From contig CANMWT010000010.1 of NCBI GenBank assembly GCA_947501635.1, positions 1 to 64,000 on the forward strand: 64,000 nt of DNA. The letters are read 5' to 3'. Origin of the DNA: an uncultured Roseobacter sp. GTDB taxonomy: Bacteria; Pseudomonadota; Alphaproteobacteria; Rhodobacterales; Rhodobacteraceae. This document shows positions 1 to 64,000 of this stretch, piece by piece. The translations under genes were made by a program, and so were the position numbers. The notes under the pieces are model-generated. The model was not told where the DNA came from and did not search any database. It saw only the letters and a program-made list of their open reading frames with translations. Position 1 is the stretch's first letter, and each line of letters opens with the position of its first letter.

Positions 1-120
1 TAAACTAAAACAGAAACCGAACCAGAGCCTCCGCTACGAAAACGCCTCTGCATTCCGGAAAACTCTGACGACGGACACATCGGGGTATCACTGTTTTTTG
101 CCGAAATCTCGGGTTCTGCT

Positions 121-1065
121 GTGGCAGATGTTGCCGCGATGGGGTCTGTTATGATCCCACAGATGAAAAAACGCGGCTATTCCGGCGCTTTTGCGGCGGC
201 GGTGACATCCTCGTCTGCGTCACTGGCCATTATCATCCCGCCGTCTATTCCCATGATCCTTTATGCGACATCCGCCAACGTGTCGGTGGAGCAGCTTTTC
301 GTCGCGGGCGTCGTTCCGGGATTGTTGGGTGCTGCCGGCCTGATGGGGGTCTCATACTATTTTGCGGTGCGCTATGACCTGCCGCGCGAAGAGGCTTTCT
401 CTGGTCGTCGTCTGTGGGAGACTTTCGTAGATGCGCTGCCAACCTTCGCACTGCCCGTTATCATCCTTGGTGGTATCTTTGGCGGCTATGTAACGGCGAC
501 CGAAGCTGCGGGCCTTGCTGTTCTTGCGGCAATCGCGATCAGCCTGTGGTACCGTCAGGTGGACCTAAAGCACCTGCAACGCGCGATGCTTGATGGTGGG
601 ATGCAAACCGCCGTTGTCATGCTGCTGGTGGCGGCATCTGTTGTGATGGGCGGGTTTCTCACACGCGCGCAATACCCGCAAGAGCTGGCTGCTGGCATCC
701 TCAGCATCACCGAAAACAAGTGGCTGATCCTTCTGATCCTGAACTTTTTCTTCCTGATTATCGGCTTCTTCCTGCACTCTGCGGCAGCGATCATTCTGGT
801 GGTGCCGATCGTGATCCCCTTGATCGACGCCGTGGGCATCAACCCGATCCACTTTGGTCTGGTGGTCACGCTGAACCTTGCCATCGGACAACAAACCCCG
901 CCTGTGGCGAGCGTGTTGATTACGGCCTGTGCGGTGGCAAGGGCAAATATCTGGGACGTAACCAAAGTCAACATCTACTTCATTGCGGTTCTTCTGGCTG
1001 TATTGCTGATGTGTACCTACATCCCGTCGATCCCGCTGTTTCTGGTAGAATACTTTTACGGATGA
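121..1065 (+). CDS. TRAP transporter large permease (DctM type), 5'-truncated
   Basis: The large membrane subunit of a tripartite (TRAP) uptake system forms the sodium-driven channel for an organic acid delivered by a periplasmic binding protein. The 314 residues are hydrophobic throughout and carry the family's SGSAVADVAAMG segment, a PPSIPMI helix break and a closing GQQTPP loop. DctM proteins are normally about 425 residues, so roughly the first 100 are missing. The frame is open back to a stop at 1-3, and family-like sequence begins only near position 85. The residues before that (acidic and proline-rich) do not look like DctM, and no upstream frame restores it. The GTG at 121 is simply the first start codon in frame, and it lies inside the conserved segment. 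This is either a broken gene or a junction at the window edge. No small permease (DctQ) or binding protein is visible. Confidence 0.8.
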   Translation: MADVAAMGSVMIPQMKKRGYSGAFAAAVTSSSASLAIIIPPSIPMILYATSANVSVEQLFVAGVVPGLLGAAGLMGVSYYFAVRYDLPREEAFSGRRLWETFVDALPTFALPVIILGGIFGGYVTATEAAGLAVLAAIAISLWYRQVDLKHLQRAMLDGGMQTAVVMLLVAASVVMGGFLTRAQYPQELAAGILSITENKWLILLILNFFFLIIGFFLHSAAAIILVVPIVIPLIDAVGINPIHFGLVVTLNLAIGQQTPPVASVLITACAVARANIWDVTKVNIYFIAVLLAVLLMCTYIPSIPLFLVEYFYG

Positions 1066-1118
1066 CCCATAGCGCCTGCGCCTAACTTTGGCGCAGGCTG
1101 CCGGAGGAAAGCCCCAAG

Positions 1119-1538
1119 ATGAACCTTGAACTTGCGAACGCCTTGATAACCGCAGCGCTGGAGTATCGGCGCGCGAATGGGCTGAAGCCTCTGACGATCG
1201 CCGTGATTGATGCAGGTGGCCACTTGGTGGCCCTGCAACGAGAGGATGGAACCAGCAACCTTCGCGCGGAAATCGCGCAAGGAAAGGCGAAGGGTGCGGT
1301 TGCGATGGGCTTGGGCTCGCGCGCCTTGTTCCGTCGCGCACAAGAGCAGCCTTATTTTATCGACGCAATGAATGCGTTGAACGCAGGGGCGCTTGTCCCG
1401 GTGCCCGGGGGTGTTCTTATTCTTAAAGACAGTGCGTTAATCGGCGCAATTGGCATTACAGGCGACAGCTCAGACAGAGATGAAGCCTGCGCGGTGGCCG
1501 CCATCGAAAAGCAAGGTTTGACCGCCAACGCAGGCTGA
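1119..1538 (+). CDS. GlcG/HbpS-family (DUF336) protein
   Basis: This 139-residue protein matches the GlcG/HbpS fold (old DUF336). Visible hallmarks are an N-terminal helix, the strand IAVIDAGGHLVALQREDG, a glycine/alanine-rich middle and the PVPGGVLI turn near residue 92. Members are small cytoplasmic or secreted proteins; some bind haem or cobalamin, and others sit next to glycolate or TRAP-transport genes with no assigned reaction. The start is supported by GGAGGAA about ten bases upstream. It follows the TRAP permease by 53 bases on the same strand, so it is probably co-transcribed and linked to the same substrate. The exact function is unknown. Confidence 0.8.
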   Translation: MNLELANALITAALEYRRANGLKPLTIAVIDAGGHLVALQREDGTSNLRAEIAQGKAKGAVAMGLGSRALFRRAQEQPYFIDAMNALNAGALVPVPGGVLILKDSALIGAIGITGDSSDRDEACAVAAIEKQGLTANAG

Positions 1539-1770
1539 TGACGCGCTCGACTGGTGGCGCATACGGACTCAGACTAGGATGTCTTGACAGGGCCAAAGCA
1601 CATCAGATCCTAAACCACCCAACGTTTTTCATATGTCATCTGACACAAGCGCCGAACCCAAAAGTATCGGACGAAATCGCGCCGCGCCAAATCCATTGAC
1701 ATATCTCAAAGCACAATAGTGCCGGGTGGGCTACTGCGGGCTTGTGTATCGCAGTGCGGGAAACAGTCAG

Positions 1771-2766
1771 ATGAACAACCCAACAAAGACGATTATCGTG
1801 ATCGGCGTTTTGCTGGTGGCCGCGGTTGGTGCAACGCTCTATTTCGCGAACCCGGGGGATACGCTGCCCGAGGGCTTTGCGCAGGGCAATGGCCGGATCG
1901 AAGCAGAGCAAATCGAAATCGCGCCGACACTTGCCGGGCGCGTGGGGCAGGTCATGGCCAGCGAAGGCAGTCTTGTAGCCCCTGACGATGTTCTGGTTGT
2001 GATGGATACTGATGAGCTTTCCGCCGCGCTCGACAGAGCCGAAGCGGAAGTTGCACTGGCGCGGCAGTCAAAAGCGGAGGCGCAAGCTGTGGTGATCCAG
2101 CGCGAGAGCGAGCAGCGCCGCGCTAAACATGAGCTGGACCGCGCAACAGCTTTGCTGGCCAGTGACAACATGTCCGAAACCGTCTTTGAGGCGCGCGAAA
2201 CCGCCTTTCTGGTTGCGGATGCAGTCTTGGGCGCGGCACGGGCGCGTGTCGCCACGGCCGACAGTAGTATCGCTGCAGCCGAAGCGGAGGCCCGCAGGAT
2301 CGGCGAACAGATAAAGGACAGCTCTTTGGTGGCGCCTGCCGCAGGGCGCGTTCTCTACCGCCTGGCCGAACCCGGTGAGGTCGTGGGCGCAGGTGCGCCG
2401 ATACTCACTCTGCTCAGCCTTGAAAAAGTCTATATGGATGTCTTCCTGCCAGCACGCGAGGCCGGACTTTTGCGTATCGGAGCCGAGGCGCGGATCGTGC
2501 TGGATGCCTTGCCGGACTATGCTATCCCGGCAACAGTTTCCTTTGTCTCGCCCGAAGCGCAGTTCACGCCAAAACAGGTCGAGACCGTCAGCGAAAGAGA
2601 GCAACTGGTTTTCCGCGTCCGTGTGCGCATTCCGCAAGAGCTTATCATGGGGCGGATCGAACACGTGAAGACAGGGCTGCGCGGGGTGGCTTATGTGCGC
2701 CTTGACCGGCAGAGCGACTGGCCCGAGGCGTTTGAACGGCGCATTCCGCCCGAGTTGTTCGAATGA
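1771..2766 (+). CDS. HlyD-family membrane fusion protein (YhiI-like)
   Basis: This is the periplasmic adaptor of an ABC exporter, linking the inner-membrane pump to the outer membrane. The 331-residue product starts with a single membrane anchor (about residues 6-25), then a biotinyl/lipoyl-like strand set (AQGNGRIEAEQIEIAP), a long alanine/glutamate-rich coiled coil (about 75-170) and a returning lipoyl half (DSSLVAPAAGRVLYRLAEPG). The ATG at 1771 is preferred because an upstream GTG (1726) would add residues before the anchor and has no better ribosome site. Its stop overlaps the start of the ABC gene by four bases (ATGA), so the two are translationally coupled. The order HlyD, double-ATPase fusion, permease matches the E. 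coli yhiI-rbbA-yhhJ cluster. Confidence 0.87.
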   Translation: MNNPTKTIIVIGVLLVAAVGATLYFANPGDTLPEGFAQGNGRIEAEQIEIAPTLAGRVGQVMASEGSLVAPDDVLVVMDTDELSAALDRAEAEVALARQSKAEAQAVVIQRESEQRRAKHELDRATALLASDNMSETVFEARETAFLVADAVLGAARARVATADSSIAAAEAEARRIGEQIKDSSLVAPAAGRVLYRLAEPGEVVGAGAPILTLLSLEKVYMDVFLPAREAGLLRIGAEARIVLDALPDYAIPATVSFVSPEAQFTPKQVETVSEREQLVFRVRVRIPQELIMGRIEHVKTGLRGVAYVRLDRQSDWPEAFERRIPPELFE

Positions 2767-5459
2767 CACGCGTGCCAGAGGGTTCTGTCATTCAAATCCG
2801 CAATGTTGTGCATCGCTATGGCAAACAGCTGGCGTTGGAGGATTTGTCACTGGAACTGCCGGCGGGCAAACTTATAGGGTTCATTGGTCCTGACGGCGTT
2901 GGAAAATCGACGCTTCTTGGTTTGATAACCGGCGCAAAGAAGCTTCAATCCGGCACGCTTGAGGTGATGGGCGGGGCAATCGATGATGTGGCGCACAGGC
3001 AGCGCATTTGTCCTGCCATTGCCTTCATGCCGCAGGGATTGGGGCGCAACCTTTATGCGGAACTATCAGTTCGTGAGAACCTTGAGTTTTTCTCGCGGCT
3101 GTTCGGCCAGGGGGCGCAGGACCGTGACGCGCGGATCAAGGCGCTGTTGACGGCAACCGGGTTGCTGCCTTTTGCAGACAGGTTGATGGGGCGTCTTTCG
3201 GGGGGCATGAAACAGAAACTTGGGCTGTGCTGTGCGTTGATCCATGACCCGAAACTGCTTGTTTTAGACGAGCCGACGACGGGCGTGGATCCTTTGGCGC
3301 GCCGTCAGTTCTGGGCGCTGATCGCTGAGATCAGGCGCCAGTCCCCCGCACTCACTGTGCTGGTTTCGACGGCCTACATGGAAGAGGCTCAGAGCTTTGA
3401 CTGGATCGTTGCCATGGACGAAGGGCATATCCTGTTTGAGGGGCCGCCGCGTCGTCTGCAAGGTGGCGCGCAGGATATTGAACTGGCGTATCGGCAGTTG
3501 CAGGCGCAGGGGGCTGCTGAGGTGGTTCCGGTCAAAACACCTGCGCCAGACAACGACGGCCCGCCTGTGATCGTGGCGCGTGGATTGACCCGCCGGTTCG
3601 GCGATTTCACAGCGGTGGACAATGTGGATTTCTCGATCAATCGCGGTGAAATCTTTGGATTTCTGGGCTCTAACGGGTGTGGAAAGTCGACGACTATGAA
3701 GATGCTGACGGGCCTGCTGCCTGTCAGTTCGGGCGATGCGCATCTGTTTGGCAAAACGATCGATGCGCGCAACCGCAAACTGCGTCACCAGATCGGGTAC
3801 ATGAGCCAGGCGTTTTCGCTTTATAGCGAATTGACGGTGTGGCAGAACTTGCAGCTGCACGCCCGGGTTTTCGCGATCCGCGATGTGGAGCAGCGGATCG
3901 TGGAGTTGTCGGATGCATTCGGGCTGAATGCCTATCGCGATACGCTTGCAGCCGCTTTGCCGCTGGGGATCAAGCAGCGGCTGTCTTTGGCAGTGGCTGT
4001 AATACACCGACCACAGGTGCTGATCCTTGATGAGCCCACGTCGGGCGTTGATCCGCAAGCGCGCGATGCGTTCTGGGCGTTGCTGATTGATCTGTCGCGC
4101 AAGGACGGCGTCACGATTTTCGTGTCGACGCATTTCATGCGCGAGGCGGAAAGATGCGATCGGGTGTCTTTCATGCATGCAGGTCGCGTACTGGCCGAAG
4201 GCACACCGGATGATTTGATGGCGTCGCGATCAGCCACGACGCTGGAAGAAGCCTTCATCGATATTCTGCAAGAGGCCGAGCCGCCGCAACAGGTCGTCGC
4301 GCCGCAGAAAACCGCGCGTATTGAAGTGTCCGAACACCCCAGTGGCTTTACTCGCATGCTTGCCTATGCGCGCCGCGAAACGGTCGAGATACTGCGCGAC
4401 AGGGTGCGTCTGGCCTTTGCTTTTATGGGCTCTGTCATTTTGATGCTGGTCTTCTGTTTCGGCATTACGCTGGACATTGACGCGTTGGATTTTGCCGTTC
4501 TTGACCTGTCCCAAAGTCCAGAGAGCAGGGCCTATATCTCTGAAATCGAAGGGTCGCGCTATTTCAATGCTACTGCGCCCCTTTCAAGTGCGTCCGAGGG
4601 GCGTAAGCGGTTGATTGCCGGAGATGTCTCGCTCGTGGTTGAATTGCCGCCTGACTTCGGACGAAAACTGCGTGCCGGCGAGGATACCGAAGTTCTGGCC
4701 ACCGTGGATGGCGCCATACCGTTCAAAGGCGAGACAGTCGAAGGGTATGTCGCAGGCTTGCATCAGACTTTTCTGGACACACAGGCGCGCGAGAGCGGCG
4801 TCAGTTTTTCGCAAATTGCGCAAATCGAGCCGCGGTTTCGGTACAATCAGAGTTTTGAGAGCATCACCGCAATGGCACCGGCCATGCCAGCAATTCTGCT
4901 TATCATGCTGCCTGCTGTGTTGATGGCGGTCAGCGTGGCGCGCGAAAGGGAGTTGGGGTCGGTCACCAATTTCTATGTGACCCCGACGACGCGTCTGGAG
5001 TTTCTGGTAGGCAAGCAGCTTCCTTATATCGTTATCGCTTTCGTAAATTTTTTGATCCTCACATGGATGACAATCGTGGTCTTTGGCGTGCCGCTGAAGG
5101 GAAATCCGGTTCCGCTTGCCGTCGGGGCCTTGCTCTATGTCTGGGCCACGACGTCTTATGGCCTTGTGATTGCGACCATGACGTCAAGCCAGGTGGCGGC
5201 GACCTTTGCCACCGCAATCGCATCGGTTGTCCCGACGATTCAGTTCTCCGGTCTGCTGCAGCCGGTGTCGACGCTTGAGGGCGGGGCACAGACCATCGGA
5301 AGCCTGTGGCCCGCGTCTTACTTTCTGCATCTGAATGTAGGGTCTTTCGCCAAGGGATTGGGGTGGGAGGCGTTGTCATCCGATATTCTGGCGCTCGCCT
5401 GTTTTGGTCCGGTGCTGACGGGAATTGCGGTGCTTTCACTGCGTGCGCAGGAGAAATAG
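2763..5459 (+). CDS. RbbA/YhiH-like ABC transporter: two ATPase domains fused to a permease
   Basis: This 898-residue fusion has two nucleotide-binding domains followed by an ABC-2 type membrane domain. NBD1 has Walker A at 42-50 (GPDGVGKST), signature LSGG at 145-148 and Walker B at about 165-170. NBD2 has Walker A at 302-310 (GSNGCGKST) and Walker B at about 419-424. The motifs are asymmetric: NBD1 has STAYMEEA where the switch histidine should be, while NBD2 keeps STHFMREA but has LPLG in place of LSGG. Pairing NBD2's Walker motifs with NBD1's signature would give one working ATP site and one degenerate one. The membrane domain begins near residue 550 with one helix, then a large periplasmic loop, then a five-helix bundle. 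E. coli RbbA (about 911 residues) is the closest model; it has been linked to ribosomes, but the neighbours here point to an efflux pump. Confidence 0.88.
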   Translation: MTRVPEGSVIQIRNVVHRYGKQLALEDLSLELPAGKLIGFIGPDGVGKSTLLGLITGAKKLQSGTLEVMGGAIDDVAHRQRICPAIAFMPQGLGRNLYAELSVRENLEFFSRLFGQGAQDRDARIKALLTATGLLPFADRLMGRLSGGMKQKLGLCCALIHDPKLLVLDEPTTGVDPLARRQFWALIAEIRRQSPALTVLVSTAYMEEAQSFDWIVAMDEGHILFEGPPRRLQGGAQDIELAYRQLQAQGAAEVVPVKTPAPDNDGPPVIVARGLTRRFGDFTAVDNVDFSINRGEIFGFLGSNGCGKSTTMKMLTGLLPVSSGDAHLFGKTIDARNRKLRHQIGYMSQAFSLYSELTVWQNLQLHARVFAIRDVEQRIVELSDAFGLNAYRDTLAAALPLGIKQRLSLAVAVIHRPQVLILDEPTSGVDPQARDAFWALLIDLSRKDGVTIFVSTHFMREAERCDRVSFMHAGRVLAEGTPDDLMASRSATTLEEAFIDILQEAEPPQQVVAPQKTARIEVSEHPSGFTRMLAYARRETVEILRDRVRLAFAFMGSVILMLVFCFGITLDIDALDFAVLDLSQSPESRAYISEIEGSRYFNATAPLSSASEGRKRLIAGDVSLVVELPPDFGRKLRAGEDTEVLATVDGAIPFKGETVEGYVAGLHQTFLDTQARESGVSFSQIAQIEPRFRYNQSFESITAMAPAMPAILLIMLPAVLMAVSVARERELGSVTNFYVTPTTRLEFLVGKQLPYIVIAFVNFLILTWMTIVVFGVPLKGNPVPLAVGALLYVWATTSYGLVIATMTSSQVAATFATAIASVVPTIQFSGLLQPVSTLEGGAQTIGSLWPASYFLHLNVGSFAKGLGWEALSSDILALACFGPVLTGIAVLSLRAQEK

Positions 5460-6575
5460 ATGCAGCGGCTGGTCATCATTTTCTGGCTGGGTTTGAAGGA
5501 GATCATCAGTCTGCGCCACGACTGGGTGATGATGGCCCTTTTGGTGTGGTCGTTCACGCTTGCGCCGGTGATGGAGGCCACGGGTGTTGCAAACTCGGTC
5601 AATAACGCATCGATCGCTTTTGCGGATGAAGACAACTCTCCGCTGTCGCGCGCGCTGGCCACCGCCTTTTTCCCACCAGAGTTCCAGCCCGTTGTGCAAA
5701 TTGCACCGGGAACAGGTCCGGACCTGATGGATCAGGGGAAGTTTCTGTTCGTGGTCGCCGTTCCGCCCGGGTTTGAAAAAGACCTGCGCGCCGGACGCGG
5801 GCCCGAGATTCAGGTGCTGATCGACGCCACTGCAATGGAGCAGGCTGGCATCGGCGCAAGCTATATCTCCAGCATATTAGGCACGGAAATCAGCCGTTTT
5901 GCAGCGGGCGCGGATTTAACAGAAAATACAGGTGTCGGTTTGATCTTGCAAAGCGCGTTCAATCCGAACCGCGATACAGTGCGTTTTGCTGGGATTGTGG
6001 CGCTGATCGGGCAGATCATGTGGCTTACCACGATCCTGACGGGGGCTGCTATGATCCGCGAGAGGGAGCATGGCACCATTGAGCATCTGCTGGCGATGCC
6101 GATTGCGCCTTTTGATATCGCGGTGGCCAAAATCTGGTCTAACGCCGCCGTTGTTCTGATGGCGGCGGCCTTGTCGTTGACCTTTGTGATGCAGGGTGCG
6201 CTGGGGATCGAGATTGCGGGCTCCAAAACGCTGTTTCTGTTTGGCACCGCGCTTTTTCTTTTCACGGCCACGGCCATGGGCGTGTTTTTGGCAACCATTG
6301 CACGTTCAATGGCGCAGTTTGCGCTTTTGGTCATGCTGGTGGTTTTGCCTATGCTGATGCTCTCTGGCGGAGAAACGCCGGTCGAAGGTCAGCCGCCCTG
6401 GCTGCAGGCGGGCACCCTTTTTCTGCCGTCGCGGCATTATATGGCGGCCAGTCAGGCCGTTGTGTTCAAAGGTGCCGGATTTGATGTCATCTGGCCGGAG
6501 CTTTTGTGGATGGGCGTTCTGGGCGCGCTGCTGCTGAGCGCGAGCCTTGTGCTGTTTCGCCGCTCTGTTGACTGA
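5460..6575 (+). CDS. ABC-2 type permease (YhhJ-like)
   Basis: This 371-residue membrane subunit pairs with the upstream fusion protein. It has one N-terminal helix, an extracytoplasmic domain (about residues 45-170) and five to six C-terminal helices. The first C-terminal helix contains IREREHGTIEHLLAMPI, the usual coupling segment of ABC-2 permeases (compare ARERELGSVTNFYVTPT in the upstream fusion). The ATG follows the previous stop directly, with a GGAGAAAT-like ribosome site inside the upstream gene. It is the last gene of the operon. The substrate is unknown. Confidence 0.87.
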   Translation: MQRLVIIFWLGLKEIISLRHDWVMMALLVWSFTLAPVMEATGVANSVNNASIAFADEDNSPLSRALATAFFPPEFQPVVQIAPGTGPDLMDQGKFLFVVAVPPGFEKDLRAGRGPEIQVLIDATAMEQAGIGASYISSILGTEISRFAAGADLTENTGVGLILQSAFNPNRDTVRFAGIVALIGQIMWLTTILTGAAMIREREHGTIEHLLAMPIAPFDIAVAKIWSNAAVVLMAAALSLTFVMQGALGIEIAGSKTLFLFGTALFLFTATAMGVFLATIARSMAQFALLVMLVVLPMLMLSGGETPVEGQPPWLQAGTLFLPSRHYMAASQAVVFKGAGFDVIWPELLWMGVLGALLLSASLVLFRRSVD

Positions 6576-7534
6576 AGACGCTGTGATAGCCGGCAGGTGC
6601 TAATTCTGGTCTGAGCGGATCGTGCGGGCGCGTAGACCTGCCACGACGGAACCTGCCGCTTCCAATTTTCGCATTTGGTGCACTAAGAGCGGATGGATCC
6701 TGGATCGTTGCGAAGGTACGGTGCTCTTTGTGCGCATCCGCCCATCTTTGCCGCAGCTTGGGATCGCCGACACCTCAGACCAGATCGCGAACATATCGCC
6801 GCGCCAGAGAGTATGGTCTGTGTGCCCGTGGCGAACGGTGGCATCGCTTTGGAGGCGATGGCGCCGCTTTTTGCGGGGCAAAAACAAAGGGTTCTTTCGC
6901 GTGCCACGCAGAGCGGTTTCAAGCTCTTGTCCCAACCGCAAGCGGGGGTGCCTTTGACAAGTATGCCGCTGGTCGCGCCCCACCCAGTGACACTTGATCA
7001 GATCGCGGCGACGCACCATATCACCTGCGCAAAGTATTACGAACCACTCGAAACCCTGCCTTTTGTAGACAGTCTTTTTGCTCGGCTGGTAAACGTGCCC
7101 TGCCATCCCGGGATCGCGGCGCTGACTGATCACCAAATCCTGCAAGACCTTTCCTTGATTCCCACGACACAGGCTAAGCCTGCAAAAGACCTGCTATACC
7201 CAGCGCGCGTGGCGCGTTCAGGGACGCGCGGGTTTTCTGTTTTTGTGACGTCGAAAGTGAGCGCCATGCCGACATGGTCAACGCTCCGTTGGCCGTGCCA
7301 AAAAGCAACCGTAGTCCTGTCCAGTCTTCAGGAGAGCGTACCGGAGTGAGTAAAATCCGTGTCCGGTTGAGTGTTTTGGTGCGCTCTTCTCCTTCCAGCC
7401 CAGCCGATATCGTTTTGATGGTGATGCCGCTGTGCGGACGCGCATTGGACGCATGTCTGCAAAGCGCGGGGAGGGCGCGCCTTGGCAGGAACGCCGCTGC
7501 CATTTTCCCAAAGACATGCTAGGTTTCAACCAAG
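6576..7534. other. 959-bp stretch without a recognisable gene
   Basis: Open frames exist on both strands (the longest runs 6693-7349 on the plus strand), but none has a convincing ribosome site, a recognisable domain or normal amino-acid composition. The plus-strand frames are rich in Cys, Arg, His and Trp, as expected for out-of-phase reading of GC-rich DNA. It may be a decayed gene or the 5' region of the downstream antiporter. A GC-rich hairpin with a T-rich tail lies at 7204-7243. Confidence 0.4.
7204..7243 (+). terminator. Possible intrinsic terminator
   Basis: CGCGCGT (7204-7210) can pair with ACGCGCG (7224-7230) around a 13-base loop. GGTTTTCTGTTTTTG follows. The geometry fits a Rho-independent terminator on the plus strand, but no gene is recognised immediately upstream, so its target is unclear. 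Confidence 0.4.
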
Positions 7535-8707
7535 ATGGATGAGGCGTTCTTTTTTATCGTGCTCGGGTTGCTTTTCTGGGCAGGACTGACAGCCGACCAG
7601 TTGGGCAGGCTTACTCGGTTGCCGCGGGTAACCATGCTGCTTTTGATTGGCATTCTGACCGGAAACGCCGGTTTTGGTTTGGTCCCCGACGCTGTCCTCG
7701 CGTGGTTTGATGCGATATCCATCATCGCCCTTACCATGGTTGCTTTCCTGTTGGGGGGTGCATTGACCAAGGAAAACCTGCTGGGGCACGGGCGCGAGAT
7801 ACTCGTGATCTCACTTTCCATCGTTTGCTTTACTCTTGTCATCATTACAGCAGGTCTGACGCTTGCCGGGTTGCCATTTGGACTGGCCTTGATCCTTGGC
7901 GCGATTGCCACGGCAACGGCACCCGCGGCTATGTTGGATGTGATCGGGCAGTCGGGCATCAGCAACGGCTTTACAAAAACGCTCAAAGGTATCGTGGCCA
8001 TTGACGATGCCTGGGGGCTGGTTGTGTTCAGCCTGGTCGTTGTCTTCGTCAGCCAGACCGACGGGTGGGCGGGGGTATTGGCAGGCGCCTTGGTTGATCT
8101 GGGGGGCGGATTGCTGCTGGGCGGTTGCATTGGCGCTTTGGCCGCGGGCATGACGGGACGCTTGCAGCCCGGTGCCCCGACGCAAGCCGAAGCGATCGGC
8201 GTGGTGTTTCTGACGGCAGGCTTGTCTTTGTGGCTTGAGGTGTCCTTTCTAGTATCGGGAATGACAGCGGGGGCCATCGTAGCCAATTTTGCGCGCCACC
8301 ATGACCGGGCTTTTCATGAAATCGAAAACATCCAATGGCCCTTTATGATCCTGTTTTTCATCCTGGGCGGTGCAACATTCGAGTTGGACGCTTTGCTGGC
8401 GCTTGGGTGGGGCGGTGTCTTGTATGTGCTGTTGCGTACGCTGGCGCGACTTGCGGGGGGATTTGCTGGCGCACAACTCGCGGGCAGTCCGCCGGCAGAG
8501 GCCGCATGGTACGGTCCCGCACTTTTGCCGCAGGCCGGCGTTGCCGTCGGTATGGCGCTTGTGGCCGGTGAGGCATTTCCACATTGGGCGCCCACCATCA
8601 TGGCCTTCACCATATCGGCCACGATCTTTTTCGAGTTGCTGGGCCCACCGGTTACGCTGACGGCGATCCGGCGGGTGTACCGTGCCGGGGTAGATGCCGG
8701 CCATTGA
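7535..8707 (+). CDS. Cation:proton antiporter (Na+/H+ exchanger family, CPA2-like)
   Basis: This inner-membrane exchanger has 390 residues and about 12 predicted helices. Family motifs are visible: GAIATATAPAAMLDV near residue 126, and KGIVAIDDAWGLVVF, whose paired aspartates sit in the core helix that carries the cation site. Such proteins swap Na+ or K+ for protons to control pH and salt. There is no C-terminal TrkA-N domain, so it is the short form. No partner genes are adjacent: a poorly coding stretch lies upstream and a regulated B12-domain gene downstream. The ion it moves cannot be read from sequence. Confidence 0.85.
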   Translation: MDEAFFFIVLGLLFWAGLTADQLGRLTRLPRVTMLLLIGILTGNAGFGLVPDAVLAWFDAISIIALTMVAFLLGGALTKENLLGHGREILVISLSIVCFTLVIITAGLTLAGLPFGLALILGAIATATAPAAMLDVIGQSGISNGFTKTLKGIVAIDDAWGLVVFSLVVVFVSQTDGWAGVLAGALVDLGGGLLLGGCIGALAAGMTGRLQPGAPTQAEAIGVVFLTAGLSLWLEVSFLVSGMTAGAIVANFARHHDRAFHEIENIQWPFMILFFILGGATFELDALLALGWGGVLYVLLRTLARLAGGFAGAQLAGSPPAEAAWYGPALLPQAGVAVGMALVAGEAFPHWAPTIMAFTISATIFFELLGPPVTLTAIRRVYRAGVDAGH

Positions 8708-8953
8708 AACGGGTAGTCTGCTTGCCGGGATTTTGCGTTCGCTTCTGTGCTGATGAAAAGGCGGCCGGTGCGCGCCGCAGCCGCGCTAGGCTTTTATCCG
8801 CCACTTCGAGACAAGGGGACAAATGATCCCGAGGCCGATACGACCTGTTTATCAGAAGATTTTTTGGTCTTATTTCCAATGCGCTACAGCGTATTCCTCA
8901 CGTTTCGGCACGTCGATGACGCCGAATGGGATCTGCCAGGTACCCGCTGGTGG

Positions 8954-8971
8954 TGTAAGTTGAAGTTGACA
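8954..8971. promoter_or_regulatory. PpsR/CrtJ-type operator (TGT-N12-ACA)
   Basis: TGT at 8954-8956 and ACA at 8969-8971 are separated by exactly 12 bases, the recognition rule of the photosynthesis repressor PpsR/CrtJ. The right half overlaps a TTGACA -35 box, where repressor binding would block transcription. At equal base frequencies one such site is expected per 4096 positions, or about 0.08 in this 345-base gap. The placement makes it more than a bare motif hit. Confidence 0.5.
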
Positions 8972-8995
8972 CCGCTGACCAGTCCGCCCTAGGAT
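8966..8995 (+). promoter_or_regulatory. Sigma-70-type promoter of the B12-domain gene
   Basis: TTGACA (8966-8971) and TAGGAT (8990-8995) are 18 bases apart, 57 bases before the ATG at 9053. The rest of the 8708-9052 gap shows nothing else I can name. Confidence 0.5.
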
Positions 8996-9052
8996 TAATA
9001 GCGGCCAAATTTTCAAGAAATACTGTTTTTGTGCTCAGGCAAGGGGGGGCAA

Positions 9053-9898
9053 ATGCCAGTTTTGAACGACGCTCCATTGAGCGCCGCGCTGGACCTGTAT
9101 CAGAAGTCTGATGTGGGCGTGCGCGCGCTGAAATCCAAGCTGACCGAGAGTGATGTGCAAGGCATCGTTCGCGAAGTTTTGACGGGTGTGAAAAAGCATG
9201 CACTGCGCAACGAGCGTTCTGTTGACGCACCGTCGCGTGCGAAAGTCGAGAACCTCGCCTATGCGCTGATCTCGGATGACCGCGAAGAGGGGCAGCGTTT
9301 CATCGAACAAGTCTACGAAGACGGTGCCAGCCTTGAGGCGATTTACCTGAACTATCTTGCCGAGGCGGCATCGGTTTTGGGAGAGTGGTGGGAAAGCGAT
9401 CACGCCTCCTTTTACGAAGTGTCGATCGGCACCAGCCGCATTTACGCCATCGTGCGTGGGCTGAGCTATCTGTTCGTGCCCAAGGGGCTGGTCGAGTTCA
9501 AATCAGCAGTCTTTGCGTCGGTGCCTGATGAGGCGCACACCTTGGGTGTAAGGATGGCGTCGGATTTATTCGGTCAGGCCGGATGGGACATAGAAACGAT
9601 TGTAGGTCAGAGCCATGACGCGCTGGTTGCGCAGATCAGCCGATCCACTAGTCCGATTATCGGATTATCGGCGGGGGGCGGTCATTCTCTTGCGACACTT
9701 GCCCGTCTGGTCATTGCCTTACGCATCAGCAACCCATGGGCTGCAATCGTCCTGAGCGGACCGATCGCGCGTGATGCGGATGCGGTTGTCTCGGCCTTGG
9801 ATGTTGATGGGGTTGTCGCGGATGTGCCAAGTGCACTGAAACTGTTTGACAGGCTGTGGATGCAGTCTGCCAAGTCCAAGGCCGCCTTTGCGGACTAA
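9053..9898 (+). CDS. Cobalamin-binding-domain regulator, AerR/PpaA-like
   Basis: This 281-residue soluble protein has a helical region (about 25-145) containing the W-E/H-type segment LGEWWESDHASFYEVSIGTS, then a Rossmann-like B12 domain beginning FASVPDEAHTLGVRM. His162 in EAHTLG occupies the position of the cobalt-ligating histidine of the DxHxxG motif; the ExHTLG form is what I associate with AerR/PpaA/SCHIC domains. There is no helix-turn-helix, so it would act by binding another regulator. AerR/PpaA proteins antagonise PpsR/CrtJ in light- and oxygen-dependent control of photosynthesis genes. A PpsR-like operator overlaps its promoter. The ATG at 9053 has AGGGGGG eight bases upstream; a TTG at 9029 is less likely. 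No photosynthesis genes are nearby. Confidence 0.75.
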   Translation: MPVLNDAPLSAALDLYQKSDVGVRALKSKLTESDVQGIVREVLTGVKKHALRNERSVDAPSRAKVENLAYALISDDREEGQRFIEQVYEDGASLEAIYLNYLAEAASVLGEWWESDHASFYEVSIGTSRIYAIVRGLSYLFVPKGLVEFKSAVFASVPDEAHTLGVRMASDLFGQAGWDIETIVGQSHDALVAQISRSTSPIIGLSAGGGHSLATLARLVIALRISNPWAAIVLSGPIARDADAVVSALDVDGVVADVPSALKLFDRLWMQSAKSKAAFAD

Positions 9899-10036
9899 AT
9901 AACAGGTGTTCGCTCGGTTTTTGACCACAAGCGCGGCAGGCGTTGCGCAGGGTGGCTCAATGACGGGCCAGTACGCACTGGCCGTCGTCGGGGCGATCGG
10001 GCAGGGAAGGTGTGCCCGTGCTGTGATTACCGGATG

Positions 10037-10606
10037 TCAGCGTCCCCAGGTCCGCACCACGCCACAGTCCATGTGCACAAAGTTTGAGCCGCTGTATTTT
10101 CCAACGCCGCCGCCTTTGCATGCGGCCGCCGCCCGTGCCATCTGGCTGACGCTGCGCGAGGTGAGCCGCAAGTCCGCTGCCTGACCTTTTACGTGAAGCG
10201 AATTCTTTGCCACGCTTCTGCTGCGCGACCGTAGCATCGCGTTGGTCTTCGGGCTGCGATAGCCTGAGAGCAGCATGTAGGGTTCATCCACGTCCAGCAT
10301 ATTATGGGCCGCCGACATGATGTCTACGGTGCGCAGGTCAATGGATTTGACGCTGTCAGTGCGCCAGTCCCGCATAAAGTGGTTAATCTCTGATACTGCA
10401 TCGGGAACATATTCCCCCTCAATCCAGTAGATTGTATCCATACGTTCACCAGTACGGCCTGAATACATACGAATGCGGCGGATATCGCCTGCACCGCGCA
10501 GAAAGCCTGCCGCATTTGAGAAAGTTGGAGCTGCTGTCACCGCCGTTGCAGCAAATGCACGCAATAACGTGCGCCGGGTTAACCCCGTTGAATTTTCGAT
10601 GGTCAT
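10037..10606 (-). CDS. DUF882 (YcbK-like, peptidase M15 fold) protein with Tat signal
   Basis: The 189-residue protein opens with a twin-arginine signal (TRRTLLRAFAATAV), so it is exported folded. The mature part has the M15-type metal-site pattern: SGYRSPKTNAML, then SLHVKGQAADLRL, and FVHMDCG near the end, with conserved His and Asp residues. The fold is shared with D-Ala-D-Ala carboxypeptidases, and a role in peptidoglycan trimming is plausible but unproven. It is divergent from the L,D-transpeptidase gene 311 bases away, another wall enzyme. Confidence 0.88.
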   Translation of the reverse strand: MTIENSTGLTRRTLLRAFAATAVTAAPTFSNAAGFLRGAGDIRRIRMYSGRTGERMDTIYWIEGEYVPDAVSEINHFMRDWRTDSVKSIDLRTVDIMSAAHNMLDVDEPYMLLSGYRSPKTNAMLRSRSRSVAKNSLHVKGQAADLRLTSRSVSQMARAAAACKGGGVGKYSGSNFVHMDCGVVRTWGR

Positions 10607-10917
10607 AACCTGTCCGTCGCTTTTTCCTGCCAGGCCCGTGATGTTACACGAGCATTACTATCTTCCCCAGACGTCCCAATCATATGTCATAGGCGGAATT
10701 GTTAACCAAGTCCTGAACTCGAACAGGGCCATTTCGGAGCAATTTTAGGCAATTTTTTGCGCATTGCGGTTCTGCTCTGCCAGAAATCGCTTGTGCGGTG
10801 CAGGCTTGCATCAGCTTTGCCATTACTTTGGATTTTTTGGAAATGTTATTGGACACGCAGCGTGGCTGTTGGCACATACAATTTTGACGTGTCCCCTTTT
10901 GTTTCAGAGGTCTCTTG
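10607..10917. other. Divergent intergenic region between two cell-wall genes
   Basis: The 311 bases separate the DUF882 gene (minus strand) from the L,D-transpeptidase gene (plus strand) and must hold both promoters. The stretch near 10740-10900 is A+T-rich. I see no box pair strong enough to name and no conserved operator. Confidence 0.4.
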
Positions 10918-12531
10918 ATGAATGTGCTTCGCGCCCGGAATGCTTTGACAGGTTTTCTTGTTTTTTCATTGTTTTTATTGTCTTTTTTTGTAACTCCGCA
11001 AGTGGTTGCCGCAGAGGGGACAGCTTTCAAGCAAGCGGTGGCCGAAGCATCTGCGCGTGATAAGGACATTGCAGCCTTTTACAAGGATAATGGGTATGAA
11101 GGTATCTGGACCGGCACGAAAAGCCGGGATAAGGCCCGGCGAAGTGAGCTTTTCAAAGCGCTTAAAAATTCAGCAGATCATGGTCTGCCTACCAGCAGAT
11201 ATGACACTGAAGGGCTGGCGACGCGCCTGAAAAGCGCCCGTACCCCTCGTGATCTTGGGCAGATCGAAGTCGAAATGAGTCGCGTGTTCCTGCAGTACGC
11301 CCGTGACATCCAGACCGGAGCGTTGGTGCCGTCGCAGGTTGACAAGCTGATCGTCCGCACAGTGCCGTACCGTGATCGCAAGTCCTATCTGGTCAATCTG
11401 GCTAAATCCTCGCCTTCGGGCTTTTTCAAAGCCTTGGCGCCAAACACGAAAGAATACACAGCACTAATGAAGCAAAAGCTGGTGTTGGAAAAACTGCTGG
11501 CCAAAGGCGGTTGGGGGGCAACCGTCAAGGCCAAAAAGCTTGAGCCCGGCGACAGCGGGTCTGCTGTTGTGGCCTTGCGAGACAGGTTGACGCGCATGGG
11601 CTATCTGAAACGCTCTGCGGGACAGACCTACGACGAGAAAATGACCAAGGCGGTGGTGCAATTTCAGGCAGACCACGGGTTGGCTCAGGATGGGATCGTC
11701 GGGCCGGGCACACTGGGCGAAATCAACACCTCTGTCCAGACGCGGTTGCAATCCGTGATCGTGGCGATGGAGCGTGAGCGTTGGGTTAATAAAGAGCGCG
11801 GCAAACGCCACATCGAAGTTAACCTGACCGACTTTACCGCCAAGGTGATTGACAATGGCAAGGTTACTTTCTCAACCAGATCGGTCATCGGCGCGCGGGA
11901 TCAAAAACGCCAGTCGCCCGAGTTTTCCGATCAGATGGAGTTCATGGTCATCAATCCAAGCTGGTTTGTGCCACGCTCAATCGCCATCGGGGAATACCTG
12001 CCGGAGTTGCAGCAAGACCCTTATGCAGTCAATCATCTGATCATCACGGATCGCAGCGGGCGTCAGGTTGACCGGTCCAGCGTGGATTTCAGCAAATACA
12101 CACAGCAATCCTTTCCCTATGCAATGCGTCAGCCGCCCAGCCGCAGCAATGCGCTGGGGCTTGTGAAATTCATGTTCCCCAACAAGTACAATATCTACCT
12201 GCATGACACGCCGGCCAAGAACCTTTTTGGTCGCGAGACACGCGCCTACAGCCATGGTTGTATCCGCCTTGCCGACCCTTTCGACTTTGCACATGTGCTG
12301 CTTGCGCGGCAGACCCGCGATCCTGAAGGGTTCTTTCAGGCGCAGTTGGCGACAGGCAAAGAAGTGCAGGTCGACCTGGAGCAACCGGTTCCCGTGCATA
12401 TCATCTACCGAACGGCATTCGCGAACGGGAAAGGCCAGATGCAGTACCGCCGCGACGTTTACGGCCGAGACGCACGTATATGGGATGCCCTGTCGCAAGC
12501 GGGGGTAGCGCTGCGCGCGGTTCAGGGATAA
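10918..12531 (+). CDS. L,D-transpeptidase, YcbB/LdtD family
   Basis: This periplasmic enzyme makes 3-3 cross-links in peptidoglycan or attaches proteins to it. The 537-residue product has an N-terminal signal/anchor (about 10-32), a helical scaffold domain, a peptidoglycan-binding module (about 208-272, with LEPGDSGSAVVALRDRL) and a YkuD catalytic domain (about 297-470). The catalytic motif is intact: His429 in YLHDTP and SHGCIRLADP with the nucleophile Cys448. The ATG at 10918 follows CAGAGG by seven bases; a TTG three bases earlier would add one residue. It is followed 29 bases later by lpxD. Confidence 0.93.
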   Translation: MNVLRARNALTGFLVFSLFLLSFFVTPQVVAAEGTAFKQAVAEASARDKDIAAFYKDNGYEGIWTGTKSRDKARRSELFKALKNSADHGLPTSRYDTEGLATRLKSARTPRDLGQIEVEMSRVFLQYARDIQTGALVPSQVDKLIVRTVPYRDRKSYLVNLAKSSPSGFFKALAPNTKEYTALMKQKLVLEKLLAKGGWGATVKAKKLEPGDSGSAVVALRDRLTRMGYLKRSAGQTYDEKMTKAVVQFQADHGLAQDGIVGPGTLGEINTSVQTRLQSVIVAMERERWVNKERGKRHIEVNLTDFTAKVIDNGKVTFSTRSVIGARDQKRQSPEFSDQMEFMVINPSWFVPRSIAIGEYLPELQQDPYAVNHLIITDRSGRQVDRSSVDFSKYTQQSFPYAMRQPPSRSNALGLVKFMFPNKYNIYLHDTPAKNLFGRETRAYSHGCIRLADPFDFAHVLLARQTRDPEGFFQAQLATGKEVQVDLEQPVPVHIIYRTAFANGKGQMQYRRDVYGRDARIWDALSQAGVALRAVQG

Positions 12532-12560
12532 GTCTGCCCTGAAGATACGGGGGCTGTGAC

Positions 12561-13661
12561 ATGGGTCAGCAAAAATTCAGCATTGCCGATATCGCCGCGG
12601 CGATCGGCGCGCAGACGTTTGGCGATGCGCAACTGGTCGTTACGGGCGTCGCCGAACCTCAAGAGGCCGGAGCGGATGATCTGGCGATGGCCACCAGCCA
12701 GTCTTATGCGGATTTGATCCCGAAAGGGCAGGCCAGAGCGGCGGTGCTGTGGGAGGGGGCCGATTGGGAGGCCATGGGTCTGCAGGCCGCGATCGTGCCC
12801 AAGCGGCCGCGCTACGCCATGGCAGGCCTGACAAAACTAATGGACCAGGGGCAAGGGTTTGAGACGGGCATCCACCCAAGTGCGATTATCGATCCGGATG
12901 CTACGATTGGCGAGGATGTTCGTATTGGCGCGTTAAGCGTGATTTCCGCAGGCGCCAGAATTGGTGACGGCAGTGTGATTGGTCCTCAGTGTTTCATCGG
13001 TTGGAATGCCTCTATCGGGCCGCGCGCGATGCTGCGCGAACAGGTCAGCATCGGCGCGCGTGTCACGATCGGCGCGGATTTTGTGGCTCAGCCCGGGGTG
13101 CGTATCGGCGGGGATGGGTTTTCTTTTGTGACCGAGGACAAATCGGGCATCGAGGCTGTGCGCGAAACATTGGGCGACCAGCAGGACACGGAGGCGCAGG
13201 GGTGGACACGTATCCATTCGCTGGGTTCTGTGACCATTGGCGACAACGTGGATCTTGGGGCTTGCGTCAACATAGACAACGGCACGATCCGCGATACCCG
13301 TGTCGGCCATGGATGCAAGATGGATAACTTTGTGCATATCGGGCACAACGTCGTGATCGGCAATGATTGCCTTATCTGCGGCCACTCCGGCGTCGCGGGT
13401 TCTACCAAAGTTGGCAATAATGTCGTTTTGGGTGGGATGACCGGTGTCAGCGACAATATTTTTATCGGGGACCGTGTGATCACCGGAGGCGGCACCAAGG
13501 TGCTGTCCTCCGTGCCTGCCGGGCGCGTGGTTCTGGGCTATCCGGCGACCAAGATGGACAAGCAAATAGAAATCTTTAAAGCGATCCGCCGGTTGCCCCG
13601 CTTGCTGGCGGATGTCGCGGCCTTGCAGAAAGCGGTTTTCAAATCGCAGGATAAAGACTAA
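12561..13661 (+). CDS. lpxD: UDP-3-O-acylglucosamine N-acyltransferase
   Basis: This enzyme adds the second (N-linked) 3-hydroxyacyl chain to UDP-acylglucosamine in lipid A synthesis, taking it from acyl-ACP. The 366 residues comprise an N-terminal uridine-binding domain and about ten left-handed beta-helix hexapeptide turns (residues 105-290), ending in a short helix. The catalytic histidine is in the segment NFVHIGHNVVIG (His262). It stands apart from the usual bamA-lpxD-fabZ-lpxA block and is instead followed by an acyl carrier protein and a ketosynthase, which suggests a dedicated acyl supply. Confidence 0.94.
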   Translation: MGQQKFSIADIAAAIGAQTFGDAQLVVTGVAEPQEAGADDLAMATSQSYADLIPKGQARAAVLWEGADWEAMGLQAAIVPKRPRYAMAGLTKLMDQGQGFETGIHPSAIIDPDATIGEDVRIGALSVISAGARIGDGSVIGPQCFIGWNASIGPRAMLREQVSIGARVTIGADFVAQPGVRIGGDGFSFVTEDKSGIEAVRETLGDQQDTEAQGWTRIHSLGSVTIGDNVDLGACVNIDNGTIRDTRVGHGCKMDNFVHIGHNVVIGNDCLICGHSGVAGSTKVGNNVVLGGMTGVSDNIFIGDRVITGGGTKVLSSVPAGRVVLGYPATKMDKQIEIFKAIRRLPRLLADVAALQKAVFKSQDKD

Positions 13662-13696
13662 ATCCAGCGTCACATGCACAATGTGAGGACAGACGC

Positions 13697-13954
13697 ATGA
13701 GCACCATGGATCAGGTCATTGCCATCATCGCGGAGCAAGCCATTCTAGACCCAAGCGATGTCTCTCCGGAAAGCACACTCGAAGAGCTGGGCATCGACAG
13801 CCTTGGATTGGTGGAAAGCATCTTCGCCATCGAGGAAGCCTTTGATATCTCGGTCCCGTTCAATGCAAACAACCCCGGGGACAGCGATTTCGATATATCG
13901 AGCGTCGCGTCGATTGTGCAGGCCATTGACCGTTTGCGCGCGGAACAGGGCTGA
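13697..13954 (+). CDS. Acyl carrier protein
   Basis: This small acidic carrier (85 residues) is modified with 4'-phosphopantetheine at Ser35 in LGIDSLGLVE, the classic DSL motif. The four-helix pattern is evident. It diverges from housekeeping AcpP, which normally carries GADSLDTVELV. GAGGAC precedes the ATG. It sits between lpxD and a ketosynthase gene (eight bases to the next start), so it probably serves a specialised acyl chain, perhaps for lipid A. It resembles but is shorter than rhizobial AcpXL (about 92 residues). Confidence 0.9.
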   Translation: MSTMDQVIAIIAEQAILDPSDVSPESTLEELGIDSLGLVESIFAIEEAFDISVPFNANNPGDSDFDISSVASIVQAIDRLRAEQG

Positions 13955-13962
13955 GTGCGCAT

Positions 13963-15171
13963 ATGAAACGTGTCGTCATTACGGGTGCGGGAACGATCAA
14001 TGCCTTGGGGCATGATGTGCCGACTACTCTTGAGGCGATGCGCAACGGTACCTGCGGCATTGGCCCGCTGGAACTGCGCGATGTTGAGCGGCTTTCTATT
14101 CAGATTGGCGGGCAGGTGCGCGGTTTTGAGGCCGAGGGGCGCTATAACCGGCAGCAGATGACCCTTTACGACCGCTTCACGCAGTTTACGCTGGCCGCAG
14201 CGAAAGAGGCGATTGATCAGGCCGGTCTGGTTTTTTCCGGTGACCTTGCTGCAAAGTCGGGCGTTGTGCTGGGTACAGCCGGCGGCGGTGTCAGCACCTG
14301 GGACGACAATTACCGCTCCGTCTACGAGGACGGCAAGAACCGCGTTCACCCCTTTGTCGTGCCCAAGCTGATGAACAACGCGGCCGCGTCCCACGTCAGC
14401 ATGGAGCATAACCTCAAGGGGCCATCTTTCACGGTGTCCACGGCTTGTGCCTCCTCCAACCATGCGATGGCGCAGGCCTTTGCCATGGTCCGGTCGGGGA
14501 TGGCGCCTGCGATGATAACGGGCGGGTCTGAATCGATGTTGTGCTTTGGTGGCGTCAAGGCGTGGGAAGGTCTGCGCGTGATGTCACGGGATGCCTGCCG
14601 TCCGTTTTCGGCAAATAGGAATGGGATGGTGCAAGGCGAGGGGGCCGGTGTCTTCGTCTTTGAAGAATACGCTCACGCCAAAGCGCGGGGTGCGGAAATC
14701 CTGTGTGAAGTGGTAGGCTATGCCATGTCTTCGGACGCAGCCGATATCGTCATGCCATCGAAAAACGGGGCCGCCCGCGCGATGGCCGGCGCACTGGCAG
14801 ATGCAGGTATCAACCGCGATGAAGTTGGTTACATCAACGCGCATGGCACGGGAACCGCCGCCAACGACAAGACCGAATGCGCGGCTGTCGCGGATGTATT
14901 CGGACCTCACGCGGACAAGCTTATGATGTCGTCGACAAAATCCATGCACGGACACCTGATTGGCGGCACCGGCGCGGTCGAACTTTTGGCCTGTATCATG
15001 GCGCTCAGGGATGGTGTGATTGCACCGACCATTGGCTACGAGGAACCGGACCCGGAATGCGCGCTGGATGTGGTGCCAAACGAGGCGCGCGAGGCCAAGG
15101 TGACGGTCGCCCTGTCGAACGCATTCGCCTTTGGCGGCATGAATGCTGTTCTGGCGCTCAAGAAGGTGTGA
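13963..15171 (+). CDS. Beta-ketoacyl-ACP synthase (KAS II / FabF-like)
   Basis: This 402-residue thiolase-fold enzyme condenses malonyl-ACP with an acyl chain. The triad is complete: Cys162 in VSTACASSNHAMA, His294 in NAHGTGTAANDKTE and His331 in KSMHGHLIGGTGAVE. Sequences around the active site differ from housekeeping FabF, matching secondary KAS proteins such as those of rhizobial very-long-chain clusters. It starts eight bases after the ACP stop and is the last gene of the lpxD-ACP-KAS group. No reductase or dehydratase is present, so the rest of the cycle would be borrowed from general fatty-acid synthesis. Confidence 0.9.
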   Translation: MKRVVITGAGTINALGHDVPTTLEAMRNGTCGIGPLELRDVERLSIQIGGQVRGFEAEGRYNRQQMTLYDRFTQFTLAAAKEAIDQAGLVFSGDLAAKSGVVLGTAGGGVSTWDDNYRSVYEDGKNRVHPFVVPKLMNNAAASHVSMEHNLKGPSFTVSTACASSNHAMAQAFAMVRSGMAPAMITGGSESMLCFGGVKAWEGLRVMSRDACRPFSANRNGMVQGEGAGVFVFEEYAHAKARGAEILCEVVGYAMSSDAADIVMPSKNGAARAMAGALADAGINRDEVGYINAHGTGTAANDKTECAAVADVFGPHADKLMMSSTKSMHGHLIGGTGAVELLACIMALRDGVIAPTIGYEEPDPECALDVVPNEAREAKVTVALSNAFAFGGMNAVLALKKV

Positions 15172-15228
15172 AGGGAGATACCAGACAGCACATTTCGATG
15201 CTGTCCGGTATGCGCCTGTTCGGCCGCT

Positions 15229-15834
15229 TTACTGGCTCAATACGGTTGAGGCCTCATAGGCTGCCGTAAAGCCGCTCAAAGAAAGTTTGACCTGTACGAC
15301 TTGGTCCTGCGCGACGATCGGGACAATCTGCACAACAGCCTCGGCACCGCGCTTGTACGCCTCGATTTCCTCAGCGGTTAAGCCGATACGCGCATAACAG
15401 CCGACAGTATTGCAAAAAGCGAACGGATATCGCTTTGCCGGGGCCTCATCGACCTTGACGGTTAGCCCGTACTCAAGCGCAGTTTCCAAAGGCGCAACAA
15501 TCGTAGCGCCGGCAGCAGCTTCGCTGCCCTCGGGCAGGCGGAACATCGTGAACTCGGCAATCGCAGAACCGCCCTCATCTTGCAAAAGTTGATACATCTG
15601 GCAGGGGTCATTGCCATCTTCGGTCGTGATGCAGCGCAACGACCAATCCGAGAATTCTTCCTTGACGTATGTATCGCCGACTTGCCGCGTATCCTCCACA
15701 ACGGTTCCGTCGGACAGACCATCGGTGATCTGCGAAGGTGCGTCGCTGGATTGTGCAAGAAGCGGGGATGCTGCGAATGCCGCCAATGTAGCAAGGCGTT
15801 TCACACCGCGCAGTGGGGTCGATTTCTGGGTCAT
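15229..15834 (-). CDS. Invasion-associated locus B (IalB) family protein
   Basis: The 201-residue exported protein has a signal peptide (about 1-27, ending SPLLAQS) and an IalB fold recognisable from EEFSDWSLRC, a paired cysteine at DPCQM, and FCNTVGCYARIGL. The four cysteines probably form two disulfides. IalB was named in Bartonella, but the family is common in free-living alphaproteobacteria, where its role is unknown. It converges on the ketosynthase gene. Confidence 0.87.
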   Translation of the reverse strand: MTQKSTPLRGVKRLATLAAFAASPLLAQSSDAPSQITDGLSDGTVVEDTRQVGDTYVKEEFSDWSLRCITTEDGNDPCQMYQLLQDEGGSAIAEFTMFRLPEGSEAAAGATIVAPLETALEYGLTVKVDEAPAKRYPFAFCNTVGCYARIGLTAEEIEAYKRGAEAVVQIVPIVAQDQVVQVKLSLSGFTAAYEASTVLSQ

Positions 15835-15920
15835 AATTGCTCCGTTTTATGCCTCGCTGTTTGCTTATCATGCGCCCGATCCGGTGTCAGGCCGCAGCAT
15901 GGTAAAAATATGATTATTTC

Positions 15921-15989
15921 GCCCTCTTTACGAGGCCCTGAAATAGAAAAAGGGAACGCAAATCCTGCATTCCCTCTTCCAATTTTTTT
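15921..15989 (+). ncRNA. Candidate small RNA ending in a bidirectional terminator
   Basis: A TATGAT -10-like box lies at 15909-15914. It is followed by a small hairpin (CCTC-TTTAC-GAGG near 15923-15935), then the hairpin GGGAACGCA/TGCATTCCC (15952-15974), and ATTTTTTTC (15982-15990). The same hairpin has TTTTTCTATTT on the minus strand, so it could stop transcription from both sides. No -35 box is convincing, and no open frame fits. This is a prediction only. Confidence 0.25.
15952..15989 (+). terminator. Intrinsic terminator, probably bidirectional
   Basis: Stem GGGAA-GCA pairs with TGC-TTCCC with one mismatch. It is followed by a T-run on the plus strand and another on the minus strand. 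Confidence 0.55.
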
Positions 15990-16087
15990 CTCCCCGTCGG
16001 ACTGGCCGACTTATTGACGGGACGTTACGAAACGTGCGGCGGGCCGTCAACAGCTAAAACGGAGTAATTCCGGTCAATCGGGTAAAC

Positions 16088-16118
16088 AAAAAAGCCGTGC
16101 CGGATCCTGACACGGCCA
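16088..16118 (-). terminator. Intrinsic terminator (minus strand)
   Basis: GCCGTG (16094-16099) pairs with CACGGC (16111-16116). The minus strand continues TTTTTTG. It lies about 250 bases upstream of the IalB gene and has no coding gene feeding it. Confidence 0.6.
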
Positions 16119-16163
16119 GTTCAACAAAGGGTTGTCTGACGCGCAAGAAACAACAGATCGCGT
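16088..16163 (-). ncRNA. Candidate small RNA upstream of the HerA-like gene, antisense orientation
   Basis: On the minus strand a TGTTAA box (16197-16192) and TAAAAT (16175-16170) are 16 bases apart. About 45 bases after the predicted start there is a strong terminator: GGCCGTG pairing with CACGGC, followed by TTTTTTG (16118-16088). The minus strand between promoter and terminator contains no gene, so the terminator is best explained by a short transcript of about 75 bases. Confidence 0.35.
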
Positions 16164-16241
16164 CGCATGATTTTACTATCGCTTCCAAAGGTTAACATCG
16201 TATGGTCGCGTCAGTGAAAGCGGTAATACAGGTGGCGCGGC

Positions 16242-17789
16242 GTGGCGACAGATATCTTCATTGGCGGCGGTGGTGCCGATTATTCTACACAGCAATTCCT
16301 CAAACTCGGCTATGCCAACCGGCACGGCTTGATTGCGGGGGCGACGGGCACGGGTAAAACGGTGACCCTTCAAATCCTCGCCGAAGGCTTCTCGAAAGCG
16401 GGCGTGCCAGTGTTTCTGGCCGACGTCAAAGGCGATCTGTCCGGTCTGGCCAAAGCGGGCACAGAAACGCATAAGCTGCATGGCGCCTTCACCGACCGCG
16501 CAGAAACAATCGGATTTGCCAATTATGGCTATGAGGCGTTTCCTGTGTCGTTTTGGGACATCTTTGGCGAACAGGGCCATCCCGTGCGCACAACCGTCTC
16601 CGAGATGGGGCCTTTGCTGCTGGCCAGATTACTGGAACTCACAGAAGCGCAGGAAGGGGTTATTAACATCGCCTTTCGCCTTGCGGACGAAGAAGGCCTG
16701 CCGCTGCTGGATCTCAAGGACCTGCAGGCCTTGCTTGTCTGGATCGGTGAGAATGCCAAAGACCTGTCGTTGCGCTATGGCAATGTGTCGTCCAGTTCTA
16801 TCGGCGCGATCCAAAGGCGTCTTCTTGTCATTGAAAATCAGGGCGGTACGGGTCTTTTCGGAGAACCCGCGCTGGCACTTTCCGACCTGATGCGCACCAC
16901 GGCAGAGGGCCGTGGGCAGATCAACATTCTGGCTGCAGACAAGCTCATGGCCGCGCCCGGGCTTTATGCCACGTTTTTGCTGTGGCTGCTTTCAGAGCTT
17001 TTCGAGGAACTGCCCGAAGTCGGTGATCCCGAGAAACCCAAACTGGTGTTTTTCTTCGACGAAGCGCATCTTCTGTTTGATGACGCGCCCAAAGCGCTGG
17101 TCGATAAGGTGGAACAAGTCGCACGCCTCATACGCTCCAAAGGGGTGGGGGTTTATTTCATCACACAAAACCCCGCTGATATTCCCGAAGATATCCTCGG
17201 CCAGCTTGGCAACCGTATCCAGCATGCGTTACGCGCGTTTACCGCCAAAGACCGCAAGGAACTCCGCATGGCCGCAGAAACCTATCGCGAGAACCCCGCA
17301 TTCGAAACCGAGGTCGCCATCCGCGAAGTCGGCGTCGGCGAAGCAGTCACGTCGATGCTCCAGAAAAAAGGCGTGCCGGGTGTGGTAGAGCGCACGTTGA
17401 TCCGCCCCCCATCTTCACAACTCGGACCGATCACAACCGCAGAGCGCGACGCGTTTCTCAAACAGTCTGAAATGGCGCTGAAATACCAAAAACCGATAGA
17501 CAGGAAATCAGCATACGAAATCCTCAAAACCCGCGCCGAAACAGCCGCCAAAGAAGCAGCCGCCGCAGAAGAAGCGGCAGAAGAAGCCGCACCGCAACTG
17601 CGCGAATTCAACGCGGCGCGGCGTTACTCGGGAAAAGGCGTGTCACGGTCCACGTCACGTAGCACCAAAAAACGCCAACCAGACAGCCTCAGCGGCGCTC
17701 TCACCTCTGCGGTCGTAAAAGAGCTCAGCGGTACCACGGGGCGGCGATTGGTGCGCGGCATCCTCGGCAGCCTCTTCAAAGGGCGCTGA
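16242..17789 (+). CDS. HerA-like ATPase (DUF853, YjgR-like)
   Basis: This cytoplasmic P-loop ATPase of the FtsK/HerA superfamily has 515 residues. Walker A is at 33-40 (GATGTGKT), and Walker B is [12 protein letters not shown] near residue 268. The conserved segments [16 protein letters not shown] and [11 protein letters not shown] are typical of DUF853. A lysine/arginine- and alanine-rich tail (from about 425) may bind nucleic acid. It starts with GTG at 16242 after AGGTGG. Unlike archaeal HerA there is no NurA nuclease nearby. The function is unproven; DNA translocation is likely from the family. Confidence 0.88.
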
Positions 17790-17794
17790 CCGGC

Positions 17795-17825
17795 CTTCTT
17801 TGGTCCGCAAATATCCTCGCCGAAG
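17795..17825 (+). repeat. Dispersed intergenic repeat, copy 1
   Basis: CTTCTTTGGTCCG, then AAATATCCTCG and CGAAG, closely match the copy at 21090-21123 (about 29 of 33 aligned bases). It lies six bases after the HerA-like stop, between convergent genes. The ends CTTC and GAAG are inverted. Confidence 0.6.
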
Positions 17826-17854
17826 GCACAGGCACCGCGCAGGCGGGGCCTGTT

Positions 17855-19171
17855 TCACTTTTCAGGGATCAAACCGCGCGGGCTGAAGCGCAAAACAAGC
17901 AAAAGCACCAACCCCATTGTGAACAGCCGCATATGTGCCGCAGACTCAATCAAATGCGCCTTCAAGGCCGATCCTTCTGCCATCCCCGACGTAATGACCT
18001 GCATCAGCCAAAGCCCCATGGGTTCCACCTGCACCCACAGAAACCAGATCAGAAAACCACCCAGAACCGCGCCAAAGTTGTTGCCCGAGCCACCAACAAT
18101 CACCATGACCCAAACTAGGAAGGTGAACCGCAGCGGCTGATATGTCCCGGGTGTCAACTGACCGTCCAGTGTGGTCATCATCGCGCCGGCAACACCACAA
18201 ATGGCAGAGCCCAGCACGAAAATCTGCAAATGCCGTGCAGTCACATCCTTGCCCATCGCTTCCGCGGCGACCTCGTTGTCCCGGATGGCCCGCATCATCC
18301 GCCCCCAGGGACTGTTGAGCGCGCGCTGCGCCAGAACAAGTAACAAAACAAGCACGACAGTAAACAGGCCCGCATACAGAAGCTTAACGTAAAGCGTGGA
18401 GGCCGTCACTGCGTCCAGACCGAAACCCGCCGCGCGTTCCACAAAAACAGGATCGTTCTGCAAGTCGATTTCATATGGTGTCGGCCGGGGCAACCCGACC
18501 ACGTTCTTCACACCCCGTGCCAGCCAGTCTTCATTTTTCAAAACGGCGATGATGATCTCGGCAATCCCGAGCGTGGCGATGGCCAGATAGTCAGACCGAA
18601 GACCCAGTGCGGTTTTGCCGATAACCCACGCAGCTCCTGCGGCAAACAAACCGCCAACAGGCCAGGCCAAAGCCACCCAGAGACCGCGATCAATGCCCAA
18701 GCCCCCAAGATTTCCGGTCAATGCGGGATTGATGGCCTCAACTGCAACGACACCGCTGTCAAAAAGCGCGCGGTAGCCGAAAAAACCTGCCACGATCAGA
18801 AAAAACACCGCGGCAGCTCTGGGCCATCCCGGCACCATCCGCTTGCGCAGCATGACCACGGCAATGATGACGCCAATTGCAAACACAAAGGCCGCCAGAA
18901 TGTTCCATCCTCCCGCTGACCAGGCCCCAGGCGTGGGTGATACACCCATCAACACAGCCGCAAGCCCACCCAGGGCGACAAATCCCATGATCCCGACGTT
19001 GAAGAGCCCCGCAAACCCCCATTGCAAGTTAACGCCCAACGCCATGATGGCCGAGATTAAACCCATATTCAGAACCACCAGCGCGGTGTTCCAACTCTGA
19101 CTGAACCCTGTGTAGAGGATCATCGCCCCCACAGCTGCGAAAAGCAGCGAGTTTTTCAAAACAGGGTTCAT
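17855..19171 (-). CDS. livM: Branched-chain amino acid ABC transporter permease LivM
   Basis: This is the second membrane subunit of the high-affinity Leu/Ile/Val-type importer. The 438 residues have about ten hydrophobic segments, with the LivM hallmark GLRSDYLAIATLGIAEII and a conserved coupling region SPWGRMMRAIRDNEVAAEAMGK. It is longer than the E. coli protein's core because of extra N-terminal hydrophobic residues and a periplasmic loop. It overlaps livH by four bases and is the last gene of the operon livJ-livG-livF-livH-livM. Confidence 0.93.
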   Translation of the reverse strand: MNPVLKNSLLFAAVGAMILYTGFSQSWNTALVVLNMGLISAIMALGVNLQWGFAGLFNVGIMGFVALGGLAAVLMGVSPTPGAWSAGGWNILAAFVFAIGVIIAVVMLRKRMVPGWPRAAAVFFLIVAGFFGYRALFDSGVVAVEAINPALTGNLGGLGIDRGLWVALAWPVGGLFAAGAAWVIGKTALGLRSDYLAIATLGIAEIIIAVLKNEDWLARGVKNVVGLPRPTPYEIDLQNDPVFVERAAGFGLDAVTASTLYVKLLYAGLFTVVLVLLLVLAQRALNSPWGRMMRAIRDNEVAAEAMGKDVTARHLQIFVLGSAICGVAGAMMTTLDGQLTPGTYQPLRFTFLVWVMVIVGGSGNNFGAVLGGFLIWFLWVQVEPMGLWLMQVITSGMAEGSALKAHLIESAAHMRLFTMGLVLLLVLRFSPRGLIPEK

Positions 19172-20178
19172 ACCGCTTTCCCCTTGAACAGGCCGGTCGG
19201 TTTGAACAAAAGCACGATCAGCAAAATCAGAAAACTCACGGCGAGTTTGTAATCCGTCGACAAAAGCTGAACCAACCCGTCAGGCTCCAGCCCTTCCGGC
19301 ATCAGATAGGTCAGCACTTTTTTCCACGCATATGTAACGGTTACCTCCGAGAAGGCGATGACAAACCCGCCCGCAATGGCACCAATCGGATTGCCCAACC
19401 CGCCAACAATGGCGCTGGCAAAGATCGGCAGCAGAAGCTGGAAATAGGTAAAAGGCTTGAAGGACTTGTCCAACCCATAAAGCACACCCGCAATCGTCGC
19501 GAGCCCGGCAACAATCAGCCAGGTAATCATGACGACACGCTCTGGATTAATGCCTGACAGAAGTGCCAGATCCTCATTGTCGGAATAGGCACGCATGGAT
19601 TTGCCGGTGCGCGTCCGGTTCAGAAACCAAAACAGCAAAGCCACAACCACCACCGCCGTAATCACAGTGATGCCTTGTGTGGTCTTTATCGCCAACCCCT
19701 CGCGCAGACCGGTAAGCTCTTTAAAGGTACGCGCCGATACGATGAAGCGCTCTCCATCGGCAAACCGCTGGTCATCCGGCCCGATGATAAAGCGGACAAG
19801 CCCGTTGAGAATAAACGTCACCCCAAGGCTTACGATCACCAAGATCACCGGTTTGGCCTTTTGCTCGCGGTAAAAGCGGTAAACCACACGGTCGGTCGCC
19901 AGTAACAGCGCCATGCAGCCCAAAATCCCGATAGGCAGTGCGAGCAAGGCCGTTGGGAGCGGGCCCAGCGAAATACCCCAACTCTGGAACAACCATGTAA
20001 AAAGGACGGTTATCATGGCGCCAAATGCCATCGTGTCGCCATGGGCAAAATTCGAGAACCGCAAAATTCCGTATATCAAGGTTACGCCCAAAGCACCCAG
20101 TGCCAGTTGTGATCCATAGGCCACCGCCGGCACGACAACAAAATTCAACAAAGCGATGATCGCGTTCAGAAAATCCAT
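19168..20178 (-). CDS. livH: Branched-chain amino acid ABC transporter permease LivH
   Basis: The first membrane subunit has 336 residues and eight to nine helices. Characteristic stretches are LGVTLIYGILRFSNFAHGD near residue 32 and RTRTGKSMRAYSDNEDLALL, the loop that contacts the ATPases. The ATG is well placed after the livF gene with a 74-base gap. It works with LivM, LivF and LivG in the inner membrane. Confidence 0.93.
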   Translation of the reverse strand: MDFLNAIIALLNFVVVPAVAYGSQLALGALGVTLIYGILRFSNFAHGDTMAFGAMITVLFTWLFQSWGISLGPLPTALLALPIGILGCMALLLATDRVVYRFYREQKAKPVILVIVSLGVTFILNGLVRFIIGPDDQRFADGERFIVSARTFKELTGLREGLAIKTTQGITVITAVVVVALLFWFLNRTRTGKSMRAYSDNEDLALLSGINPERVVMITWLIVAGLATIAGVLYGLDKSFKPFTYFQLLLPIFASAIVGGLGNPIGAIAGGFVIAFSEVTVTYAWKKVLTYLMPEGLEPDGLVQLLSTDYKLAVSFLILLIVLLFKPTGLFKGKAV

Positions 20179-20252
20179 GACCGGCTCCCGCGTTTCGCGC
20201 TGGTTGCAAAAAAAGCGACGGCCGCCTGGTATAAAGCCGATACAGTCACAGC

Positions 20253-21077
20253 CTATCCCCCCAAAAAGCTCTTGCGTACCTCAGGGTCCGCAAGCAATTC
20301 CTTGCCCGTTCCGCTATAGGCATTTCGCCCCTGAACCAGCACATACCCCTTGTCGGCAATCTCCAGCGCCTGGCGTGCATTCTGCTCGACCATCAAAATG
20401 GGAATGCCTGTGCGCGCAACTTCGATGATGCGATCAAAAAGTTCGTCCATCACAATAGGAGACACACCAGCCGTCGGTTCATCCAGCATCAGCACTTTGG
20501 GCTTGGTCATCAAGGCGCGACCGACCGCAACCTGCTGGCGCTGCCCGCCCGACAGCTCACCAGCCGCCTGCGCGCGCTTCTCGCGCAATATCGGGAACAG
20601 ATCATAAATCTGTTCCATCGTCGGGCGTATGTCATCAGTGCGGATGAATGCCCCCATCTCCAGGTTTTCCTCAACGGTCATAGACGTGAAAATGTTCGAG
20701 GTCTGAGGCACAAACCCCATCCCCTTTGCGACACGTGCCTGTGGGGTAAGCGCTGTGATATCCTCGCCGTCCAGCCGCACATGGCCGGCCCGCAGGTTCA
20801 ACATGCCGAAAACAGCCTTCATGCCCGTCGACTTGCCCGCACCATTGGGGCCTACGATAACGGCGATCTCACCGCGATCCACCGCAATAGTGCAGTCATG
20901 CAGAATATCCGGTCCGGCACCGTAGCCACCGGTCATCGCTTCACCGATCAAAAAAGGGCCGCCGGACGCGACAAATGCCTTGCCGCCTTTCGCAACAGCA
21001 TGTGCCGTACCCATGCCAGCCGGGTTGCCCAGCGATAAATCCCGATTGCCCCGATCACTGTAAGGTTCCGTACTCAC
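20253..21077 (-). CDS. livF: Branched-chain amino acid ABC transporter ATPase LivF, N-terminally extended
   Basis: This ATPase subunit has 274 residues where LivF is usually about 235-240. Walker A is VGPNGAGKST, the signature LSGGQRQQ, Walker B VLMLDEPTAG, and the switch histidine position is replaced by MVEQNARQAL, as is normal for LivF. The first 40 residues, up to GGPFLIGEAM, have no counterpart in E. coli LivF. The start is uncertain: GTG at 21077 gives the length listed, while an ATG at 21014 would shorten it by 21 residues. A dispersed repeat lies between it and livG. Confidence 0.9.
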   Translation of the reverse strand: MSTEPYSDRGNRDLSLGNPAGMGTAHAVAKGGKAFVASGGPFLIGEAMTGGYGAGPDILHDCTIAVDRGEIAVIVGPNGAGKSTGMKAVFGMLNLRAGHVRLDGEDITALTPQARVAKGMGFVPQTSNIFTSMTVEENLEMGAFIRTDDIRPTMEQIYDLFPILREKRAQAAGELSGGQRQQVAVGRALMTKPKVLMLDEPTAGVSPIVMDELFDRIIEVARTGIPILMVEQNARQALEIADKGYVLVQGRNAYSGTGKELLADPEVRKSFLGG

Positions 21078-21089
21078 CCGTCAGCCCCA

Positions 21090-21123
21090 CTTCTTTGGTC
21101 CGAAAATATCCTCGACGAAGTCA
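21090..21123 (+). repeat. Dispersed intergenic repeat, copy 2
   Basis: The second copy of the CTTCTTTGGTCCG ... AAATATCCTCG ... CGAAG element lies in the 79-base gap between livF and livG. It differs from copy 1 at about four positions. Confidence 0.6.
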
Positions 21124-21156
21124 CGAAATCGCCGCGCAGCGGCCCTTTGGCGTGCT

Positions 21157-21939
21157 TCACGCTTCCACCTTTTGCTTGTTCTTGAGCCCTGTGCCCAGAT
21201 ACGCTTCGATCACCTGCTCGTTGGCCTTGATCTCCGCCAATGTGCCCTCAGCCAGCACTTTGCCTTCGGCCATGCAAATTACCGGATCGCACAAGCGGCC
21301 GATGAAATCCATGTCATGTTCGATGACCACAAAAGTATAGCCGCGCTCCGCATTCAGCCGCAGGATCGCGTCCCCGATTGTGTTGAGCAGCGTGCGATTT
21401 ACGCCCGCGCCGACTTCATCCAGGAAAACGATGCGTGCCTCCACCATCATGGTCCGCCCCAACTCCAGCAGCTTTTTCTGCCCGCCCGAGATCTGGCCCG
21501 CCTTGTGGTCGGCAAGGTGCTCCACGGTCAGAAACTCAAGCACTTCGTCCGCCTTTGCCCGCAATGCGCGTTCCTGGTCCGCGATGCGTTTACGCCCAAA
21601 CCATGTGTTCCACAGCGTCTCGCCGATCTGATTGCCCGGAACCATCATCAGGTTCTCGCGGCAGGTCATGGAAGAAAACTCATGCGCAATCTGGAAAGTG
21701 CGCAGCAAGCCTTTGTGAAAAAGCTCATGCGGTGCCAAACCGGTGATGTCCTCACCCGCCATCGTGACGCGCCCCGATGTGGGCGGCAAAACGCCTGCAA
21801 TGACGTTGAACAATGTGGTTTTGCCGGCGCCATTGGGGCCGATCAATCCGGTGATCGACCCTTCTGCAATCTCCAGCGAAGCGCCATCCACGGCGTGAAA
21901 CCCGCCAAAGTGTTTGTGAAGATCTTCTACAACAATCAT
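21157..21939 (-). CDS. livG: Branched-chain amino acid ABC transporter ATPase LivG
   Basis: The other ATPase subunit (260 residues) has Walker A GPNGAGKTT, signature ISGGQKKLLELGR, Walker B IVFLDEVGAGVN (LivG usually has DEPxAG) and the switch histidine in VVIEHDMDF. The ATG at 21939 follows GGAGACGTGGC; a longer frame from 22026 has no support and would add a non-conserved leader. It follows livJ and a strong hairpin. Confidence 0.93.
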   Translation of the reverse strand: MIVVEDLHKHFGGFHAVDGASLEIAEGSITGLIGPNGAGKTTLFNVIAGVLPPTSGRVTMAGEDITGLAPHELFHKGLLRTFQIAHEFSSMTCRENLMMVPGNQIGETLWNTWFGRKRIADQERALRAKADEVLEFLTVEHLADHKAGQISGGQKKLLELGRTMMVEARIVFLDEVGAGVNRTLLNTIGDAILRLNAERGYTFVVIEHDMDFIGRLCDPVICMAEGKVLAEGTLAEIKANEQVIEAYLGTGLKNKQKVEA

Positions 21940-21987
21940 GCCACGTCTCCGAAGAGGTCTGAGCCGTTTTTCAGCCGGATACGACAG

Positions 21988-22014
21988 CAGCCCGAAGTCG
22001 TCGACCCCGGGCTG
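21988..22014 (-). terminator. Intra-operon hairpin after livJ
   Basis: CAGCCCG (21988-21994) pairs with CGGGCTG (22008-22014). It lies 22 bases past the livJ stop. There is no T-run on the minus strand, so it is more likely an mRNA stabiliser or partial terminator that raises binding-protein levels over the membrane subunits. The plus strand does carry a T-run (GTTTTTC). Confidence 0.55.
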
Positions 22015-22035
22015 CCTGTTTTTCAAAAGTCTGGT

Positions 22036-23226
22036 TTACTTGAAGCCGATGGTAACGTTTTCGCCGTTCTGCACTTCGATCATGCGATATGTACCAGCAG
22101 ATTCACCCGGTCCGATCAACTCGACGGCCGAGGCGCCCACATAATCCACTTCGCCCCCCTCGCGGAGAATGTCGAGGGCTTTGCCCAACTCACCGGGGTA
22201 GATTTTCTCGCCCGGGGCATTGGCCACATCCAGGATGTGTTTGCCGTAATCCGCAGGGTCCGTGCTGTTTGCTGCTTGCATAGCCAGCATGAAGAGCGCT
22301 GCCGCATCATAGCTTTCCGGCGTATAGGGCGATGTCGCATCAAAGGCGTCGCCTGCCATTTCCTTGAGCTTTTCGATCCCTTCACCACCCGAGCCTGCAA
22401 TCTGGCCATAAGAGCCGTCCAGCGCCGAGCCCACATTTGCAGGCAGGCTGTCACCGATCATGCCACCGGGCAGGCCGAATGTATCGAATGCACCTGTGTC
22501 GAGTGCCGCGTTGATGATGCCCAGGCCGCCCTGGTCAAGATATCCGGCTACCACAAGCAGATCACCGCCAGCGGATGCCAGCGCGCCCATCTCGGCGGAA
22601 TAGTCTGCTTTGCCGTCTTCATGGGCTGCAACAATCGTGACTTCACCGCCAACCGCTTCGAAATTCGATTGGATCGCATCGGCAAGACCTTTGCCGTAGT
22701 CATTGTTGGTGTAGGTCAGCGCGATGCTTTGCACGCCGCGTTCCTGAAGGATTTCCGCCATCACCTGTCCTTCGCGTGCGTCTGATGGCGCTGTGCGGAA
22801 GAAAAGATCATTGTCTTCCACGGTGCTCAGACCGGGTGACGTCGCCGATGGCGAGATCATGACCATTCCATTGGGGATCGCCACGTTTTGCAAGATCGCG
22901 CCGGTCACGCCAGAGCAGTCGCCACCGATCAGGCCGTTGATGCCTTCGGCAATCAGACGCTCGGCGTTGGATGTGGACAAGCCGTTGTCGATGCAGCCCG
23001 TGTCAGCGCGGATCGCGGTCACTTTTGCCGCGTCCAGCAGCTTGCCGCTTTCGGTCACTTCCGCCATCGCCATCTCAGCGCCTGCAGCCATCGGGCCGGT
23101 CAGCGATTCAATCGGGCCGGTAAATCCGAATTGTACACCCAGTTTCACTTCTTTGGCGTGTCCGCCGGCGAATGCGCCGGACGCCACGAGTGCTGCGGCC
23201 GTGCTGGCCAGAAGCAACTTTTTCAT
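22036..23226 (-). CDS. livJ: Branched-chain amino acid ABC transporter substrate-binding protein
   Basis: This periplasmic receptor has 396 residues. The signal peptide (about 1-21, ending SGAFAGG) is followed by a type I periplasmic-binding fold: VKLGVQFGFTGPIESL, GLIGGDCSGVTGAI and GVQSIALTYTNNDYGKG. It is the first gene of the liv operon, with GGGAGAA before the ATG. The ligand may be a branched-chain amino acid or another amide, since LivJ-type receptors vary widely. Confidence 0.92.
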   Translation of the reverse strand: MKKLLLASTAAALVASGAFAGGHAKEVKLGVQFGFTGPIESLTGPMAAGAEMAMAEVTESGKLLDAAKVTAIRADTGCIDNGLSTSNAERLIAEGINGLIGGDCSGVTGAILQNVAIPNGMVMISPSATSPGLSTVEDNDLFFRTAPSDAREGQVMAEILQERGVQSIALTYTNNDYGKGLADAIQSNFEAVGGEVTIVAAHEDGKADYSAEMGALASAGGDLLVVAGYLDQGGLGIINAALDTGAFDTFGLPGGMIGDSLPANVGSALDGSYGQIAGSGGEGIEKLKEMAGDAFDATSPYTPESYDAAALFMLAMQAANSTDPADYGKHILDVANAPGEKIYPGELGKALDILREGGEVDYVGASAVELIGPGESAGTYRMIEVQNGENVTIGFK

Positions 23227-23393
23227 TTGTATTCTCCCTTATTGGAACTTGATGTTCGCCGCGGAGATTATGCGTCCTATTTCCAAAAGAAAAGCAGTTT
23301 TGACACAGTGTGACCCAAGCCCAAGACAGGGTGCCACCCCTTTGTTCGTCGGGTTCGACATGTCGCGCAGACACGAGACCAACTGGAGAAAAC

Positions 23394-24482
23394 ATGACCC
23401 GGATTTTCTTGCACAGCCTCGCCACAACCATTTGCCTGCTATTGTCCGCCGGCGGCGCCCGATCCGACATCACTATAACGACAATGGTTTCCGGCCTTGA
23501 TGAGCCTTGGGGCATAGACCAGTTGCCGGACGGGGCGCTGATAATCACGGAAAAAGACGGGCGGCTGTTGCTGTGGTCTGAAGGGAGCACCCGTGAAGTT
23601 ACCGGTGCGCCACAGGTGGTCGACCGGGGGCAAGGGGGGCTTTTGGATGTGACCGTTGCGCGCGACTTCGCACGTTCGCGTACGATTTTTCTAAGCTACA
23701 GCAAGCGTCAGACTGGTGGCGCCGGCACTGCTTTGGCGGCGGCAGAGCTTTCCGTGGATGGCAGGCGGCTGGAAAATCTGCGGGATCTCTTCGTGATGGC
23801 ACCTGGCAGTTCGGGTGGCCGCCACTTTGGATCGCGCGTCGTCGAGGCGCCCGATGGTACATTGTTCATGACGATTGGTGATCGCGGTGACCGACCCGCG
23901 GCACAAGACCGCTCGAACCATATCGGCACCATCATTCGCGTTAATCGCGACGGGTCTGTGCCGTCTGACAATCCCTTTGTCGGTGGCTTTGACATGCAGC
24001 CCGAGATCTGGTCCTACGGTCACCGAAACCCGCAAGGCGCGGGACTGGACGGGCAGGGGCGTCTGTGGACGGCCGAGCATGGCGCGCGGGGGGGCGACGA
24101 GGTGAACCTGATCCGCAAGGGCGCGAATTATGGCTGGCCGGTGATTTCCTACGGTCGTCACTACTCCGGAGGTAAAATCGGCGAGGGCACCACCAAAGAG
24201 GGGATGGAGCAGCCTGCGTCCTACTGGGATCCGTCCATCGCGCCATCGGGATTGCTTGTCTATCAGGGGGAGATGTTCCCCGAATGGCGAGGCGATATGT
24301 TCGTCGGGTCGTTGAAAGACGACTACATCGCGCGGCTTGAGATATCTGGTGAAACAACTCGCGAAGTGTCCAAGATCAGCAACGACAGCACCGAACGTGT
24401 GCGCGATCTGATGGAGGCGGATGACGGCAGTATCTGGTTCATCTCTGTGGGCAACGGCGCGGTTTACCGCATGGCGCGCTGA
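23394..24482 (+). CDS. PQQ-dependent aldose sugar dehydrogenase (YliI/Asd-like)
   Basis: This exported beta-propeller enzyme oxidises sugars using pyrroloquinoline quinone. The 362-residue product has a signal peptide (about 1-23) and the GSDH-family landmarks LDEPWGIDQLPDG, GDRGDRPAAQDRSNHIGTII, YGHRNPQGAGLD, LWTAEHGARGGDEVNLI and GANYGWPVISYG. The ATG at 23394 has GGAG seven bases upstream; an earlier in-frame start at 23310 would place residues before the signal. It is divergent from livJ and ends four bases from the convergent regulator gene. Confidence 0.9.
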   Translation: MTRIFLHSLATTICLLLSAGGARSDITITTMVSGLDEPWGIDQLPDGALIITEKDGRLLLWSEGSTREVTGAPQVVDRGQGGLLDVTVARDFARSRTIFLSYSKRQTGGAGTALAAAELSVDGRRLENLRDLFVMAPGSSGGRHFGSRVVEAPDGTLFMTIGDRGDRPAAQDRSNHIGTIIRVNRDGSVPSDNPFVGGFDMQPEIWSYGHRNPQGAGLDGQGRLWTAEHGARGGDEVNLIRKGANYGWPVISYGRHYSGGKIGEGTTKEGMEQPASYWDPSIAPSGLLVYQGEMFPEWRGDMFVGSLKDDYIARLEISGETTREVSKISNDSTERVRDLMEADDGSIWFISVGNGAVYRMAR

Positions 24483-24486
24483 GGGG

Positions 24487-25491
24487 TCAGAAAGACAACC
24501 GCGCAGCGTGGCTGCCGCGCTCGCGGTAGGGGGTTGTGTCATAATGTGCACGGTAGCATTTCGAGAAATGCGACGGTGACGCAAATCCACAAGCCAGTGC
24601 CACGTTAATCACACTCATGTCGGTCTGCATCAACAGGTTGCGCGCTTTTTGCAACCTCAGTTCCATATAGTATCTCTTGGGGCTGCGGTTGAGGTAACGG
24701 CGGAACAATCGTTCAAGCTGGCGGGTGCTCATTCCAACGTCCTTGGCCAGCGTTGACGGGCTGATGGGCTCTTCGATATTGCTTTCCATCATCTGGATCA
24801 CTTGACTTAGCTTCGGGTGCCGCACGCCAATACGTGTCGGTACGGACAGCCTTTGGGTGTCCTGATCGGTACGGATCGAGGTATAGATCAGCTGGTCAGC
24901 GACAAGATTGCCCAGATCCTCGCCATGCTCGTCTGCAATGAGCTTCAGCATCAGGTCAATCGACGACGTCCCGCCTGCCGTGGTCAACCGGTTGCCGTCC
25001 ACCACAAAGACCGACTTGGTAAGGATAACATCTTCGAAATCTTCGGCGAAGCTGTCCTGATTTTCCCAGTGGATCGTTGCCTTTTTTCCATCAAGCAGAC
25101 CAGCCTTGGCCAGCGTGAAGGCGGCGGTGCACAGACCTCCGATCATGGCACCCTTGCGCGCCTCGCGGCGCAGCCAGCCCAATATGCGTTTGGTGGTTGC
25201 GGCCTGTACTTCAATGCCGCCACAGACCAGTACGGTATCATCGCGCGATAGCTCTTCCAGATCGCCGTCAAGCTTGAACACGCTGCCTGCCGAGCATTTT
25301 ACGGTATCGCCGCCTTCGCCAACGATCTGCCATTCATAAAGCGTCTTGCCGGCCATTCGGTTGGCAATGCGCAGGCTTTCAACCGCAGCGGCGAAACTCA
25401 AGAGCGTAAAACTGTCGAGCAACACAAAAACGAACCGTTTCGGCTTTGGTACCGAAGGATCTGTTCGGGATGGCAATCGTGCGTCGGACAT
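24487..25491 (-). CDS. GlxA-family transcriptional regulator (DJ-1/PfpI + AraC HTH)
   Basis: The 334-residue regulator has an N-terminal amidotransferase-like ligand domain (about 20-200; FVFVLLDSFTLLSFAAAVES, GGLCTAAFTLAKAGLLDGKK) and a C-terminal AraC helix-turn-helix pair (about 225-325; STRQLERLFRRYLNRSPKRY, VALACGFASPSHFSKCYRAH). Members control carnitine, glycine betaine or arginine genes, but the target is not evident here. The start at 25491 has AAGAGG upstream; a start at 25533 would add 14 residues. It diverges from the DAHP synthase gene. Confidence 0.9.
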   Translation of the reverse strand: MSDARLPSRTDPSVPKPKRFVFVLLDSFTLLSFAAAVESLRIANRMAGKTLYEWQIVGEGGDTVKCSAGSVFKLDGDLEELSRDDTVLVCGGIEVQAATTKRILGWLRREARKGAMIGGLCTAAFTLAKAGLLDGKKATIHWENQDSFAEDFEDVILTKSVFVVDGNRLTTAGGTSSIDLMLKLIADEHGEDLGNLVADQLIYTSIRTDQDTQRLSVPTRIGVRHPKLSQVIQMMESNIEEPISPSTLAKDVGMSTRQLERLFRRYLNRSPKRYYMELRLQKARNLLMQTDMSVINVALACGFASPSHFSKCYRAHYDTTPYRERGSHAARLSF

Positions 25492-25687
25492 TGCTGCCTC
25501 TTGTTGTGTCGTCGCATAGGAGCTTTGAGCCAAAGGGCCTGCTTGTCCTGAACCTCACCTTGCCCATGGTCCGAAAGCGACGTCAAGAGTTCGAATTTGT
25601 GATATGGTCACTCCCCACAGGCTTTTGTATAGAGAGCCGAGATGTGAGCGCTCGCAGTGCGTGGGCCAGAGACTGGAGACAGAATAC

Positions 25688-27058
25688 ATGAGCGAATGGA
25701 CCAAATCGAGTTGGCGCGCCAAGCCGCGCATTCAGATGCCGGATTACCCCGATCAGGCTGCTCTGGAAGCGGTCGAGTCCCAGTTGGCGCGCTTTCCCTT
25801 GCTGGTTTTTGCAGGCGAAGCGCGTCGCTTGCGCAAGCACCTGGCACAAGCAGGGCGGGGCGAGGCGTTCTTGCTTCAGGGTGGCGATTGCGCCGAGGCT
25901 TTTGACCAGTTCAGTTCGGATGGTATTCGCGACACATTCAAAGTGATGTTGCAAATGGCAATCGTGCTGACGCATGGCGCCAAAGTACCGGTCATCAAAG
26001 TCGGGCGCATGGCAGGACAGTTTGCCAAGCCACGGTCCGCACCCACAGAGACCGTCAATGGTGTCGAGTTGCCAAGTTACCGCGGTGACATCATCAACAA
26101 GCTTGATTTCACTTCCGAAGCGCGCATTCCCGACCCGCAAAACATGTTGCGTGCTTACACGCAGGCGGCGGCAACGCTGAACCTGTTGCGCGCCTTTTCG
26201 ACGGGTGGCTATGCGGATGTGCATCAGGTCCATTCATGGACGTTGGGCTTTACCGAAAGCGAGAAGGCAGAAGCCTATCGCGAGATCGCCAACCGCATTT
26301 CCGACACACTTGATTTCATGACAGCGGCCGGCGTCAATGCCGACACGGCGCATACGCTGCAAACGGTCGAATTCTACACCAGCCACGAATCTCTGTTGCT
26401 GGAGTACGAAGAGGCCCTGACGCGGATCGACAGCATTTCCGGCAAGTGGCTGGCCGGTTCGGGGCATATGATCTGGATCGGTGACCGGACGCGCCAACCG
26501 GACGGGGCCCATGTAGAATTCGCGTCGGGTGTGCTGAACCCCATCGGCCTGAAAGCCGGGCCGACGATGACGTCCGAGGACCTCAAGGTGCTGATGGCGA
26601 AGCTGAACCCCGAAAACGAAGAGGGCCGATTGACCCTGATCGCGCGTTTCGGTGCCGGTAACGTTTCAGAGCACCTGCCGCGCCTTATCAAGACTGTACG
26701 AGAGGAAGGGGCCAATGTCACATGGGTCTGTGATCCTATGCACGGCAATACGATCAAGTCATCAAGCGGATACAAAACGCGCCCCTTCGAGGCTGTTTTG
26801 CGCGAAGTCCGCGAGTTCTTTGCGGTCCACGCGGCCGAAGGCACGGTGCCTGGTGGCGTGCATTTCGAAATGACGGGACAAGATGTGACCGAGTGCACCG
26901 GCGGCGTGCGCGCGGTAAGCGATGAAGACCTGTCCGACAGGTATCATACAGCATGTGATCCGCGCCTGAACGCCAGCCAGTCGTTGGAGCTGGCGTTTCT
27001 TGTGGCCGAAGAGCTTTCGGCGCGGCGCGCTGCAGTTCAAGCGCAAGCAACCGGATAA
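25688..27058 (+). CDS. Class II 3-deoxy-7-phosphoheptulonate (DAHP) synthase
   Basis: This catalyses the first step of the shikimate pathway, joining phosphoenolpyruvate and erythrose 4-phosphate. The 456 residues match the plant/actinobacterial type II enzyme: [45 protein letters not shown] and [10 protein letters not shown]. The metal-site residues (Cys in GGDCAE, His in DPMHGN) are present. The ATG at 25688 has GGAG eight bases before it. A long GC hairpin terminates it. AroQ, a later enzyme of the pathway, lies at 39.9 kb. Confidence 0.94.
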
Positions 27059-27085
27059 GGCCGCGGCCACAGTCAGATCGGAAAC

Positions 27086-27118
27086 AGGCCCGCAGGAAAC
27101 CCTGCGGGCCTTTCCTGT
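27086..27118 (+). terminator. Intrinsic terminator after the DAHP synthase gene
   Basis: An 11-bp perfect stem (27086-27096 with 27101-27111) has a 4-base loop and is followed by TTCCTGTT. It sits between convergent genes and may serve both. Confidence 0.75.
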
Positions 27119-27756
27119 TAATCTTGCGGCTCACCACCAAGGGCAGCCCAGAAATCCTCTTTCTTGTTTTCATGCGGGAAAGGTGCATCCGGCACGGGCA
27201 CGTCGAGAAACGCGCACAGGGGCTCCCAGCCCTCGGCCACGTCAAACACCAGCAGACGGTCTGCTGCGATCTCGGCTTCGACATCCGCTTTACGCTGGCG
27301 ATATGCGGCAAGCACGGTTTCCTTGTCGTTGGGCCTGCCGCCAAAGGTTCCATTGTCGACCAGCGTTTCCATCGCGCATGCCATTTCAAAGATGTGGGGC
27401 GGGACTTCCAGATTTTTGAAGTGTTTCATGAACTTGCCGATGGTTTTGGAATAGCTGCGCCACCACGACTCTTCGGGCCGCATGGTGAGCAGAACCTTTG
27501 CGTCTGGAAAGGCTTTGGCGGTTTCGCGCCAGACGTGAGCACCGGGCCAGTCGATCTGTGAACGGTACCCTGCAAAAACATCGCGCATGTCGACGGTCTC
27601 TCCAGCGGCGATTGCGGTCCAATGCGCCACTTGAGGCGGGTTCTCGAAAACTTCGTACATGTGATGGCAGGGCCCAAATCCAAGATGCTCAAGCGCCGTT
27701 TTCGTGGTTTTGGTGCCGGTCCGGCCAAACCCGGGGCCGATAATTTGCAATGACAT
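27118..27756 (-). CDS. P-loop sulfotransferase-family protein
   Basis: The 212-residue protein has the 5'-phosphosulfate loop GPGFGRTGTKTTKTALEHLG near residue 7 and the 3'-phosphate segment VLLTMRPEESWWRSYSKTI near residue 91. Both are typical of PAPS-dependent sulfotransferases (Sulfotransfer_4/DUF-type). The acceptor is unknown. It has no partner genes and no signal peptide. Confidence 0.83.
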   Translation of the reverse strand: MSLQIIGPGFGRTGTKTTKTALEHLGFGPCHHMYEVFENPPQVAHWTAIAAGETVDMRDVFAGYRSQIDWPGAHVWRETAKAFPDAKVLLTMRPEESWWRSYSKTIGKFMKHFKNLEVPPHIFEMACAMETLVDNGTFGGRPNDKETVLAAYRQRKADVEAEIAADRLLVFDVAEGWEPLCAFLDVPVPDAPFPHENKKEDFWAALGGEPQD

Positions 27757-27883
27757 GAGTTGGCTATTCCTTTGTCGTTAATTCCACCACTTTATAGCAA
27801 GATACCAGCCCGCCCAACATGCAAAGCCGCCTGCACGTTCTGTGCAGACGACTGTCCCGACCAAAGGATCTCGGAAGTGGGCG

Positions 27884-28588
27884 CTATTCGTCCGACTTGA
27901 CCAAGCGCAGATAGGGGGCATCCCGCCGCGGCGTTTCCGTTTTAAAAGCCGGTTGTGGCTCGGAAAAGCCCGGTGTTTTTGCTGGTGGTGCCTTGGGCGT
28001 ACGCATAGGTTTTTCCCGCACCGGCAGAGGCATGCTTTCGCTTGACAGGATCGGCCTCAGAATTGTGTTTGTCACTTCAAAACGGCGCGGGCTGCGCCCC
28101 ATGTCGCCGACCGAAATCAGCGCACCCAGAAGCCTGCTCACATCGCCCAGATCACTTTTCAGTGGCAAAAGCAGCATGCGTGCGTCGAGAGGCGGCATCC
28201 CCGCTGACTTGTCCGAACGCAGTGTCATGACGCAGGTGGCTGGCGTTTCAAAGACTTCTTCCAGTGTGTCGCTGACCTGCCGGCGCGAACCGGGGGCCAT
28301 AAAGGCCGTGAGCGGCATGCCGCGCACCTCCATGCCCATCAGGTCGTTAAGGTGACTGCCGGCAATCCGAAGACGCGCAATACCCGGTGCGATGCGCTCG
28401 ACAATAAACGAATACTCAAGCGCCTGCTCGATCCCACGCGGATCAATTTCCGAGCGGTTGGGCATTAAACGCGTGCCGCGCAAAGCCTCCCAATAGGCTT
28501 CGACCTGAGCGAGCGGGGTAAAACTGTTCTCTGAAACATGCTGCGTCATACTGATAACATTGTGCGTTTTTTGTCCGCCTTTGTCCAT
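27884..28588 (-). CDS. PAS_5 domain protein
   Basis: This cytoplasmic protein of about 234 residues is built on a PAS_5 domain (Rhodobacterales-type), with conserved YWEALRGTRLMPNRSEIDPR and AGSHLNDLMGMEVRGMPLTA. The C-terminal third (about 175-234) is proline- and basic-rich and probably disordered. There is no output domain, so it may act through a partner. I chose ATG 28588; a start at 28729 would add 47 residues of poor composition, and 28549 is also possible. Confidence 0.8.
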   Translation of the reverse strand: MDKGGQKTHNVISMTQHVSENSFTPLAQVEAYWEALRGTRLMPNRSEIDPRGIEQALEYSFIVERIAPGIARLRIAGSHLNDLMGMEVRGMPLTAFMAPGSRRQVSDTLEEVFETPATCVMTLRSDKSAGMPPLDARMLLLPLKSDLGDVSRLLGALISVGDMGRSPRRFEVTNTILRPILSSESMPLPVREKPMRTPKAPPAKTPGFSEPQPAFKTETPRRDAPYLRLVKSDE

Positions 28589-28695
28589 TGCCTGGCCTTT
28601 CGGTCTTTGTGTTCTGCGTGTCTTGATCCCGGTCACCCGCCCGGGGGTTGCGAAATATTTGTGATCGGGCCCTTCTGTGATCGCCTCAAAAGCGG

Positions 28696-28710
28696 TTACC
28701 GAGCCGTTAA
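28696..28710. promoter_or_regulatory. CtrA-like half-consensus site (TTAC-N7-TTAA)
   Basis: TTAC (28696-28699) and TTAA (28707-28710) are spaced by seven bases, one mismatch from the CtrA consensus TTAA-N7-TTAA. Two further TTAA tetramers follow at 28738 and 28754. It lies between the divergent PAS_5 and yicC genes. The evidence is weak. Confidence 0.25.
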
Positions 28711-28864
28711 TACCAAGAATTTTTGTCAAATCGCCGGTTAAATGACCAATTGGTTAACTCAAAGTGGCGTGCCGGTCCTGCTGTCGGGGGGCCACACGGG
28801 GTTGCCCTGTGCGCCCAAACTGACATATGGCGGTGCAGTAAGACGAGACTGAAAGGACCTGTTC

Positions 28865-29755
28865 ATGCTTCGATCCATGACCGGATTCGCCTCCGGCACC
28901 GGTTCTCTGCCACCGCACAGCTGGAGTTGGGAGTTGCGCGCCGTGAACGGCAAGGGGCAGGACCTGAGGCTGCGCGTTCCGGACTGGATCGACGGGCTGG
29001 AAACGCTGTTGCGTAAAAAACTGGGTTCCGAAACAGCGCGCGGCAACATCACGCTGTCGTTACGTATCTCGCGGGAGGAAACAGCGGCCGTGTTGCAGGT
29101 CAACACGGTTCAATTGGCGTCGGTGCTGGATGCGTTGAGCGTAATTGACGCGGAAGCACAGCGGCGCGGCATTGATCTTGATCGGGCAAAATCAACTGAT
29201 ATCGCGGGTTTGCGCGGCGTTCTTGAAGCGGCTTCGTCAGAAGATGACATAGAGCCGTTGCTGGTACAACTCTCTGCTGAAGCGGACCGGCTGATCGCGG
29301 AGTTCAATGAGATGCGCGGCGCGGAAGGTGCCGCTCTGACGTCCGTGCTTATGGCCCAACTCGACGAGATCGGCAGTCTGACCGAAGACGCATCGCAGCA
29401 GGCCGCCGCCCGCAGTGCAGAGACAGCGCAGGTGCTCAAACGCAATCTGGCGCGCGTCATCGATAACGCCGACGGTGTGGATGCGGACCGGGTGGCGCAA
29501 GAGCTGGCACTAATTGCGGTCAAGTCGGATGTCACGGAAGAGATTGATCGCCTGCGTGCACATGTCGAAGCCGCGCGGGATTTGATCAGTCAGGGCGGGT
29601 CCGTCGGACGCAAGCTTGATTTCCTGATGCAGGAGTTCAACCGTGAAGCCAATACGCTTTGCGCAAAAGCGCAGCACGCGACCCTGACGCGCACGGGGCT
29701 TGCACTTAAGGCAGCGATCGACCAGATGCGCGAACAAGTTCAGAATGTAGAATAG
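28865..29755 (+). CDS. YicC-family endoribonuclease
   Basis: The 296-residue protein begins MLRSMTGFASGTG, the invariant opening of the YicC family, and ends with a DUF1732 region (GRKLDFLMQEFNREANTLC). E. coli YicC is reported to be an endoribonuclease acting on RNA such as RyhB. It is followed three bases later by gmk, a pairing common in bacteria. AAAGGA precedes the ATG. Confidence 0.93.
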   Translation: MLRSMTGFASGTGSLPPHSWSWELRAVNGKGQDLRLRVPDWIDGLETLLRKKLGSETARGNITLSLRISREETAAVLQVNTVQLASVLDALSVIDAEAQRRGIDLDRAKSTDIAGLRGVLEAASSEDDIEPLLVQLSAEADRLIAEFNEMRGAEGAALTSVLMAQLDEIGSLTEDASQQAAARSAETAQVLKRNLARVIDNADGVDADRVAQELALIAVKSDVTEEIDRLRAHVEAARDLISQGGSVGRKLDFLMQEFNREANTLCAKAQHATLTRTGLALKAAIDQMREQVQNVE

Positions 29756-29758
29756 GTC

Positions 29759-30403
29759 TTGGCAGTGAAACGACGCGGACTTCTCATCATCCTCAGTTCT
29801 CCTTCGGGCGCTGGAAAATCCACTTTGGCCAAGCGTATGCGCGACTGGGACCCTGACATCCGTTTCTCTGTTTCGGCCACCACACGCGCGCCACGCCCCG
29901 GAGAGGTCGACGGGCGTGAGTATCACTTCATTGACGAGCCGGCCTTCAAGTCGCAGGTCGCGGACGGAGAAATGCTTGAGCATGCCCATGTGTTCGGCAA
30001 CTTCTACGGATCGCCCCGTGGCCCTGTTCAGGAAGCCATCGACACAGGCAAGGACGTGTTGTTCGACATAGACTGGCAGGGCGCTCAGCAGATCACCAAT
30101 TCAACGCTTAGCGCGCATACTCTTTCCATCTTTTTGCTGCCGCCTTCGATCAGGGAGTTGCGTCACCGGTTGGAAAAACGCGCGCAGGATGATCCGGCCA
30201 CGATTGCACGACGCATGGACAAAAGCTGGGACGAGATAAGCCATTGGGGTAGCTATGACTATGTGCTGGTGAATGATAACCTTGATGCGACCGAAGAGCA
30301 GTTGAAAACCATCATTACCGCCACACGTTTGCGACGCAGCCAACAACCCGATCTGACGGGGCATGTTCGGTCGTTGCAGGAAGAATTCGAGGAATTGTCA
30401 TGA
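29759..30403 (+). CDS. gmk: Guanylate kinase
   Basis: It phosphorylates GMP to GDP. The 214-residue product has the P-loop [11 protein letters not shown] at about 13-23, the GMP-binding stretch [21 protein letters not shown], and LIDIDWQGA-like [11 protein letters not shown]. The start codon is either TTG 29759 or GTG 29765; AGG at 29754-29756 fits the GTG slightly better, a two-residue difference. It overlaps the next gene by four bases. Confidence 0.95.
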
Positions 30404-30927
30404 CGCTTTACGCACTTGGAGACTACACACCCGCATGTCATGTGGACACATGGGTTGCGCCGGATGCGAACCTGATCGGACAAGTTGTGTTGGAGCAAGC
30501 CGCGTCAGTGTGGTTCGGCACCACGATCCGCGCCGATCACGAAGAGATCCGGGTGGGTGCGGGCTCGAACGTGCAGGAAAACTGCGTCTTTCATGTGGAC
30601 GCTGGATTCCCGCTGACAATCGGCGCCGGGTGCACCATCGGCCATAAAGTAATGCTGCATGGATGTGTGATCGACGACAACACGTTGATCGGCATGGGGG
30701 CTACCGTTTTGAACGGAGCGCGGATCGGAAAAAACTGCCTGATCGGTGCGGGCGCCCTGATTACCGAAAACAAAGTGATCCCGGACAATTCACTGGTGAT
30801 GGGGGTGCCGGGCAAGGTGGTGCGTGAACTGGATGCCGCAGCCATTGACGGATTGCGCGCTTCTGCTGCGCATTACCAAGAAAACATGCGGTTGTTTCGA
30901 GATAAACTACGTGCTGTAGGGTCCTGA
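30400..30927 (+). CDS. Gamma carbonic anhydrase-like protein (YrdA/PaaY type)
   Basis: The 175-residue left-handed beta-helix protein belongs to the trimeric gamma-carbonic-anhydrase family. Likely zinc ligands are visible: His in CVFHVDAG and the pair in [10 protein letters not shown]. Activity of this subgroup is variable, and some members are acyltransferase-like or inactive. It overlaps the end of gmk (ATGA) and is followed one base later by a PLP enzyme. Confidence 0.88.
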
Positions 30928-30928
30928 T

Positions 30929-32116
30929 ATGAAAAACGAAAAGGGATCCTTGGTGCGCCCCGACGCGCTGCCTGCCTCGGCGTCCCGTCCTGTGGTAACA
31001 CCGCTAAGCCCCTCCGTGGTCTATGCCTCTGACACGCCCGACATGCTTGATCAACAGTATGAGGGTGGCCTGCAGGGGTACACCTACTCGCGCGAGGGGC
31101 ATCCGAACGCGGACGTTGTGGCCAAACGTCTTGACCGGCTGGAAGGCGCGCCGTGCCCGGGGGTCATGACCTCTTCCGGTATGGCGGCTGTGTCAGCCGT
31201 GTTGATGGGGCTGACGCACGCGGGCGATCATGTGATCGGGGGCAATCAGCTTTATGGCCGGTCGTTGCGTATGATGTCAGACGACCTTCCGCGGCTGGGA
31301 ATTGACACGACACTGGTGGACCCGGGCGATATTGACGCCATGCGGTCGGCCATCCGACCGAACACGCGGTTGATGCTTGTCGAAGTCGTGTCGAACCCGA
31401 CGCTGCGCGTGGCCGACATTTCAGCACTTGCCGACCTCGCGCGCGAGACGGGTATTTTGCTAGTCATCGACAACACCTTCACCACGCCCCGCGCCTTCCG
31501 TGCTTTTGACGCCGGGGCCGACATCGTCATTCATTCGGTTACGAAACTGCTTGCCGGCCACTCCGATGTGATGCTGGGTTATGTTGCGGCAAAGGACCCC
31601 GAGATAAATGACAGCCTGCGCGTGTTCAGTGTCACCGCCGGCATGACAGCAAGCCCCTTTGACTGCTGGTTGGCCGAGCGGGGCATGCTGTCTTTTGATC
31701 TGCGCTTTGACCGCGCTCAAAGCACGGCCGCGCGCCTTGCAGACCATCTGGGCAGTCTGGCCGGGGTCACGCGTGTTCTCTACCCGGGCCGCAGCGACCA
31801 CCCGGATCACGCGCGTGCGGCATCCTTGCTGGGCGGCAACTACTGCAACATGGTGAGTTTTGAGTTGAACGGCAGCAGACCGGAGGCAAACGCCTTTACC
31901 CGCGCGGCAGAGGGGCTGTCGTTTGCACCGACCTTGGGGGATGTCGGCACGACGATCTCGCACCCTGCGTCTTCTTCGCATCGTGCATTGACCGAAGCCA
32001 AACGAACCGAGCTTGGCATGTCGGAGGGATTTTTCCGGATTTCGGTCGGACTGGAGGACCCTGACACGCTCTGCGAGGTGTTCACCAGCGCCATCGCGTC
32101 TGCTGTGTCGGGCTAG
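30929..32116 (+). CDS. Cys/Met metabolism PLP enzyme (cystathionine beta-lyase / gamma-synthase family)
   Basis: The 395-residue enzyme binds pyridoxal phosphate on the lysine in HSVTKLLAGHSDVMLG. It has SSGMAAVSAVLMGL near residue 75, the VVSNPTLRVAD segment and the C-terminal SFAPTLGDVGTTISHPASSSH region. The family breaks or makes cystathionine, or degrades methionine. Motifs alone do not fix which reaction; MetC-type lyase or methionine gamma-lyase are both possible. It starts one base after the carbonic anhydrase stop. Confidence 0.9.
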   Translation: MKNEKGSLVRPDALPASASRPVVTPLSPSVVYASDTPDMLDQQYEGGLQGYTYSREGHPNADVVAKRLDRLEGAPCPGVMTSSGMAAVSAVLMGLTHAGDHVIGGNQLYGRSLRMMSDDLPRLGIDTTLVDPGDIDAMRSAIRPNTRLMLVEVVSNPTLRVADISALADLARETGILLVIDNTFTTPRAFRAFDAGADIVIHSVTKLLAGHSDVMLGYVAAKDPEINDSLRVFSVTAGMTASPFDCWLAERGMLSFDLRFDRAQSTAARLADHLGSLAGVTRVLYPGRSDHPDHARAASLLGGNYCNMVSFELNGSRPEANAFTRAAEGLSFAPTLGDVGTTISHPASSSHRALTEAKRTELGMSEGFFRISVGLEDPDTLCEVFTSAIASAVSG

Positions 32117-32133
32117 GGGCGAAAGGGGCCGCG

Positions 32134-33177
32134 ATGTCATCCATGCTTGGCGAGTTATTGTCCGCGATGCCGGTCCCGGCGTTGGCGATTGACGGAGCCG
32201 AGCGCATCATCGCGGCCAACGCCGAGGCGCGTACGCTTATCGGGCAGGGGATCGAGGGGCGCAACTACGTTACAATCCTGCGGCAGCCTGTTTTGATCGA
32301 TACCGTTGAAAAAGTGTTGGCCGACAGCTTGCCGCGCACAAGTACATATCTTGCCAATGATGGGCTTGAAGACACGGCTTTTCAGGTCACCGCCCGGGTC
32401 GTTCCGAGCCAGCGCGTGTTGCTTCTGTGCTTTCTTGATACGACCCATTTGGAACAGGCTGGCGAGATGCGCCGCAATTTCGTGGCGAACGTCAGCCACG
32501 AATTGCGCACGCCGCTGACCGCGCTGATGGGGTTTATCGAAACCTTGCGGGGCCCTGCCCGAAACGACGCCGCCGCGCGCGAGCGGTTTTTGGACATCAT
32601 GCAAGGAGAGGCCGGGCGGATGAACCGATTGGTTGGTGACTTGCTGTCGCTCAGCCGTGTCGAAGGAGAGCAGCGCGTCCGACCGCGCGATCAGGTATCA
32701 CTGAATGATGTGTTGACTTCGGTTTTGCAAACTCTCGGGCGATTGGCCGAGGAAAACGGGGTTACCTTTGAAACGGAGTTTCCGGCTGATCCGGTACGTA
32801 TCGTTGGAGACGCGGATCAGCTCAAGCAGGTGTTTACCAATCTGGTTGAGAACGCAATCAAATACGGAGCGTCGGGCAAACGCGTGACGGTCACCATGAC
32901 AGTTGCCGAGCGAAACCCAACCTTGCGCGCGCCGGGTGTCAGAGTGCAGGTCATTGACTACGGTCCCGGCATTGACCCGGTTCATGTGCCCCGTCTGACC
33001 GAACGCTTTTACCGCGCCGACAGTCACCGCAGCCGGGCTTTGGGCGGCACCGGTCTGGGGCTTGCGATTGTAAAGCATATCATCAACAGGCATCGCGGCA
33101 GGTTGCGTGTCGAAAGCGAGCTTGGGGCAGGGGCCAAATTCACCGTGATTCTTCCTTTGGACCTAAGCGCAACCTGA
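32134..33177 (+). CDS. phoR: Phosphate-regulon sensor kinase, soluble form
   Basis: This histidine kinase of the phosphate two-component pair has 347 residues: an N-terminal PAS-like domain (about 8-105), a HisKA helix with the phosphorylated His122 in FVANVSHELRTPLTALMGF, and an ATPase domain with the N-box VFTNLVENAIKYG, DYGPGI and GGTGLGLAIVKHI. E. coli PhoR has two N-terminal membrane helices; none is seen here, so it is cytosolic or held by the Pst/PhoU complex. It lies upstream of pstSCAB-phoU-phoB. Confidence 0.88.
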   Translation: MSSMLGELLSAMPVPALAIDGAERIIAANAEARTLIGQGIEGRNYVTILRQPVLIDTVEKVLADSLPRTSTYLANDGLEDTAFQVTARVVPSQRVLLLCFLDTTHLEQAGEMRRNFVANVSHELRTPLTALMGFIETLRGPARNDAAARERFLDIMQGEAGRMNRLVGDLLSLSRVEGEQRVRPRDQVSLNDVLTSVLQTLGRLAEENGVTFETEFPADPVRIVGDADQLKQVFTNLVENAIKYGASGKRVTVTMTVAERNPTLRAPGVRVQVIDYGPGIDPVHVPRLTERFYRADSHRSRALGGTGLGLAIVKHIINRHRGRLRVESELGAGAKFTVILPLDLSAT

Positions 33178-33301
33178 ATTTCCGTGCCGAGCGGCCTTTT
33201 ACGCCACGCGATTCTGTCAAATGGGGCAGTTTTCCAGATATCTGGACTCGCTCAATGAAAATATTACTAATTTAAAACAAAGTCGTACGTCGATTTTTGC
33301 C

Positions 33302-33330
33302 GTGTCATAAAACTGTTACGTGTTTGTCAC
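33302..33330 (+). promoter_or_regulatory. Pho box before pstS (three PhoB heptamers)
   Basis: GTGTCAT (33302-33308), CTGTTAC (33313-33319) and TTGTCAC (33324-33330) repeat at exact 11-base spacing with A/T-rich or GTGT spacers. This matches the PhoB direct-repeat consensus CTGTCAT-N4-CTGTCAT. It lies 84 bases before the pstS start. A GCATAG-like -10 is at about 33335. Confidence 0.85.
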
Positions 33331-33414
33331 AAAAGCATAGCGTCGGCCCCGTAGGACCTAAGCCAAGGTTGCCGCTGCGGGTGACCAGCAAACGTTATTT
33401 TGACAGGAGTTGTC

Positions 33415-34458
33415 ATGTCATTCACAAAACTTTCCACTTCGGCGCTGGCGATTGCCGTCGTTACTGCTGCTACAGCCGCTTCGGCGCGCGATCAGGTTCA
33501 GGTCGCCGGGTCGTCCACGGTTCTGCCATATGCATCCATTGTTGCCGAAGCCTTCGGTGAGAACTTCGAGTTCCCGACACCCGTTGTTGAATCCGGCGGT
33601 TCTTCGGCTGGTCTGAAGCGGTTTTGTCAGGGCGTGGGCACAGAACACACAGACATCGCCAATGCGTCCCGCGCGATCCGCGAGAAAGAAATCAAAGCAT
33701 GCGCCGAAAATGGTGTGACTGACATCATCGAAGTGCGCATCGGCTATGACGGCATTGTATTTGCCAGCCAGCTCGATGGTCCTGCCTACACTGCCTTTAC
33801 GCAGTCTGATATTTTCAACGCACTGGCACCCAAGGTCATGGTGGATGGCGCGCTGGTCGACAACCCCTACACAAAATGGTCCGACTTCAACGCGGATCTG
33901 CCGGATGCCGATATCCTGGCTTTCATTCCGGGCACCAAGCACGGCACACGTGAAGTGTTCGAAGAGAAGGTGATCGCGGCGGGTTGTGAGGCAACAGGCG
34001 CGATGGAAGCGATGATCGCAAGCGGCATGTCAGAAGATGACGCGGAAGACGCCTGTCTCGAAGTGCGCACCGACGGCCGCTCGGTCGATATCGACGGGGA
34101 CTACACCGAAACACTCGCGTCTATCGACGCAAACTCCAATGCGATTGGCGTGTTTGGTCTGGCGTTTTACGAGAACAACACCGACAAGCTGAAAGTGGCC
34201 ACGATGGCAGGCGTTGAGCCGACAACAGAGACAATTGCCGCTGGTGAGTACCCTGTGTCCCGTCCGCTGTACTTCTACATCAAGAAGGCGCACATCGGCG
34301 TTATTCCCGGCCTTAAGGAGTTCGCCGAGTTCTTCGTCGCTGACGAGATTGCGGGCCCAGACGGACCTTTGGCCAACTACGGCCTCGTGTCGGACCCTGA
34401 GCTCGCGTCGACACAAGCAGTCGTATCCGACGAGAAAGTCATCGGTGGCGGCAGCTAA
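33415..34458 (+). CDS. pstS: Phosphate ABC transporter substrate-binding protein
   Basis: This periplasmic phosphate receptor has 347 residues. The signal peptide (about 1-23) precedes VQVAGSSTVLPYASIVAEAF, whose SST contributes to the phosphate pocket. SGGSSAGLKRFCQG and PGTKHGTREVF are further conserved sites. The ATG has CAGGAG seven bases upstream. The Pho box makes it the first gene of the phosphate-starvation operon. A stable hairpin after the gene probably protects its mRNA. Confidence 0.94.
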   Translation: MSFTKLSTSALAIAVVTAATAASARDQVQVAGSSTVLPYASIVAEAFGENFEFPTPVVESGGSSAGLKRFCQGVGTEHTDIANASRAIREKEIKACAENGVTDIIEVRIGYDGIVFASQLDGPAYTAFTQSDIFNALAPKVMVDGALVDNPYTKWSDFNADLPDADILAFIPGTKHGTREVFEEKVIAAGCEATGAMEAMIASGMSEDDAEDACLEVRTDGRSVDIDGDYTETLASIDANSNAIGVFGLAFYENNTDKLKVATMAGVEPTTETIAAGEYPVSRPLYFYIKKAHIGVIPGLKEFAEFFVADEIAGPDGPLANYGLVSDPELASTQAVVSDEKVIGGGS

Positions 34459-34496
34459 ACCACTGGAACAAACTTAACGAGTTGAGTTTGTCACGT

Positions 34497-34524
34497 TTCG
34501 GGCGGCGCATCTGCGTCGCCCGAA
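34497..34524 (+). other. mRNA-stabilising hairpin after pstS
   Basis: A 12-bp stem with a 4-base loop (TTCGGGCGGCGC with its complement, 34497-34524) has no T-run. It lies 39 bases after the pstS stop and 48 before pstC. Such hairpins raise receptor level over permeases. Confidence 0.6.
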
Positions 34525-34571
34525 TGACCGCAAGGGGCTTGTGAAAGCCTCCTTTACCATTTGGGGGATAC

Positions 34572-36044
34572 ATGCCGTTACTTTGGCTCTCCGCGATCAT
34601 ATTGGCTCTGGCCACCGCCGGCTTTTTTCTGGGGCGCGCACGCGCTTTGGCCAGCGTCAACGGGAGCAGTGAAAAGCTGCACTCCTTGCCGTCCTACTAC
34701 GGTTCGAATGCGTTGATGAAATCGGTTTTTCCAGCCTTCGGGGCCATGCTGCTGTGGATGCTGGTGCAGCCGCTGTTCATAGACAACCGCGTCGCGCAGC
34801 TTATCCCCGACAGCGAAATCGACGAAGGATCAAGCATTGGCTTGGTGATGTCCGAAGTGCGCCGGACGGCGGATGGGATCACCAATGCCATCAACGCAGG
34901 CTTTATTGACGACGAGACGCTCACCGCGGGCCAAGCTGATCTGAGCGATGTGACGCAACGCTTGAAGGATGCGGGGCAGGTTGTGACCAATGATATCACG
35001 CAGCCCATCCTGAATGCCGCCCAAGAATACCGCGCCCTCAGCGAGACATCCCGCTCGGTTATGACGATTGTTGTGCTGCTGGTCGCCCTGCTGGGTGCCG
35101 GATGGGGGGTGATACAAAGTGGACGGGATTTTCGCGCACGCAACGTAGTCGAACAGGGAATACTCGGCATCCTGATCGCGGCGGCATCTGTGGCGATCCT
35201 GACAACGATTGGCATCATCTTTTCTTTGATTTTCAATACAATAGAGTTCTTCAGCCTGTATCCGGCTGTTGAGTTCTTTACTTTGTTGGAGTGGGCACCA
35301 AGCTTTTCAGGCCGTGGTGGTGCCTCGAGCCTTGGTATTCTGCCGTTGCTCTGGGGCACGATCTACATCTCGGTTGTGGCCTTGCTGGTTGCCGTGCCCG
35401 TCGGTCTGTTCTCGGCGATTTACCTGTCCGAATATGCATCTCCTCGGGTGAGAGGTATCGCAAAGCCGTTGTTGGAAATTCTCGCCGGTATCCCCACGAT
35501 CGTATACGGCTTGTTTGCCTTGCTGACGATCGGGCCGCTTTTGGTCAGTGTTTTCGGCGAAGACGGCGCAGGCTGGATGGGCGGTGGACGTTCTGTCATG
35601 ACGGCCGGGATTGCGATGGGTATCATGTTGATCCCGTTTGTCAGTTCACTGTCTGATGACATCATCAATGCTGTTCCCCAATCGCTGCGTGACGGCTCTT
35701 ATGGGCTGGGCGCTACCCAATCCGAGACGATCAAACAGGTTGTACTGCCTGCGGCTTTACCTGGGATTGTGGGGGCCATTCTTCTGGCTGCCAGCCGGGC
35801 CATTGGTGAAACGATGATCGTTGTTTTGGGGGCAGGGGCCGCTGCACGTTTGTCACTGAACCCTTTCGAGGCGATGACGACAGTAACAGCCAAGATCGTC
35901 TCGCAGTTGACAGGCGACAGCGATTTTGCCTCGCCCGAAGCTCTCGTTGCGTTCGCTCTCGGGATCACACTGTTCGTTCTGACCCTCTGTCTGAACGTCT
36001 TCGCCCTCTACATCGTGCGCAAATACCGGGAGCAGTACGAATGA
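34572..36044 (+). CDS. pstC: Phosphate ABC transporter permease PstC, long form
   Basis: This membrane subunit of the phosphate importer has 490 residues against about 320 in E. coli. The extra roughly 170 residues at the N-terminus include one or two helices and a charged extracytoplasmic segment (SEIDEGSSIGLVMSEVRRTA). The permease core has the coupling loop ESYGLGATQSETIKQVVLPA-like SYGLGATQSETIKQVVLPA and the IPTIVYGLFALLT segment. GGGGGA precedes the ATG, and it overlaps pstA by four bases. Confidence 0.93.
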   Translation: MPLLWLSAIILALATAGFFLGRARALASVNGSSEKLHSLPSYYGSNALMKSVFPAFGAMLLWMLVQPLFIDNRVAQLIPDSEIDEGSSIGLVMSEVRRTADGITNAINAGFIDDETLTAGQADLSDVTQRLKDAGQVVTNDITQPILNAAQEYRALSETSRSVMTIVVLLVALLGAGWGVIQSGRDFRARNVVEQGILGILIAAASVAILTTIGIIFSLIFNTIEFFSLYPAVEFFTLLEWAPSFSGRGGASSLGILPLLWGTIYISVVALLVAVPVGLFSAIYLSEYASPRVRGIAKPLLEILAGIPTIVYGLFALLTIGPLLVSVFGEDGAGWMGGGRSVMTAGIAMGIMLIPFVSSLSDDIINAVPQSLRDGSYGLGATQSETIKQVVLPAALPGIVGAILLAASRAIGETMIVVLGAGAAARLSLNPFEAMTTVTAKIVSQLTGDSDFASPEALVAFALGITLFVLTLCLNVFALYIVRKYREQYE

Positions 36045-37405
36045 CCGACGTTAGTATCTCTACCACGCCCTCTGCGCCCGATCGTGCGAAGCGGGTTTCG
36101 CTGATCTCTTCCGATGCGCGGACCGAAAAACGCAAAAGCGCGGAGCGTAGATTTCGGATGTACGGTATCGCCGGTATCGCTACCGGTATTTTCTTTCTGA
36201 TCGTCTTGCTGGTGTCCATCGTCTCCAGCGGGACGGGGGCCTTCCAGCAGACCTTTATCAATGCGTCGGTTTACCTCGATCCGTCGAAGCTGGACAAAAA
36301 TGGTAATCGCGCGATCGAAGATTTGCGAAAGGTGTCCACCTTTGGATATACGCCGCTGATTCAGCAGGCCGTCTTTGACAAGCTGGAGCAGAACGGTATT
36401 GAAACGCCCCTGCAAAAGCGTGGCGATATGAAAGCGCTGATCTCCGCCTCGGCGGCAGCGCAGGTACGCGATGTTGTGCTCGCCAACCCTGATCTGATCG
36501 GTGAAACGGTCGATTTTCGCATTTTGGCGTCAAGCCGTGTGGATGGGTATCTCAAAGGCCGCGTACAGCGAGAGGATGTGGCCCGCGACAAGAACATCGA
36601 CGCTGAACACCTTGATCTGGTGGATGCTTTGGTGCCGCTTGGGATCATCGAGAAGACATTCAACATCGACTTTATCACCGGTGCCGATGCCTCCGAAAGC
36701 CGGGCGGAAGCTGCCGGCATCGGTGTGGCTATGATTGGGTCTTTCTTTATGATGCTTGTCGTCCTCGTCCTGTCGCTACCGATTGGTGTCGCGGCCTCGA
36801 TCTATCTGGAAGAGTTCGCCCCGAAGAACCGCTGGACCGACCTGATTGAGGTGAACATCGCCAACCTTGCGGCTGTGCCCTCTATTGTCTTCGGTATTCT
36901 TGGCCTTGCCGTGTTTATCCAGTTCATGCATCTGCCTCAGTCAGCGCCGCTTGTCGGGGGGCTTGTACTCACGCTCATGACCCTCCCGACGATCATTATC
37001 TCCACCAGAGCGTCCCTTAAAGCAGTTCCGCCCTCTATACGTGACGCGGCGCTCGGGGTAGGGGCCTCGAAAATGCAGTCGGTGTTTCACCATGTTCTGC
37101 CGCTGGCCGCGCCCGGTATCCTGACCGGTACGATCATTGGTCTTGCTCAGGCACTCGGAGAGACAGCGCCGCTTTTGCTTATCGGGATGGTTGGCTTTAT
37201 TGCTTCGAATGCACCCGATGGTATTGCTTCGGGATTGCTTGATCCAAACTCAGCCATGCCTGCGCAGATTTATGAATGGGCCAAACGCGCCGACCCGGCC
37301 TTTTATGAACGGGCCTGGGGCGGTATCATCATCCTGCTGGGGTTTTTGATTTCAATGAATACCCTTGCTGTCATTCTCCGCCGCCGCTTTGAGCGTCGCT
37401 GGTAA
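36041..37405 (+). CDS. pstA: Phosphate ABC transporter permease PstA, long form
   Basis: The second permease has 454 residues against about 300 in E. coli, with an N-terminal extension (DUF3333-type) that has one membrane helix near residue 48 and a soluble domain of about 130 residues. The core has [20 protein letters not shown], the ABC coupling loop, and [10 protein letters not shown]. Its ATG overlaps the pstC stop, and pstB starts 13 bases after its end. Confidence 0.93.
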
Positions 37406-37418
37406 AGGAGCCGTAGAA

Positions 37419-38216
37419 ATGAACGATATGAGAATACTGGAGAGAGACGTGGATGCACAAGCCATCAAGATTTCGGCCAAAAACGTGCAGGTCTTCTACG
37501 GGGACAACCACGCCATCAAAGACGTGAACGTTGACATTCAGGACAAGACGGTGACCGCCTTTATCGGTCCGTCCGGTTGCGGGAAATCCACATTTCTGCG
37601 GTGTTTGAATCGGATGAACGACACCATCGACGTGTGCCGCGTTGAAGGCGACATCTCGATTGATGGTGAAGACATCTACGACAAGCGTGTCGACCCCGTT
37701 CAGTTGCGCGCAAAAGTGGGCATGGTTTTCCAAAAGCCGAACCCGTTCCCGAAATCCATTTACGACAATGTCTCCTACGGTCCGCGTATCCATGGTCTTG
37801 CGAGAACCAAAGCTGATCTGGACGTTATTGTGGAGCAATCCCTGCGCCGCGCGGCGATTTGGGATGAGGTCAAGGACCGCCTTGGCGCGCCCGGCACCGG
37901 CCTGTCAGGAGGGCAGCAGCAGCGTCTGTGCATTGCGCGGGCAGTAGCCACCCAACCTGAAGTGCTGCTGATGGATGAGCCGTGTTCTGCCTTGGACCCG
38001 ATCGCCACGGCGCAGGTAGAAGAGCTGATTGATGAATTGCGCCAGAACTACTCGGTGGTGATCGTGACGCACTCCATGCAGCAAGCGGCGCGTGTCAGCC
38101 AGAAAACAGCATTTTTTCATCTTGGAAATCTGGTTGAATACGGCGAGACAGGCACCATTTTCACCAACCCCGAAGACCCACGTACCGAAAGCTACATCAC
38201 TGGGCGTATTGGATAG
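37419..38216 (+). CDS. pstB: Phosphate ABC transporter ATPase
   Basis: This is the ATPase of the importer (265 residues). Walker A is [13 protein letters not shown], signature [14 protein letters not shown], Walker [14 protein letters not shown] and the switch histidine in [15 protein letters not shown]. The ATG at 37419 has AAGGAG ten bases upstream; a longer frame from 37365 would overlap pstA and add unrelated residues. phoU follows four bases later. Confidence 0.95.
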
Positions 38217-38220
38217 AATA

Positions 38221-38931
38221 ATGATTGAAGATCAACATATTGCATCGGTTTTTGACCGTGATCTGGAAGCGATACAAGCGCAGATCATGAAGATGGGCGG
38301 GCTTGTGGAAGCCTCTATTCGTGAAAGTGCCAAATCGCTGGATGACCGCGACGAAGAACTGGCAGAAGAAGTGCGCAAGGGCGATAAGGCCATAGACGCG
38401 CTGGAAGAACTGATAAACGAGGAAGCGGCGCGCGTTCTGGCGCTGCGGGCCCCGATTGCGCGTGATCTTCGGCTTATTCTGAGCGTTATCAAGATCAGCG
38501 CCAATCTGGAACGCATTGGGGACTATGCCAAGAATATGGCCAAGCGAACTGGTGTGCTGTCGCAAATGGCGCCCGTCAATGACAGTACTGGCGCGCTGCG
38601 CCGAATGGCACGCGAAGTCGAGTTGATGTTGAAAGACGCGCTTGACGCATACGTCCAGCGTGACGAGGAACTGGCGATGGACGTCATCTCGCGGGACCGC
38701 GACGTTGACCAGATGTACAACGCGCTGTTTCGGGAATTTCTCACATTCATGATGGAAGACCCGCGCAACATCACGGCCTGCATGCATCTGCATTTCATTG
38801 CCAAAAACATCGAGCGGATGGGCGATCACGCGACGTCGATTGCCGAGCAGGTGGTGTATCTGGTGACCGGAGAACACCCGGATGACCCGCGACCCAAGGC
38901 GGATCTGAACTTTGGGACAGCTAAGGGATAA
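38221..38931 (+). CDS. phoU: Phosphate-signalling complex protein PhoU
   Basis: PhoU couples the Pst transporter to PhoR and represses signalling when phosphate is high. The 236-residue product has the two repeated three-helix bundles with metal-binding patterns (LILSVIKISANLERIGDYA and MHLHFIAKNIERMGDHATSI). The ATG at 38221 lies four bases after the pstB stop. Confidence 0.94.
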   Translation: MIEDQHIASVFDRDLEAIQAQIMKMGGLVEASIRESAKSLDDRDEELAEEVRKGDKAIDALEELINEEAARVLALRAPIARDLRLILSVIKISANLERIGDYAKNMAKRTGVLSQMAPVNDSTGALRRMAREVELMLKDALDAYVQRDEELAMDVISRDRDVDQMYNALFREFLTFMMEDPRNITACMHLHFIAKNIERMGDHATSIAEQVVYLVTGEHPDDPRPKADLNFGTAKG

Positions 38932-38936
38932 CCGCC

Positions 38937-39626
38937 ATGTCTGCCGATCAACCCCGCGTTTTGGTCGTTGAAGATGAACCGGCCCAGCGTGAAGTGCTGG
39001 CATATAATCTGGAAGCGGAAGGTTTTGCCGTCAGCCGCGCCGAAAACGGTGAAGAAGCAATGGTGCTCGTGGATGAATTCGTGCCCGATGTCATTGTGCT
39101 GGACTGGATGATGCCCAATCTGTCGGGCATTGAGGTATGCCGGCGCCTGAAGATCCGAAGCGAGACGCGCAGTATTCCGATCATCATGCTCTCGGCGCGT
39201 TCCGAAGAAGTTGACCGGGTGCGCGGCCTTGAAACCGGTGCGGACGACTATGTGATAAAACCGTATTCTGTCATCGAGTTGATGGCGCGTGTGCGCAGCC
39301 AGTTACGCCGCGTGCGGCCCACAGCCACCGGAGAGCGTCTTGAATACGAAGACATCGTGCTTGATGCGACGAGCCACAGGGTGAACCGTGGTGAAAACGA
39401 ATTGAAACTGGGTCCGACAGAGTTCCGCTTGTTATCGACATTCATGGAAAAACCGGGCCGGGTGTTTTCCCGCGAACAATTGCTGGATCGTGTATGGGGG
39501 CGTGATATCTATGTGGATACGCGTACGGTGGATGTTCACATCGGCCGTTTGCGCAAAGCTCTGACGCAGAACGGCGGCTCAGATCCTTTGCGTACCGTGC
39601 GTGGTGCGGGGTATGCGCTGGGATAG
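38937..39626 (+). CDS. phoB: Phosphate-regulon response regulator PhoB
   Basis: This OmpR-family regulator has 229 residues. The receiver domain has Asp56 in VIVLDWMMPNLSG as the phosphate acceptor, and KPYS as the conserved lysine switch. The C-terminal winged helix (about 130-229) includes LGPTEFRLLSTFMEKPGRV and VDVHIGRLRKAL. It would bind the Pho box upstream of pstS. It is five bases downstream of phoU. Confidence 0.94.
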   Translation: MSADQPRVLVVEDEPAQREVLAYNLEAEGFAVSRAENGEEAMVLVDEFVPDVIVLDWMMPNLSGIEVCRRLKIRSETRSIPIIMLSARSEEVDRVRGLETGADDYVIKPYSVIELMARVRSQLRRVRPTATGERLEYEDIVLDATSHRVNRGENELKLGPTEFRLLSTFMEKPGRVFSREQLLDRVWGRDIYVDTRTVDVHIGRLRKALTQNGGSDPLRTVRGAGYALG

Positions 39627-39859
39627 ACTGCCGGGGCAAAAGCAAGCGGTGGTCGCAGTGAACTTTGCAAAAAGAAGTTAAATCAGCTAATTACCTGTAT
39701 ATTTATTTTACATAATCATGATTATAAACTTTAATGGTGCCATCTTGCTGTAGCGCTCATGCCGCATTGCGCGTCTGATTTCGCTGCTACCCCTGTCACG
39801 ACTGGACAGTACAAGCTTGTCACGATTAAGCACGACTAACTCACAGCGCGAGAAACACT
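39627..39859. other. A+T-rich intergenic region before aroQ
   Basis: The stretch 39655-39740 is far richer in A+T than its surroundings. It contains a perfect 14-base palindrome (39712-39725, ATAATCATGATTAT). Three direct repeats of CACGAYT (39797, 39821, 39831) lie just before the gene. The promoter of aroQ is presumably here, but no clear box pair stands out. Confidence 0.4.
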
Positions 39860-40297
39860 ATGGCTTCTGTCCTGATCCTGAACGGCCCGAATTTGAACTT
39901 GCTGGGTACACGCCAGCCTGAAGTATACGGCAGCACCACCCTGGCCGATATCGAGGCAATGTGTCTGGCACACGGTGAAGCTATTGACCTTAAAGTATCT
40001 TTTGCCCAGTCAAATCACGAAGGTGCTTTGGTCGACGCAATCCATGCGGCCCGTGGCGCACATGACGGTATCATTCTCAACGCTGGTGCCTATACGCACA
40101 CATCTATCGCGCTCATGGATGCGATTGCCTCTGTAGAACTGCCCGCGATTGAGCTGCATTTGAGCAATGTGCATGCGCGAGAGGACTTTCGGCATGTTTC
40201 CTATATTGCCAAAGCCTGCGTTGGGATCATCTGCGGTTTTGGCGCTCAAGGGTACGTGCTGGCCATGGACGCAATGAAAGCCAAAGTTTCAGGTTAG
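39860..40297 (+). CDS. aroQ: 3-dehydroquinate dehydratase, type II
   Basis: It dehydrates 3-dehydroquinate in the shikimate pathway. The 145-residue dodecameric enzyme type has NGPNLNLLGTRQPEVYG (catalytic Arg and Tyr in RQPEVYG), FAQSNHEGALVD, ILNAGAYTHTSIAL and ELHLSNVHARE with the catalytic His. It stands alone between phoB and a bidirectional terminator. Accessory biotin genes sometimes found beside aroQ are absent. Confidence 0.95.
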   Translation: MASVLILNGPNLNLLGTRQPEVYGSTTLADIEAMCLAHGEAIDLKVSFAQSNHEGALVDAIHAARGAHDGIILNAGAYTHTSIALMDAIASVELPAIELHLSNVHAREDFRHVSYIAKACVGIICGFGAQGYVLAMDAMKAKVSG

Positions 40298-40330
40298 GTA
40301 AGCGTAATAAATATCTGATAATAAACAAAA

Positions 40331-40360
40331 AACGCCGCTAAATAGCGGCGTTTCTTTTTA
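40331..40360. terminator. Bidirectional intrinsic terminator
   Basis: AACGCCGCT pairs with AGCGGCGTT (40331-40352) around AAAT, followed by TCTTTTT on the plus strand and TTTTTTGTTT on the minus strand. It serves both aroQ and tsf. Confidence 0.85.
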
Positions 40361-40375
40361 ACTTTATCTGGCAGA

Positions 40376-41251
40376 TTAACCTTTTGCAGCCTTGGCCACT
40401 TCGGCAGCAAAGTCTTCCTTTACCACCTCGATGCCTTCGCCGACTTCCAGCCGCACGAAACCCGTGATCGTCGCGCCGGCTTCTTTTGCCGCCTCGCCCA
40501 CGGTCAGGTCTGGGTTCACAACGAAAGACTGGTTCAGCAAAGTCACTTCAGACATGTACTTTTTCATCCGGCCGATGATCATCTTTTCGATCACCTGCTC
40601 AGGCTTGCCGCTTTCACGCGCGATGTCCATCTGTACTTGCTTTTCTTTTTCAACCACCGCCGGGTCGAGATCGTCCTCGGACAGCGACGCAGGATTGACG
40701 GCGGCGATATGCATTGCAACCTGTTTGCCGAACCCTTCGTCGCCGCCATTCATGGCGACCAGAACGCCGATTTTGCCCATGCCATGCGTTGCAGCATTGT
40801 GCACATAGGAAACCACCGTTTCGCCGTCGATGGCGGACATGCGGCGCAGCGACATGTTTTCGCCGATTGTAGCGATTTTGTCGGTGATCAGATCTTCGAC
40901 GGATTTGCCGCCAATATCTGCTTTTTTCAAAGCATCGACGTCCGCAACACCCATTGCGGCATAGGCAATTTTGCCCACCATTTCCTGAAACTCAGCGTTT
41001 TTGCCGACGAAATCTGTTTCAGAGTTTACTTCGATTGCGATGCCTTTACCGCCCTCGACGTGTACAGCAACAAGACCTTCCGCCGCCGTGCGGCCGGATT
41101 TTTTTGCAGCTTTTGCAAGTCCCTTGGTCCGCAGCCAGTCGACGGCTTCGTCCATGTTACCTTCGGTTTCTGTGAGGGCTTTTTTTGCGTCCATCATGCC
41201 TGCGCCCGTGCTGTCACGCAGTTCTTTCACCATTGCGGCTGTAATCGCCAT
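40376..41251 (-). CDS. tsf: Elongation factor Ts
   Basis: This is the nucleotide-exchange factor for EF-Tu (291 residues). It opens with a UBA-like domain containing [20 protein letters not shown], followed by the TDFVGKN segment and the coiled-coil region. It follows rpsB by 80 bases, the standard rpsB-tsf order. Confidence 0.96.
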
Positions 41252-41331
41252 CTCAGGTTCTCCTTTTGGAATCAGTTTATTCTGTCGGGGCAGGTATACC
41301 CTGCCCCGTATGTCGTAGCAGTGACGTGCGT

Positions 41332-42126
41332 TCAGGCCTGAGCTTCTTCAGCGGCGGGCTCTGCTGGTGCTTCTTCTGCAACCGCTTCTTCAACTGGCGC
41401 GTCTTCCATTGCGCCAAGGTCAACGCCTGCGGCACCCAGTTGCGCGGACATGCCGTCAAGTGCGGCACGCGCAGCCAGATCGCAATAAAGCGCAATGGCA
41501 CGGGACGCGTCATCGTTTCCTGGGATGATGTAGTCGATGCCGTCTGGCGAGCAGTTGGTGTCAACCACTGCGACAACCGGAATGCCCAGTTTGTTCGCTT
41601 CGGCAACAGCCAGCGCTTCTTTTTTCACGTCGATCACAAAGATCAGGTCGGGACGACCGCCCATTTCGCGGATACCACCCAATGAGGCCTGAAGTTTGCC
41701 CTGATCGCGTTCCATGCCCAGACGTTCTTTTTTGGTCAGGCCGGCAAAGCCCTGATCTGCCTGCTCGTCAATCGCTTTCAGGCGGTTGATGGACTGAGAA
41801 ACTGTTTGCCAGTTGGTCAGCGTGCCGCCGAGCCAGCGGTGGTTCATGTAGTATTGCGCGCATTTCTCTGCGGCATCCGCGATCGGCTGCTGTGCCTGAC
41901 GCTTTGTGCCAACAAACAGGATGCTGCCGCCTTTGGCGACCGTTTCGCGGATCACGTTCAGCGCCTGATCCAGCATGGGAACGGTCTGCGTGAGGTCCAT
42001 GATGTGGATGCCGTTGCGCGCGCCGTAGATGAACGGACCCATGCGGGGGTTCCAACGCTGCGTCTGGTGGCCGAAGTGTACGCCTGCTTCAAGCAATTGG
42101 CGCATGGTGAACTCTGGAAGAGCCAT
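41332..42126 (-). CDS. rpsB: 30S ribosomal protein S2
   Basis: S2 has 264 residues with [20 protein letters not shown] at the start, [12 protein letters not shown] and [20 protein letters not shown]. The C-terminal 25 residues are an Ala/Glu-rich tail, common in this order. The ATG at 42126 is chosen because the upstream frame extension (to 42213) lies in the leader. A promoter and a hairpin lie upstream. Confidence 0.96.
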
Positions 42127-42219
42127 GTCGTTATACCTTTCCGGTTTTATCCTCGGCGGGGGCATGACACCATCTGGTGCCAACCGGCGGACCGTTAGGG
42201 ATGTCTCCCCCAAAAGCCC

Positions 42220-42238
42220 AAACCCCGCCTGCGGGTTT
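42220..42238 (-). promoter_or_regulatory. Leader hairpin of the rpsB-tsf operon
   Basis: On the minus strand AAACCC pairs with GGGTTT around a 7-base loop, followed by GGGCTTTTGGG. It lies between the predicted start of transcription and rpsB. It could be an attenuator or an S2-binding element; neither is shown. Confidence 0.35.
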
Positions 42239-42248
42239 CAGTGGGGGC

Positions 42249-42277
42249 CGTATAGGCCAGTGCAGGCGATCCTGCAA
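42249..42277 (-). promoter_or_regulatory. rpsB-tsf promoter
   Basis: Reading the minus strand, TTGCAG (42277-42272) and TATACG (42254-42249) are 17 bases apart. This gives a 5' leader of about 115 bases to rpsB. Confidence 0.55.
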
Positions 42278-42411
42278 GCAAAGAATCGCATGGTTGATTT
42301 AGGCTGCCGGGCTGCGGCGTATGATAGTCTTGCCAGCGGGCGCTGCTGCATCCTAGACTGTTCGCAATGATCCATAAAACAAGCGATCCAGCCATTCCAA
42401 CGGGAGCTAAC

Positions 42412-42999
42412 ATGAAGAACTTTGTATCCGCCGCAGCACTGAGTTTTGCGCTGATTGTGCCAGGTCTGGCCGCAGCTCAAGCCATCACACTCTCACCCGC
42501 CAATCCGCAGCCCAGCAAGGGCGCGTTGGCCAAGGGTCTGGCCGTCACCTACGCGGTTCTGCCAAGCAGTGTGCGCACTGTTGAACTGGCGAAGGCGTCG
42601 TTGAAAAAACGCGGCGAGCCGGGCGCGCCAATCCCAGGGCTGACATTCGAAGATACGGCGCAAGGCGACAAGGTGCTCACCTCAGACCGGCGCGAAAAGG
42701 TGGCCGCCGATATCTCGGGCTACATCCACTTTGCCGCCGCTGGCACATACACGCTGGATTTTCTGGCGAATGATGGCCTGCAGATCGCCATAGGCGGGCA
42801 GGAAGTTGGGTTCTACGACGGCATTCATCCCTGCGGATATGTTGGCGAGGTCGAGGTCAAAATACCCTCAGCAGGCTTCTACCCAGTGCAGGCCACTTAT
42901 TTTCAGCGCAAGGGCACAGCTTGCCTGATGATGGAATGGGGGCCGGATAGTGACGGGCTGGAGCTTGTCACAAATGACGTCTTTTTCCATAAGCCTTGA
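42412..42999 (+). CDS. Exported PA14-domain protein
   Basis: The 195-residue protein has a signal peptide (about 1-22, ending GLAAAQA) and a single PA14-like beta-sandwich (IHFAAAGTYTLDFLANDGLQ, GGQEVGFYDGIHP, GFYPVQATYFQRKGTACLMM). PA14 domains bind carbohydrate or act as modules of adhesins and glycosidases; a lone one has no assigned role. The ATG at 42412 follows GGGAGC. It converges on the ols genes. Confidence 0.72.
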   Translation: MKNFVSAAALSFALIVPGLAAAQAITLSPANPQPSKGALAKGLAVTYAVLPSSVRTVELAKASLKKRGEPGAPIPGLTFEDTAQGDKVLTSDRREKVAADISGYIHFAAAGTYTLDFLANDGLQIAIGGQEVGFYDGIHPCGYVGEVEVKIPSAGFYPVQATYFQRKGTACLMMEWGPDSDGLELVTNDVFFHKP

Positions 43000-43012
43000 G
43001 GCTTTTGCGGTC

Positions 43013-43038
43013 AGGGCAGGGTTTACGACCCCTGCCCT
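43013..43038. terminator. Shared terminator hairpin between convergent genes
   Basis: AGGGCAGGG pairs with CCCTGCCCT around a 7-8-base loop, overlapping the olsA stop. There is no long T-run, so efficiency is uncertain. Confidence 0.4.
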
Positions 43039-43850
43039 TCAAATCCTTGACGCACGGCCGTTTCGCAGGCCTGTGCCATCGCTTTTCGGGTTGGGGCTTG
43101 TTGCACTGTTATGAGCGGTTGGTAAGAGAGTGACACCTCGCCGCCCGCGCCCAGTGCGACCACCCGCAGAAAGTGGCTGCCAAAGTCCATATCACCCCAC
43201 CAGCCAAAAAACCGATGATCTTGTCCCTGCGGGGCCCTGTAAAAAAGACTGACCGGTTGAATGCCGATGTGCCCGTCTTTCTGGTCTTCGAAAAAGGCGG
43301 CGAAAAGGGTCGATTTGAATGGCAGCACGCGTTGCCCATCGCTGCTGGTGCCTTCTGGGAAAAACAACAAACGGTGGCCTGCCGCGATACGTTCCTGAAA
43401 AACCGCCTTTTGTTCGGTGGCCTTTTTTGGATTGCGTTCAATAAAGACGGTGCCGGTCGCGCGGGCGAGCCAGCCGATGCCCGGCCAGCCGGCAACTTCT
43501 GCTTTGGAGACAAAGTAGACCCGTTTTCGTGCGTTCAGCGCGAAAATATCCAGCCAGCTGGAATGATTTGCCACAACGGCGGTTGCACTGGTGTCCGGGG
43601 TGCCGATGATTTTTACTGATAAGCCCAAAATGCCAAGGGTCATGCGACAGACCACAACGGTGATGAATGGCGTTACAGGACGCTGCACGCCGCAAAGCGG
43701 CCTTTCAAACAGCCGCACGACAAGCATGAGCAACAGGCCGCTGAAAATGACCACTGCGAGAATAGGTGTTTTCAAGAGAATGCGGCACCAACCCGCTATG
43801 CCGAAACGTGGTGGCGTGGGCGGCCTGTCTCCATACCAGGTGGCGCTCAT
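43023..43850 (-). CDS. olsA: Lyso-ornithine-lipid O-acyltransferase (PlsC family)
   Basis: It acylates the hydroxyl of lyso-ornithine lipid to complete ornithine lipid. The 275-residue protein has an N-terminal membrane helix near residue 30, the HX4D motif VANHSSWLDIFAL and FPEGTSSDGQRVLPFKSTLF, both typical of the PlsC/LPLAT fold. It overlaps the olsB-like gene by four bases. PlsC glycerophospholipid activity is an alternative, but the gene pairing points to OlsA. Confidence 0.85.
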   Translation of the reverse strand: MSATWYGDRPPTPPRFGIAGWCRILLKTPILAVVIFSGLLLMLVVRLFERPLCGVQRPVTPFITVVVCRMTLGILGLSVKIIGTPDTSATAVVANHSSWLDIFALNARKRVYFVSKAEVAGWPGIGWLARATGTVFIERNPKKATEQKAVFQERIAAGHRLLFFPEGTSSDGQRVLPFKSTLFAAFFEDQKDGHIGIQPVSLFYRAPQGQDHRFFGWWGDMDFGSHFLRVVALGAGGEVSLSYQPLITVQQAPTRKAMAQACETAVRQGFEGQGS

Positions 43851-44611
43851 GCTGATGTGCCCTGATACAGGCGCGCCTGCCGCTGGTTCATTTTTTCAGT
43901 ATCGAGGATAAGGCACACATCGGTGGTGTTAAAGCTGTGGTCGACATAAGCCCCCTGCCCCACAAAGCCGCCCAATCGCAAATAGGCTTTGATAAGCGAA
44001 GGGACCTCAAGCATCGCCGCGCGGCGGTCGAGGTCCGGTTCGGCGATCAGGTCCATCCGCTGGAAAGCTGCGGCGCGCGCGGTGACACGCAAGGCTTCGG
44101 GCGCGAGATGGCGGTGATGCAGCAAAGACAAGGGTGCAGCCAGCTCTTGGGGATTTGTGCCGTGAAAGCTGGCAACGCCAAAAAGCACCTCGATATCGTG
44201 GTCGGCAATGTAGCGTGCTAGCCCGCTCCACAGATGAAAAAGTGCCGGACCACCACGGTAGTCCGCGTGCAGGCACGAGCGCCCGAGTTCCAGCAGCCGC
44301 CGCCCGGAGTTTAACAGGGGCGCAAGGTCATACTCTGAGGCAGAGTAGAACCCGCCCGCGCATTCCGCCTGATCGCGGCGCATCACGCGGTAGACCCCCA
44401 CAACGGTGCCGGACGTGCTTTCTTTCAGTAATAGGTGGTCGAAATAGGGGTCGAACCTGTCCTGTTCGAGTTTGTTGCGGTGGTCAACAAGTGGCCCGCT
44501 GCCACCCAGCTCTTCGATAAACACCTGATAGCGCAGTCTTTTGGCCGCGTTCAGGTCTTCCTCGGTCTGAGCGAGCGACACCATGAATGGAGGTTCTGAA
44601 GTTGCAGTCAT
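43847..44611 (-). CDS. olsB: Ornithine-acyl-ACP N-acyltransferase
   Basis: It transfers a 3-hydroxyacyl group from ACP to ornithine, the first step of ornithine lipid synthesis. The 254-residue GNAT-like protein has LRYQVFIEELGG, ESTSGTVVGVYRVM, LELGRSCLHADYRGG and FGVASFHGTNP. OlsB-OlsA overlap is standard. A Pho-like box lies 53 bases upstream, consistent with known induction of ornithine lipids under phosphate starvation in related bacteria. Confidence 0.88.
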   Translation of the reverse strand: MTATSEPPFMVSLAQTEEDLNAAKRLRYQVFIEELGGSGPLVDHRNKLEQDRFDPYFDHLLLKESTSGTVVGVYRVMRRDQAECAGGFYSASEYDLAPLLNSGRRLLELGRSCLHADYRGGPALFHLWSGLARYIADHDIEVLFGVASFHGTNPQELAAPLSLLHHRHLAPEALRVTARAAAFQRMDLIAEPDLDRRAAMLEVPSLIKAYLRLGGFVGQGAYVDHSFNTTDVCLILDTEKMNQRQARLYQGTSA

Positions 44612-44663
44612 GTATTTTATCGAACCTTGTCCATCCGCCGTTTCAACCCGAGCTACCGTAAAA

Positions 44664-44681
44664 AGGACAGTTTTGTAACGT
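44664..44681 (-). promoter_or_regulatory. Pho-box-like site upstream of olsB
   Basis: On the minus strand ACGTTAC (44681-44675), AAAA and CTGTCCT (44670-44664) form a tandem with the 11-base period of PhoB sites. The second heptamer matches the CTGTCAT consensus at six of seven bases, the first at four or five. It is weaker than the pstS box. Confidence 0.4.
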
Positions 44682-44737
44682 GACCCTTTTGCATTTATAC
44701 AATCTGCGGGTGTAGATTAACCTTTTGGAAAGGATGT

Positions 44738-44935
44738 TCATTCATCAAATACAGCAAGCAAGGCTACGCGGGCGCTATCAATGACGATTTTACCCTCATC
44801 CCTGAAATTGACGGTGATCTTGCCGGCAATATTGCTTTGGACTTGGCCGGTGCCCCATTCAGGACGGTCTGGATGACGCACCAACATACCAGGAGAGAAT
44901 ATGGCGTTTAAGTCTTCCACGTCGGTCCTTTCCAT
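44738..44935 (-). CDS. DUF3553 family protein
   Basis: The 65-residue protein matches DUF3553 in its IFSPGMLVRHPDRPEWGTGQ and ITVNFRDEGKIVI segments, with a compact, all-beta pattern. The family resembles small Tudor-like/SH3-like folds at the end of some helicases, but free-standing members have no known role. It is divergent from chpT, 12 bases away, a pairing that I believe is common in Rhodobacterales. Confidence 0.82.
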   Translation of the reverse strand: MERTDVEDLNAIFSPGMLVRHPDRPEWGTGQVQSNIAGKITVNFRDEGKIVIDSARVALLAVFDE

Positions 44936-44947
44936 GCGGAGGTTTTA

Positions 44948-45544
44948 ATGGAGAACAGTCAAGTCAACCTGAGCGCTTTGATCGGCAGCCGCATTTGTCA
45001 TGACCTGATATCTCCAATCGGCGCAATCAACAATGGGTTGGAGCTTTTGGACATGTCCGGTGGGCAGTCCGGTCCCGAGATGGAGTTGATTCAGGAAAGT
45101 GTCGGCAATGCGAGCGCACGCATCAGGTATTTTCGGGTGGCTTTCGGGGCTGCGGGGGACCAGACGATGGGCCGGTCCGAGATCACGTCGATTCTGGCCG
45201 ATGTTATGCATGGTGCGCGGCTGGATGTGGCGTGGGGGCCGATGGATGCGCAGCCAAGGTCCTTTGTCAGGCTCGCTTTTCTGGCGCTGTTGTGCGTCGA
45301 GGCTGCGATGCCCTACGGAGGACGGATCGAGATCAGCCAGCAAACAGGCAACTGGCTTTTGCATGGCCGGGCAGAAAAGCTGAATATCGACGAACCTTTA
45401 TGGGATGTCCTTTATACTAAAACCGTGCCCGCCGATTTGCGACCGGCGCAGGTTCAATTTGCGTTGCTGCCGCTGATCGCTGCCGACATGGGGCGCAGCG
45501 TTACAACGGAAATCGGCCAGGATGCCATCAAGCTCGGGTTTTAG
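44948..45544 (+). CDS. chpT: Histidine phosphotransferase ChpT
   Basis: ChpT relays phosphate from the kinase CckA to CtrA (and CpdR) in the alphaproteobacterial cell-cycle/motility pathway. The 198-residue dimeric protein has the phosphorylated His18 in [20 protein letters not shown] and a degenerate ATPase-like C-terminal domain. GGAGG precedes the ATG. Its last four bases overlap the end of proA on the opposite strand. No cckA or ctrA is in the window. Confidence 0.9.
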
Positions 45545-46806
45545 CTGCGTATCGCGCCGTCGCCGGACACGCGATACTTAAAGCTGGTCAATTGTGCTGC
45601 GCCAACCGGACCGCGTGCATGCATTTTTCCGGTGGCGATCCCGATTTCGGCACCCATCCCAAATTCACCGCCGTCAGCAAACTGTGTGGAGGCATTATGC
45701 ATCAAAATAGCCGAATCCAGCTCGGTCATAAATCGCTCAACCGACGGGCCGTCTTCAGAGATGATGCAATCGGTGTGGTTTGACCCGTGCGTGCGGATAT
45801 GCGCCATCGCCGCATCAATGTCATCGACGGTGCGGGCGGCGATGACCATATCCAGAAACTCGTGTCCCCAGTCACTATCTTGTGCTGCAACCACACCCGT
45901 AATCGCGCCCAGTGCCGCGTCGCCGCGCACTTCGACGCCTGCCGCGATCAGTTCTTCGATCACACGACGCCCGATTGTTTCGGCAACATCGCGGTGGATC
46001 AGCAGGCATTCTGCTGCGCCGCAAATCCCAGTCCGCCGTGTTTTGGCATTCATCACGATGCGTGACGCCTTTTCGGCATCCGCACTTTGGTCGATGTAGA
46101 TGTGGACGATCCCTTCAAGGTGCGCAAAAACCGGCACCCGCGCCTCGCGCTGTACCAGACCAACCAGCCCTTTTCCCCCGCGCGGCACGATCACGTCGAT
46201 CGTATCGACCATCTTGAGCATCTCGCTCACGGCCGCCCTGTCGCGCGTTGGCACGAGCTGGATGGCATCGACGGGCAGGCCGGCGTCGCTCAATCCCGCG
46301 ACCAGACAGGCATGCAATGCCGTCGACGTGTGAAAGCTTTCAGAACCGCCGCGCAAAATCACCGCATTCCCGGCTTTGAGGCAAAGCGCGCCCGCATCCA
46401 CCGTCACATTGGGGCGGCTTTCGTAGATCACCCCAATGACGCCCAGAGGCGTGCGCACGCGTTGAATGTGCAGCCCGTTCGGCTGATCCCATTCTGCAAG
46501 GACCTCACCCACCGGATCATCCTGCGCGGCGACCGCCCGCAAACCGGCGATTATGCCCTCCAGCCGCGTCTCATCCAGCATAAGGCGATCCATCATCGCG
46601 TCGCTCAAACCTTTTTCCCGGCCGAACTCCAGATCCTTAACATTTGCCTCAAGGATTTCGTCGCGTCTGGTCCAGATATGCTCTGCCGCGGCATTCATGG
46701 CCGCGCGTTTGGTTTGTGCGTCCGCAAAACCCAATTGTGCTGCCGCCGCCTTGGCACGTGCCCCCAAATCAGACATGACTTGAGAAATATTATCCATATC
46801 TTTCAT
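45541..46806 (-). CDS. proA: Gamma-glutamyl phosphate reductase
   Basis: This is the second step of proline synthesis. The 421-residue enzyme has the catalytic Cys in [12 protein letters not shown], and [20 protein letters not shown]. It lies downstream of proB. The first ATG at 46806 or a second three codons later could be used. Confidence 0.95.
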
Positions 46807-46848
46807 TATTTTAGGGCCTCTTCTTTATGTCGTCCAGCTGTGGTTTCA

Positions 46849-48986
<2,138 letters not shown>

Positions 48987-49010
48987 CTAGCCTGCGGGGT
49001 AACCGCCCCG

Positions 49011-49547
49011 TCAGAGTTTCTTGAGATAGGTCCATGTCTGGACCGTTGTGTCGCGCGCGACAGAAAAGCTTTCGGCATCACCCAGATACTCAAAACCACA
49101 ATGGGTCAGCACTTTGGCGGATGCAGGGTTGTCCTGAAACACGCTGGCGAACATCGTCTGGTTTCCAAGCGGATTTGCCTCGACCAGCGCTTGTACTGCG
49201 TCAGAGGCGAGGCCGGTGTTCCAATAGGGAGGGGCCACCCAATAACTCACTTCGGATTGGTCGCGGTCCATGCGCTGCAGGGATATCAGGCCCATTAGCT
49301 CGGCTGCGCCCGATTTGGAGCCATCAATGGCCCAGACATCCTCGTCGCGGTCGTCTTTCATCGCACGGTTCACGAAAGCTTCGATCAACCCGGGGGGCAT
49401 TGGGTGCGGAATTGACGTTGTCATTCGCGCGACCCGTTCATCGCCACCATAAAGCTCGATCAGGCCCATGTCGGAGCGACGCAACGGACGCAGATCAAAA
49501 CGCTCTGTCTCGATCACGGCTTGCAGTGTTATCTTTTCCATTTCCAT
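49011..49547 (-). CDS. GNAT-family N-acetyltransferase (RimJ-like)
   Basis: The 178-residue protein has the acceptor-like RFDLRPLRRSDMGLIELYGG start and the acetyl-CoA site SDAVQALVEANPLGNQTMFA. It resembles RimJ/RimL-type GNATs that modify small molecules or ribosomal proteins; the substrate is unknown. The ATG at 49547 has GAGGAG upstream and begins two bases after the LysE stop, so the two genes form an operon. Confidence 0.85.
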   Translation of the reverse strand: MEMEKITLQAVIETERFDLRPLRRSDMGLIELYGGDERVARMTTSIPHPMPPGLIEAFVNRAMKDDRDEDVWAIDGSKSGAAELMGLISLQRMDRDQSEVSYWVAPPYWNTGLASDAVQALVEANPLGNQTMFASVFQDNPASAKVLTHCGFEYLGDAESFSVARDTTVQTWTYLKKL

Positions 49548-49549
49548 CG

Positions 49550-50152
49550 CTATGCTCCTCCTCCGAACAACACGAATAATACCGAAGCAACTGTAAGACC
49601 AGCCAAGCTCCACATCAGGTACGGCTCGAATGCCGTGCCCGCGACTGTTTTTGCGATCCCTTCACCGGCCAGCGTCCAGAGCGGATGCAGCAGAATCTGA
49701 CAAGCCAAGAGTACTGCGGCAATCGTCGCAGTTGCCTCAAGCGTGCTTGTGCCCGGTGTGACAAAGGCGGTGAAACCGCCGACGATCATGGCCCAGGCCT
49801 TGGGGTTGAGCGGATGCACGATAAGCCCTGCCCAGAAGCCGGGTGCCTGCGATGTCGTTGCATCCGCAGACAAACGCAGGTTTGCCACCTTCCAGGCCAA
49901 CCAGATGATATAGGCCGCTGACGCATACTTCAGCCCGGTGAAAAGCCAGGGCGCGCGTGCGGCAAGTTCCATCAAGCCAAAGCCGACGGGCCAGATCACG
50001 AGCTGTTTGCCCAGTGCCACACCGGCCACGAATGGCAAGGCTGCCCGAAATCCATAGCGCGCACCGGTTGCCATAAGGGCCATATTGGCGGGCCCCGGTG
50101 TGCCGATCTGCGAAGCTGCAAAAACGGCAAAGCTGGCAACAGCGACTGACAT
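49550..50152 (-). CDS. LysE/RhtB-family amino acid exporter
   Basis: The 200-residue membrane protein has six helices and the family motif GTPGPANMALMATGARYGFRA near the N-terminus. Members export amino acids or homoserine lactones. It precedes the acetyltransferase gene and follows the rpmA terminator, so it probably has its own promoter. Confidence 0.87.
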   Translation of the reverse strand: MSVAVASFAVFAASQIGTPGPANMALMATGARYGFRAALPFVAGVALGKQLVIWPVGFGLMELAARAPWLFTGLKYASAAYIIWLAWKVANLRLSADATTSQAPGFWAGLIVHPLNPKAWAMIVGGFTAFVTPGTSTLEATATIAAVLLACQILLHPLWTLAGEGIAKTVAGTAFEPYLMWSLAGLTVASVLFVLFGGGA

Positions 50153-50179
50153 TCTTTTTCCTTATCAAAACGGTGATTG

Positions 50180-50219
50180 TAACAAGAAAGGGGACCGGCG
50201 CTTGCGCCGATCCCCCTTT
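50180..50219 (-). terminator. Intrinsic terminator of rplU-rpmA
   Basis: AAAGGGG and GGCGC pair with GCGCC and CCCCTTT across 50188-50219, with CTTTCTTGTTAC following on the minus strand. It lies 27 bases after the rpmA stop. Confidence 0.75.
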
Positions 50220-50245
50220 GAATTTTGCATCACCTGAGGAAAGGC

Positions 50246-50515
50246 TTACTCTGCGGCCTCCGCCACCGGCAGAACAGAGATGAACGTACGGTTCTTGAGA
50301 CCCTTGTGGAAGGTCACAGAACCGTCAACGGTTGCAAAGATTGTATGGTCTTTACCCATACCAACGCCTGCGCCCGGCCAGAACTTTGTGCCGCGCTGAC
50401 GTACGATGATGTTACCGGGGATCGCTTTTTGACCGCCGTAGAGTTTCACACCAAGACGACGACCCGCTGAGTCGCGGCCGTTACGGGATGAACCACCTGC
50501 TTTTTTATGTGCCAT
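50246..50515 (-). CDS. rpmA: 50S ribosomal protein L27
   Basis: L27 (89 residues) begins [20 protein letters not shown] and contains [12 protein letters not shown]. It lies 11 bases after rplU. Confidence 0.96.
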
Positions 50516-50526
50516 TAGGTCTCTCC

Positions 50527-51186
50527 TTAGCCTTTAGCCAGTTCTTTGGCCTGTTCGATCCAGCCTTCGCGCTCGATCCGGCCTTTGAACGACAGTTTCT
50601 CGTCCATAGCAGCAACGTCCTCTTCGGTCCATGCCGCGATTTGCGCAAAAGAGGTTACACCACCTTCGAGCAGTTTCTTCTCAAGCGCGGGGCCCACGCC
50701 CGACAGCTTTTTGAGATCATCCGCTCCGGCAGCCGGTGCAGCCTCGGCTTTGGGAGCCGCGGCTTTCTTGGCTGGTGCCGCTTTCTTTGCGGCTTTGGGG
50801 GCCGCAGCGGCAACCGCAGTCGCAGAGACGGAACCTGCGCCCATGGCCGCCTTGACGCCGGACTTGTCCGCGCCGGACGCCAGAATATCAGTGACCTTGA
50901 CCAGTGTCAGCTTCTGGCGATGGCCTTTGGTGCGCTTGGACGAGTGCTTACGGCGGCGTTTTACGAAGTTGATGACCTTTTCACCTTTGATCTGGTCAAC
51001 GACCTCGGCCTGAACGCCCGCGCCTGCAACAAGCGGCGCGCCCACGACGGTCTTTTCACCGCCGAGCATGAGAATTTCATTGAATTGTACGGTTTCACCC
51101 GCATCAGCAGCAAGTTTCTCGACGCGCAGCATATCGCCCGCCTGAACCTTGTATTGCTTGCCGCCAGTCTTGAGGACTGCAAACAT
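50527..51186 (-). CDS. rplU: 50S ribosomal protein L21 with C-terminal helix-hairpin-helix domain
   Basis: The first about 100 residues are L21 ([38 protein letters not shown]). The protein continues to 219 residues with an alanine/lysine-rich linker (about 125-155) and a helix-hairpin-helix of the [19 protein letters not shown] type. This fusion is seen widely in Rhodobacterales annotations. The tail may bind rRNA. The ATG follows AAAGGAAAG. Confidence 0.95.
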
Positions 51187-51264
51187 GGTCTTTCCTTTTC
51201 TACACCGCGTCCTGTGGTCCCCGTGCTCGGGCGTTTATGGGCCTTGTGGCCACCTCGGACAGCG

Positions 51265-51282
51265 CACTCGGATTTACGAGTG
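51265..51282 (-). promoter_or_regulatory. Leader hairpin of rplU
   Basis: CACTCG pairs with CGAGTG (51265-51282) around a 6-base loop, within the rplU leader. It may help regulate ribosomal-protein synthesis, but no known motif is matched. Confidence 0.3.
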
Positions 51283-51333
51283 TACATTAATTAAAAACAG
51301 GCCCGCCTGAACGGACCCGTCGTGTGAGGCTGC

Positions 51334-51362
51334 CAAATGCACGATCAGACTACGGTTGTCAA
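51334..51362 (-). promoter_or_regulatory. Possible rplU-rpmA promoter
   Basis: On the minus strand TTGACA (51362-51357) stands 17 bases before CATTTG (51339-51334). The -35 is perfect and the -10 is poor. It would give a leader of about 140 bases. Confidence 0.35.
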
Positions 51363-51373
51363 GTTGCGTGGCG

Positions 51374-52183
51374 TCAGATTTCGTCACCTTCGGCATTTAG
51401 GGCGACGGCCCGCCCCAAAGCGTAAGAGATATCGCGATAAACCTCTTCAAAACCGCTGAAAAGTGCTGCGTTCAGCGCCTGCCCCTCACTGCTGGAGGAG
51501 TAGTCCACATATGCCTCCATCGTCTCAAGGGACAAGGGTTGGTAGGCCATCAGTAAAAAGCCGTAAAGCCAGTACTCGGTGTCTTCGCGGATAAAGTCCT
51601 GCTGCGACCAGACTTCCTGCAGGATTTCCGCCTCGGATTGCTGGGCATACCGGCCGTCTGACAGGCCTTTGTAGAACTGGAAATTTGCGCTCATCGAGCC
51701 CGAGACATTTCGTTCCAGCAGATCGTTCACTTGGACGTATTGCGACACCAGAGACAGCAGCGGATCATCGCTGCCTTTAAGAGACGTATAGTTGTCGCGC
51801 GCGGCGGTCTCGACCTCGGGATCTGACAGTGCCTGCCGCGCGGCATTTTCCAACTCAACGATGCGCGCCCCTTGGTTCGAGCCGAAAAAGGCGAGTGCCG
51901 CTTCTATTTCTTCCTCTGATAGCTCCGCCTCGAGCGCGCGCCGCAACCTTTCTGTGATCCTGTCCGCGTCGTAAATCTGTCGGATTTGCCCATGCCAGAA
52001 GGCACCCCCCTGCCCGGCAAGCATGTCCTGATCAAGCTCTTGCGCATAGGCAAACCCTTCTGAGCGCAAAATGCCAACAACTTCGTCGATGCGCAGAGCG
52101 TCCATCAAAAGCGTCATGCGCGCGTTTGCCCACGCGGGTGGTGCTGACAGCGCCAGCATGATCGCAAAAGCCAGCAGCCGCAT
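51374..52183 (-). CDS. DUF2059 family exported protein, copy A
   Basis: The 269-residue protein has a signal peptide (about 1-19) and an all-helical DUF2059 region (LTEEEIEAALAFFGSNQGARIVELE-like, here SEEEIEAALAFFGSNQG). It has no known role. It follows copy B by three bases on the same strand, and both share the pattern of a helix pair followed by EFYTSELGSRLV-like motifs, so they look like an old duplication. Confidence 0.78.
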   Translation of the reverse strand: MRLLAFAIMLALSAPPAWANARMTLLMDALRIDEVVGILRSEGFAYAQELDQDMLAGQGGAFWHGQIRQIYDADRITERLRRALEAELSEEEIEAALAFFGSNQGARIVELENAARQALSDPEVETAARDNYTSLKGSDDPLLSLVSQYVQVNDLLERNVSGSMSANFQFYKGLSDGRYAQQSEAEILQEVWSQQDFIREDTEYWLYGFLLMAYQPLSLETMEAYVDYSSSSEGQALNAALFSGFEEVYRDISYALGRAVALNAEGDEI

Positions 52184-52186
52184 CTC

Positions 52187-53026
52187 TTACAGCTCTTGCG
52201 AGGGTTGCAGTTTGCTCATGCCGAGCGCCATCGCCTCGTATCTATCCGCCATGATTTCAAACTGCACAGCGTTCATCAGCGCGTAGACATCCTGCATTTT
52301 CGGATGCTCAAGTGCGTCTGCATAGGCCGAGATTTCGTCATCGGAAAAAGATTGGTACGTATAGGCGGAAGCGGCCAGTCCTGCGACTTGCATGCTGCGG
52401 CGCATTTCGCCCTCCTGCTGCGCTAGGCTTTGTCGCAGGTCTTCTTCATCCATCGGCAAGTCTATGACACCGGCGGCGGCAGCAGCCATCAGAAACCGCA
52501 CCTGTACTTCGTAAATCGCGTGGATGGAGGCATCTTCCGAGCCGACGGCGTTGTTAAGCCGCTTGAGTTCTTCAACTCTTGGAGAGCCAATTTTCACAAG
52601 ACCCGCGACAATCGCCTGTCCGCTTTCTTGTTTCAAGTCATCATCATCTTTCATATGTGAGGCATTTTCGACGACCACCAGCCTGCTGCCCAGCTCAGAA
52701 GTATAAAATTCGACGGCGTGGTTCAGCAGATCGTCTTCTAGGGTCTGGCTGAGAATATCGATGGCCATGTCGTGCATGAGCTCAGTGTCGAACACCTCAT
52801 CAACCAAAGTGGACCATTGCAGCCCGAAATCATCGGCTTCCAGCCCTATCATGGCCGGGGCATCGCTGGCGGACAACTTGATGCTTTCCAGCGCTACATC
52901 AAAACCGGTTGCTGTCAGAAATGCTTCAAGCCTGTCGGCGTTCTCTGTGGCCTGAGCCCGTTGTGCGGGCAGCGACAGGGCGCAGAATGCAAGCGCGAGC
53001 AAGCCTGTGCGAATGAGTGCGGTCAT
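52187..53026 (-). CDS. DUF2059 family exported protein, copy B
   Basis: The 279-residue protein has a signal peptide (about 1-26) and the DUF2059 core DDLLNHAVEFYTSELGSRLV near residue 100. It is the upstream member of the tandem pair. No catalytic motif is evident. The function is unknown, probably periplasmic. Confidence 0.78.
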   Translation of the reverse strand: MTALIRTGLLALAFCALSLPAQRAQATENADRLEAFLTATGFDVALESIKLSASDAPAMIGLEADDFGLQWSTLVDEVFDTELMHDMAIDILSQTLEDDLLNHAVEFYTSELGSRLVVVENASHMKDDDDLKQESGQAIVAGLVKIGSPRVEELKRLNNAVGSEDASIHAIYEVQVRFLMAAAAAGVIDLPMDEEDLRQSLAQQEGEMRRSMQVAGLAASAYTYQSFSDDEISAYADALEHPKMQDVYALMNAVQFEIMADRYEAMALGMSKLQPSQEL

Positions 53027-53140
53027 ATGTGCCTCCTGGTATTATTCTCAGCGCAACGCGCGTCTTTTCTTATAGCTTAGGTCATTTGCATATGGGTGCA
53101 ATGCGCATTCGCGTGTAGGGGGCGCCGGTTTTTTCTGCTC

Positions 53141-53169
53141 TTGTCACTGATCTAAAAGACGACTAAACG
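53141..53169 (+). promoter_or_regulatory. tRNA-Ser promoter
   Basis: TTGTCA (53141-53146) and TAAACG (53164-53169) are 17 bases apart, with the tRNA beginning 18 bases further on. Confidence 0.5.
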
Positions 53170-53187
53170 CCAAGCGCAGACCCCCGC

Positions 53188-53277
53188 GGAGAGGTGCCGG
53201 AGTGGTCGAACGGGGCGGTCTCGAAAACCGTTGTGGGTGCAAGCCTACCCAGGGTTCGAATCCCTGTCTCTCCGCCA
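53188..53277 (+). tRNA. tRNA-Ser (anticodon CGA)
   Basis: A 90-base type II tRNA has the acceptor stem GGAGAGG paired with the 3' end (one G-U pair), an anticodon loop CTCGAAA giving anticodon CGA for the UCG codon, a long variable arm (about 53231-53249), TTCGAAT in the T-loop, and an encoded CCA end. No tRNA-dependent integration scar (repeat or integrase) is seen beside it. Confidence 0.96.
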
Positions 53278-53376
53278 TTTTATCGGGTGCACATTCTCCA
53301 GATGCACTGTTTGGCAGGTACTGGAAAATCAGGAATGCGCGGGTGGCGGCCACAGTCCTTGATGGTTGTGCGCGCT

Positions 53377-54345
53377 TCAATACCCCAGTGACGGATCCAC
53401 GACGTTCAATAACGGTTCGCCTTTCTGCCAGCGAGCAAGGTTGTGCAAGAAAAGCTCGAATGACGCTGTTTCCCAGCCTGCATGAACAGAAGAGCAATGC
53501 GGAGAGATAATCAGGTTCTCCGCTGCCCATAGCGCGCTTTCTACCGGTAAGGGTTCTGTTTCAAAGACATCACAGGCCGCGCCAGCAACATGCCCGGACA
53601 TGAGCGTATCAAAAAGCGCGGTTTGATCCACAACGCCACCGCGCGACACGTCGGCAAGGATTGCCCCCTGCTTCACTTCAGAAAAGGCCTGTCGCGACAT
53701 CAGGTTGCGCGTCGCAGGCGTTAGAGGTGTGCAAACAGCGATAAAATCAGCGCGGTGCAACTGGTCCAAAAGCTCGTCCGCCGCGAATACTTCGTCCACA
53801 TTCTCCATGGCGCGCGGTCGGGCGCGCGTCCCCAGAACCTTCATTCCAAATGCTTTGGCACGCTTAGCAATTGCGCGACCTGTGTGCCCGAGCCCGACGA
53901 TCAGAAGCGTTTTGCCGGATAGGGGCGCTACTGTTCTGCTGTTCCATTGGCGCGCCGCTTTGTCCTTTTGCAAACCCGCCACATCCAGCGTGAAATGGAG
54001 AAAACAGCCGAACACATATTCTGCCATCATATCTGCAGCGACGCCCGCGGCATTGGTCACGGTGGTGCGTTCAGTGTCCCAGTGCCCCAGATGGTCGGTA
54101 CCTGCGCCGCCATTGGCAATCCATTCAGGCCCTTCAGGTCCAAAAAGGGCGTCACGGGGATATCCGGGGGTGCCCGCGAAACGGACGGTGTAGACGATAT
54201 TGGGCCGGTACTCCCCGATGAGATCGGGCAGGGCCGCATAGCTGTTGGCTTCGCGAAAATCCGCAGTCGGGAAACGGTCGAGTAGCATCCGCCCGAGCGG
54301 GGCGGTGTTGTCATTGTGTAGGATGATACGCGGGCGTTCAGACAT
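53377..54345 (-). CDS. D-2-hydroxyacid dehydrogenase
   Basis: The 322-residue NAD(P)-dependent oxidoreductase has the GxGxxG dinucleotide motif VGLGHTGRAIAKRAKAFGM, the catalytic Arg in ADVSRGGVVDQ, the Glu in DVFETEPLP and the His in ISPHCSSVHAGWE. It interconverts a 2-oxo acid and a D-2-hydroxy acid. It is the last gene of the 53.4-60.0 kb operon, 93 bases after the racemase-like gene. The ATG at 54345 is chosen, as an earlier TTG at 54435 would give non-conserved residues. Confidence 0.88.
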   Translation of the reverse strand: MSERPRIILHNDNTAPLGRMLLDRFPTADFREANSYAALPDLIGEYRPNIVYTVRFAGTPGYPRDALFGPEGPEWIANGGAGTDHLGHWDTERTTVTNAAGVAADMMAEYVFGCFLHFTLDVAGLQKDKAARQWNSRTVAPLSGKTLLIVGLGHTGRAIAKRAKAFGMKVLGTRARPRAMENVDEVFAADELLDQLHRADFIAVCTPLTPATRNLMSRQAFSEVKQGAILADVSRGGVVDQTALFDTLMSGHVAGAACDVFETEPLPVESALWAAENLIISPHCSSVHAGWETASFELFLHNLARWQKGEPLLNVVDPSLGY

Positions 54346-54438
54346 TCTAGCTCTGCCTGCTGGGCTGTTTTTCGGCGGCCACTCTGATTTTTCCCGCAGG
54401 CGTGTCATGCCTGTCGGCGTTGGGGGCAAGTTCAAGTC

Positions 54439-55182
54439 TCATAGCCTATCTCCTGTCAGCAGTTGACCAAAGCCCGGCAGGGCGTCTGCGATACCGGCAA
54501 GCTGCAATGCTTGATACATCATCGCCTGATTTGAGGTGATCACCGGTTTGCCCAGCTTGTCTTCAAGCGCTTCAATCGTCTCGACGCTGCGCATGTCAGT
54601 GCACGACAGGACGATCGCCTCCGCGCTTTCGTGGTCTGCCGCATATCCCAGATCGAACACAGCCTGCAGGTCCAGCGCGCCCTGCCCGTAGTTGTCCAGC
54701 CTGTCGCTCACTTCGGACCTGTGAACGGTCTCGATCCCTTCTTGTGACAGAAAGCTGATGGCAGCCTCGTTGATCTGGGGCACGTAGGGCGAGGCAAAAC
54801 CGATGCGTGTGATGCCCAAAGCCTTGAGCGCATGGACCAAAGCGCCCGCTGCGGTCACCGTGGCGGCCCCGCTGGAGTGTTTGATCTTGGTCGCCAGCGC
54901 GCGATCAAAGGACGGCCCGTGGGTCAGCGTCGCCGATGTGCATCCATAAAAGATCACGTCCGGTTTTACCCCCTGCAAAAGGCGCAGTGGCTCTTCCAGA
55001 TCGGCCGCGCCAAGCCCGTGCATCTGGTCTGCATCCGGCACCGCGTCCTGATCGTACCCCCCCAGCCTCGCAAAGTGCAAAGACACCCCTTCGGGCCGCA
55101 GCAGGGCCATGTCCGGTTCAAGGTTTGTGTTTGTGAAGGGCACCAAAAGCCCGAAACGGGCGCGCCCACGCGATGTTGTCAT
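54439..55182 (-). CDS. Asp/Glu racemase-superfamily protein (maleate isomerase-like)
   Basis: The 247-residue protein shows the two-cysteine pattern of the superfamily: FYGCTSATLTHG near residue 80 and IVLSCTDMRS near residue 190, plus the opening GLLVPFTNTNLEPD that is typical of maleate cis-trans isomerases and arylmalonate decarboxylases. Reaction choices include racemisation, cis-trans isomerisation and decarboxylation. It overlaps the aminotransferase gene by four bases, so both belong to one pathway. Confidence 0.82.
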   Translation of the reverse strand: MTTSRGRARFGLLVPFTNTNLEPDMALLRPEGVSLHFARLGGYDQDAVPDADQMHGLGAADLEEPLRLLQGVKPDVIFYGCTSATLTHGPSFDRALATKIKHSSGAATVTAAGALVHALKALGITRIGFASPYVPQINEAAISFLSQEGIETVHRSEVSDRLDNYGQGALDLQAVFDLGYAADHESAEAIVLSCTDMRSVETIEALEDKLGKPVITSNQAMMYQALQLAGIADALPGFGQLLTGDRL

Positions 55183-56261
55183 GCCTCTTCCTCCCCAGCC
55201 CAGCGTTCCAAAACGGATGCGGCTTTGTCCATGTCAGCAGCCGCACCGACCGTTGCACGCAGGCAGTGCGCAAGCCCTGCGCCCCCTTGCGCGCGCAGGA
55301 TGACCCCTTCGGCGCGAAGAGCTTCATCCGCGCGTTGTGCCGCCTGTGCGTCTTTAAAACGAATGAGCACGAAGTTAGTGTGACTTTCGGCAATATCGAA
55401 GCCGCCGGCACGCAGCCTGCTGCAAAACAGCTCGCGTTGTGCTGCGGTCTTTGTGCACGTCGACACCATGTAGTCGTGATCCAACACCGCGGCATGTGCC
55501 GCCGCTTGCCCGCAGGACGAGACGTTGTTGGGGTTCATCACGCATCGCACGGCTTGCGCGATACCATGGGGAAAGTGACCCCACCCCACCCGCATGCCAG
55601 CAAGGCCGTATGCTTTAGAAAAAGTGCGCAAAATCACCGTATCGCCGCCGGCAACCAGATCGAATAGCGGTTCGTTCAGATGGTCGGCGAATTCGCCGTA
55701 AGCTTCGTCAATTATCAGCAGAATATCACTGCGCAGCCCGCTTCGCAGACGAACAAGCTCGGAACGGGGGATGCGCGTGCCGGTGGGATTTCCGGGATTG
55801 GCGACAAAGACAACGCGCGTGTCAGGCCGTACCGCGTCAAGCAAGGCATCCACCGACACCGTTTCCGCCACTTCGATCGCCTTGTCGAAACGGGCCCCCG
55901 CCAATTGTGTTGCGGTCTTGAAGAATGGATAGGCATGCGCCGGAGCAAGGACTGCGTTTTGCGGGCCGGCAAAAGCCTGCGCAAGACAGCCGATCAACTC
56001 CATGGAGCCGTTTGCGCATAAAATGTCATCTGCAGATATGCCGTGGCGGTCTGACAATGCGTCGCGCAGCGCAGTCCAGTTTGGGTCGGGATAAAGCTGC
56101 GCGTTGGAAGCAGCCTTTGCCGCAGATGTGATGGCACGCGGGCTTGGCGGCGACAGGCTTTCGTTTTGCGACAGGGATACAAGCCGCTTGCCGGCAGGCG
56201 CTTTCAGATCGGCCAGTGAATAGGCCGTCATTGCCGCAATATGTGGCATCGGTTTTATCAT
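55179..56261 (-). CDS. Histidinol-phosphate-aminotransferase-like PLP enzyme
   Basis: The 360-residue fold type I aminotransferase has the PLP lysine in RTFSKAYGLAGMRVGW, NPGNPTGTRIP and a C-terminal NFVLIRFKD. It resembles HisC, but location in a catabolic operon suggests a different amino donor or acceptor. It overlaps both neighbours by four bases. Confidence 0.86.
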   Translation of the reverse strand: MIKPMPHIAAMTAYSLADLKAPAGKRLVSLSQNESLSPPSPRAITSAAKAASNAQLYPDPNWTALRDALSDRHGISADDILCANGSMELIGCLAQAFAGPQNAVLAPAHAYPFFKTATQLAGARFDKAIEVAETVSVDALLDAVRPDTRVVFVANPGNPTGTRIPRSELVRLRSGLRSDILLIIDEAYGEFADHLNEPLFDLVAGGDTVILRTFSKAYGLAGMRVGWGHFPHGIAQAVRCVMNPNNVSSCGQAAAHAAVLDHDYMVSTCTKTAAQRELFCSRLRAGGFDIAESHTNFVLIRFKDAQAAQRADEALRAEGVILRAQGGAGLAHCLRATVGAAADMDKAASVLERWAGEEEA

Positions 56262-57907
56262 GATTTCAGCCCGTAAACATCCTGCGCTGCCTGTGAACTG
56301 ATGAGCCCGTCTTGAATGTCGCGCGCGATATCCTGCGTGCGCCGGTCCTCGGGAGGTCCGAAGCCGCCACCCCCTGGCGTTTCAAACACCAGTGTCTGGC
56401 CGCGGCGGACCGTGATCTCGCCTTTGCCTGGCAGGTCTGCGCCGGTATGGCCGATCCTGATCCGGCCCGCAGCACCGGGCAGTCCCCCGCTGCGACCCTG
56501 AGCGGGGTTCAACACCCGTTCAACCGAAAGAAACACCATAAAATCCTCATCTGTCGCAGATTGCAGCTCGATCTGCTGTCCCAGTCCACCGCGATACCGA
56601 CCCGCGCCGCCGCTGTCTTGCTTTAACTCGCGCCGCTTGAACAGTACGGGGGCAACCGCTTCTGTCGTTTCGATCTGCGAGCCCCAGACCCCCGACGGAA
56701 AGGCCGTCGCCGACAGACCGTCAAGCCCGGGCCGGGCGCCGGTGCCGCCATTAAAGACAAGCTCCAATGCGAATTGTGTCCCGCCGGACAGTGCTGCCTC
56801 GGCTACATGGCGCATCGGCAGATCATACATACAGGACGCTCCCTCTGCCGGAACTTTGTCTGGCAAGGCCTGAGACAGGCACCCATAGACAAGATCAGGT
56901 GTCATCTGACCAAGCGTATGGCGCATAGCCACGGGTGCAGGTGGTGGCGCGTTCAGGATGCAATCCTGCGGCGCTGTGACCTGAAACGGCGCAAGCGAGC
57001 CTGCATTGTTGGGAATATCCGGCCCGATGATGCAGCGCAGCGCGAAAACGGAATAGGCGGTGGCGTAGTTGAGCGGCACGTTGATGCCTTTGTTGGACAG
57101 ACCGGACGTGCCACTGAAATCCAGCAAAACCAGATCGGGTGTGATTGTCAGTGCGGCATGCAGGTCGATTTCCTTTTCATACCCGTCGACTTTGAGCTTG
57201 CTGTGCCAACTGCCGGCGGGCAGCGCGGCGATTGCGTCGATTGTCCCACGGTAAGACGTGTCGATGATGTAGTCAGCGAGATCATCAAGATGGTCGATCC
57301 CAAACTCAGACATCATACCCACCAGCCGCGCGGCACCGGCCTCGCAACAGGCGATCAAAGCGTAGATGTCGCCTTCGTTTGCCACCGGCTCGCGCGAATT
57401 GGATTTGACAATCTCCATCAACAGCGCGTTGAGCACGCCACCGTCCATTAGTTTGCATGGCGGAATGAGCAGGCCCTCGTCGTAGATATCCGCCCCTTCA
57501 GGCCCCATGCCCAAGCCCCCCAGATCTACAAGATGCGACGTACAAGAGGTAAAGCCGATAAGAGCGCCTCGGTGGAACACCGGCATCAACAACAAAAAAT
57601 CGTTGAGATGCCCAGAGGCAATCCACGGGTCATTCGTCAGGTAGATGTCGCCCGGTTTCATCTGCTCCAGCGCAAAGCGTGCGCGCAGCGTTTTTACCGC
57701 TTCGGCCATTGTGTTGATATGCCCGGGCGTGCCAGTGACGGCCTGTGCCAGCATGCGACCCTGCCGATCGAAAATCCCAGCCGAGATGTCTCCGCATTCA
57801 CGCACAATGGGGCTGAAGGCCGCGCGTATCAGCGCTTGGCCCTGTTCTTCGACCACCGCAAGCAGGCGGTTCCACATCACCTGGAGATCAGTATCAGCCA
57901 TGCTCAT
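56258..57907 (-). CDS. Hydantoinase B / oxoprolinase beta-type subunit
   Basis: The 549-residue protein matches HyuB: FSPIVRECGDISAGIFDRQG, PGDIYLTNDPWIASGHLNDF and GGGFGPPEDR at the C-terminus. With HyuA it forms an enzyme that hydrolyses or carboxylates cyclic amides and ketones (hydantoins, 5-oxoproline, acetone and acetophenone families). ATG 57907 has GGAGG seven bases upstream. It overlaps hyuA by 14 bases. Confidence 0.9.
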   Translation of the reverse strand: MSMADTDLQVMWNRLLAVVEEQGQALIRAAFSPIVRECGDISAGIFDRQGRMLAQAVTGTPGHINTMAEAVKTLRARFALEQMKPGDIYLTNDPWIASGHLNDFLLLMPVFHRGALIGFTSCTSHLVDLGGLGMGPEGADIYDEGLLIPPCKLMDGGVLNALLMEIVKSNSREPVANEGDIYALIACCEAGAARLVGMMSEFGIDHLDDLADYIIDTSYRGTIDAIAALPAGSWHSKLKVDGYEKEIDLHAALTITPDLVLLDFSGTSGLSNKGINVPLNYATAYSVFALRCIIGPDIPNNAGSLAPFQVTAPQDCILNAPPPAPVAMRHTLGQMTPDLVYGCLSQALPDKVPAEGASCMYDLPMRHVAEAALSGGTQFALELVFNGGTGARPGLDGLSATAFPSGVWGSQIETTEAVAPVLFKRRELKQDSGGAGRYRGGLGQQIELQSATDEDFMVFLSVERVLNPAQGRSGGLPGAAGRIRIGHTGADLPGKGEITVRRGQTLVFETPGGGGFGPPEDRRTQDIARDIQDGLISSQAAQDVYGLKS

Positions 57908-60002
57908 ATGTGTCCTCCTTGCGCCGTTGCAGCCAGATATTGCCATCCTCATCCATGCGCGCATCAAAATCCGCACTGACGAATGTGGTGGTCTGCGGTT
58001 CTGTGATAAGCGCCGGGCCTTCAAGGAAATCACCGGCACGCAACTCGGCGCGGTTGTACAGTCCTGCAGCGCGCCACTGGCGGGTGACATCGCAGAAAAC
58101 GGAGCGTTTGCCCGTGGCCTTGGCGGGTGTTCTAACCGGCGTTTGTACAGATTGCCTCACGGGCCGCGCTTTCGATGATACTTCGACCGCCCAATTTAGG
58201 ATTTCGATTTTCATACCGGGAACGGCGCGACTGAACTGACGGCTATATTCGTCTTCGAAAGCGCGTTGCAACAGCGGTACGTCCGCATCTGTAAGCCGAT
58301 GATCGGGCAGCGATATCTGAATTTCGTGACCCTGCCCATGGTACCGCATGTAGGCCGCACGCCGGTGCACAAGCGTGCCTTGCGGTGCACCGGCGCGGAC
58401 AAGGCTTTCTGCCTCATCTGCCATTGCATCAAGAAATCGGTTGAGCCCGTCCACATCCATAGTGTCCAGCGTGCAATACCGCGACCGCACGGTTTCGAAT
58501 GAAACAGGCGCGAACAGAAACCCTACGGCAGAGCCCACGCCGGGATTTTTAGGGATCAGGATGCGGTCGACCTGCGCGCGCCGCGCGACGCGTGTTGCAT
58601 GCAATGGACCATTGCCCCCAAATGCGATCATAACACGTGTTGACAGATCCTTGCCCGTTTCGACCGCATGCATCCGCCCTGCCCCGGCCATGTTTTCGTT
58701 TACGATTTCACTCACGCCATGGGCCGCGCCCGTAGCGTCCATCCCCATCGGAAGCCCAACCGCCGCCTCAAGCGCACGACTGGCGGCCTGCGTATCCATC
58801 TCAAGTCGCCCCTCGGCAAACAGCTTCGGATCGATCAGACCCAGTGTCACATCCGCATCCGTCACAGTCGCATGCGTCCCGCCTTTGGCAAAGGCTGCGG
58901 GTCCGGGGACGGAACCTGCACTTTCAGGCCCGATCTGCAAGCGTCCCAACCGATCCACATGCGCAATCGAACCGCCCCCGGCACCGATTTCGATCATTTC
59001 GATAACGGGGATACGTACTGGCATGCCTGACCCTTTGATGAACCTCTCGGCGCGGGCAATCTCGAATCTGCGTGTGGTCAGCGGACGGAATTCATCAATC
59101 AGACAAAGCTTGGCGGTTGTCCCGCCCATATCAAAACTCAACACTTCGGCTTCGTTGGTTTCAGCGGCGATACGCGCGGCAAGAATGGCGCCACCGGCTG
59201 GTCCACTCTCGACGAGGCGGATTGGCAACCGTGCGGCCGTCTCGATGGTGGTCATTCCGCCCCCAGCGGTCATCATCAGGATCGGACACATCAGACCCAT
59301 TGCAGTAAATCGCGCCTGAAACCCGGCAAGGTAGCCGGCCATAAGGGGCTGGATGTATGCATTTGCAATCGTCGTGGACAGTCGGTCAAATTCGCGCGCT
59401 TCTGGGCTGACCTCATGAGACAGCGAAATTACCAGTTCAGGCAGTGCCGCCGTCAGCATTTCGCGCAGCCGCAATTCATGGGCGGGATTTGCATAGGCGT
59501 GCATCAGGCAGACGGCGACGGCCTGCACACCACTATTGGCCAGCTCCTTTGTCAACGCCGCAACGCCGGCTTCGTCGAAGGGTTCGACCTCCGCGCCGGT
59601 GGCGGTCATGCGGCCTGCGATCGTAAAGGCGCGCGCGCGCGGCACCAGCAGGTCCGGCTTGACCAGATTGATGTCATATTGGCTGTAGCGCCGCTCGTAG
59701 GCGATCTCCAGAATGTCGCGAAACCCTGCAGTCGTAACCGTTGCTACCACCGCCCCGCGCCGTTCAATCAAAGCATTGGTGGCCAGTGTCGTGCCGTGAA
59801 TAAAACCTTCGATCTGTGACCATCCCGCGCCTGCCTCGGTCAGAACGCGCTCCGCGCCTTCAAGCGCGCCAAGCGTCGGGTTCAACGGCGTGGTCGGCGT
59901 TTTGGTCGTTGCAAGGATGGTGTCATGCACATCGGCTAACACAGTGTCAGTAAATGTGCCGCCGATATCTATAGCCAGGCGGAGCCTGTTCGAGTTTTGC
60001 AT
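57894..60002 (-). CDS. Hydantoinase A / oxoprolinase alpha-type subunit
   Basis: The 702-residue ATP-binding subunit starts LAIDIGGTFTDTVLAD. It has HGTTLATNALIERRGAVVA and SFDMGGTTAKLCLIDE, the phosphate-binding turns of the ASKHA-like fold. It is the first gene of the operon. ATP-dependent cleavage or carboxylation of a cyclic or keto substrate is likely; the exact compound is not determined. Confidence 0.92.
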   Translation of the reverse strand: MQNSNRLRLAIDIGGTFTDTVLADVHDTILATTKTPTTPLNPTLGALEGAERVLTEAGAGWSQIEGFIHGTTLATNALIERRGAVVATVTTAGFRDILEIAYERRYSQYDINLVKPDLLVPRARAFTIAGRMTATGAEVEPFDEAGVAALTKELANSGVQAVAVCLMHAYANPAHELRLREMLTAALPELVISLSHEVSPEAREFDRLSTTIANAYIQPLMAGYLAGFQARFTAMGLMCPILMMTAGGGMTTIETAARLPIRLVESGPAGGAILAARIAAETNEAEVLSFDMGGTTAKLCLIDEFRPLTTRRFEIARAERFIKGSGMPVRIPVIEMIEIGAGGGSIAHVDRLGRLQIGPESAGSVPGPAAFAKGGTHATVTDADVTLGLIDPKLFAEGRLEMDTQAASRALEAAVGLPMGMDATGAAHGVSEIVNENMAGAGRMHAVETGKDLSTRVMIAFGGNGPLHATRVARRAQVDRILIPKNPGVGSAVGFLFAPVSFETVRSRYCTLDTMDVDGLNRFLDAMADEAESLVRAGAPQGTLVHRRAAYMRYHGQGHEIQISLPDHRLTDADVPLLQRAFEDEYSRQFSRAVPGMKIEILNWAVEVSSKARPVRQSVQTPVRTPAKATGKRSVFCDVTRQWRAAGLYNRAELRAGDFLEGPALITEPQTTTFVSADFDARMDEDGNIWLQRRKEDTYEHG

Positions 60003-60276
60003 GAAAAAGGGACCAGATCAGAGCGGTTAGAGCCAGCATCCAAAAATGACGATGCGGGTTGGCAATTCAGAGCGAAGGCCAAAGCAGGTCAGACGACGAG
60101 ATCGCAGCCGGTAGACCGACGCCCCAAGTCTGTTCGCTTGCAATAGGCCAGCATCTGCATTTCTCATCTCTTGCGGTCGGTCAAACGCTGCACGAGGCCG
60201 GGCCTGTCTGTCAATACAAATGCGAAACAGATGCGCCCGATTTCGCACTGTGCATCTGGAATGGGTGCATCCTGCG

Positions 60277-63200
60277 TCAGTCGCCAGACCCTGTGTAGCC
60301 CGCAACCACCTGCAGCAGTTTGAACGATGTGGCGGCATCATTCTCGACAACGGCGAGGAACTCTTCAGCCCCAAGTCGCAAGGCCTCGATCTCGGTCTCC
60401 GCGCGCATGGTCAACGCTCGTGGCACATTGCGGATCAGACCCAATTCTCCGACGATCGTGCCGGCCCCCACGGTTGCGATAAGTTGCGGCTCGCCTCCTT
60501 CGATGGGGTTATACAAACCAGCAGAGCCCGACAACAGCATGTAAGCCCCGTCCGTCGGGTCGTCATTCTTGGAAAAAATCACCTCTCCGGGTGCTGCATG
60601 GAACCACTTGGCTCCAAAGGCCAGAAGCCGCAGTTGCTTGCGGTCCAAACCCGAGAAAAGGTCTGTTCTCTCCAGCGCGCGCACTTTCCTTTGCAAATCC
60701 AGCGTCGCGGCGGAATCGTCACCGGTTTCGAACGCGGGCTCGGCCGTTAGCATCCGCCCTTGCGACACTTCCAGATGCATGTCGAAATAGTCAGGATTTT
60801 CAAAGCTGTCGGAGATGTAAATGAGCGTGGTATCCGGCAGCAACTTGCGCAGGTTCTTGTGTACCATGACGCGCAGCTTCTGATCGTAGGAAGACAAGAC
60901 TTGCTCCATGATCAGGATATCCGGTCGCTTGATCGCGGCACGGATCAATGCGAGGGGTTCGGCAAAAATGGCTGGCAGGTTTGCGCCCCCCAGCTCCAGC
61001 GGCAGATCATAAATCAAGTCTGTGACCGCTGGCTTGAGCCCCTCTTCCTCAAGGATATCGGCAACGATCTTGCGCACTTCATCCGCCTTGCTGCCCGCAC
61101 CGTCAGACAGCTTGCCGAACAAAGCGTTTTCAAGCAGCGACATGCCTTCCGCAATCCGATCGGGATCGAGCGGCGCATACGTCACGCCCAAGGCGTCCTT
61201 CAGCTTGTCGCGGTGCTCCACCCGCTTTGTCAGGATGCTGTCCTGCATCTCGGCAGTGAATGCCGGACCGATCTGTTCGGCCGAGATCTGGGCAGGCAGG
61301 CTCATCAGAATTGCCTTGTCACCCGCGCTCAATGCTTCAAGTGAACCTTGTTGCACAGAGCGAACCACCTCTACAGATTTTTCGAACAGCGCGGGATCCA
61401 ATCCCAGTTTGCGAAACAGCGGGTGTTCGGTGCCGTCAGTGCCAAAAATTTTGTTGAGAACTTCGATCACATCGGACGACAAACGCAACAGCTCATTCTC
61501 CAGACCCAGCCGGGCCATCAACTCGAAAAGCGGTTTTTGCTGCGACAGTTCCTGCTGGTTCATCGGGCGTTTCAGGCTCGCAAAAAACAGGTTGCTGGCA
61601 ACCGGCAGAGCGGGATTGTAGCGCGCGGGGTCAAAGCGGTAGACGTACCGGGAGAGCCCCGCTTCCTCGACAGCCGCCCAGACTTTGGACCGGATGGCCA
61701 CGATACGGTCTTGCAAATCACGCGAAACACAAGCGTCAATCACTTGGTCCAGCGACTTGCGGAACATGGGGCCATCCGATCCGATTGCTTCGATCAGGGC
61801 GAGCCACCATGCGCGCAGGTCGGTTTCGTTCTCGGCGCCCGCCCGCTTTGGATCGAGCCACTCCGCATCGAAAGGATCCACACTGTTGCCGGAGGCCAGA
61901 GCTTCGGCCAGCGCTGCGTTTTCACCGTCTTCTTGCTTTAAGTGTGGGCTGTTTCGTACTGGCATCATTGCATTTTCACCAAATGAACCGCGGAAGAGAA
62001 CCGGCCGTGAGTTTGCATGGCCGATCCGCGCGGCAATTGTCGCCTGATGAAGCGTGTTCAGTTCATGTTCGCCAATCTTCAAGGTGCCTGTGGTGGGGGT
62101 CAGTTCCCGCGTGAGAACGTCTGCCAATGCGTGCCTGTCCTCTTCGCTGGCCGCTTCGATGCCGACCAGCGCGCCGGGTTCTATGTTAAACGAGATGTTT
62201 TCCAGCACAGTGTTGCCATCGCCATCGTTGACCGACACGTCGCGCAGGACAACAGCGCCCTTGAGGTTGGGGATTTCGGCGGGCGTTTCCAGCATCAACC
62301 GCTCGTCGATCACGCCCGGTGGTGAGAATTTTTCGATCACCGTTTCCCAGCGCAGGCTCATGTCCTGTGCCTGATTGTAGTAAGTCAGCAGCTCTTTCCA
62401 TGGCGAGCTGAGGTCCTTGTATGCGGCAAGGGCTGCAACCAAAGCCCCCAGCGATACGGCACCTTGAATGACAAGGTAGCCACCGATCGAGAAAAAGAAA
62501 AACGGTGTAAGCTGTGTAATGAAGTTATTGATAAACTTCATGAAAAACTTTTTCTGATAGATTTTGAATCGAATACCGAAGACAATGCCCAGACGATCGG
62601 TGATCATGGACAACCGGTACCGCCAGCCGCCGTTCTCGCGCAGATCGCTTGCGCCGGCTGCGCTCTCTCCGATCATGGCGGCAAGCTTTCTGACTTCCTT
62701 AATGCGTTCTTTGTTCATCAGATTGATCTGACGCTGCAATTTCGGGATCAGCCAGGCTTGCAACGGGATCAACGCGATGGCTGCCAGCCCGAACCAGAAG
62801 CTTTGCAGAAACAGAAAGAAAAGGATGGTCAGCATTTGCCCTGCCTGCAAGACGGGTTGCGTGAGGGCATCCCCCATCATCCCACCCATGGGTTCGGTTT
62901 CGCCGGTCACCATTGCGACCAATTCGCCTTGCGAGGTGCGTTGGAAATAGGGTTTTGGAAAGCGCAGCATCCGGGCAATGAGCCCATAGCGGAGTCTTCG
63001 AAGCATCCGTTCGGACAGCACGCCTTTCATGGTGTTGATTCGCATTTTCAGCAAACCGTGGACCAGTACCGCCAACAGAAACGCGATGCAGAGCAGGCCC
63101 AAGAACTGGATTTGGTCCAATGCTACACCAAAAAAATCGATTTGAGAGGATTGCGCGCCAATAGCGTCGTTGATGATCCTTTTGGGCAGCTCAAGGGTCA

Positions 63201-63306
63201 GAAAAAGAAATGGAAACAGGCATATAGTGACCGCAAGCAAGACGAATTGGTCTCGTTTGGAATGTTTCCAAATGAATTGAAACAGTGTCTTTTCGATCTT
63301 TCGCAC
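60277..63306 (-). CDS. ABC-exporter-like protein with degenerate ATPase and cyclic nucleotide-binding domain
   Basis: The 1009-residue protein has a type I exporter membrane domain (about 1-320, six helices). Its nucleotide-binding domain is unlike any working ABC: at the Walker A position (381-389) the sequence reads VGIEAASEE with no GKS/T. The Q-loop reads NSRPVLFRGSFGEN, with S for Q. About 280 residues (450-730) are inserted. The signature is ELGGAN, Walker B reads ILIMEQ instead of LLLDE, and the H-loop is ISDSF. Residues about 880-1005 form a cNMP-binding domain (LFSGLDRKQLRLLAFGAKWF, GTIVGELGLI, RNVPRALTM). It should not hydrolyse ATP by the ABC mechanism. It may be a regulated channel or scaffold; no partner gene is adjacent. 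Confidence 0.85.
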   Translation of the reverse strand: MRKIEKTLFQFIWKHSKRDQFVLLAVTICLFPFLFLTLELPKRIINDAIGAQSSQIDFFGVALDQIQFLGLLCIAFLLAVLVHGLLKMRINTMKGVLSERMLRRLRYGLIARMLRFPKPYFQRTSQGELVAMVTGETEPMGGMMGDALTQPVLQAGQMLTILFFLFLQSFWFGLAAIALIPLQAWLIPKLQRQINLMNKERIKEVRKLAAMIGESAAGASDLRENGGWRYRLSMITDRLGIVFGIRFKIYQKKFFMKFINNFITQLTPFFFFSIGGYLVIQGAVSLGALVAALAAYKDLSSPWKELLTYYNQAQDMSLRWETVIEKFSPPGVIDERLMLETPAEIPNLKGAVVLRDVSVNDGDGNTVLENISFNIEPGALVGIEAASEEDRHALADVLTRELTPTTGTLKIGEHELNTLHQATIAARIGHANSRPVLFRGSFGENAMMPVRNSPHLKQEDGENAALAEALASGNSVDPFDAEWLDPKRAGAENETDLRAWWLALIEAIGSDGPMFRKSLDQVIDACVSRDLQDRIVAIRSKVWAAVEEAGLSRYVYRFDPARYNPALPVASNLFFASLKRPMNQQELSQQKPLFELMARLGLENELLRLSSDVIEVLNKIFGTDGTEHPLFRKLGLDPALFEKSVEVVRSVQQGSLEALSAGDKAILMSLPAQISAEQIGPAFTAEMQDSILTKRVEHRDKLKDALGVTYAPLDPDRIAEGMSLLENALFGKLSDGAGSKADEVRKIVADILEEEGLKPAVTDLIYDLPLELGGANLPAIFAEPLALIRAAIKRPDILIMEQVLSSYDQKLRVMVHKNLRKLLPDTTLIYISDSFENPDYFDMHLEVSQGRMLTAEPAFETGDDSAATLDLQRKVRALERTDLFSGLDRKQLRLLAFGAKWFHAAPGEVIFSKNDDPTDGAYMLLSGSAGLYNPIEGGEPQLIATVGAGTIVGELGLIRNVPRALTMRAETEIEALRLGAEEFLAVVENDAATSFKLLQVVAGYTGSGD

Positions 63307-63567
63307 CCCTACGCGCGACGTCCGGGCGCGGACGTTCGCGACACCCTACTGCTGCAAACCTTAGCGCGACAACGAAAATTTAGCCAATCGGCGCATGCTG
63401 ATGCAAGAATCCGGGTGAATGTCGTTTGATTGTGCAATGCGCCGCGCGAGCCACGCTCTCCGCACAAAAGGCCTTTTCCGACGACAGCCTCAAGATGGGC
63501 ACGAAGCTGTCCCATACATGACCAGATTGTCTTTTAGAGATTTGTCAGCTTCGCAAGGAGAAAGACG

Positions 63568-63750
63568 ATGAAAGACATAACCAACGAAGAAGACGTCCGT
63601 CACGGACGCCTGTTTGAACTGCTGCGCCAGAAAAATCAGGCGGCAACTACAGTTGCGCGTGTTCGAGGCTACAATATTCGGAAAATCAGCGCTGACGAAA
63701 TGCAGATGCTTCAAGCCGCTGCAGTAAGGTCGCTGCAGCCGAGCCAGTAG
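63568..63750 (+). CDS. Small hypothetical protein (60 aa)
   Basis: The 60-residue protein begins MKDITNEEDVRHGRLF and contains a charged helix. AAGGAG is 12 bases upstream of the ATG, and codon choice looks normal. I do not recognise a family. It is divergent from the degenerate ABC gene. Confidence 0.5.
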   Translation: MKDITNEEDVRHGRLFELLRQKNQAATTVARVRGYNIRKISADEMQMLQAAAVRSLQPSQ

Positions 63751-63784
63751 TAAAAGCTCGTCTGCAGCACTGCTCTACGTATTT

Positions 63785-64000
63785 TTAAAAGAATGCCTCG
63801 GCGTTCAGGCCAATGGTCATTGCTCCGACAACCTCGCCTGTGGCCGGATCGCTCAGCGATACTGAGATCTGGCCTTGGTAGCTTTGGGTGCTTTCATCAA
63901 ATTCAACGGCATCCACAAAAACGGCGCCCGTACCGGCGTTGAAGGTTTTCGTGTATTTCTCTTCATCGCCTTGCCAGTAATCCGAGGTCACATCGCTCGC
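63785..64000 (-). CDS. Cache (PDC)-domain protein, C-terminal part, runs off the window
   Basis: The frame is open to the window edge, giving the last 71 residues of a longer protein. The sequence DYWQGDEEKYTKTF and SLSDPATGEVVGAMTIGLN resembles the end of a periplasmic Cache/PDC sensor domain. Without the start, whether it is a receptor, a kinase or a stand-alone exported protein is open. Confidence 0.65.
   Translation of the reverse strand, partial: ASDVTSDYWQGDEEKYTKTFNAGTGAVFVDAVEFDESTQSYQGQISVSLSDPATGEVVGAMTIGLNAEAFF

What the first reader, a model, noticed from the sequence alone, without database searches (positions are those of the whole stretch)
60277..63306. A pseudo-ABC exporter: every ATPase motif lost, 280-residue insertion, cNMP-binding tail
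The protein keeps a normal exporter-type membrane domain and the overall order of an ABC nucleotide-binding domain, but the Walker A lysine and serine, Q-loop glutamine, signature LSGGQ, Walker B acidic pair and switch histidine are all replaced. About 280 extra residues sit between the Q-loop and signature positions, and a Crp-type cyclic-nucleotide domain ends the protein. Loss of all motifs while the frame stays intact over 1009 codons suggests a new role under selection, such as a ligand-gated channel or second-messenger-controlled scaffold. I know of no characterised member; that is memory, not a search.
Basis: partly seen in the sequence, partly recalled or inferred. Interest (0 to 1): 0.75.

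Follow-up and report, generated by a model that had tools for sequence, protein, structure and literature searches.

The report
Pseudo-ABC exporter with cyclic-nucleotide tail
A membrane protein shaped like an ATP-driven export pump has lost its ATP-using site but kept an intact-looking pocket for a cyclic-nucleotide signal, and it belongs to a widespread bacterial family that travels with a set of sugar-polymer genes, so it is probably a signal-controlled part of cell-surface sugar assembly, not a broken gene.

Summary
It has an exporter-type membrane domain, an ABC fold with 0 of 7 core catalytic residues, a ~290-residue insert and a C-terminal cNMP-binding domain. It is not decaying: 88 of 89 near relatives (48-74% identical) keep an open frame and all parts (one, L044, is broken); none of the 88 has the Walker A lysine, Q-loop Gln, catalytic Glu or switch His; dN/dS medians are 0.19-0.37. 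76 distant alphaproteobacterial relatives keep some motifs; none of the 164 keeps all seven. In 67 of the 76 the cNMP domain is a separate gene just downstream; fused forms make one clade. The family is co-inherited with a glycan operon (four glycosyltransferases, histidine phosphatase, DUF2334 protein, methyltransferase): 90 of 96 genomes with it have the first glycosyltransferase, against 3 of 193 without (phi 0.93; control Wzz 0.21). The insert is not foreign: it holds two repeats of one unit that weakly resembles the NBD's Q-loop region. Best reading: an ATP-independent, cyclic-nucleotide-responsive gate, flippase or scaffold of a surface-glycan pathway. Ligand, transport and glycan are untested.

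The parts
60277..63306 (-). whole gene, 1009 codons plus stop
   Evidence: relatives align over nearly the whole length
62287..63306 (-). exporter-type transmembrane domain, residues 1-340
   Evidence: PF00664 67.6 bits; model helices; exporter-fold matches
61942..62286 (-). pseudo-NBD, N-terminal part, residues 341-455
   Evidence: strands 352-432 in the model; aligns to ComA NBD
62128..62160 (-). position of Walker A, residues 383-393; K->R391, S/T->H392
61993..62028 (-). position of the Q-loop, residues 427-438; Q->S433 (possible repeat unit 1)
   Evidence: weak likeness to unit 2 in distant relatives only
61027..61941 (-). insert, residues 456-760
   Evidence: no Pfam match for residues 456-765; confident model alone, pLDDT 85.4, pTM 0.80
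61507..61722 (-). repeat unit 2, about residues 529-600
   Evidence: same element order as unit 3 at an offset of 155
61036..61254 (-). repeat unit 3, about residues 685-757, leading into the signature position
60727..61026 (-). pseudo-NBD, C-terminal part, residues 761-860
60964..60978 (-). signature position, LPAIF in place of LSGGQ (residues 777-781)
60901..60918 (-). Walker B position (residues 797-802); D->E801, E->Q802
60808..60810 (-). switch histidine position, D833
60337..60597 (-). cNMP-binding domain, residues 904-990
   Evidence: PF00027, 62.2 bits against a cut-off of 27.5
60409..60450 (-). phosphate-binding cassette GELGLIRNVPRALT (residues 953-966)
   Evidence: G953 and R963 in 88 of 88 near relatives and in 67 of 67 separate cNMP proteins; E954 in 82 of 88 and 64 of 67

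Best explanation
It is a pseudo-ABC exporter: an exporter fold whose NBDs no longer use ATP, in an alphaproteobacterial family co-inherited with a surface-glycan operon. Proposed mechanism: it forms a homodimer; a cyclic nucleotide binds the C-terminal domain and, through the enlarged pseudo-NBD (with repeats of its Q-loop/helical unit), changes the shape of the membrane domain, which gates, flips or docks the product of the glycosyltransferases. SHOWN: the fold (predicted), loss of the motifs, a conserved cNMP pocket, purifying selection, co-inheritance with and adjacency to the glycan genes. INFERRED: homodimer, no ATP use, cNMP binding, signal transfer, a lipid-linked product, and the role in glycan assembly.
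For: Co-inheritance with the first glycosyltransferase of the operon in 289 genomes: 90 both, 6 pseudo-ABC only, 3 glycosyltransferase only, 190 neither; 64 of the 90 within 7 kb by start coordinates; phi 0.93, methyltransferase PF12692 0.79, control Wzz 0.21. At least 5 of 6 glycan genes near the gene in 48 of 76 distant loci, mostly on the other strand upstream. The window's own genome holds the operon on another contig. cNMP gene just downstream in 67 of 76 (66 of these within 200 bases); pocket residues conserved. 12 nucleotidyl-cyclase matches in the genome. Constraint has moved off the NBD: median identity to the window TMD 75.7%, NBD 54.4%, cNMP 70.2% (NBD above TMD in 0 of 88), against 71.7% and 72.6% (NBD above TMD in 13 of 28) in a canonical exporter of the same bacterial family. 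The signature is lost as well, so it should not complete a partner's active site, and another exporter-like ORF is nearby in 0 of 76 and 1 of 88 loci.
Against: No ligand, transport or glycan data. In the window's genome the glycan operon is on another contig, and only 1 of 88 near-relative loci has at least 5 of 6 glycan genes nearby. Conserved pocket residues need not mean cAMP or cGMP: HetC's cNMP domain bound ppGpp, not cAMP (PMC10986499, passages). Six genomes have the pseudo-ABC without the glycosyltransferase and three the reverse. 22 of the 90 have the two far apart or on different contigs. Distant members keep Lys (44 of 76) and catalytic Glu (42 of 76), so some may still bind ATP. Co-inheritance counts are not corrected for phylogeny.
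Confidence: 0.5

Rival explanations
1. A decaying duplicate of an ordinary exporter; a second copy (50% identical) elsewhere in the genome does the work.
For: A paralogue exists at contig C6; the NBD evolves faster than the membrane domain; one of 89 near-relative loci (L044, a metagenome assembly) has a broken frame.
Against: The other 88 keep an open frame with conserved replacement residues (R391 in 86, A393 in 88, P435 in 88, E783 in 88, R789 in 88); dN/dS medians 0.19-0.37; the paralogue lacks the motifs too, apart from the Walker B Asp (L002).
Confidence: 0.03
2. Half of a heterodimeric ABC exporter that borrows an intact partner's ATPase.
For: Degenerate halves of heterodimeric exporters are well known (recalled; TM287/288 and BmrCD appear among the fold matches). 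A partner could be encoded elsewhere: the genome has other exporters. L138 has a secretion-type ABC exporter close by.
Against: In such pairs the degenerate half supplies an intact signature to the working site (recalled); here the signature is lost, and 0 of 164 keep its GG. Another exporter-like ORF lies in the stretch held in only 0 of 76 and 1 of 88 loci.
Confidence: 0.07
3. A cyclic-nucleotide-gated ion or solute channel on the exporter fold, in the manner of CFTR.
For: Membrane domain (75.7%) and cNMP domain (70.2%) are the most conserved parts; the cassette reads GELxLIxxxPRA, the eukaryotic-type cassette as I recall it.
Against: Nothing points to ions; the co-inherited partners are glycosyltransferases.
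Confidence: 0.15
4. A purely cytoplasmic-facing scaffold that tethers the glycosyltransferases to the membrane under cNMP control and moves nothing.
For: A repeated, mostly helical insert with a confident model and no clear PDB match could be a docking surface.
Against: The membrane domain is the most constrained region.
Confidence: 0.2

Closest known systems
Type IV (ABCB-like) ABC exporters: MsbA, PCAT1, TmrAB, TM287/288
   Same: membrane-domain fold and NBD fold
   Different: no core catalytic residue left, about 288 extra NBD residues, cNMP tail
HetC of Nostoc (PMC10986499; search listing and passages seen)
   Same: an ABC exporter polypeptide with a cNMP-binding domain required for its function
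   Different: HetC has the domain at its N-terminus, a peptidase domain and an ATPase residue that is needed; here the domain is C-terminal, no peptidase is matched, and the ATPase motifs are lost
Heterodimeric exporters with one degenerate site
   Same: loss of catalytic residues in an NBD
   Different: here the signature is lost too, and an exporter-like partner is nearby in only 1 of 164 loci
SUR2B / CFTR (ABC proteins that are not pumps)
   Same: an ABC exporter fold used for regulation or as a channel; SUR2B heads the fold list, tied with others
   Different: those keep nucleotide binding (recalled); only the fold is shared as far as tested

Membership tests
ATP-driven ABC exporter | exporter-type transmembrane domain | tested here: met
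   PF00664 67.6 bits over 28; exporter-fold matches
ATP-driven ABC exporter | ABC fold in the NBD | tested here: met
ATP-driven ABC exporter | Walker A, Q-loop, signature, Walker B with catalytic Glu, switch His | tested here: not met
   0 of 7 core residues; PF00005 14.6 bits, below its cut-off of 25
degenerate half of a heterodimeric exporter | keeps its own signature motif | tested here: not met
   LPAIF in place of LSGGQ; GG kept in 0 of 164
degenerate half of a heterodimeric exporter | intact partner subunit | tested here: inconclusive
   no other exporter-like ORF within the stretch held around the window gene (L089) or in 76 of 76 distant and 87 of 88 near loci; a partner encoded elsewhere is not excluded
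cNMP-binding-domain protein | PF00027 over the curated cut-off | tested here: met
   62.2 bits over 27.5
cNMP-binding-domain protein | Glu and Arg of the phosphate-binding cassette | tested here: met
   E954, R963
cNMP-binding-domain protein | binds cAMP or cGMP | not testable with these tools
   needs a binding assay
HetC-type peptidase exporter | N-terminal C39 peptidase | tested here: not met
   not among the Pfam matches up to E 1, and the first long helix of the model begins at residue 8
this pseudo-ABC family (described here) | long Q-loop-to-signature spacing, internal repeat, cNMP domain fused or next door | tested here: met
   spacing 335-344 in 88 and 321-420 in 76 relatives; repeat; cNMP domain fused in 94, next door in 67, not called in 3 of 164

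The most novel reading that the evidence does not exclude
A class-wide family in which the exporter fold has changed fuel for signal: ATP use is lost, the NBD is rebuilt with repeats of its own Q-loop/helical unit, and a cyclic nucleotide drives the membrane domain to gate or flip a glycolipid made by an undescribed, co-inherited glycan operon.
Probability: 0.3. Interest if true: 0.9.

Novelty: new variant of a known kind. Interest (0 to 1): 0.72.

Why it matters
ABC exporters are defined by ATP use. A whole family that keeps the machine, drops the engine and attaches a second-messenger sensor would show how a pump becomes a regulator. It also gives a lead to a glycan pathway shared by bacteria from root nodules, soil and sea (sources listed), for which ten searches of a partial paper library gave no description.

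Full report
WHAT IS THERE. The gene is on the minus strand, 63306->60277, GTG start, 1009 codons. Pfam gives ABC_membrane (67.6 bits) and cNMP_binding (62.2 bits) over their cut-offs, and ABC_tran at 14.6 bits, below its cut-off of 25; three distant relatives score 46.9-56.1 for ABC_tran. By alignment to the solved bacteriocin transporter 4s0f (PCAT1, name recalled) and to the family the seven core residues Walker A Lys and Ser/Thr, Q-loop Gln, signature Ser, Walker B Asp, catalytic Glu and switch His are all replaced (0 of 7); Walker B Asp is Glu, a mild change. Between residues 449 and 764 there are 288 more residues than in 4s0f.

FAMILY AND SELECTION. A scan of genome contigs found 317 stretches that encode a relative and kept the best 80, at 57-74% identity, nearly all titled as Rhodobacteraceae/Roseobacteraceae or their genera (one is titled Nocardioides, a few only Alphaproteobacteria). 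With later loci this makes 89 near relatives (45% or more over the alignment; listed values 48-74%), of which L044 has a broken frame and was left out. Of the other 88, all are fused to the cNMP domain, 0 keep Lys391, Gln433, Glu802 or His833, 3 keep Ser/Thr392, 5 the signature Ser, 53 keep Asp801. The replacing residues are conserved: R391 in 86, A393 in 88, P435 in 88, E783 in 88, R789 in 88. dN/dS medians (329 pairs from 54 sequences, simple NG86 counting): membrane domain 0.19, NBD 0.28-0.29, insert 0.37, cNMP 0.19. In a canonical exporter, compared with 28 relatives from the same bacterial family, the NBD is as conserved as the membrane domain (72.6 against 71.7%, NBD higher in 13 of 28); here it is 54.4 against 75.7%, NBD higher in 0 of 88. 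Constraint has left the ATP site and stayed on membrane and cNMP domains.

WIDER FAMILY. 96 of 289 genomes drawn over the class have a match at E<=1e-60; in a draw of 299 over the phylum 21 do, all listed as same class or family (how many of the 299 lie outside the class is not shown). I fetched and aligned 76 distant relatives (part of those hit lists, the better scores favoured, plus two plasmid loci). They are less degenerate: Lys391 in 44, Gln433 in 15, signature Ser in 39, catalytic Glu in 42, switch His in 22 of 76, but Ser/Thr392 in 5 (mostly Asp or Glu instead) and Walker B Asp in 10 (mostly Asn or Ser). None of 164 keeps all seven (best 6, L169) and none keeps the GG of LSGGQ. The insert is in all of them: 321-420 residues from Q-loop to signature position.

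THE TAIL. In 67 of 76 distant relatives the cNMP domain is a separate gene on the same strand, mostly about 150 codons long; 66 of the 67 begin within 200 bases of the end of the pseudo-ABC gene or overlap it, one is 615 bases off. 6 are fused; in 3 none was called, though L173 has a match in an overlapping frame. On a tree of 97 rows (the window, 20 of the near relatives, 76 distant ones; quick method, insert and tail columns left out) the 27 fused proteins form one group with support 97. The phosphate-binding cassette is kept: Gly953 and Arg963 in 67 of 67 and 88 of 88, Glu954 in 64 of 67 and 82 of 88. The residue after the Arg is Thr in 60 of 67 separate proteins and Ala in 79 of 88 fused ones; from recalled kinase work this may shift preference between cGMP and cAMP. 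The genome has 12 nucleotidyl-cyclase matches over the family cut-off and 17 cNMP-domain matches, 16 of them over theirs.

THE INSERT. Two stretches, window residues about 520-645 and 680-800, align to each other over 83 columns in the distant relatives: hhalign score 95 (E 9.5e-17 for the single comparison) against at most 15.9 in 20 column shuffles; in one protein (L171) blastp of the two chosen 130-residue pieces gives 33% identity over 80 columns, E 4e-9. In the near relatives the signal is weaker, score 37.6 against at most 20.5. The Q-loop region itself shows weak likeness to the second unit in the distant set (score 32, other windows at most 17.4), none in the near set (12). Folded alone the insert is confident (pLDDT 85.4, pTM 0.80) and shows strand-helix-strand at 100-102/114-119/121-123 and again at 255-257/269-274/276-278, an offset of exactly 155. 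It matches no solved fold clearly. I read it as a duplication of the post-Q-loop helical unit.

THE COMPANY IT KEEPS. In many distant relatives a divergent operon lies next door: GT28-like, two GT4, histidine phosphatase, a second GT28-like, a DUF2334 protein (deacetylase-like, recalled), and downstream of the cNMP gene a Methyltransf_17 (names by Pfam; the first GT28-like and the DUF2334 match are just under Pfam's cut-offs). At least 5 of the 6 are near the gene in 48 of 76 loci, in 1 of 88 near relatives; 14 of 76 and 79 of 88 have none of the seven (some stretches are cut by contig ends). Over 289 genomes, pseudo-ABC and first glycosyltransferase (E<=1e-40): 90 both, 6 and 3 alone, 190 neither; 64 of 90 within 7 kb, 4 more within 50 kb, 22 further or on another contig. 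phi is 0.93; 0.79 for Methyltransf_17 (70 of its 71 genomes have the pseudo-ABC); 0.21 for Wzz, another patchy surface-polysaccharide family. The counts are not corrected for phylogeny. The window's own genome has the operon, same order, several genes overlapping by 4 bases, on contig C15, and a second pseudo-ABC (50%) on C6. One annotated Sulfitobacter plasmid has a relative beside glycosyltransferases, a histidine phosphatase and a polysaccharide deacetylase; R. johnstonii 3841 has pseudo-ABC and cNMP gene behind three glycosyltransferases and an ABC importer. Another exporter-like ORF, a possible partner, is in the stretch held in 0 of 76 distant and 1 of 88 near loci (L138).

MECHANISM. 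Shown: fold (predicted), motif loss, pocket conservation, selection, co-inheritance. Inferred: a homodimer in which cNMP binding to the tail, not ATP, sets the shape of the membrane domain, serving the assembly or crossing of the glycan. The loss of the signature as well as Walker A argues against half of a heterodimer. Whether it moves a molecule, gates or only docks enzymes cannot be told from sequence.

KNOWN THINGS. HetC (PMC10986499, passages) is an exporter with an N-terminal cNMP domain that bound ppGpp rather than cAMP and whose ATPase residue is needed; a warning about ligand and a contrast in chemistry. Ten searches of the paper library gave no paper that I recognised as being on this family; the library is partial.

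Noticed in passing
window 53377-60002 (-): Neighbours on the same strand look by eye like a catabolic operon (hydantoinase/oxoprolinase A and B subunits, aminotransferase, Asp/Glu racemase-like, D-2-hydroxyacid dehydrogenase); no family search was run on them.
   Followed up: no
L225:2819-8721 (own genome, contig C15): A four-gene ABC importer (by eye: double ATPase, substrate-binding protein, two permeases) lies beside the glycan operon; ORFs like its ATPase are near the pseudo-ABC in 46 of 76 distant loci, so it may belong to the pathway.
   Followed up: partly
L225:2194-2679 and 18242-18736: Two Methyltransf_17 genes flank the importer/glycan region; the family is absent from all 14 control genomes.
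   Followed up: partly
   Followed up: no
L199, L209, L173: Some distant members have unusually long open frames (about 950-1340 codons); whether they carry further domains was not examined.
   Followed up: no
L058: A near relative sits in a record titled Nocardioides marinus (an actinobacterium by name) among Rhodobacteraceae; probably a mislabelled or mixed assembly.
   Followed up: no
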